Shown here one piece after another: positions 1-27,095 of a DNA stretch of 27,095 nucleotides. The DNA lies in the IMG/VR virus record IMGVR_UViG_3300009494_000019, positions 1-27,095 of that record, one strand, 5' to 3'. The notes below the pieces were generated by a model. That model was not told where the DNA came from and did not search any database. It saw only the letters and a program-made list of their open reading frames with translations. How positions within the stretch are numbered: the first letter of the stretch is position 1; each line of letters begins with the position of its first letter. Position numbers and translations under genes: made by a program. Source of the DNA: a virus.

Positions 1-53
1 AGAGCGCACGGTTCACATCCGTGAGGTCCAGAGTTCGAGTCTCTGCTCGCCCA
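1..53 (+). tRNA. tRNA-Val(CAC), 3' part only
   Basis: The window opens inside a tRNA. The anticodon stem is CACGG (7-11) paired with CCGTG (19-23). The 7-nt loop TTCACAT carries anticodon CAC at 14-16, which reads GUG valine codons. A variable loop (24-28) follows, then a T arm of CAGAG/CTCTG (29-33/41-45) around TTCGAGT, the acceptor strand CTCGCCC (46-52) and discriminator A53. CCA is not encoded. The 5' acceptor strand and most of the D arm lie before base 1. The adjacent integrase makes this the likely integration target. Confidence 0.9.
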
Positions 54-213
54 CTGCGGTACTCACGGTTCCCCTCTCGCGCAATCCGTGAGTACCCCAC
101 TTGACCTTCCGGTTTAACTCCGGTTCTCACGGTTAGAAAAAAAACTTCCGCGCAATTTATTAGCGGAACAACCGTGCAGTTAGCGGAACTAACCCCAATC
201 AACCGGAGGTCAC
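54..213. other. Probable prophage attachment-side region and integrase leader
   Basis: This 160-bp gap between the tRNA and the integrase is full of short repeats. A perfect 11-bp inverted repeat GGTACTCACGG/CCGTGAGTACC sits at 58-68/86-96. CACGGTT recurs at 7-13 (in the tRNA), 64-70 and 128-134. TTAGCGGAAC is repeated exactly 20 bp apart (160-169 and 180-189). Such repeats next to a tyrosine integrase are typical of recombinase core or arm sites. Their role here is inferred. The other attachment end is outside the window. The integrase ribosome binding site GGAGGT (205-210) closes the region. Confidence 0.5.
58..96. repeat. 11-bp perfect inverted repeat resembling the tRNA anticodon arm
   Basis: GGTACTCACGG (58-68) and CCGTGAGTACC (86-96) flank a 17-nt spacer. 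The parts CACGGTTC (64-71) and ATCCGTGAG (84-92) also occur in the tRNA anticodon arm, at 7-14 and 17-25, where they flank the 7-nt anticodon loop. No T-run follows, so it does not look like an intrinsic terminator. A recombinase binding site or remnant of an attachment site is more likely. Confidence 0.55.
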
Positions 214-1206
214 ATGGTTCAGCGTAAAAAAATCAGCCTAAAACTCTCTCAGGCCATTGAGGGATTCTTCCTGGAGCAGCGCGCGCGCGGACTCAGCACT
301 TGCACACTCAGCGATTATCACAACGGATGCGGCAAACTTACCGCCTGGCTACCTGACGATCCCAACCTGAACGAGATTACCACCCAGGATATTCAGCATC
401 TCTTTGCCTATCTGGGTAACACGCCGCAAATATCGCGCTCCGCGATTCCCCGCCCGGCGAAACCGCTCTCCAACAAGAGCCTTCTCAACATTCATGCCGG
501 CCTTTCCGCTCTCTGGACCTGGGCTATCCGTGAGGGCGCTGCTGATGAGCACATCATCCGCGCCCTGCCGCGTCCTAAACCCGAGAAGCGCGCCATTGTC
601 CCCTTCACCAAACCCGATATCGTCGCGCTCCTCGCGGCCTGCAATGAGACGCGCTCCTACATCGCCAAGGGCATCCGCTGCGCCAACGCGCGCCCCATGG
701 CGCTGCGTGATCAGGCCATCATTCGCACCCTGCTCGATACTGGGATACGCGCCTCAGAGCTCTGTAATGTGACCATCGCAGATGCGGATCTAGAGAATCA
801 CCGCATCAAGGTTTTTGGGAAGGGCGCCAAAGAGCGAATATTGAGAACGGGCAATCGTACTACGCGCGCACTATGGCGATATCAAACCACACGCGCACCC
901 CATCTCAGCGGCGCCGCGCCGCTATTCGCCAACAATAACGGCTTCGAGGAGCCGCTCACCCGGCGCGCTCTCGGTTCAATGCTCTCTCGCTGCGGCGAGC
1001 GCGCCGGCGTCCGCGCTGTCTACCCACACCGCTTTCGCCACACCTTCGCGATCGTCTACCTGCGCTCTGGCGGGGATGCCTACAGCCTGCAGATTCTCCT
1101 CGGTCACACCACGCTCGACATGGTGCGACGCTACCTGGCGATTGCCCAGGCCGACGTCGAGAACGCCCACCGCAAGGCCTCGCCGGTGGACAATTGGCGG
1201 CTTTGA
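214..1206 (+). CDS. int: Tyrosine recombinase / phage integrase
   Basis: This 330-residue site-specific recombinase would integrate and excise the prophage by cutting and rejoining attachment sites through a 3'-phosphotyrosine intermediate. The N-terminal SAM-like, core-binding domain covers roughly residues 8-110 and the catalytic domain 125-330. All catalytic residues are visible: Arg179 (TGIRASEL), Lys203 (FGKGAKER), His272 and Arg275 (PHRFRH), His298 (LGHTT) and nucleophile Tyr307. The ATG at 214 is supported by GGAGGT at 205-210. It is convergent with the late operon and separated from it by a hairpin terminator. Its position beside tRNA-Val fits the usual tRNA-targeted integration. XerC/D-like chromosomal recombinases share the fold, but the tRNA and phage context favour an integrase. 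Confidence 0.93.
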   Translation: MVQRKKISLKLSQAIEGFFLEQRARGLSTCTLSDYHNGCGKLTAWLPDDPNLNEITTQDIQHLFAYLGNTPQISRSAIPRPAKPLSNKSLLNIHAGLSALWTWAIREGAADEHIIRALPRPKPEKRAIVPFTKPDIVALLAACNETRSYIAKGIRCANARPMALRDQAIIRTLLDTGIRASELCNVTIADADLENHRIKVFGKGAKERILRTGNRTTRALWRYQTTRAPHLSGAAPLFANNNGFEEPLTRRALGSMLSRCGERAGVRAVYPHRFRHTFAIVYLRSGGDAYSLQILLGHTTLDMVRRYLAIAQADVENAHRKASPVDNWRL

Positions 1207-1216
1207 TATTCACCGC

Positions 1217-1253
1217 AAAAGCAAGGCCGCCCGCATGATGCGGACGGCCTTGC
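1217..1253 (-). terminator. Intrinsic terminator of the late operon, possibly bidirectional
   Basis: GCAAGGCCG (1221-1229) pairs with CGGCCTTGC (1245-1253), and the loop contains a further CCGCAT/ATGCGG-type pairing. On the minus strand the stem is followed by TTTT (1217-1220), so it fits a Rho-independent terminator for the minus-strand operon. It also lies 14 bp after the integrase stop, between the two convergent genes. Confidence 0.75.
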
Positions 1254-1288
1254 TCTGCCTTGCTCTCGCCCCCGTCCCCGGGGGCGGC

Positions 1289-2938
1289 CTAGTACCCTCT
1301 CATAACGAGAGGCAGATACGTCACATACAGAATACCCGTTGACGGCGTACAGCCGAACCCGACGCAGGGCGTCGCGGTCGGATATGGCGTCTCCACCCAG
1401 GGCTGCGGCGTGTAATAGGGCGTTGGCGTTGGCGTGTTCGTCGGAGTTGGAGTGTTCGTTGGCGTCGGCGTGTTCGTCGGCGTTGGCGTGTTCGTCGGCG
1501 TTGGCGTCACTTCTGGCGTGGGCGTGGCCGCGCCGATGTGAACGGTCATGCTGATCGTATCGGTGATCCCCGAACAGCCCTCGGCTTCGAGTGCGGGGTA
1601 AAATGTACCGGTCGCGGTGTACGTGTGGCTCGTCGTTGGCACAGTGGTCGTATCGTCGTTCCCGTCGCCAAAGTCCCAGGTGTACGTGATCGGCGCCGTG
1701 CCCAGCACCCATCCCGTAAAAACGTCCGTTTGGCTGATGTAGTCGTAATCGCTTTCCAGCGCCAGGGCGATAGGCCACAGGCATTTTCCCTCGTGCCCCA
1801 AGTACACCGTTTTGATCGCACTTGTCCCGCTGATATCCAGCGTCTCCGTGATGTAGTCCCACACCCACGTCCCGGTAAATACGTCCCAGGTGCGCGTGAT
1901 GCTCGAGGTTGCCGCGCCGGTGGTGATCACCGTCCAGGTGAGGGCTTGCGTCCCGGTGATGGCGCTGCCGACAGTGTAGGTGTACGTTGCGAGATTCACC
2001 GAGCTCGACCAGCGGTCCGTCAATGTATACGTGACCGCCTGAGAGACGCTCACGCCATCCGTTACGGTGACTGTATCCGTGTCGGTCACCACCGCGCTAT
2101 AGGCGAAATCTAACGCCGCAACGGTGTCGGTCTCCACGCCATTCACGTACAGCGTCTTGTCCCACGTGGTGACATCGGGCGGCAATGGCAACGGCGAGAG
2201 CGGCGAGAACTGGATCAGGCCGCTCGGTAGCGACCAACTGAAAATTACCGCCAGCAGCGCAATGATCATGCTGAGAACTATTCCCAAAATACCGCCCTTA
2301 CTCCCTACTCCCTTACTTCCTACTCCCTTACTTCCTACTCCCTTACTTCCTACTCCCTTACTTCCTACTCCCTTACTCCCTTCCCCTAACTCCTCATTAG
2401 TGGAACGAGCGGGTAACTGTCCTTCCCGCAATAATATGTATTCTAGCGCGTCCCGGCTGCCCGGGAGCCCGCGCACGCGCGCCCACCTGGTGACGGTTCG
2501 CGCCCACGTCCACGCAACGCTGAGTCCCCAGCCTCGTTCCAATGCGACCCGCAAAGCTCCGGCCAGCACGTCCGCGCCGGAGAAGCCGCCTACGCCGCCA
2601 TAGTTCACGCCCGGCCCGGCAATGATGGCTCGCGCTCCGGCCTCCCAGAGCGCGTCCAACAGCTCTGTGTTTTCCGTCCCGAAGCACGCGCCCACAAAGA
2701 CAACTGTTCCGGTCAGGTTCATCTCTCCGATTTGCCGGGCGTCGAGCACTACGCGCCCAGCGCCGTCGCACCAGGCCGTCCCCGCCCGGTTAGGGTGCAG
2801 GAAAATGTAAAGCAGTTCGGGGGCATCTCGCACGAATAGCATTACAGGCGCGCGCAATTTCCACAAACTCGCGTGCGTACCGGCGATACGCCGGACGTTT
2901 TCGGCATATTTGTCTATTGTCCACGCTCTAATTTTCAT
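1289..2938 (-). CDS. Membrane-anchored caspase/CHAT-like (clan CD) protein with PKD ectodomain
   Basis: This 549-residue mosaic is the last gene of the late operon. Residues 1-172 resemble the small protein at 15998-16534 and carry a possible His48 (FLHPN) / Cys85 (GACFG) dyad of caspase/CHAT-like clan CD proteases. Residues 187-216 are six GSKGV-type repeats and 217-236 a single hydrophobic helix. Then come beta-rich sequence, a PKD domain (about 390-470, with WDFGDG), a TPTPTN linker (about 472-508) and the C-terminal YLPLVMR typical of Chloroflexota surface proteins. The expected topology is catalytic domain inside, PKD region outside. The start overlaps the upstream stop by ATGA. Neither protease activity nor a substrate can be shown. 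Roles in host-surface modification, lysis or signalling are all open. Confidence 0.75.
   Translation of the reverse strand: MKIRAWTIDKYAENVRRIAGTHASLWKLRAPVMLFVRDAPELLYIFLHPNRAGTAWCDGAGRVVLDARQIGEMNLTGTVVFVGACFGTENTELLDALWEAGARAIIAGPGVNYGGVGGFSGADVLAGALRVALERGWGLSVAWTWARTVTRWARVRGLPGSRDALEYILLREGQLPARSTNEELGEGSKGVGSKGVGSKGVGSKGVGSKGVGSKGGILGIVLSMIIALLAVIFSWSLPSGLIQFSPLSPLPLPPDVTTWDKTLYVNGVETDTVAALDFAYSAVVTDTDTVTVTDGVSVSQAVTYTLTDRWSSSVNLATYTYTVGSAITGTQALTWTVITTGAATSSITRTWDVFTGTWVWDYITETLDISGTSAIKTVYLGHEGKCLWPIALALESDYDYISQTDVFTGWVLGTAPITYTWDFGDGNDDTTTVPTTSHTYTATGTFYPALEAEGCSGITDTISMTVHIGAATPTPEVTPTPTNTPTPTNTPTPTNTPTPTNTPTPTPYYTPQPWVETPYPTATPCVGFGCTPSTGILYVTYLPLVMRGY
1421..1508 (-). repeat. 18-bp tandem repeat encoding the TPTPTN linker
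   Basis: About four to five degenerate copies of an 18-bp unit encode Thr-Pro-Thr-Pro-Thr-Asn in the minus-strand gene. This is a low-complexity extracellular spacer, common before C-terminal anchors in Chloroflexota secreted proteins. Confidence 0.75.
2297..2386 (-). repeat. 15-bp tandem repeat (six copies) encoding GSKGV linker
   Basis: Six 15-bp units (plus-strand sense TTACTTCCTACTCCC, with small variants at both ends) encode GSKGV on the minus strand. The same G-rich unit occurs in non-coding form at 4327-4370, 9900-9935, 14080-14125, 17200-17272 and 24535-24570. Here it is read in frame inside a gene. Confidence 0.85.
2386..2400 (-). repeat. Boundary element copy 1 (CTAA-N7-TTAG), inside a gene
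   Basis: CTAA (2386-2389), 7 nt, TTAG (2397-2400). This is the only one of six copies lying inside a reading frame. It directly adjoins the 15-bp repeat tract, in the same arrangement as the intergenic copies. Confidence 0.6.
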
Positions 2939-4326
2939 CGTTGTTTCTCCATGTTCGCCAGGATCACTTCTAAGCGGCTGTCCGCGCCTTTTGGCAGGAT
3001 ATTCACGCGGCGCGCTGAGACCTGCACTTCCTGCACCTGGATCGTGATTTGACGGTCCGGTACCAGATCATGCAGCACTATCACGTCGCCCGCGCGGACG
3101 AGCGCTGCCGGCCAAACGCTGCCATCCGGTTTCAATATCAAGCCGGCGCTGGATAGCCGTAGGCCCGGTTGCGGGTCTTTGTGCTCCGCGAGATAGATTT
3201 GCGTGAGGGCAATTGCCTCCGCGCTCGAGGTCTGCGGCAGCCGGAGCGTTCTTTCGCGGCGACCGTAGAGAGTGATACTATCGCTATCCGTGTACCAGGC
3301 GGTGCGCTCTCCGGAAGGCCGCTCGCCCCGGACGGCGTTCCAGATATCCTGCCGCCGCCAATTGAGTGTCCAGTCGTCGAGATACGCCCGTTCCACCCGC
3401 CAGGCAGCCGTCGCCGCCCAGGGCCTGAACTCGGCTACGTCATCGTAGGCCGTGAATAGCCAGGCTTCGCTGCCATCTCCCAGCTCCGCCAATTCCTCCA
3501 GCGCCGCCAGGTAGGTTGCCTTCTGATACACAGCCCGATCAACCAACGCCCCACCGGTCTCCAGTTCCTGCTCAACGATACCGGCAGCGGTCAGCAATGC
3601 CGCCGCGATCAGGTCCGTGCTCGCCGGATTCAGTGTCCGTACCTCGACGCCCGTCAATCTCAGTTCCGCCTCTCCGGCTTCCGTGCCCACTTTTCTCAGG
3701 GTCACGGTCAGGTCGGCGGTATCTACCGTCAGGTCAACGTCCACGGTCGTCGTGACATTGGCCGTCCAGGCTATCGAGCTATCGTCCTCGACGATCTCGG
3801 CCACCCAGCTGCCGCTGGTGATCGTCAATTCGATGTGCGCCACGAGTTGCACGATGTTCTCGTCCCCCAGTTCCACCGTGCTTTCCGGGTACATGACGCT
3901 GCTCTCATCGCCATCGGTGAAGTTGCCGCCGCCGTTGATGTAAATGCGATTATTATTGTCCGCGTACATTCCGTCCGGGGGATTACTCTCCGGCGCCCAA
4001 TTGCGATAGTCCACGTCGCTGAAGATGCGCCATAATTCGAGATCTAGCAACGCGCGCGGGACTCCCAGCACTGTCAGGGTCATGCTGTTGCCGCGCAATT
4101 GACATACTTCTAATTCGCCGCGCCAGACCGTCTCGCCGGCAGTGACAAATTCCAATGTTCCTCCCGGCCAGCCGTCCACCAGCTGCCACAACTCGCGCCG
4201 CGCCGCATCTAACGTTATCGTGGCCCCCCACCAGCCACCCGGTAGGCATGAATTGAATCGCCAGCTGCTCGCTTGCTCCGTCACGTCCAAACGCCCGGTC
4301 AAATCAGTCTCAATAAAAATTTGCAC
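2935..4326 (-). CDS. Distal tail / tail-hub (Tal-like) protein
   Basis: A 463-residue protein in the third position after the tape measure, where siphophages encode the hub or tail-associated protein at the tail tip. The N-terminus (MQIFIETDLTGR, then a short WRGELEV-type segment around residue 70) resembles hub domains that start with a small beta barrel. A lysin-like or carbohydrate-binding motif was not recognised, so the assignment rests on position, length and composition. The GTG at 4326 is used because an in-frame TAG lies two codons upstream. AGGA lies almost against the GTG, which makes the start uncertain. The gene ends with an ATGA overlap with the PKD-protein gene, suggesting translational coupling. 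Confidence 0.6.
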   Translation of the reverse strand: MQIFIETDLTGRLDVTEQASSWRFNSCLPGGWWGATITLDAARRELWQLVDGWPGGTLEFVTAGETVWRGELEVCQLRGNSMTLTVLGVPRALLDLELWRIFSDVDYRNWAPESNPPDGMYADNNNRIYINGGGNFTDGDESSVMYPESTVELGDENIVQLVAHIELTITSGSWVAEIVEDDSSIAWTANVTTTVDVDLTVDTADLTVTLRKVGTEAGEAELRLTGVEVRTLNPASTDLIAAALLTAAGIVEQELETGGALVDRAVYQKATYLAALEELAELGDGSEAWLFTAYDDVAEFRPWAATAAWRVERAYLDDWTLNWRRQDIWNAVRGERPSGERTAWYTDSDSITLYGRRERTLRLPQTSSAEAIALTQIYLAEHKDPQPGLRLSSAGLILKPDGSVWPAALVRAGDVIVLHDLVPDRQITIQVQEVQVSARRVNILPKGADSRLEVILANMEKQR

Positions 4327-4499
4327 TTCCTATTCCCCCACTCCCCTACTCCCACACTTCCATACTCCCTGCTTCTCTTCTCTGTGTTCTCCGTGCCTCT
4401 GTGGTGAAAAAGCAAAAACCCCCTTGCGTCCTTGCGTCTTTGCGTTGAAATTCCTTCTTTCTTTTCTCTGCGCCCTCTGCGTCTCTGCGTTGAAATTCT
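4327..4499. repeat. Repeat-filled intergenic gap
   Basis: This 173-bp gap between two tail genes consists of the pyrimidine-rich plus-strand unit (C-rich 7-8-mers, 4331-4370), a copy of the element ending CTCTGTGGTGAA (about 4378-4409), and two related units ending TGCGTTGAAATTC (about 4431-4452 and 4475-4498). No gene was seen. Related elements occur at 9820-9895, 24575-24606 and 27040-27065. Confidence 0.7.
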
Positions 4500-5822
4500 T
4501 TAAACGTCGGGGATCACGTTCCAGCGGGGTACGGCTAAAATTTGGATTTGTGCGGTGCGCTCCGGCTCAGCGCTGCCACCGTCAGATGTCAAGCCGAAGG
4601 CGATCATCTGCTGTCCGGCAGAGGCCGCTGGCAACAACGCCGCTGGCCGTAGCTGTATTTGCTCGCCATAGCCATCTAAGACGGGCATCCGCTCGCCGCC
4701 GAAATCATAGACCAGTTCCTCACGGATACCATCGTCTTCGATACACGCGCCGGGGACGCAATTATAGGCTCGAAATAGCAAGCGCCGGTATTGCTCCATC
4801 GGACTGAAATGCACAAAATCTAACCAGCCGTTTGCGCCGCCCTCGCTCTCCACCCACACCTTGAACGGGTAGCGCACTGGATGTACGTATCCGCCAGGCG
4901 GGAGCACGGTCATCCCTAAATCGTTCCAGCCGCTTCTTCCGGTCACCCAGCGACCGGTCTGCATTCTGGTCAGTTCGTACCCCACCGCCACGCGCCAGCG
5001 GTCGCCGTACAGATTGCCGTTAGCCAGCACGCGGAACGGCCCCACGAAGTCGCGGTTGCTGGCATAAGCGACCTCCCAGCGGAATTCGCTGGCCTGCGCG
5101 CGGAACGTATTGCTATATTGGGTATCAAACTGCTGCTGCACGATCAGCGCCTCGCTGTCCTCGCCCTCTAAGATCAGGTTGATCGGCCGGTCGTACCACC
5201 CCATTCTCACTTCCGCTAAGCGATTATTAGCATAAGTATTTGAGATCTTGATCCGCGTCAGCGCCGGGACATTCCCCACCGGCGCTTCGATCAGCACGAA
5301 GTTGTTGTATCCGGGCCGGCTATCATCACAGTTGTAGATCTCGGCATAGTCGCCCCACGCCTCGTCATAGAATGTGCGTACTTGCAGCAAGCCTTCCTGC
5401 CCGCGCCAGTACGGTTCGCGCGTCCAGCGTACCGTGATGTTGCGCGCCGCGCCGTTCGGCTCAGCCACTCCGCCATACAGCGTCGCCGTGTACCAGTACG
5501 GATTCCGGTCCGCGTTGCGGATTTGCACTGCTAACCGCATATCGCGCCGGCCAGAGAGCGCCCATAGTTGTGCTGTCTTCAGCGCTGCATTGAACTGCTG
5601 CAGGCCGCTGATCGCCTGCGGATACCACAGCGTCAGCGTTTCCTCGATGTTGCCTACCTCGACGGCGAGCGGGCGCGCTCCCTCGCGCCCCCCGCGCGTG
5701 TACAGCACGCTCTCCGGCGCGCCCCGGGGCGCGAACTCCACCCAGGCGGCCGCGACCTCGGCCACGGTCTCTACATCGCCGCTGCCGAAGGCCTCAATAC
5801 GCACGATTCGCAATTCGTACAT
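4500..5822 (-). CDS. Distal tail protein (Dit-like position)
   Basis: A 440-residue protein immediately downstream of the tape measure, the usual position of the distal tail (Dit) protein that joins tube and tip. The sequence is beta-rich with many Trp and Tyr, for example the REPYWRGQEG stretch near residue 136. The C-terminal half looks like a jelly-roll or carbohydrate-binding type fold, but I recognise no named motif. The ATG (5820-5822) overlaps the tape-measure stop by one base, so the two are probably translationally coupled. Function is assigned by synteny. Confidence 0.65.
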   Translation of the reverse strand: MYELRIVRIEAFGSGDVETVAEVAAAWVEFAPRGAPESVLYTRGGREGARPLAVEVGNIEETLTLWYPQAISGLQQFNAALKTAQLWALSGRRDMRLAVQIRNADRNPYWYTATLYGGVAEPNGAARNITVRWTREPYWRGQEGLLQVRTFYDEAWGDYAEIYNCDDSRPGYNNFVLIEAPVGNVPALTRIKISNTYANNRLAEVRMGWYDRPINLILEGEDSEALIVQQQFDTQYSNTFRAQASEFRWEVAYASNRDFVGPFRVLANGNLYGDRWRVAVGYELTRMQTGRWVTGRSGWNDLGMTVLPPGGYVHPVRYPFKVWVESEGGANGWLDFVHFSPMEQYRRLLFRAYNCVPGACIEDDGIREELVYDFGGERMPVLDGYGEQIQLRPAALLPAASAGQQMIAFGLTSDGGSAEPERTAQIQILAVPRWNVIPDV

Positions 5823-7663
5823 TAGACTACCCCTCGCAGCGGGCGCAGCCGGCCTTCCAGCGCCGCCCCCAACCGCTCGCTGATTTGCTCTATCAGGTCC
5901 TCTACATCGCGGTCGTCGTGGATTTCCACGTGCTCCAGGTGGACGTGCAATGTCACACCTCCGCCTCCGTTGCCCGCGCCCGCTGCCGCCATGGCCGCCA
6001 CCGGCGCGGCATTCATCGTGTGTTGTACGCTGAGCGCTACATCACGGCCCATTGCCGCTGTTTCGTCAATGAAGCCCGTCCAGGTCATCGCCGCGATATC
6101 GCTAAAAATTGCTGATGGCGACTGGATTCCCAGCACGTCCTTCGCCGCGTCAATCGCGCCTTGTACCACATTTTTGGCGGCATTTATGACGCTCTGCGCT
6201 GCGTTTTTGATGCCATCGCGCAGGCCCTCGATGAGTTGCGCGCCGATCTCCTTGAACCGGCCCACCTTCTCGATGACGCCGCCAATGATCTGCACTAAGA
6301 TCGTGTTGACGATTTCCTGCGCCTGTTCAAAATTGCTTTTCCAAACCGCCACGAACTCCTCGAGGCTGGTTCCCGTACAGTTCAACACCCCCTCAAGAAA
6401 TTCTAAGAAGATGGCCTTGATCGCCTCCCAAATGCCGGTTCCAATATCTAAGACCGTTTGCCAGGCCCCCTCCCAGTCTCCGGTGATGATTTGCATCGCC
6501 AGCGTAATGACGCTGAGTATGGTGTCAACGGCGGTTGAGACAATCAGATTGATAATGTTCCAGACGTTGTCGGTCGCCGGCAGCAGGCAGTTTTGCCAGA
6601 AATCCACCAACGTCTGACTTGTTTCGATGATCAGCGGTAAATTTGCCTGTATCCAGGCCGTGACTGTAGCGATCTGCTCTTGAATGAACGGCATGACCGT
6701 ATTAACCACGCCTTTCAGCGTGTCGAGAATACCCGGGCCTTCGTTCTGGAAAAATTGGGTGAATATTCGTTGTAGAGTTTCAATGGCTACCGGGATATTC
6801 TCCCCCAGCCATTGCGCTGCCATCTCGCCGAAGACCGCTATCTGGGGGCCGTACTCCGTCAGTAGCAACCCCAGCGGTTCTAAGATCGCCTGTAACGCCG
6901 GCAAGAGCGCCATCGCCAGCCCCATTTTAAGGTTCTCGACCGTTGTCTTCAGTTGCGCCAACGTCGCGGCCGTTCCGCCAGTGTTGTCGCCCAGTCGCTC
7001 GATGAACTCCCCGCCGGAGGCTACTACCGCGTTCAGTAGCGCTTCCTGCTGCTGTGCTTTCGTCATCTCCTCGGTCGTGATGCCCAATGTCTCGGCGAAG
7101 CTGGCGTAGGCCTCGCTGAGGTTGATCGTCAGCCCCAAATTGTCTAAGATCATCGGGCTGCCGCGCCCGATGCCCTTGACCAAACTGTCTAACAGGAATC
7201 CTACATCTTCGCCGGTGGCCGCTGCGCTGGCCTGCGCGATCTTGAGCAGCTCCGGAAACTTGTCCGCCATGCTCTCGCCAACTAAGAGCATGGCGCTATT
7301 GTACGACTCCATCAGGCCAACGTCGGTGACCATGCCGTTCGCGGCCTCGCGCATCGAGGCCAGCACGACATCAGCGCTCTGCCCTGCGCTCTCGGCTAAG
7401 TTCTCGAACGAGACCTGGAGTTGCTCGACGCGCGGCGCTTCGTTGAGCAGCGTATCTCCTAAGTCGCGCCCCAGCCCGATGATCGCGTCGAACCCCTTGG
7501 TCATTACAGCGCCGGTGAGGAAGCCCAGCGCGTTTTCGGCGATGTTCCCGACGCGATCCCAGGCGGATTTAGATTGACCTTCGGCCTGCCGCATCCCACG
7601 GTCCAGGCCTTTTAGATCAACCCCTGTTCCTAGTATCGCCTCGCCCAGGCTGTAATTTGCCAT
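5822..7663 (-). CDS. Tape measure protein
   Basis: About 613 residues, the longest tail gene. It sets tail length and is threaded through the tube. The N-terminal part (LGTGVDLKGLDRGMRQAEGQ) is the typical tape-measure opening. Several hydrophobic segments follow, notably in the middle (NIINLIVSTAVDTILSVITL), and a long alpha-helical section runs to about residue 540. The C-terminal third is rich in Ala and Gly. The ATG at 7663 is preferred because the protein then begins MANYSLGEAIL, with GAGAGG 11 nt upstream. An alternative GTG at 7696 adds 11 residues. It follows the tail chaperone cluster, separated by the moron region. Its length would predict a short tail of roughly 90 nm by the usual 0.15 nm per residue relation (an inference). 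Confidence 0.85.
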   Translation of the reverse strand: MANYSLGEAILGTGVDLKGLDRGMRQAEGQSKSAWDRVGNIAENALGFLTGAVMTKGFDAIIGLGRDLGDTLLNEAPRVEQLQVSFENLAESAGQSADVVLASMREAANGMVTDVGLMESYNSAMLLVGESMADKFPELLKIAQASAAATGEDVGFLLDSLVKGIGRGSPMILDNLGLTINLSEAYASFAETLGITTEEMTKAQQQEALLNAVVASGGEFIERLGDNTGGTAATLAQLKTTVENLKMGLAMALLPALQAILEPLGLLLTEYGPQIAVFGEMAAQWLGENIPVAIETLQRIFTQFFQNEGPGILDTLKGVVNTVMPFIQEQIATVTAWIQANLPLIIETSQTLVDFWQNCLLPATDNVWNIINLIVSTAVDTILSVITLAMQIITGDWEGAWQTVLDIGTGIWEAIKAIFLEFLEGVLNCTGTSLEEFVAVWKSNFEQAQEIVNTILVQIIGGVIEKVGRFKEIGAQLIEGLRDGIKNAAQSVINAAKNVVQGAIDAAKDVLGIQSPSAIFSDIAAMTWTGFIDETAAMGRDVALSVQHTMNAAPVAAMAAAGAGNGGGGVTLHVHLEHVEIHDDRDVEDLIEQISERLGAALEGRLRPLRGVV

Positions 7664-7742
7664 AAAAGAGTGTGCCTCTCGACGAAAGGGGCGCACTCCG
7701 GCGCACAGTTGGGCGTACCAGGACGCATCTATTTCTGTTCTG

Positions 7743-7757
7743 CTAATAGAACCTTAG
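7743..7757 (-). repeat. Boundary element copy 2 (CTAA-N7-TTAG)
   Basis: CTAA (7743-7746), 7 nt, TTAG (7754-7757), followed by CGGCTC. It lies 80 bp upstream of the tape-measure start. It shares TTCTNCTAA and TTAGCGG flanks with copies at 14128 and 17273. Confidence 0.55.
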
Positions 7758-7791
7758 CGGCTCTACATCGTTTTATCTATGCTGTTGTATT

Positions 7792-7825
7792 TGACATTTG
7801 ACGTGCTTTGGTACGTCAAATGTCA
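7792..7825. promoter_or_regulatory. 13-bp perfect inverted repeat, candidate operator
   Basis: TGACATTTGACGT (7792-7804) and ACGTCAAATGTCA (7813-7825) with an 8-nt spacer. No T-run follows on either strand. It contains TTGACA at 7791-7796 and, on the minus strand, TTGACG, so it could overlap a -35 element. Repressor binding or divergent promoter control are the likeliest roles. This is inferred only. Confidence 0.5.
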
Positions 7826-7861
7826 GTTGTGATTCTCTGCTGCCACCTCTATACTTGAATT

Positions 7862-7968
7862 AGACTCCCGCTTTGCCCTGAAGGCTACAACCGTGCCACC
7901 TATGTACAATTGTGTTATAATTGTACATAAGGTGCTGTAATGGATTGTGTCTTCAGGGATGGGAGTCT
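7862..7968. repeat. 107-bp interrupted palindrome around the moron promoter
   Basis: Matching arms are AGACTCCC (7862-7869)/GGGAGTCT (7961-7968), CCCTGAAG (7876-7883)/CTTCAGGG (7951-7958), ACAA/TTGT (7887-7890/7945-7948), ACC/GGT, and the central TATGTACAATT (7901-7911)/AATTGTACATA (7919-7929). Symmetry on this scale suggests an extended operator or the remains of a palindromic mobile element. Confidence 0.65.
7893..7929 (+). promoter_or_regulatory. Candidate promoter with overlapping operator palindrome
   Basis: TATAAT at 7916-7921 is a perfect -10 box. GTGCCA at 7893-7898, 17 bp upstream, is a 4-of-6 match to the -35 consensus. The -10 lies inside the 11-bp perfect inverted repeat TATGTACAATT/AATTGTACATA (7901-7911/7919-7929), so a dimeric repressor bound there would block RNA polymerase. 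It points at the + strand gene at 8023. Confidence 0.55.
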
Positions 7969-8022
7969 CCGTGGCGCGTATCCATTACAGCATCTTGTGT
8001 TTGTCTAAAAAGGAGACTCCAT
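7930..8022 (+). promoter_or_regulatory. Structured 5' leader that can sequester the ribosome binding site
   Basis: Two perfect inverted pairs interleave: TGCTGTAATGGAT (7933-7945) with ATCCATTACAGCA (7980-7992), and GGAGTCTCC (7962-7970) with GGAGACTCC (8012-8020). The second pair includes the Shine-Dalgarno AGGAG (8011-8015). The A-B-A'-B' order allows a pseudoknot or alternative folds. This suggests translational control. No known riboswitch class was recognised. Confidence 0.5.
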
Positions 8023-8298
8023 ATGAAATTCGAACGACTACCCCAACCGGATGTTGTCTTGCAGGCGCACCGCCTGCGACTGGCCCTCCTGGGCCTTAGC
8101 GGATACCCACTTATCTCATCGCTGGATTTATTTCCCCTGGATGAGGTCCGCGCCATGCTCCTCGAAGCCCTAACCGGCATCAATGATTGTAACGATCTGT
8201 TAGCCCTGCTCAGTCTGGCGGATACTTTCGCCCAGGCCCCGCCTGCGCCCCCTCTCATCCGCGAGAGAGCCTTCGCCAGGCAGCATTTGCCGATTTAG
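8023..8298 (+). CDS. Small + strand hypothetical protein (moron)
   Basis: A 91-residue protein encoded against the direction of the surrounding late operon. The ATG at 8023 has AGGAG at 8011-8015. An upstream in-frame ATG at 7921 would fall on the -10 box and is unlikely. The sequence is mostly helical and leucine-rich, with a Pro/Ala-rich tail (QAPPAPPLI), one Cys and no signal peptide or membrane segment. I do not recognise a family. It has its own candidate promoter, operator, leader and terminator, the classic layout of a phage moron expressed independently of lytic genes. Superinfection control or a host-benefit function is possible, but not indicated by sequence. Confidence 0.7.
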   Translation: MKFERLPQPDVVLQAHRLRLALLGLSGYPLISSLDLFPLDEVRAMLLEALTGINDCNDLLALLSLADTFAQAPPAPPLIRERAFARQHLPI

Positions 8299-8309
8299 TA
8301 AGACACAGG

Positions 8310-8345
8310 CGGGGACATAGACCTCACGATTTATGTCCCCGTTTT
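8310..8345 (+). terminator. Intrinsic terminator of the + strand moron
   Basis: CGGGGACATA (8310-8319) pairs perfectly with TATGTCCCCG (8332-8341) across a 12-nt loop, followed by TTTT (8342-8345). It starts 12 bp after the moron stop and overlaps the last codons of the minus-strand gene at 8331-8534. On the minus strand no T-run follows, so it should act on the + strand only. Confidence 0.85.
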
Positions 8346-8534
8346 CGTCTCCATCTCTGGCGGCCACTGCGGCCCCGGCGTATCTTCTTCCACGATCCGC
8401 ACCAATTCCTGTATGGGGATCACGTTGACGTGTATCGCCCCGTGGTGCCGGCTCTCGACGATCAGCACGTCATTCTCGATCCGCGCCCAGGGCAGGACAC
8501 AACTCGCGCATTGTAAAACAATAGATTTAGCCAT
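8331..8534 (-). CDS. Small protein with CxxC motif, downstream of tail chaperones
   Basis: A 67-residue protein whose ATG overlaps the end of the chaperone T frame by 8 nt (ATGGCTAA), so translation is probably coupled. An N-terminal CASC motif (residues 9-12) is followed by a beta-rich stretch (ENDVLIVESRHHG) and a possible helix. Two cysteines and two histidines could form a small metal site, but I recognise no family. It lies between the tail chaperones and the tape measure. A tail-assembly role is plausible by position only. Confidence 0.65.
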   Translation of the reverse strand: MAKSIVLQCASCVLPWARIENDVLIVESRHHGAIHVNVIPIQELVRIVEEDTPGPQWPPEMETKTGT

Positions 8535-8859
8535 GCTTCACCACCACCCTCGCGCCCTGCCGCGCAAACCACGCGGCCGCCTTCTCTGGGTCGTTTTCCA
8601 GCACCTCGATGGGCGCCTTGGCGGGGCGTCGTTGCGCTGCACGGTCCAAGCGCCGCAAGAAGCGCCGGCGGTCGCTCTCCTTCAGATGCGGTAACATCAC
8701 CACTGAGGCGAGTTCTAACGCTTCTTCAGCGCGCAGACGCGGCAGCTGCTTTGTGAAAGCCGTTAACATCCACAGCGGGATCTCAGCGATCCGCTCTGGA
8801 TCCAGATGGTAGAATCGGACCAGGCGCGCGATTAGCTCTCCGCCTGATCCGCCTGCGGG
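8527..8859 (-). CDS. Tail assembly chaperone T extension (-1 frame)
   Basis: This frame is open from the slippery site to the stop at 8527 and would add 110 residues to G, giving a G-T protein of about 226 residues. An internal ATG at 8769 gives an 80-residue ORF, but the frame is open well before it (reading ELIARLVRFYHLDPERIAEIP), which is the mark of a frameshift product. In lambda-like siphophages G and G-T bind the tape measure and bring in tail-tube subunits before being lost from the virion. It is placed exactly as expected, between tube genes and tape measure. Confidence 0.75.
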   Translation of the reverse strand, partial: PAGGSGGELIARLVRFYHLDPERIAEIPLWMLTAFTKQLPRLRAEEALELASVVMLPHLKESDRRRFLRRLDRAAQRRPAKAPIEVLENDPEKAAAWFARQGARVVVKHG

Positions 8860-9206
8860 TTTTTTCGTTCTTCGGTGCGCGCGCGTTGCTGCTCATTCCA
8901 CCAGTCCAAAATCGCTTGCTTTTGGCCCAGCGTCATGGCATCGAGCCGCTCTTGCGGCAGATCGGGAATGACCATCAAGACCAATTGTTCGATGGCTTTC
9001 TCCATGAGCTCCGCCGCGTGCTCATCGTCCGGCTGTTTTTTCAGGCGTCTGAGCAAATTCGGCAGCTGCGTTTGCAATTTGGAAGCGCGTGCCATCTCTC
9101 GCGCGCCGAAATCCACCTTGCAGCGCACCTCATAGATCTTGTCGTCTATGTCTGTAAATGTATCGCGTTCCGGAATCAATGCTGCGAAACTTAGATTTTT
9201 AACCAT
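8832..9206 (-). CDS. Tail assembly chaperone G
   Basis: A 124-residue protein directly downstream of the tail-tube genes, helical and charged, with the pattern of siphophage tail chaperones: a beta-type N-terminus (LSFAALIPERDTFTDID) and a helical remainder (MEKAIEQLVLMVIPDLPQERLDAMT). The ATG at 9206 has GGAGG 5 nt upstream. A slippery heptamer near the 3' end allows -1 frameshifting into the T frame, the universal arrangement for these genes. The sequence alone is too divergent for a named family, so the call rests on position plus the frameshift. Confidence 0.75.
   Translation of the reverse strand: MVKNLSFAALIPERDTFTDIDDKIYEVRCKVDFGAREMARASKLQTQLPNLLRRLKKQPDDEHAAELMEKAIEQLVLMVIPDLPQERLDAMTLGQKQAILDWWNEQQRARTEERKNPQADQAES
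8859..8865 (-). promoter_or_regulatory. -1 programmed frameshift site (A AAA AAC)
   Basis: On the minus strand the chaperone G codons CGA AAA AAC form the canonical X XXY YYZ heptamer A AAA AAC, in the correct phase. It lies 24 nt before the G stop (8832-8834). After the slip the reading frame continues without a stop to 8527. G-C-rich sequence follows, but I did not identify a clear stimulatory stem. Confidence 0.8.
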
Positions 9207-9214
9207 CGTTCCTC

Positions 9215-9799
9215 CTATGCTGCCGCTGCAGACTGTACTACCATCCAGCCCAGTTCGTCGCCCGCGGATTGATCGGCATCCACCAGCGCGTGAAACTCAC
9301 ATTCCACCGCTGGACGATCATCCTTGGCGAACGTGGGCTGTGGTTCCCCATCGAAAACCCCGCGCGGGATGACATACATCCCCGGCCAGATGCCATAAGG
9401 CGAGGTGGCCGCTCCCCGGAAGAGCAACGCGTACTCCGTAGGTACAAATCCGCGCTCCAGCGGCAGGGTTTTGGTATTCGGATCGCTCACCGCGTCCTCC
9501 ACCACGTCTCCCACCGCGTCCAGTATCCGCGCGTAGTGCTCCAGTGTCAGCGAAACTAACGTGAACGCCACGACCACGTCTTCTTCCGGGCGCACTGCTT
9601 TGCGCGGCCCCTGGTGCGCGTTGTCGCGGAAGTACGTCAGCGCCCCGGAGTGCTGCATACTCTGCTCGCCGTCCGTCTCCGCCAGCTCCACCCACGGCGA
9701 CGCGGGCGCCGCGTCAATGTCTGGTACGGTGCTGCCCACCGGCGCGACGTAGACCTGTAACGGTCCCGTCAATTGGTCAAATGGTGCTGAATGTGCCAT
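9215..9799 (-). CDS. Major tail tube protein
   Basis: A 194-residue protein that aligns without large gaps to the first ~190 residues of the next gene upstream (9938-11575), for example DQLTGPLQVY, AVGDVVEDAVSD and TKTLPLERGF. Size, beta-rich composition and position before the tail chaperones fit a siphophage tail-tube subunit that polymerises around the tape measure. It lies 8 bp upstream of chaperone G. The two tube genes arose by duplication, and one copy gained a C-terminal domain. I saw no recognised named family signature. Confidence 0.75.
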   Translation of the reverse strand: MAHSAPFDQLTGPLQVYVAPVGSTVPDIDAAPASPWVELAETDGEQSMQHSGALTYFRDNAHQGPRKAVRPEEDVVVAFTLVSLTLEHYARILDAVGDVVEDAVSDPNTKTLPLERGFVPTEYALLFRGAATSPYGIWPGMYVIPRGVFDGEPQPTFAKDDRPAVECEFHALVDADQSAGDELGWMVVQSAAAA

Positions 9800-9937
9800 G
9801 TCAAACCTCCTATTTCCCGTCTAAGAAAAACTCTGTGTCCTCTGCCATCGGTTATAAGACCTTATGGTCGCTGATACCTCTGTGGTGAATCTTTTATTCC
9901 TTATCCCCCTACTCCCCTACTCCCTTACCCCCCTCTT
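9800..9937. repeat. Repeat-filled gap between the two tail-tube genes
   Basis: This holds a CTCTGTGTCCTCTG...CCTCTGTGGTGAATC element (about 9831-9890) interrupted by about 30 bp (around 9845-9875) that are absent from the copy at 24575-24606, then the C-rich tract (9903-9935). No gene was seen. The stop of the upstream gene (9938-9940) is part of the repeat edge (TTGTTAGAAGAGG on the coding strand). Confidence 0.6.
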
Positions 9938-11575
9938 CTAACAACAATCAATGATTTTAACGGCCGTATAGCCCGCGCTGATAGCGATGTAGCGGTCATT
10001 CCACACGTCGAACCAGCCGGTATCTTCGCTTTTGGTAGCATTGTCCGGGATGAAATCCAGCGTTGTGATTTGTGTCGGATTTGTAGGGTCCGAGATGTCA
10101 ACGAACCGCATCTGGATCGTCAGGTCGTCGCCGCCTTCGCTCAGTTCGTGCAACGTCGCCAAAATCAAATACTTTCCCACGATCTGCATGAACTGCACTT
10201 CATACGAGCCGTCCGCAGAAACCACCAACGTTGATTGCAACACCGGAGTAAAGCGCGTGCTGATGTCATAGATTTTCACATCTCGCCCGTAAAAATCACT
10301 TAATACTAACAGATTCCGCGTTGCGCTGATAGCCCAGCCACTAAGGTGTGCTGAGCCTCGCAACAACACAAAACTCTCGTAGCGCTTGATCGGCGACGCT
10401 GGCGTCGCAATATCATAAATGCAAACATGCCACCAGTCATCAACGATATAAACGTGGTCATCTGTGTAGAGCAGCTCTTCGCAGTCTACATTACCGTCAA
10501 AAAATACCCCGGCTGGATTCGCCGGGTCAGAAATATCAAATATCGCCCACCCAAACCCCGATCCGCCGCAGATGGCATAGTTCCCGTCAGTGCTGATAAT
10601 AATGTGTTGTAAGAAGGGATCGTCACCATAACCGGCTATATAGCGGCATGATCCTACCAGAGCCATCGTGTTTTTGTTGACGACAAATAACCCGTTCCAT
10701 GAGGCGATATACACATAATCACCGCTGACCGCGCACTGCTCAGCGAACCCGATACTGGTATCTGTCATGGTAGCCGTTGCGCTCAATGTTCCCGTAAGTG
10801 CGACCCCATTACCATCCGCGACTAACACCTTGTGCAATCCTCCGGGCGCGACGTAGTCCTTGGCGATGCACACATACGCATACGGCAGATCAATTGCAAC
10901 GCCGCATAGCACCTCATCCGTCAGCACGGGAGCGTAGGTAGCAATCACACTCGGATCTGGTATGCCAGCGAGCAAGCAGGGATTCTCTTCTTCTTCCACT
11001 GTTGGCGGCTGCACCACGAGCCAGCCCAATTCGTCGCCCTCGTCCTGGCTGATGTCCTCCAGCGCGTGGAACTCGCACTCGAGCGCCGGCCGCCCGTCTG
11101 TGGCAAATGTAGGCTGCGGCTCGCCATCGAAAACACCGCGCGGGATGACGTACAGCGCCGGCCACGCGCCATAAGGCGAGGCCGCCGCCCCGCGAAACAA
11201 GAGCGCGTATTTCGACGGCGTGAATCCGCGCTCCAGCGGCAGGGTTTTGGTGTTCGGATCGCTCACGGCGTCCTCCACTACATCCCCCACCGCGTCTAAT
11301 ATCCGCGCGTAATGTTCTAACGTCAGCGAGACTAATGTGAACGTTGCGATGACTTCCTCATCTGGCCTGACGGATTTGCGCGGTCCCTGGTGCGCATTAT
11401 CATAGAAATAAGCCAGCGCTCCAGCGTGCTGGAGGCTCTGCTCGCCGTCCGTCTCCGCCAACTCCACCCAGGGAGACGTGGGCGCCGCGTCGATATCCGG
11501 TACGGTGCTGTCCACCGGCGCGATGTACACCTGGAGCGGGCCGGTCAATTGGTCAAACGGTTGGCTATGTGCCAT
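9938..11575 (-). CDS. Tail tube protein fused to a beta-propeller
   Basis: 545 residues. Residues 1-195 are a close paralogue of the tail-tube protein at 9215-9799. A short acidic hinge (EEEENP) leads to residues ~200-545, which carry LVIVD-type propeller blades: FDISDPANP, YDIATPASP, YDISTRFTP, VDISDPTNP. The propeller would project from the tube as a decoration. The C-terminal ACCESSORY domains of some siphophage tube proteins (usually Ig-like) are the closest known parallel. The ATG adjoins the stop of the preceding gene (TAAATG). Whether it mixes with the shorter subunit in one tail, or forms only part of it, cannot be told from sequence. Confidence 0.8.
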   Translation of the reverse strand: MAHSQPFDQLTGPLQVYIAPVDSTVPDIDAAPTSPWVELAETDGEQSLQHAGALAYFYDNAHQGPRKSVRPDEEVIATFTLVSLTLEHYARILDAVGDVVEDAVSDPNTKTLPLERGFTPSKYALLFRGAAASPYGAWPALYVIPRGVFDGEPQPTFATDGRPALECEFHALEDISQDEGDELGWLVVQPPTVEEEENPCLLAGIPDPSVIATYAPVLTDEVLCGVAIDLPYAYVCIAKDYVAPGGLHKVLVADGNGVALTGTLSATATMTDTSIGFAEQCAVSGDYVYIASWNGLFVVNKNTMALVGSCRYIAGYGDDPFLQHIIISTDGNYAICGGSGFGWAIFDISDPANPAGVFFDGNVDCEELLYTDDHVYIVDDWWHVCIYDIATPASPIKRYESFVLLRGSAHLSGWAISATRNLLVLSDFYGRDVKIYDISTRFTPVLQSTLVVSADGSYEVQFMQIVGKYLILATLHELSEGGDDLTIQMRFVDISDPTNPTQITTLDFIPDNATKSEDTGWFDVWNDRYIAISAGYTAVKIIDCC

Positions 11576-12007
11576 TTACCAGTGTCCCTCTGCGACGTTG
11601 TTCTCGGCTACCGCCGCCTCCGCGTACACGATCACCACGTCCAAATTCGTGTCGGGGTCGCGTATCAACGACGCCCCCGATACCAAATTCAACCAATAGA
11701 CCAGCGCGTGCCCCGTGCTGGTATCTACCACCTCGCGCAGCGTTCGCCGGCTGAGGTCCACCAACGCCAGATACACCTTCAACGCCTCGGCCTGCGATTC
11801 GCCATAGCACCAAAATTCCAAGCGCGGGCGCTGCCATTGCACATACAACTCCGCGCTGCCGCCGTCCAGCCCCACACGCAGAGCCTTGCTTGGCAACGTC
11901 CAGCCGTCGCCGAATTTGTGCTGCGCCGCCACGCGCTCCTCGATGAGCGCGTTCATGTCAGCGTCTCGCGCCAGCAATTGGATTACGGCCTCAAGCGGAT
12001 TGATCAT
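11576..12007 (-). CDS. Tail terminator/completion-like protein
   Basis: A 143-residue protein between the gp10-like gene and the first tail-tube gene, the normal position of the tail terminator (gp17/gpU-like) that caps the tube. An N-terminal helix (MINPLEAVIQLLARDADMNALIEERV) is followed by strands and a central helix (SQAEALKVYLALVDLSRRTL), the alpha/beta pattern of this group. The gene ends directly at the next start. The call is by synteny and fold pattern. Confidence 0.6.
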   Translation of the reverse strand: MINPLEAVIQLLARDADMNALIEERVAAQHKFGDGWTLPSKALRVGLDGGSAELYVQWQRPRLEFWCYGESQAEALKVYLALVDLSRRTLREVVDTSTGHALVYWLNLVSGASLIRDPDTNLDVVIVYAEAAVAENNVAEGHW

Positions 12008-12031
12008 GCTATCTTTCCATTTGCGGTTCGA

Positions 12032-12451
12032 TCATGCACTTTTCCGCGCCGCGTGTTTGCGCACGATGTCCAACGCCTGCGGTCTCACGCGCCCCAATGC
12101 CTTCATTATGTAGCGATACAGCAAATGAATGATCAGCGCGTATTCCATGCCGGTACCCACCGCAATCAATAACCGGTTGCCCCGTCTTTCCGGTACCACC
12201 GCACCGGGGTTGCTGCGCTCCGGCGTGCGTTTACCGGCCAAGACATTATCTTTGCTAAAAGTGTAATCCGGGCTGGCCGCGTGGATGCTGCGCTGCAGCG
12301 TCCCGGTCAATTTCCCGTGCCCTGGGTACAACTCCTTCCTCGCCTCGCCCTCGATGCGCAAGCCGATCTCTATCAGCGCGTCGCTGAGCACGCAGATGGC
12401 CTCGTTCTCCGCCTGCGGCCCGCGCCAATTCAACCGCGCATGACCGCTCAC
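12032..12451 (-). CDS. HK97 gp10-like tail completion protein
   Basis: 139 residues with the features of the HK97 gp10 family: a long N-terminal helix leading to a LTGTLQRSI motif (residues ~48-56), then a mid section (RRGNRLLIAVGTGMEYALII) and a basic helical C-terminus. These proteins act at the head-tail junction in tail completion. It starts with GTG overlapping the upstream stop (GTGA), so it is coupled to the head-closure gene. Confidence 0.75.
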   Translation of the reverse strand: MSGHARLNWRGPQAENEAICVLSDALIEIGLRIEGEARKELYPGHGKLTGTLQRSIHAASPDYTFSKDNVLAGKRTPERSNPGAVVPERRGNRLLIAVGTGMEYALIIHLLYRYIMKALGRVRPQALDIVRKHAARKSA

Positions 12452-12810
12452 GCAATCCGCTCCAGCGATAGCGAAATATGGCGCACCGTCCGCCCCCTGC
12501 GCGGCAAAATCGCCCGCACCGCGAACGTCTCCGCATCCTGCGCCTCACTGCCGTCCTCATAGACCAGATCGGTGATGCGGTCGCCAGCCACCACGTCCGC
12601 GCCCGGCGCCAATAGCAATTTGTACACCGTCACCGTGACGAGTTGCGCTCGGTCGTTGGAAAAGATGCGCTGGGTTTTGATGACCAGGCGGCAGGGCAGA
12701 TCGGTGAGCAGCTGGGCGCTGTAATCTTTGATGTCCTGGCGCAACTCATCGGGTGAGATCGTGGCCCGCTGCCTGGTGCAGCGATGGATCAGGTGCGCGC
12801 CGATGCTCAC
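12448..12810 (-). CDS. Head closure / stopper-like protein
   Basis: A 120-residue beta-rich protein with N-terminal GAHLIHRCTRQRA and a later LAPGADVVAGDRITD segment, a pattern typical of siphophage head-closure (gp16/FII-like) proteins where a DGD-type turn starts a small beta barrel. It lies between the connector and gp10-like genes, as expected. The start is GTG, overlapping the stop of the preceding gene (GTGA), with a second such overlap at its own end. Confidence 0.65.
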   Translation of the reverse strand: MSIGAHLIHRCTRQRATISPDELRQDIKDYSAQLLTDLPCRLVIKTQRIFSNDRAQLVTVTVYKLLLAPGADVVAGDRITDLVYEDGSEAQDAETFAVRAILPRRGRTVRHISLSLERIA

Positions 12811-13139
12811 AGTTTGAAGGCCCCCACGTACACGTCAGCGCCACTGTCGGAGTACGTAATCTGCACCCGCCCGTTGGCGTCGTTGTAGATACCCGTGGGG
12901 AGTGGCCCGATCAACCGTGTTTCCCCCGCGCCCACAACGATTTCCTTGCTGGGCGGATCTTGGCCGTCCACATCCTTCTGGATGTCCACGCTCACCGTGC
13001 GGTCAGCGCTCACGTGCTCATTGTATGCCGCCAGGAATGTCCGGCCATCATTACCGAATTGATCGCCAGCAGCGGCAGCCGCCACCACCGCGTAGAGCGT
13101 CCCGTCGCGCGTGATTTCATTGAGCGTTAGCGTCGCCAT
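12807..13139 (-). CDS. Small beta-sandwich virion protein, paralogue 1
   Basis: 110 residues, related to the next gene (13188-13523). Shared features are an extended N-terminal segment, NDGRTFLAAYN / NNGQVGLYVKN, a GPLPTGIYND / GPFPPNIYND motif, and a final V-rich strand. Short beta-sandwich proteins of this type with a GP-P-YND motif are frequent near phage connectors and are probably structural or decorative. I give no specific function. Its stop overlaps the GTG of the head-closure gene. Confidence 0.6.
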   Translation of the reverse strand: MATLTLNEITRDGTLYAVVAAAAAGDQFGNDGRTFLAAYNEHVSADRTVSVDIQKDVDGQDPPSKEIVVGAGETRLIGPLPTGIYNDANGRVQITYSDSGADVYVGAFKL

Positions 13140-13140
13140 A

Positions 13141-13187
13141 TTCCGCTCCTATTTTTATTCGCGTTCATTCGCGTTCATTCGCGGTCT
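13141..13187. repeat. Short tandem repeat between the paralogues
   Basis: TTCGCGTTCA is repeated in tandem (about 13157-13182). This family of units (TTCGCGTTCATTCGCGG) resembles common intergenic repeat motifs. It lies in the 48-bp gap between the two beta-sandwich genes. Confidence 0.5.
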
Positions 13188-13523
13188 CTACCACCGCACC
13201 ACCGTCACGTCCACGGTCTGGTCGAAAGCCACGTGTACCTTGCCGTCTTCGTCGTTATAGATATTCGGCGGGAACGGCCCCAAGAGCGCCTCTTTCGCCG
13301 TCGCTAACGTACTGGTCTTATCTGCGACTGCCAGCCCATCCACCGTGTTCGGCGTTTCGGTAGTCACTGTCACGGTGCTGCCCGTGGCATTTTTCACGTA
13401 CAGCCCTACTTGCCCATTGTTGGGGAAGTAATAGTCATTATCAATCGCGACCGTGGTCTTGACCGCCGTCAGATCGCGCCCAGAGCGCGAAATACCATAA
13501 ACAGATAGATTTACATCCGACAT
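13188..13523 (-). CDS. Small beta-sandwich virion protein, paralogue 2
   Basis: 111 residues, related to 12807-13139 as described there, with the NNGQVGLYVKN and GPFPPNIYND stretches. A tandem duplication is likely. It lies 18 bp from the connector gene and has an ATG at 13523 with GGAGG 6 nt upstream. Probably structural. Function unknown. Confidence 0.6.
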   Translation of the reverse strand: MSDVNLSVYGISRSGRDLTAVKTTVAIDNDYYFPNNGQVGLYVKNATGSTVTVTTETPNTVDGLAVADKTSTLATAKEALLGPFPPNIYNDEDGKVHVAFDQTVDVTVVRW

Positions 13524-13541
13524 GTTGCCTCCTGTTTGATT

Positions 13542-14051
13542 CTAGACGCCTCTAAACGTCAACTGCCGGTATAAGCGCGCTCTTTCACGCTCCCAATCCG
13601 GCGACTGATAGCTGTACTCCCCGGCCACGTTCTCCGAACGCATTGCTGTACGCTCGATGGCGAACCGTACCAGTTCGATGAGCACCTGTTTCCGGTGCTC
13701 ATTGTCGTCATAGGGCACATAGATCACTGAGATCTCGTCGCCCCAGGCCGTGCCCGCCGGCAGCCGCTCCAGTCGCCCCTCATTGAGCCGGACGCGAAAA
13801 TCGTCATCGGTCTGGCTGAGCACCACGCTATCTTCCGTCACGCGGTAGACGCTTGTCAAGCGCCGCGAGAGATACAGATTCAGCACGCCGCCGTACAGCG
13901 TTTCAGTGATTCGCGTATCGGTATCTACGTAGTGCGCGCCGCAGCGCATTATCAACAGCGATTCCTCGCGGTCAATCACCGCCTGCAGCTGCGTATCCGT
14001 CAGTGCGTTGGATACCAACGCGCGCACCTCAGCGATGATCGCCAGGCTCAT
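13542..14051 (-). CDS. Head-tail connector (gp6-like) protein
   Basis: A 169-residue mostly helical protein with an N-terminal segment typical of gp6-like adaptors (helices around LSNALTD and DREESLLIMRCGA), then a beta hairpin and a C-terminal helical tail (DWERERARLYRQL). It lies after the capsid genes and before head closure, the adaptor position in HK97-like phages. Adaptor rings bind below the portal. ATG at 14051, with GGAGG 5 nt upstream. Confidence 0.7.
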   Translation of the reverse strand: MSLAIIAEVRALVSNALTDTQLQAVIDREESLLIMRCGAHYVDTDTRITETLYGGVLNLYLSRRLTSVYRVTEDSVVLSQTDDDFRVRLNEGRLERLPAGTAWGDEISVIYVPYDDNEHRKQVLIELVRFAIERTAMRSENVAGEYSYQSPDWERERARLYRQLTFRGV

Positions 14052-14127
14052 CTATCACCTCCATATCGCGCTCTTGTCCACACTCCCACACCCCCCATAC
14101 TCCCACACTTCTTACTCCCTACTTCTC
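14052..14127. repeat. C-rich repeat tract upstream of the connector gene
   Basis: Plus-strand C-rich units (CTCCCACAC, CCCATACTCCC, CTTACTCCCTAC) at about 14080-14127, leading into the CTAA-N7-TTAG element. The coding strand is G-rich. No gene was seen. Confidence 0.6.
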
Positions 14128-14142
14128 CTAACAATAGATTAG
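14128..14142 (-). repeat. Boundary element copy 3 (CTAA-N7-TTAG)
   Basis: CTAA (14128-14131), 7 nt, TTAG (14139-14142), with TTCTCCTAAC and TTAGCGG flanks. It lies between the post-capsid protein and the connector. Confidence 0.6.
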
Positions 14143-14185
14143 CGGTAGGGAGCAAGGACAAGCCTCGCCCCCTACCACACGCTAA
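14139..14185. other. Hairpin competing with the boundary element
   Basis: TTAGCG-GTAGGG (14139-14150) pairs with CCCTAC (14170-14175) and CGCTAA (14180-14185) with a 4-nt bulge. It shares TTAG with the small CTAA/TTAG hairpin, so the two folds exclude each other. It starts four nucleotides after the stop of the upstream gene. No T-run follows, so termination would need a factor. Confidence 0.5.
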
Positions 14186-14188
14186 AAT

Positions 14189-14629
14189 CTACGCCGTGCC
14201 CTCATCGGGCGATTGGTGGAACTCGCCGGTGTGAACGCTGGTTGGTACCGTCCGCGCAACGTAGCGGATTGCGATGATCGCCACCGGCGTCGCCGCGCTG
14301 AGATCCGGCACGTCCAGCACCGGGCGCACATAGCGTTCCTGCGGCTGATAGATGTCCAACACGCGCAGCACCTCGCTCGCCAACGCGCTGGAGAACGCGA
14401 CCGCCGTTCCCTCCAAATCCTGCGGATCAACGGAGTAGTCGCTCGCGGTATCCTGCTGCGCCTTCAGCAAGAAGCCGGCCAGAGCCTGCCCAGCGCCCAC
14501 CACGGTCACAAACGCCACGCCCTCGTAACCCAGCATATCCACGCCCGCGCTGGGGGTGATCGTTTCGTCGTCCGCGTCACGCACATCAATGACCGTGATC
14601 GCGGTATCATGGTAAATGCTCTTAAACAT
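14189..14629 (-). CDS. Conserved post-capsid virion protein, function unknown
   Basis: A 146-residue protein 12 bp downstream of the capsid gene, the usual place of a conserved family seen after HK97-type capsid genes (helical and beta mix, with QERYVRPVLDV in the second half and an IAIRYVAR stretch near the C-terminus). I recognise the pattern but not a named function. Decoration or cement activity is plausible. GGGAGG is 7 nt before the ATG at 14629. Confidence 0.6.
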   Translation of the reverse strand: MFKSIYHDTAITVIDVRDADDETITPSAGVDMLGYEGVAFVTVVGAGQALAGFLLKAQQDTASDYSVDPQDLEGTAVAFSSALASEVLRVLDIYQPQERYVRPVLDVPDLSAATPVAIIAIRYVARTVPTSVHTGEFHQSPDEGTA

Positions 14630-14641
14630 CTCAAACCTCCC

Positions 14642-15946
14642 TTAAGCCTTGATCTTGAGAACATTGAACGCCTCAGTGAGGACGGACATGCCGTCCGCCT
14701 CCTTGCGCCCGATGAATCCGGTTTGGTTGGATTCGGCGTAGAGCTCCACCAGCCGTTGGATGCTCATCTGCAGCGCGTCCACGATCCAGTAGTAGGAGAA
14801 GTCGCCGATGCACGCGACCAGCGCGTTATCTTCCCAGGCATCGTTGGCGTCCAGTCCATCATCGAAACGATCCGAGTGCTCGTAAGGAGTATCCAGGATC
14901 ATGTTCGGACTGCCCTGCTGCAGACCGGGTTGCCAGAGATACTGACCGTTACCGTCTTTGAGCAAGCGCACCTTACGGATGAGCGCTCGATTGCAGAGGA
15001 TGCGCGCCTGTGGCGCGTAAGATGCCGGCAGCCGGTATACCCAGTTGATGATGTCGTCAGCGCTCACTGCGTTTGAGGCCGCTGTGGTGTAGGTCGGGAT
15101 ACTGGGCGTGTTGAGCAGGCCTTGCGGTTGGCTGACGCCAGTCCCGTTGATGTAGGCGTGCTCCTCAGGCACCATAAATTTGTACGCCATGCGGTCGCGT
15201 ACATAGCTCTCCACATCGAAGGTCGGTAGCCGCAACAGCGTGTTTGAAACCTTGATGCGCTTCGCCAACGCATGGGGCGTTAGTTTCCGCCCCCCGAACG
15301 GCTGGACAGTATCCTCGCTGCCGGTTCCCACCTCCGTAGTCCAGGTCGCGTCGGAGAAGAGGTTCTCCTCAGACGGCGTGATGATGCTGCCCGATGGCAC
15401 TGGCGGCAACACGTTACAGATGCGCCGCATCGCGCTGGCCTCGCGCTCCTTAACAAGCAGCAGGTTCAGATAGACATCCTGAACCAGGTAGCCGCCGGCC
15501 GGCGCCGTGCCCGCCTGTAATGCTTTGCGGTACACATCCGGCAACTCCCGGTCGCCCTTGCGATGGAAAAGCCGCAGCGCCGCCGCGTAGGACGTTTCCG
15601 ACTTGGCGTCCAGCGCCGCCATGTAGCCGGGGAACGGCAGCATGGATTTGTACTCGTCGAGTTCGTACTGCGTCAGCACCCGGTCGCCAACCTTGATTTG
15701 CGCGGCCTGTGGCAGCTCGCTGAAAATCTGCTTGCGATCCACCGGCGCTTGCAGAGCCTTTTCCACCTCCTCAGTACGTTCCAGGCGTTTGGCCTGTGTG
15801 GTGAGTCCCTCCACCTGGTCGAGCAGCCGGTCAACCTGTTCCGCCTTTTCGGCGGGCATGTCGGCCCCCTCGAACTCGACCAGAATGGCCTTGGCCTGCT
15901 CATGGGCTTGAGAGGCCTCCTCGTACAACTTCTTGATCTTACTCAT
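14642..15946 (-). CDS. Major capsid protein, HK97 family
   Basis: 434 residues. Residues 1-~75 form a charged helical delta-type segment (EEASQAHEQAKAIL...), removed by the prohead protease during maturation in the family. The main HK97-fold region runs from about residue 90 to 430 with typical motifs: GGYLVQD, then INGTGVSQPQGLLN (around residues 265-280) in the A-domain region. Size is normal for the family (380-430 plus delta). AAGGAGG is upstream of the ATG at 15946. The protease gene (21640-22341) lies in the same operon, although here the DGR cassette sits between the two. Confidence 0.93.
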   Translation of the reverse strand: MSKIKKLYEEASQAHEQAKAILVEFEGADMPAEKAEQVDRLLDQVEGLTTQAKRLERTEEVEKALQAPVDRKQIFSELPQAAQIKVGDRVLTQYELDEYKSMLPFPGYMAALDAKSETSYAAALRLFHRKGDRELPDVYRKALQAGTAPAGGYLVQDVYLNLLLVKEREASAMRRICNVLPPVPSGSIITPSEENLFSDATWTTEVGTGSEDTVQPFGGRKLTPHALAKRIKVSNTLLRLPTFDVESYVRDRMAYKFMVPEEHAYINGTGVSQPQGLLNTPSIPTYTTAASNAVSADDIINWVYRLPASYAPQARILCNRALIRKVRLLKDGNGQYLWQPGLQQGSPNMILDTPYEHSDRFDDGLDANDAWEDNALVACIGDFSYYWIVDALQMSIQRLVELYAESNQTGFIGRKEADGMSVLTEAFNVLKIKA

Positions 15947-15997
15947 GACATAAACCTCCTTGGTTGATTTACTAAATGCACCCCTGATGAGGGGCCT

Positions 15998-16534
15998 CTA
16001 AACACGATAAAACGCCTTGAATTGTAGCGCGTCGGCAATCGCGGCGGTCGGACTCCAGGGCATTACCCCCTCCAATCGCAAAAACGCCTTCGCCAACGCC
16101 AACGCGCGCGGCGCGCCCATCCCCGCCAACGCGAGCCGGAACAATCTCCCCAGGCGAGCAGCGCCCAACAACGTGCGTTTCCCGCCCCAGTTGCGGCCCT
16201 CTCCGCCGATCACGTATTTCGCGCCTGCGTCCAAGAGCGCGTCCAACATCGGACTATCCTCGTCTCCGAGATAACAATTCACCGCGAACACGACCGCGCC
16301 TCTCAGGCTGAGCCTGCGCACCTGCTCTTCGCGCAACGCTACGATCCCATTGTCGCCGTACCAGCACCGCGCGCCTGGCTGCCCATGCAAATCCAAATAG
16401 ATTAGATGGTATGGGCCATGCCAGCGTTGCAGAATCGTCGCGTCCGTTGTCGGCGGACAGGTGATCGGTAACACCCCCGCCGCTTTCCGCGTACTCTCGG
16501 CATAGTTCTGGCAACAATAAGCGAGTGTGCGCAT
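15998..16534 (-). CDS. Small caspase/CHAT-like (clan CD) protein
   Basis: A 178-residue stand-alone copy related to residues 1-172 of the PKD protein at 1289-2938. Shared stretches are YAES/YAEN near residue 11, the LHG/LHP histidine (His50), and the NCYLG/GACFG cysteine (Cys87), followed by LDALLDAGAKYVI and an NWGG loop. This matches the His-Cys dyad after beta strands of clan CD peptidases (caspase, gingipain, CHAT). No clear substrate or partner was seen. It starts 2 nt after the lipoprotein stop. Within the late operon it could be expressed in the same cell as the membrane-bound copy, making an activation cascade conceivable but unproven. Confidence 0.65.
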   Translation of the reverse strand: MRTLAYCCQNYAESTRKAAGVLPITCPPTTDATILQRWHGPYHLIYLDLHGQPGARCWYGDNGIVALREEQVRRLSLRGAVVFAVNCYLGDEDSPMLDALLDAGAKYVIGGEGRNWGGKRTLLGAARLGRLFRLALAGMGAPRALALAKAFLRLEGVMPWSPTAAIADALQFKAFYRV

Positions 16535-16536
16535 TA

Positions 16537-17181
16537 CTATGGTGTCCCGATCACCATCCAGTAGATAGCCACTCCGCTATCACCGGCCGTGCCGTCCTCT
16601 TTGTATGTATAGATCGTCACCGTCGCGCCGCTGATGTTGACACTGCATTTCTGCTCCTCGTTGTCCGTCAGCGTACCGGAGTATGTACACCAGCCGGCTG
16701 CTGGACTGGTCAGCCCGTGAGCCACCGTCGCGCTGTTGGTGATAGTATCCGTTCCCCAGACCATCTGGAATCCAGATGAACTGACGCCCATCGGATATAG
16801 ATCGTTCGGCCCGTATTGGAGACTCGCACCTTGCACATCTAACGTTCCGGTGACAATCGCATTGTCCGCGATGGTGAAATCGCCAGTGCTGTCAGCCATG
16901 TCTCCCTGTAGATCGCTCGTGCCGGTGACGATCAGATTGCCGTGGATCGTGCTATCTGCCAATGAGACCGTAGCGCCAGATTGCACATCTAACGTCGCGC
17001 CGCTCTGGAACTCCATTTCACCGCCGGTACCGCATACCCATTTGCTGCCGCCCTGCTCGCGGTAGCAAGCCGTCGAGTACGACCGTGCCTCCGGCGTTTC
17101 TGGATTGCACGCCACGACCGCGACCATCAGCAAGACGAACACTATTACAATCCCCACCCATTTCCAATTCATGCTTTTCAT
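16537..17181 (-). CDS. Predicted lipoprotein with beta-repeat domain
   Basis: A 214-residue lipoprotein. An N-terminal hydrophobic signal ends in a lipobox (VVAC, Cys25). Residues ~60-120 are short repeats (SGATLDVQSGATVSLADS, then IVTGTLDVQG) typical of right-handed beta-helix or trimeric fibre segments. The C-terminus (VTIYTYKEDG) is beta-rich. AGGAG lies 8 nt before the ATG at 17181. A lipoprotein in a virion gene cluster could be a host-surface lysogenic-conversion protein or a superinfection-exclusion factor. It could also be a virion protein with a signal remnant. Confidence 0.7.
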   Translation of the reverse strand: MKSMNWKWVGIVIVFVLLMVAVVACNPETPEARSYSTACYREQGGSKWVCGTGGEMEFQSGATLDVQSGATVSLADSTIHGNLIVTGTSDLQGDMADSTGDFTIADNAIVTGTLDVQGASLQYGPNDLYPMGVSSSGFQMVWGTDTITNSATVAHGLTSPAAGWCTYSGTLTDNEEQKCSVNISGATVTIYTYKEDGTAGDSGVAIYWMVIGTP

Positions 17182-17272
17182 AGCCCAATCTCCTTTCTCC
17201 CTATTCCTTACTCCCTATTCCTTACTCCCTACTCCTTACTCCCCACTCCTTACTCCTTACTCCCTACTTCTC
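17182..17272. repeat. Pyrimidine-rich (CTCCCTATTCCTTA) tract between lipoprotein and CBM gene
   Basis: About seven units of 12-15 bp from 17200 to 17272, reading as GGAGTAAGG-type repeats on the coding strand. With the boundary element at 17273 they form a composite unit upstream of the lipoprotein. No gene was seen. Confidence 0.7.
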
Positions 17273-17287
17273 CTAACAATCACTTAG
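17273..17287 (-). repeat. Boundary element copy 4 (CTAA-N7-TTAG)
   Basis: CTAA (17273-17276), 7 nt, TTAG (17284-17287), just 5 nt beyond the CBM gene stop. The G-rich tandem repeat adjoins on its coding-strand 3' side. Confidence 0.65.
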
Positions 17288-17292
17288 CGACA

Positions 17293-17820
17293 CTACGTTA
17301 CTATCGTCCACAGCGCTGGCACCACAGGCGGCTCCCAGCCGACTTGACTGGTGTGTGCCTGGATGCACTTATATTCCATATCACTATATGTCACCAGATC
17401 GCCGATGGCGTATGCCACGCCTGCCTGCCATTCTCCAGAGCCGTCTGGTATTACCAGCCATAACGCTGGTGTCACGTCCGGCGCCCAGTCCGTCTGCGTC
17501 GTGTGCGTCTGACGACATTCATACAACACACCGCTATATTTCCGTTGTACGCCGATTGCCACGTATTCGCCTGGTTCCCAATCCAGATTTTCTTCTAATG
17601 CCGGAGACCCTGTGTTGATTTTGAATTTCCGCTGCCCGAAGCCCGCCATGTGCGAGCACAGTGCTGCATAGTCATCATCACCCATTGCGGCTTCGTCAAT
17701 TTCCACATAGGCCAATCCCAATTTTTCGCCGAAGCGAGCCAAGTACTCCTCAATTGTTGCTGCCGGCTTATCCGATGCAAAAACGATCTTGCCATTTGAT
17801 ATCTGATATACTATTCGCAT
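17293..17820 (-). CDS. Double CBM5/12-domain protein coupled to the RT gene
   Basis: 175 residues. Residues 1-~78 are unknown. Residues ~81-124 (W-PGEYVAIGVQRKYSGVLYECRQTH) and ~131-174 (WQAGVAYAIGDLVTYSDMEYKCIQAHTS) are two copies of the short carbohydrate-binding module 5/12 found in chitinases and phage tails. The ATG lies inside the last codons of the reverse transcriptase gene (10-nt overlap) and is preceded by GGAGG, so it is translationally coupled to the RT. A glycan-binding virion or surface protein is likely. The coupling ties it to the DGR and may suggest a role beside receptor variation. Confidence 0.75.
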   Translation of the reverse strand: MRIVYQISNGKIVFASDKPAATIEEYLARFGEKLGLAYVEIDEAAMGDDDYAALCSHMAGFGQRKFKINTGSPALEENLDWEPGEYVAIGVQRKYSGVLYECRQTHTTQTDWAPDVTPALWLVIPDGSGEWQAGVAYAIGDLVTYSDMEYKCIQAHTSQVGWEPPVVPALWTIVT

Positions 17821-18872
17821 GATTGCCTCCGTACATATTTGCCCAATGCGGGCTCTACCTCACGCCAGATTTGCAAGCGCAGGTGATAGCTGTCAGCATG
17901 TGATAGATGCGCGAACCAGCTCCGCAAACTGTCAACAACAGCGACGGGGTCCATCTCTCCTTGCTCTAAGGCGGTAATCTGTTTATGCAATCTGCGCCGG
18001 CCGGCGACTATGTTTTTTCGCAAGATACGGCGATGATCGTGCCATACGCGATAGCCTAAGAATGGTATGCCTTCCCGCGCGGCGTAAATACGTGTCTTCG
18101 GATTAAATACGAGACCCATTTCCCCCGTCATTTTCTTGATCTGCGCTAACCATTCCCATAATTGATTCTTATTGTCCGAAAGCATGATCCAGTCATCCAT
18201 ATAGCGGATGTAATGCTTGCATTTTAGATCGTGTTTTATGAACTGATCTAGGCGGTTTCCCACGATATTAGCAAACCACTGACTTGTCAGATTGCCAATC
18301 GGGATCCCGCGGGGCTCAAATCCAGGATCGTCAACAAAGTCGCTCTTGTAGCTGCTCAGCGCGCGCTTTAGCAATGTCAAAACTGCCTGATCTGCAATTC
18401 GCCATTCTAATTCGCGCATCACAAGCCCATGTGGTATAGAGTCAAAATACTTCTTAAAATCTCCCTTGAGAACGTAGCGGCTATTCTTTTTTCTTAAAAA
18501 TGTTGTCAGTCTATCAACCGCAGCGTGAGACCCTTTTCCCTTTCTGCATGCGTAACTATCATATATGAATGTCTCTTCAAATAGCGGAGCTATTACCTCA
18601 CACATAGCCTGATGAACGACACGGTCCCGGAAGGGGGCAATGTGAATTATCCTGCGCTTGGGCTCCCTGACGATTTTGCTTCTATAGGGGCCGGGGAGCC
18701 ATGTGAGTTCCTGAATCTCGCGTTGAAGATCCATTATATTCATACCGAGGTGGGACGTGAATTGTAGCACGTCGGAGCGGTAGCGTTTTCCGCGTCTTGC
18801 CCGTTCCCAGGCTCGATACAGTGTATCGAAGCAATAAATGTTCTCGTGTAAATTTTTGTAGCGCCTCGGCAT
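17811..18872 (-). CDS. DGR reverse transcriptase
   Basis: 353 residues, group II intron-like RT core of the DGR clade. Visible motifs are a conserved stretch RRIIHIAPFRDRVVHQ (residues ~73-88), the catalytic GDF (Asp138), the DGR-specific IGNLTSQ (192-198), the YMDD catalytic box (Tyr224 to Asp227), and FLGYRVW later. The basic C-terminal region would bind template RNA with Avd. It copies the TR transcript with A-specific errors, and the cDNA replaces VR (mutagenic homing). The ATG at 18872 lies 146 nt beyond the end of TR. The N-terminus resembles other DGR RTs and the length is normal. Confidence 0.95.
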   Translation of the reverse strand: MPRRYKNLHENIYCFDTLYRAWERARRGKRYRSDVLQFTSHLGMNIMDLQREIQELTWLPGPYRSKIVREPKRRIIHIAPFRDRVVHQAMCEVIAPLFEETFIYDSYACRKGKGSHAAVDRLTTFLRKKNSRYVLKGDFKKYFDSIPHGLVMRELEWRIADQAVLTLLKRALSSYKSDFVDDPGFEPRGIPIGNLTSQWFANIVGNRLDQFIKHDLKCKHYIRYMDDWIMLSDNKNQLWEWLAQIKKMTGEMGLVFNPKTRIYAAREGIPFLGYRVWHDHRRILRKNIVAGRRRLHKQITALEQGEMDPVAVVDSLRSWFAHLSHADSYHLRLQIWREVEPALGKYVRRQSCE

Positions 18873-19141
18873 GATTGTCTCCGGTACCGGCTTCAGGGTT
18901 CGTTTCCTACTAGCTGTCGCCGGTGATTTCGTATTCGGCCTTTTGGCCAGGGTCCAGGTGTGGTGCGCGCGGGCGCGGGACGGCGACCTTGATCAACCGT
19001 CGGCTGGCGACGCGCAATTGGCGAGCCGAAACCCGATGTTCGTGTTCGCGTTGCCCGGCGAGTTGTTCGCGTTCGCGGCACGGACGCCGGCGTTCGCGCC
19101 GTTGTTCCAATTGCCGCCGACATACAACAGCGCCGGTTTTT
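18873..19141 (-). ncRNA. DGR template RNA region (TR plus spacer)
   Basis: In characterised DGRs the TR is transcribed within an RNA that extends past TR to the RT start. Here that corresponds to TR (19019-19137) plus a 146-bp spacer (18873-19018). In the spacer I saw no confident ORF, though one frame is open from within TR to 18910. The spacer length is close to that of the Bordetella phage system (about 140 nt). RNA extent and promoter are inferred. Confidence 0.55.
19019..19137 (-). repeat. DGR template repeat (TR)
   Basis: 119 bp, aligning without gaps to VR (19550-19668), with 10 substitutions, all where TR has A on the minus strand (plus-strand T). On the coding strand TR is rich in AAC codons that become His, Phe, Ser or Arg codons in VR. 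Its 25 adenines are the substrate for mutagenesis. It lies between avd (stop 5 nt away) and the RT gene, and should not be translated. Confidence 0.96.
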
Positions 19142-19510
19142 TTATCCACCTTTCCCCCGCTGCAATGCGCTCGTCCAGCCACCGAGCTGCCGCCCTATGG
19201 ATCCCATGAGTCGGGACACATGCGCAAACTGCCCTCGGCTGGATACGCGCAATGAAACCGCTACACGCATTAGTAGGCGCAGACTATCGAGCTCCGCGCT
19301 GGCGCGCTCTAGATATTGATTCTTCTGTCCGGGCCGCGCGCCGTATGCGGTAGTCGTATACCTAAGCAAATTCATCAAGCATTCCATCGTTTGGTGTCCC
19401 AGTGTTGGCCGTAGCCATTTCGGCCATTTGCCAACATGCGGCACCAGCCAGATAGCGAGATCCTCAATTGCTTGATATAATGTTAGTTCCTGAAATGTTT
19501 TATATGCCAT
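19142..19510 (-). CDS. avd: DGR accessory variability protein (Avd)
   Basis: A 122-residue four-helix bundle protein of the bAvd/Avd type: helical and basic, with the typical opening FQELTLYQAIEDLAIWL and the ending GRQLGGW near the C-terminus. Avd pentamers bind the RT and template RNA and are needed for mutagenic homing. The ATG at 19510 gives this length. An open frame upstream of it reads through the VR end and a short repeat of TCAAAGAC units, so it is probably not coding. No strong ribosome binding site lies directly upstream. Order target-avd-TR-RT equals the Bordetella BPP-1 DGR. Confidence 0.88.
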   Translation of the reverse strand: MAYKTFQELTLYQAIEDLAIWLVPHVGKWPKWLRPTLGHQTMECLMNLLRYTTTAYGARPGQKNQYLERASAELDSLRLLMRVAVSLRVSSRGQFAHVSRLMGSIGRQLGGWTSALQRGKGG

Positions 19511-19544
19511 ATCAAAGACCAAAGGACAAAGATCAAAGACTAAA

Positions 19545-21062
19545 TCACCTGGCGAGCCGAAACCCGATGTTCGTGCTCGCGTGGCCCGGCGAGCTGCGCG
19601 CGTGCGCGGCACGGACGCCGGCGCTCGCGCCGTTGAACCAATGGCCGCCGACATACAACAGCGCCGGTAGGCCCGCCGTCCACCCGCCCGTGTCTGAGTT
19701 GTACGATTGTCCCTCGAAATTGTATGCTCTATCTCCTTCGTGTCCCCAGTCCACAGACGTGCCGGGCGACGACGTTTTAAGTCCCCCGAAAAATTGCGCA
19801 ACCCATTCCCAGATATTCCCGACTGGATCGGCAAGGCCCGCAGGACTATACCATGATCTGCCCGTCATTGTGGATGTCCACGCGGTTGTGCGCGGGCCAG
19901 TGCCAGTCAATATTCGGCCGGCGTTGTGTGTGGGATCAGATGTCCCGTGTTGGGCTCCGGTTGTGTTAAATCCACCCGCATTCGCTCCCAGAGAACCATC
20001 TATTAGGTCGTCGGTGTAAACCGTGGTGGTGTTGTCACTGATTGTGGCGACGTACTTATAGGTTGATCCGCCCGCTGCGGTCCGGTAGATTTTCCGCGCG
20101 GTGCAACCCGCGCCGCCGATCGGAATCGCCGAAAGATCAATCTGCTGACTCGACGGTTGCACCAGTGCTGACGCCGTGCCTGCCTGGGTTTCGCCATTGG
20201 TGTTTACGAATATGATTTTGTAGTAATAGTCTCCGGTCAGATTACCCGCTGCCCCCGCTGCTACTGTCGCTGCCCCCGCTGCGGCCAAGTACGTGTCATC
20301 TGATGCGCTGCCATAATACGTATTCCCGTTCATGCGCGCGGGTGTATCGCTCCCCGGATTCCACTGCACCGCGCCTAGCCATTCCTCCCAGGTCGGCAGC
20401 CTACAGCCGGCATTACGACACGCCGCCATAGTATTCCAGCCCGCGATACTCACCCACGGAACGATGCTATAACGGCTGGTGGGGTAGTCGCTGCTTCCCG
20501 CAGCGCTGGCCGTGGCGTCCTCGCGGCTGGCCGCATAGATCCCCATCGCCAGCCCGCCGACGCCGATCATCCCCGGCAACGGGATGCCCGCCGGTAGCAT
20601 TTTATGCGCGCGATACGGGTACTGATAATTCCACGCTCGGTGAATCAGCGGATAGTCGCAGATCGAATACTCGAAGATCGCGCCATCCGCGCCGCCGCCC
20701 TCGAAATCCTTGCCGTTATGGAACCAGCCCAACAACAGAGAATCATCCTCATCATAGCCACTCGGCGCTTGCTTCGTCGCCGGAAACGTCTGTGGGATCT
20801 CACTCAATACAATGCCATCCGCTGTAGCAAAAATATAGTAATCCTTGCCCACAGCCCGCGCACCGGTATCAAGAGCAGAGAAAGTCACGTTGCTGGCGTT
20901 ACTGAGTACCAGACGCGTGCCGTCCCAGAAGTTCGCAATCCCGCGCCCCACCTGGAGCGTGTCATCATCCACGAACGAGATCGGGAATCCATACCGTTGC
21001 CCCGGGGCCACAGTAGCCGCCAGCGCCCTAATCCGCGCATCTGGATCAAATCGAATCGGCAT
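19545..21062 (-). CDS. DGR target protein: C-type-lectin/FGE-fold variable protein with Ig-like insert
   Basis: 505 residues. Residues ~1-150 are a beta-rich N-terminus that may attach the protein to the virion. From ~160 to ~255 the first half of a formylglycine-generating-enzyme-like fold runs (CRLPTWEEW, 220-229). Residues ~256-365 are an inserted Ig/FN3-like domain (GDYYYKIIFVNTNGETQ...). The second half (366-505) carries GLADPVGNIWEWV and ends with the variable region and GFRLAR. It looks like a receptor-binding protein whose side chains are diversified by the DGR: residues 474, 476, 480, 487, 489, 490, 494 and 496. GGGGGTGAGC precedes the ATG. It lies directly upstream of avd in the operon order. 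Confidence 0.9.
   Translation of the reverse strand: MPIRFDPDARIRALAATVAPGQRYGFPISFVDDDTLQVGRGIANFWDGTRLVLSNASNVTFSALDTGARAVGKDYYIFATADGIVLSEIPQTFPATKQAPSGYDEDDSLLLGWFHNGKDFEGGGADGAIFEYSICDYPLIHRAWNYQYPYRAHKMLPAGIPLPGMIGVGGLAMGIYAASREDATASAAGSSDYPTSRYSIVPWVSIAGWNTMAACRNAGCRLPTWEEWLGAVQWNPGSDTPARMNGNTYYGSASDDTYLAAAGAATVAAGAAGNLTGDYYYKIIFVNTNGETQAGTASALVQPSSQQIDLSAIPIGGAGCTARKIYRTAAGGSTYKYVATISDNTTTVYTDDLIDGSLGANAGGFNTTGAQHGTSDPTHNAGRILTGTGPRTTAWTSTMTGRSWYSPAGLADPVGNIWEWVAQFFGGLKTSSPGTSVDWGHEGDRAYNFEGQSYNSDTGGWTAGLPALLYVGGHWFNGASAGVRAAHARSSPGHASTNIGFRLAR
19550..19668 (-). repeat. DGR variable repeat (VR)
   Basis: The 3' end of the target gene, from residue 465 to the last codon. Differences from TR, given on the coding strand: four A to G, four A to C, two A to T, and no others. 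The 26 bp at the 3' end are identical to TR, as expected for the initiation-of-mutagenic-homing segment. I saw no obvious hairpin directly after the stop. Confidence 0.96.
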
Positions 21063-21065
21063 TGC

Positions 21066-21566
21066 TCACCCCCACGCTTCAATCTCAACCACATCGCCGG
21101 CAGATCCGGCGATGTACACCGTCGCGCCGCTTAATTTCACCGGACCGCTGTCGAAAACCGCCCCTGCCGGCAGCGTCAAATATGGCGTAGCCGGCCCAGC
21201 CACCTTACCGGTTTCCATCGCCAAGTACACGCCCTCGGCGTTGCGGCTACGCACCGAAAAATGCCGGCACGTTGCGGGCAACGACTGACTGTACTCAGTT
21301 CCTCCGGCTGCAATCGTCACGTTATAAATCGTCACTTCACTGATGGCGCTCTCAATGTCCACCGGCGCGGCTCGCAACTCCGTATCTGTCAGCGGTCCGG
21401 CAATATCCACCGGCGATGCTCGCAACTCCGTATCCGTCAACGGCCCCGTCACCACTGCGCCAGCGGGTATATCTACCGCCAGCGCGAAAGATCCATCGCC
21501 CAGGTCAACCGCGCGCTGCGGGACAATCTCCTCTCCGTCGCTTCGCCGAATTATCGTATCGGCCAT
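21066..21566 (-). CDS. Virion-associated protein with LTDTELRA repeats
   Basis: 166 residues. Two near-identical copies of GPLTDTELRASPVDI (roughly residues 41-55 and 57-71) are characteristic of repeats seen in many phage tail or virion attachment proteins. The remainder is beta-rich. The stop is 3 bp from the DGR target start and overlaps its ribosome binding region, so the two are likely co-translated. It may help attach the variable protein to the virion. That is inferred from position. Confidence 0.6.
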   Translation of the reverse strand: MADTIIRRSDGEEIVPQRAVDLGDGSFALAVDIPAGAVVTGPLTDTELRASPVDIAGPLTDTELRAAPVDIESAISEVTIYNVTIAAGGTEYSQSLPATCRHFSVRSRNAEGVYLAMETGKVAGPATPYLTLPAGAVFDSGPVKLSGATVYIAGSAGDVVEIEAWG

Positions 21567-21619
21567 TTTAATCCTCCCAATATCATGTAGCCGCGATTTC
21601 TATATCGCGTCCTGCTCCA

Positions 21620-21634
21620 CTAACAAATGCTTAG
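21620..21634 (-). repeat. Boundary element copy 5 (CTAA-N7-TTAG)
   Basis: CTAA (21620-21623), 7 nt, TTAG (21631-21634), 5 nt beyond the prohead protease stop. The flanks are diverged (TAGCG), and no G-rich tract follows. Confidence 0.5.
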
Positions 21635-21639
21635 TAGCG

Positions 21640-22341
21640 CTATAGTTGCAACGCCAACTCCGCCGCTCGCAGCCTGCGGCCCAACGCTGCGCGTTTGCCG
21701 GCGCCCAATGCCTCGGCTACGCCCTCCAGACCATCGGCTGCCGCCTGCCGTTGCGCCCCGCTCGCCGTCACCAGCAGCCGCCCGGCCTTCAACTCCTCGA
21801 CCAGCGCTACGAGAGCCTTGACGCTCTCGGCCAGCGCTCCGGCCTGCGCCTCCGTGCCCAGTCCCAATGCGGCCTTGACTACTCGCAGCTCCGTGAGCGG
21901 ATTCATGCCCAGGGGAACGGGGGATACCTCGTACAGATCAACCTTGTACAGATGGCGGATGCCGTTATCCGCCCACTTGTAATCCTTGGCATAGTAACCG
22001 ATAGATCCCTCGACCAATGCACCGTCCTTCATCAGTTCCCAGGCCTCGCGCCCCCAGAAGGTCCCCAGGGTCAAGTGACCGTGCGCGTACAACCCGGTAT
22101 CGTCTTCCTTGAGAATGTCCGGCGCAGGCCCAATGAGTTTGTCCCAGTCATGAGCATAAAATACCTTGATCCGGCCCTCGCGCTCCTGGAGCGTCTCGAT
22201 AAATGCACCGGCGTGCATCACATCCATGCCGTCGTCAATGTTCTCGAAGATCGAGAAATGCCCCTCGTAGATACCCTGATCGCCGGCCGCTTTGAACTGC
22301 GCCAACGATACGCGATATTCCATCTTCTTTTGCTCTGTCAT
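21640..22341 (-). CDS. HK97-type prohead protease
   Basis: A 233-residue serine protease that cleaves the capsid delta domain and itself during head maturation. Catalytic residues are visible: His64 in FYAHDW and Ser113 in VEGSIGY. The start chosen (MTEQKKMEYR) follows GGAGG by 4 nt. A longer open frame would overlap the portal. Residues ~150-233 form a helical tail that may act as scaffold. It lies 10 bp from the portal gene, the usual order portal-protease-capsid, although the DGR cassette is inserted between protease and capsid. Confidence 0.9.
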   Translation of the reverse strand: MTEQKKMEYRVSLAQFKAAGDQGIYEGHFSIFENIDDGMDVMHAGAFIETLQEREGRIKVFYAHDWDKLIGPAPDILKEDDTGLYAHGHLTLGTFWGREAWELMKDGALVEGSIGYYAKDYKWADNGIRHLYKVDLYEVSPVPLGMNPLTELRVVKAALGLGTEAQAGALAESVKALVALVEELKAGRLLVTASGAQRQAAADGLEGVAEALGAGKRAALGRRLRAAELALQL

Positions 22342-22351
22342 AATTCCTCCT

Positions 22352-24520
22352 CTATCCAAACGGGCACGTCCCGGCCGCTTCTGCTGCCGCAATCGCCCCC
22401 GCATCCACCGGGGCCTCGAACTCCGGGGCATAGGCCCTCACACAGTTCGGATGGCACAACGGATGTTCCTTCGCCCACGCTAACGGTACCACCTTGCCGT
22501 TGATCGCCCGACAGAATTCGTGCGAGTTATCGAAGCCATTGTCGAGCACCAATACCCGCTCCACACCGCCCGCGCTGTAACGTTGCGCTGTTGCAGTGTT
22601 TTGCGCCGTCCCCAGCTCTGTCCGCGCGATCATCCGTGCCCGCTGCTCCGGCGTGATATGAATCAATGCGCCGCTGGGTCCGCGATACGTTAGTCCGCTT
22701 ACCGTCTCGCGCAGTCCCGGCACGCCGGCCTCGATGTCGCCCTCGACGATGTGATCAATTGACCAGCCGCGCTCGTAGCCCTCCGCCAGAATCTCGCGCA
22801 CGCCATTCAACGTTGCGTCACTGATCTGCGTGATCCGTGTACCTAACGTCCGCACGATCTCCACTACCATAGGATCGTTGCGATTGAAACTCACATCCAT
22901 GTCCAGCGTCATGTTCCAGGTTTCCCACGATTCCTCTAAAATCGTGTACGTCCAAAACCCGAAGACTTCCAAGAGGTTGTCCCAGTCGGCGTCATCGAAT
23001 AACCCGGGCAGCGGCAGCTGCCACGGCTTGCCTGCGCAAAGCGGCTGATACGCCCCCGCCTCCCAGCCCGCGCGCTTCCACTCCAGCACCTCCGAACGCA
23101 GCCCGGCGTCAGAAAGCGCGTTCGCGCGCTCGACCACTGTCGCGGCCAGGTCGTGGAAAAATCGTTGCACATCCGCCGTCATGCGAATCTCGGCTGATTT
23201 GCGGATGCTCTGCAACACCCGCGCCAGCGCCAACGCCGCCGCGCGTCTGGCCTGGCTGACCTTGCGCTCCGGCTCGGCAAACAGCGCTTTTCCTTGCTCG
23301 ATCCTCGCCGTCTCGGGGATAGTGCTCATCGGCATCAGGAACACATCCCCACCCGCGACACGCGGTAACCGTAACTGTTCGCGCGCTTCATTGCGGAGCA
23401 TGTATCCGCCGCGCACTGCGCGATCCACGAACTCCCCGCGCTCCTTGATGCGATTCTGCAACGCGATCACGTTCTCTGTCTCGAAGCGTATCTCGTCAGC
23501 GTCGCCCAAATCGAAATCGGCGGCAAATCCCGCTGTCAGCGTATCGTCGAGGCGATCCCACAACGGTACTAATGTGTATTCCGTGAAAAATTGCAACGCC
23601 TCTTTATACCCCGATGAGAACGCTCCATTATTCTCCAACCCCACCAATAACATTGCTACAATCGCCGGGACCCGGAACGCAGCTGTGATCCGCGATTCTG
23701 GCACATTCCGCATCGCGTCAGCGGCTAATTTGTTGATATCGAAGGACAATTGCTTCACGTCCATCCCGCCCTCAAGGACGGCCGGCTTCCCCCGGTTGTC
23801 GCCGCCATATTTTTCTACCCATTGCTTGCCCATCCGATCCAACTGGAACTGCTGCAGGATCTCCCCTGGGGGCACGATCAACGCCAGCGGAGGTACGGCA
23901 TTGTTCTTGAGTAGTGAGAATGTGTATGCTGTCATTTCTGAGTCCAAATCCGTCTCCCGCGCAATGGGCACGAGCGACCCCATCCCGCGCCACGGCTGGG
24001 ATGGATCCACCGCCCACATGAATTGAATCACGTCTTCGCGTGGGATTGTCTCATCTCCCGCATCGCCTTTATGCAAAATGTAATGGTCGATCAAGCGTGT
24101 CCCCCCGGAGACCGGTTCCATTTGCGCATCGTGTAACGGCCAAATCTCGACTACCTGCCCAGCTGCGTTCCGCGATTTCCACCAATAGCAGTTCCCGCCA
24201 ATGGCCGCATAGGTGATTGTGAACTGCAATAGCGTCTTCAGCCCCATGTCCGGGTTGGGCGTTGCCAACAGTCGCCCCAGCGGATGCTTCTTGTCCTGTT
24301 TCCCATCTCTGTACAACGCCAGCCCCGGCTCGCTGAACCCGAACGCCAGTGCCTGCACACATGCGAATACCGCGCTGTTTTTCTTGTACCCTTCCCGAAC
24401 TAATGTGTTGAACGAGATATCCATGAACGAATACCTCAGCCACTTCGGGAAGATCGGCCAGGCCGCCGATTTTAATAATTGCCGTGCGACAAACAGCCGC
24501 GTCCGTTGCCATAAATTCAT
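22352..24520 (-). CDS. Portal protein fused to a MuF-like minor head domain
   Basis: 722 residues. The first ~400 are an HK97-type portal (GFSEPGLALYR, WPLHDAQMEPV, IPREDVIQF, then the long stem helices and LQNRIKERGEF), which forms the dodecameric DNA channel. After a ~150-residue linker the C-terminal region carries the MuF/gp7 signature ARTELGTAQNTA, then VLDNGFDNSHEFCRAINGK and HPLCHPNC with its conserved cysteines. Normally these are separate adjacent genes, so this is a translational fusion. ATG at 24520. The stop lies 10 bp before the protease gene. Confidence 0.88.
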   Translation of the reverse strand: MNLWQRTRLFVARQLLKSAAWPIFPKWLRYSFMDISFNTLVREGYKKNSAVFACVQALAFGFSEPGLALYRDGKQDKKHPLGRLLATPNPDMGLKTLLQFTITYAAIGGNCYWWKSRNAAGQVVEIWPLHDAQMEPVSGGTRLIDHYILHKGDAGDETIPREDVIQFMWAVDPSQPWRGMGSLVPIARETDLDSEMTAYTFSLLKNNAVPPLALIVPPGEILQQFQLDRMGKQWVEKYGGDNRGKPAVLEGGMDVKQLSFDINKLAADAMRNVPESRITAAFRVPAIVAMLLVGLENNGAFSSGYKEALQFFTEYTLVPLWDRLDDTLTAGFAADFDLGDADEIRFETENVIALQNRIKERGEFVDRAVRGGYMLRNEAREQLRLPRVAGGDVFLMPMSTIPETARIEQGKALFAEPERKVSQARRAAALALARVLQSIRKSAEIRMTADVQRFFHDLAATVVERANALSDAGLRSEVLEWKRAGWEAGAYQPLCAGKPWQLPLPGLFDDADWDNLLEVFGFWTYTILEESWETWNMTLDMDVSFNRNDPMVVEIVRTLGTRITQISDATLNGVREILAEGYERGWSIDHIVEGDIEAGVPGLRETVSGLTYRGPSGALIHITPEQRARMIARTELGTAQNTATAQRYSAGGVERVLVLDNGFDNSHEFCRAINGKVVPLAWAKEHPLCHPNCVRAYAPEFEAPVDAGAIAAAEAAGTCPFG

Positions 24521-24616
24521 AATTCCGCTCTTTTTACTCCCTACTTCCTACTTCCTACTCCCACACTTCCTTTTCTTCTCTGTGTTCTCTGCGCCTCTGT
24601 GGTGAATCCCCTTCTC
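24521..24616. repeat. Repeat-filled gap between terminase and portal
   Basis: C-rich plus-strand units (about 24535-24570) followed by a CTCTGTGTTCTCTGCGCCTCTGTGGTGAATC element (about 24575-24607). No gene was seen. The adjacent boundary element is at 24617. Confidence 0.65.
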
Positions 24617-24631
24617 CTAATGTTCCATTAG
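24617..24631 (-). repeat. Boundary element copy 6 (CTAA-N7-TTAG)
   Basis: CTAA (24617-24620), 7 nt, TTAG (24628-24631), 17 nt after the large-terminase stop. TTCTCCTAAT and TTAGCAG flanks match the other copies. Confidence 0.6.
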
Positions 24632-24648
24632 CAGCTCTGAAATTGCTC

Positions 24649-26295
24649 TCACAAACTCCGGATTCCCACCGCCGATTCCGGCGCAAATGTCAAACACAGC
24701 GCGTCCGCCAGGTCCGACGACCGCTTCAATATCTTCTTCAGATCCTCTTTCGCCGTTACCTTGATCACCCCCTTGCGCACCTGGTACTGTGGCGCACACA
24801 GTTCCTCGTCCAATCCCGGCTCTGGGGGCAACATTGCCCCTGGGTCAGTGCGTAGCCACTCGCGCACCCGCCACCATAATTGATCGCGCAACGTGCCGAA
24901 CGCGCCCTCCTCGATGCTCTCGGTTTTCCGGCTGCCCACATGCACCGGAATCGCCATGCCCTGGTACGCGCTCGGATGGGCAATCCACCAGCGATTCATC
25001 GCCGGCGCCACCCCTGCGCCGATTCCCGTCGCGTCAATCAGCGATCTGCGAGCGTTGGCCTCACGGGCCAGCGCTGCGGCGCGATCCCCCGTCACCAGCA
25101 CATCCACGCCGTTCCACATCGTGAATGGTGCTACCCATCCGCCATACCGCAGACAGGCCGCATTATGATCTACGCCAAATTCCGCCACGTCCTGCCCGTG
25201 AATCGGGCGGATACCCTCGGGCGGCTGCTCGCCATGCTCCTGCTGCCAAATCAGCCAGCGTTGTTGCGCCGCCTCGATCCAGGCCTGGCTGATCAGTTGA
25301 TGCTCAGCCTGGCCGGGGAACCGCGCCAAAACCATGTACGACAACGCCGGATTCGTGACTTTGCGCCATTGCCCGCCGACGAGTGGCGGCGTCTCCGTGC
25401 CATTTTTCCGCGTCGCCCACGCTCCATCCAAAAAAGCAGGTACTTGGAACCACTCCGCATCCTGCGGATCGAACGTCTCGCCGTCCACCTGCGGGCGGCT
25501 CCACTCGTGGATACGGAGCACCGTCGTTTCGCGCGTCACCGCGCCAGGGATCACGTCCTCCCCCGTCGCCACGTTCGGGTGGCTGAACGCATCCAGCTCC
25601 ACCACATGGGCCTGCCCGCTCTGGATCATCCGGTAGATCGGCCCCTGGGCCGCTCGCGGATTGAACATTATCAGCAACCGCACATGCCCGCCAGACATGC
25701 ACGATTCAATACCCCGGTACACCTCATCGGGAACCGCGTCGCCTTCATCCACGATGAACAACAGATGCGGGGCATGTAACCCGCTGAATTTCGCCTCGCG
25801 CTGTGCGGATGTCCCGCTTTGTGGTATTGCCCGTCCCGCCAGCCACCACTCCGGCGCAATCTCAATGTTTAGATGCCCAGTCTTCGCGTCCTCGAACGCC
25901 GTGATCTGCGCCAACCGCCTGCCCACCTCGCCCCAGAGCAATCGCTCCAAGTTCTCCAGCGGCGGCGCCGCTGTGGCAATGACCTTGCTCTGCGGAAACG
26001 ACCTCAGAAACCAAAGAGCTACCCCGCTGGCCGCGTGCGTCTTGCCCACCGCGTTCGCCGATTGCACCACAGTGACGGTAAAATCGCGGACGCTCTCGCA
26101 AACTTTTCTTTGAGGATCTGTTAAGGTGCAACCCAGCACCTGCTCGATGAATCCGCTGGGATCGTCTTGATATTGCTCGTAATCAATCGCCGGCGCGGTC
26201 TGCATCTCCCGCAGACGCGCCAATAACTTCGTTTTCGCCTCCGGCGACCATTGCCGCCAGTCGTCGCTCAATTTCTGCGTCGAGGATGTTTTCAT
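24649..26295 (-). CDS. Terminase large subunit
   Basis: 548 residues. ATPase motor: Walker A SANAVGKT (79-86) and Walker B FIVDEGDA (180-187). Nuclease domain: an Asp pair in QDVAEFGVDHNA (Asp369 and Asp376). It packages DNA into proheads and cuts concatemers. The start used is ATG at 26295 (a TTG directly before is also possible). It overlaps the small subunit gene by 113 bp, which is large, and a downstream ATG at 26205 would shorten the overlap but drop 30 residues. Position at the start of the virion module, with the portal next, is standard. Confidence 0.9.
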   Translation of the reverse strand: MKTSSTQKLSDDWRQWSPEAKTKLLARLREMQTAPAIDYEQYQDDPSGFIEQVLGCTLTDPQRKVCESVRDFTVTVVQSANAVGKTHAASGVALWFLRSFPQSKVIATAAPPLENLERLLWGEVGRRLAQITAFEDAKTGHLNIEIAPEWWLAGRAIPQSGTSAQREAKFSGLHAPHLLFIVDEGDAVPDEVYRGIESCMSGGHVRLLIMFNPRAAQGPIYRMIQSGQAHVVELDAFSHPNVATGEDVIPGAVTRETTVLRIHEWSRPQVDGETFDPQDAEWFQVPAFLDGAWATRKNGTETPPLVGGQWRKVTNPALSYMVLARFPGQAEHQLISQAWIEAAQQRWLIWQQEHGEQPPEGIRPIHGQDVAEFGVDHNAACLRYGGWVAPFTMWNGVDVLVTGDRAAALAREANARRSLIDATGIGAGVAPAMNRWWIAHPSAYQGMAIPVHVGSRKTESIEEGAFGTLRDQLWWRVREWLRTDPGAMLPPEPGLDEELCAPQYQVRKGVIKVTAKEDLKKILKRSSDLADALCLTFAPESAVGIRSL

Positions 26296-26923
26296 CAATT
26301 TCCCGCGCCTGTTTGATTGCCGTTTTCACGTCCGCGCGGTCCAGAACCGCCTCGGCCGACAATCGCCGATCTCCATCACGGAAGCCCGCAATGGCAGCCA
26401 ATCCCATGATCAACACCTTGCGAATCGCGGTATCTTGTTCCTCCGCCAACGCCCGCGCCAAAAACGGTACTACCACCGGCAATCCCGTCGCGGCCAATCC
26501 CTCGCTGGCTACGAGCCGCTCGGTTTCATCCTCTGCGCTCAACATCTCGACCAAGGCCGCAATTGCAGCGGAGTCGCCCGCCACCTGGTGCTTGAGCGCG
26601 CGCGCCGCGCTGGGCGTCGCGCTCGCCAATATCTGCAAAGCCTCCGCCGTCCCGTGCTCCAGCCACCAGGCGCGGTAATCGCGCTTAGCCAGGCTCAACG
26701 CAGTCTGAAACTCAATCTTCCCCTTCCAGCCTCGCCGCTTCCCGCTCCCGTAATACGTGGTGCTGGTACAAATCTGGCCTCGGCAATCCAATAATGAAGA
26801 GAGCGGCTGCCCCTCGAGCTCTGCCTGCACAATGCGTACCACGCCCGCCGCCTGTTGAGCAGATAATTGCGCCAGAGATTCTATCAATTCGTCGCTGGCC
26901 CATGAAACGGCCCTACGTACCAT
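26183..26923 (-). CDS. Probable terminase small subunit with HEAT-like repeats
   Basis: 246 residues, directly upstream of the large terminase, where the DNA-recognition subunit is expected. Residues ~110-190 are helical repeats of HEAT type (EMLSAEDETERLVASEGL, LARALAEEQDTAIRKVLI). The N-terminal part (LIESLAQLSAQQAAGV) and the basic KRRGWKGK section may bind DNA, but no clear helix-turn-helix stands out. HEAT-like repeats are unusual for small terminases, so the call rests on position. GAGGG precedes the ATG at 26923 by 8 nt. Confidence 0.55.
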   Translation of the reverse strand: MVRRAVSWASDELIESLAQLSAQQAAGVVRIVQAELEGQPLSSLLDCRGQICTSTTYYGSGKRRGWKGKIEFQTALSLAKRDYRAWWLEHGTAEALQILASATPSAARALKHQVAGDSAAIAALVEMLSAEDETERLVASEGLAATGLPVVVPFLARALAEEQDTAIRKVLIMGLAAIAGFRDGDRRLSAEAVLDRADVKTAIKQAREIDENILDAEIERRLAAMVAGGENEVIGASAGDADRAGD

Positions 26924-26973
26924 CGTTTTACCCTCGCTAATTTCCGCTCTTCAGAGCTTCTTTTTCTTCATCA

Positions 26974-27090
26974 TCAATTCGCGCCTGCTTCCCGCTCGTC
27001 CTTTTCGCGTGCCTTACTACGCGAAGTTACAACCCCTCTTTCCTCTGTGTCTCTGGGGTGAAAAGTGTCCGTCATCGGCAACTCGCTCAT
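26974..27090 (-). CDS. Short open frame at the window edge
   Basis: 38 codons from an ATG at 27088-27090 to TGA at 26974-26976, with a charged C-terminus (SKAREKDEREAGAN). It overlaps a CTCTGTGTCTCTGGGGTGAA repeat element in its first half. It may be the C-terminal part of a longer gene that begins beyond the window, or not real. Confidence 0.3.
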   Translation of the reverse strand: MSELPMTDTFHPRDTEERGVVTSRSKAREKDEREAGAN

Positions 27091-27095
27091 CCGTA

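Follow-up and report, generated by a model that had tools for sequence, protein, structure and literature searches.

Does the reverse transcriptase (RT) locus in this stretch of DNA belong to a DGR of the BPP-1 type and, if so, how might it recognize its target when the hairpin that follows the variable repeat (VR) in BPP-1 is missing? The window is a complete IMG/VR record of 27,095 bp, of the linear or fragmentary class, and represents part of a tailed-phage genome: profile searches place genes for terminase, portal, prohead protease and major capsid protein in a structural module on the minus strand. The phage is probably temperate, as an integrase gene is present, and we infer that its integration site is a tRNA gene. 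With a probability of about 96%, the element is a BPP-1-type DGR that diversifies the putative receptor-binding C-terminal region of an Mtd-like tail protein, a reading that follows from the families of the RT, Avd and variable protein (VP), the coincidence of all ten repeat mismatches with adenines, the BPP-1-like order and spacing, and the RT motifs. The DGR biochemistry, RNA priming and receptor-binding role are carried over from BPP-1 and would be the same here.

Table 1. Coordinates of the DGR components and associated features in the window.
Feature	Coordinates	Strand	Description
Partial tRNA	1-53		left end of record
Tyrosine integrase gene	214-1206		
DGR reverse transcriptase (RT)	17811-18872	minus	353 aa; motif 4 IPIGNLTSQ, catalytic YMDD (RYMDD)
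TR-RT spacer	18873-19018	minus	146 nt
Template repeat (TR)	19019-19137	minus	119 bp; 25 adenines; 11 AAY codons
Avd accessory protein	19142-19510	minus	122 aa
CTTTG x4 array	19513-19538	minus	period 7; in the 34-nt gap from VP stop to Avd start
DGR target (variable protein, VP)	19545-21062	minus	505 aa
Variable repeat (VR)	19550-19668	minus	119 bp; 3' end of VP gene

The RT matches RVT_1 (4.2e-23) and the DGR profile phrog_1423 (2.8e-125), and contains both DGR signatures, YxDD and the (I/V/L)GxxxSQ motif as defined in PMC3521204, present as the YMDD and IGNLTSQ reported in the first-pass annotation. Alignment with BPP-1 Brt and five other phage DGR RTs reveals invariant catalytic and SQ columns and identities of 32–38%, and the best solved-structure match (8ub7 chain A, a 328-aa 'Reverse transcriptase'; E 5e-53) aligns over nearly the full length. 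A single-protein pattern search with the RT returned one weak viral match and one weak genome match. The placement among DGR RTs that had been proposed as a check was carried out as a tree, in which the window and its nearest relative (L011, see below) form a separate pair on a long branch with support of 100/98. The avd gene called in the first pass is borne out by matches to bAvd (7.6e-15), phrog_3206 (1.6e-19) and NCBIfam DivGenRetAVD (1.2e-17; 64.1 bits, below the curated cut-off of 80).

The VP has Pfam matches to mtd_2nd at residues 48–117 (1.2e-9) and to FGE-sulfatase at its C-terminus (1.5e-8), as well as to a phrog tail protein (7.8e-8), and in a profile comparison its N-terminal half aligns with residues 102–259 of BPP-1 Mtd (E 1.1e-4). 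The C-terminal domain is predicted from the Pfam matches to be of the C-type-lectin/FGE-sulfatase type, and VR lies inside the ORF at the 3' end of this Mtd-like, lectin-type target, as is typical of DGRs. An insertion of ~100 aa (residues about 258–362, bounded by inspection) is rich in predicted strands in a low-confidence structure model built from a two-sequence alignment (mean pLDDT 32.7). A single-protein pattern search found no close VP relatives. The RT, Avd and VP ORFs are all open and full-length.

Realignment reproduces the TR and VR coordinates, the gapless 119-bp alignment, the ten differences and the 25 TR adenines of the first-pass annotation, and on the coding (minus) strand all ten mismatches indeed fall on adenines of TR (A>C and A>G four times each, A>T twice). 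The probability of this by chance had been put near 2 in 10 million; this 2e-7 comes from the binomial expression (25/119)^10, and the exact hypergeometric value for 25 adenines among 119 positions is 3.1e-8. The mismatches are spread over eight codons, each of them AAY (Asn) in TR, and every change is non-synonymous, with Asn replaced in order by H, F, S, H, R, S, H and S. Between repeat positions 26 and 93, 10 of the 18 AAY adenines are altered, whereas the 3'-most 26 bp are identical in TR and VR although adenines are present there; in the IMH/IMH* comparison the two diverge directly past this shared segment (ATTG vs GGTG). VR runs up to the stop codon that closes the 505-aa ORF. The TR sequence occurs only twice in the whole 27,095-bp record, and there is no second VR elsewhere in it.

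For comparison, a seven-phage RT alignment drew 80 loci from viral contigs. With one script throughout, an adenine-biased TR/VR pair (P<1e-4) was detected in 78 of 87 other loci (79 of 88 when the window is counted), and TR lies downstream of VR in each of them; a multi-VR check of the survey loci found no second VR. The footprint is therefore real and expected for the family, and an adenine-only pattern is the norm among DGRs and nothing exceptional (see also PMC8144416). A plain duplication of a gene fragment that diverged by chance, lying beside an RT of the retron, group II intron or DRT kind, is extremely improbable. The nearest NCBIfam RT models are of group II and DRT types, although all score far under their cut-offs, and a duplication would leave unexplained the all-adenine mismatches (P = 3e-8), the DGR-specific SQ motif, the Avd gene, the gene order and the grouping of the RT with DGR RTs; the adenine footprint, the RT alignment and the family-wide signature together refute it.

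The BPP-1-type DGR has the gene order VP-avd-TR-RT, as in BPP-1 (mtd-avd-TR-brt), and the two have further features in common: Avd itself, TR-RT spacers of similar length (144 nt in BPP-1, 146 nt here), RTs with SQ and YMDD motifs that are 34% (tblastn) or 33% (alignment) identical, TR-region DNA that is 75% identical across 89 bp, a VR at the extreme 3' end of an Mtd or Mtd-like target, and an adenine-biased footprint, with 18 of the 22 mismatches in the BPP-1 record at A and the other four close to the repeat's 3' end. They differ in that the window repeat has no internal IMH/IMH* mismatches; the 505-aa window target, unlike that of BPP-1, carries the inserted stretch of ~100 aa. The first-pass statement that all parts are present in BPP-1 order thus stands for the order, with BPP-1 as control, and for the RT, Avd, TR, VR and VP, but no post-VR hairpin was found: BPP-1 has a GC hairpin and no array behind VR, and the window has CTTTG x4 and no hairpin.

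The succession of VP/VR, TR and RT recurs in Chromohalobacter phage YPCBV-1, Bacillus phage BalMu-1, Aeromonas phage phiARM81mr, Faecalibacterium phage Lagaffe and the ANMV-1 virus. Avd is annotated in all of these except ANMV-1 (in phiARM81mr as '23S rRNA-intervening sequence protein'), and the same four phages, unlike ANMV-1 and the window, have a GC hairpin behind VR, recognised in Lagaffe by inspection. Every mismatch is at a TR adenine in YPCBV-1, phiARM81mr and Lagaffe, as are 10 of 11 in BalMu-1 and, depending on the aligned span, 17/17 or 18/19 in ANMV-1. YPCBV-1 and ANMV-1 have no array, unlike the window, whereas BalMu-1 and phiARM81mr combine an array with the hairpin.

The nearest relative found is L011 (IMGVR_UViG_3300014613_000108), with an RT that is 64–65% and a VP that is 62% identical to those of the window. 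Its gene order is the same, it also lacks the hairpin and it has a similar CTTTG-type sequence behind VR, although its Avd start is farther from VR and its RT has YMDN in place of the catalytic YMDD, such that this copy of the DGR may be inactive. The two TRs differ at 26 of 119 aligned positions, and each of the 21 differences with no A in either TR is matched in the element's own VR, in both elements (21/21). This mirrored pattern would not be expected from independent drift of the VRs, and indicates that TR-to-VR copying continued after the split of window and L011, a historical trace that points to copying in one of the lineages at the minimum, with both as the simplest reading. The first-pass view that the element had acted at least once since TR and VR last matched is strengthened accordingly by these mirrored differences. 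The TR-RT spacer is strongly conserved between the two elements and would correspond to the Sp portion of the DGR RNA, by analogy with BPP-1 (PMC12875486). A search of IMG/VR with a TR-derived pattern (N at adenine-derived positions) revealed no further variant of the window VR.

A post-VR hairpin, a feature outside the DGR definition, was taken here to be a GC-rich stem with a 4-nt GRNA loop located 4–34 bp behind VR. The window has no perfect stem of at least 5 bp in this region, and the best local DNA fold is -0.9 kcal/mol (z +1.0 vs shuffles), compared with -12.2 in BPP-1. Folds of -7 kcal/mol or lower (66 nt behind VR, DNA parameters) are present in 56 of 72 distinct loci; L011 has a fold of -4.7 (z -0.5) and no convincing stem. 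Two loci scripted as hairpin-less, L010 and L023, have stems on inspection.

Could the DGR have acted once and then fallen silent through loss of the hairpin? In BPP-1, according to PMC3240598, efficient homing requires a GC-rich stem behind VR that is capped by a GRNA loop, and disruption of the stem reduces tropism switching more than 1000-fold, and the hairpin-less L011 has the YMDN catalytic motif, both of which are as expected for a silent element. This is nonetheless unlikely, because the RT, Avd and VP ORFs are intact and VR has zero non-adenine differences from TR, which argues that little ordinary mutation has accumulated since the last copying. Moreover, L011 still shows post-split copying, the hairpin-less loci L013, L015, L019, L021, L045 and L075 retain adenine-biased VRs, and PMC12875486 describes residual homing in BPP-1 without the stem. 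The canonical GC hairpin is absent from the window, and target recognition by its DGR probably proceeds without one.

The CTTTG x4 array nearly fills the VP-Avd gap, in the place usually taken by the hairpin, and shuffling the gap 200,000 times never gave a 5-mer repeated four times at a fixed period of 6–9. L011 has a similar array at the corresponding place. Among the 72 distinct loci, 37 have at least four YTG at 6–9-nt steps behind VR, compared with shuffles that average 0.25 and never exceed 2, and no such arrays are found behind TR in the survey loci. The commonest unit is ATCTG, and steps are of 7 (78/124) or 8 (41/124) nt. A stricter form of the motif, applied over 563 kb of survey loci, yields 19 arrays, all of them on the coding strand; 17 are at a detected VR end and the other two are where one is expected, in L025 (VR partly detected) and L054 (none detected). 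The window array, with CTTTG x4 at 7-7-7 steps, also has at least four YTG at 6–9-nt steps and is a probable member of this target-site class, a grouping defined in the present analysis; confidence in its membership is only moderate because the specific form has 7-7-8 or 7-8-8 steps.

That form emerges from a forward test in which all of IMG/VR was scanned by DNA pattern alone, with counts that include near-copies and are not independent events. ATCTG x4 with 7-7-8 or 7-8-8 steps has 54 matches, 12 of which are in three loci of 15-nt tandem repeats; of the remaining 42, 30 are followed within 3 kb by a DGR RT on the same strand, another four have Avd, and two stand behind VR-like sequence and are truncated by the end of the contig. 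For AACTG x4 there are 15 among the matches listed, three of them in repeat loci; seven of the other 12 listed have an RT and four lie behind a DGR-type VP C-terminus in loci where neither avd nor an RT was detected. Strict 7-7-7 arrays are never near an RT, either for ATCTG (0/131) or, among the matches listed, for AACTG (0/226), and are plain microsatellites. Judged by the survey loci and these DNA patterns, YTG arrays of period 7/8 specifically mark the target sites of phage DGRs, where they would have a role in target recognition.

These strict arrays far from DGRs share their 7-7-7 spacing with the window array, and there is an appreciable, if minority, chance that CTTTG x4 is one of the phage's own heptamer-type microsatellites and unrelated to the DGR, especially as the window contains another array of fixed period 7 (ACTCC at 17224) and more arrays of period 7, 8 or 14. 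However, its position exactly matches that of the YTG arrays of other DGRs, its sequence is unlike the other arrays of the window, and L011 has a similar one at the equivalent site, in spite of RTs that are only 65% identical. Steps of 7-7-7 with mixed units also occur in the DGR loci L009, L032, L034, L041 and L077. Other roles for the arrays were considered as well. Base-pairing with the DGR RNA is not supported, with no complementary arrays on the minus strand in 88 loci and no covariation between array unit type and TR flanks. Regulation of avd translation is less likely, since an array and hairpin follow VP in four loci (L270, L287, L301 and L218) in which avd and RT are not detected.

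In the proposed working of the BPP-1-type DGR, the RT and Avd would reverse-transcribe the TR-spacer RNA, inserting wrong bases opposite adenines, and the mutagenised cDNA would substitute for VR; the AAY codons of TR would permit variation of nine residues without stop codons. The CTTTG array behind VR is the best candidate to substitute for the missing hairpin in target recognition. Avd is a pentamer, and the four to five array units are reminiscent of repeat binding by a ring-shaped oligomer.

Papers on target sites name the IMH and the hairpin, and take the VR-hairpin spacer to be flexible (PMC3240598, PMC12875486, PMC4372165, PMC5006420, PMC3521204). In the open-access text searched, these are the sole target signals described, both studied in one phage, and no passage found there mentions a repeat array at DGR target sites; the experimental model, BPP-1, has none. 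It is a tentative proposal, somewhat short of an even chance, that the period-7/8 (N)NATCTG-like array directly behind VR acts in cis as a hitherto undescribed element of phage DGR target sites, as widespread as the hairpin and separable from it, and that the hairpin is not universal, the window and about seven other lineages using the array without one. The DGR itself is ordinary in kind, one more deep-branching phage example beside more than 30,000 catalogued elements (PMC8144416), and the extra interest lies in the target site: an array specific enough to locate target sites from DNA alone is a directly testable candidate for a second signal, for which array-bearing, hairpin-less elements such as the window offer natural test cases. 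Loci with arrays and loci with hairpins are both dispersed over many lineages of the RT tree. After inspection, an array without a hairpin is present in the window, L011, L013, L015, L019, L021, L045 and L075 among the survey loci, and the IMG/VR pattern scan adds L121, L127, L132, L142, L198 and L199.

About half of the phage DGRs surveyed carry a YTG array with a period of 7 or 8 immediately 3′ of VR. The array of the window is a fourfold CTTTG repeat, and other carriers include L012, L027, L059, L121, L270, and L301, along with many more loci. These arrays are specific enough to locate DGR targets by DNA alone.

Features of the window (coordinates in bp)
Feature	Coordinates	Strand	Remarks
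YTG array	19513-19538	-	directly behind VR
Short tandem arrays	17190-17268, 2295-2393, 4329-4369, 9906-9934, 24535-24571		pyrimidine-rich
CBM_5_12 protein, 175 aa	17293-17820	-	two carbohydrate-binding modules (CBM_5_12, 4.4e-27)
Two related proteins	1289-2938 and 15998-16534	both -	33% identity, E 1e-17
Neighbouring gene pair	9215-9799 and 9938-11575	both -	common N-terminal domain (189 aa, 84% identical)
tRNA gene, 3′ part	1-53	+	left end, adjoins integrase

The short tandem arrays listed above have periods of 7, 8, 14 or 15 and are intergenic in most cases. L128, L158, and L166 also have ATCTG x4, here 3′ of an ATPase-like protein gene; a GC-rich stem comes after the array, and there are no DGR genes in the vicinity.

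The RT of L011 (L011:3501-4547), the nearest relative found, has the motif RYMDN in place of the expected catalytic RYMDD, which may reflect recent inactivation or a sequencing error. In the window, the CBM_5_12 protein gene overlaps the end of the RT gene.

The partial tRNA gene at the left end is probably the attachment site; a search across the window record found no second copy of its end. The two related proteins have a His/Cys spacing reminiscent of caspase-like CHAT peptidases; the region has no Pfam match, and the structure model is poor. The larger additionally contains PKD domains and a Thr-Pro-rich tail. The domain common to the neighbouring genes is tail-tube-like, judged by position, and the longer product has an extra LVIVD-repeat domain.
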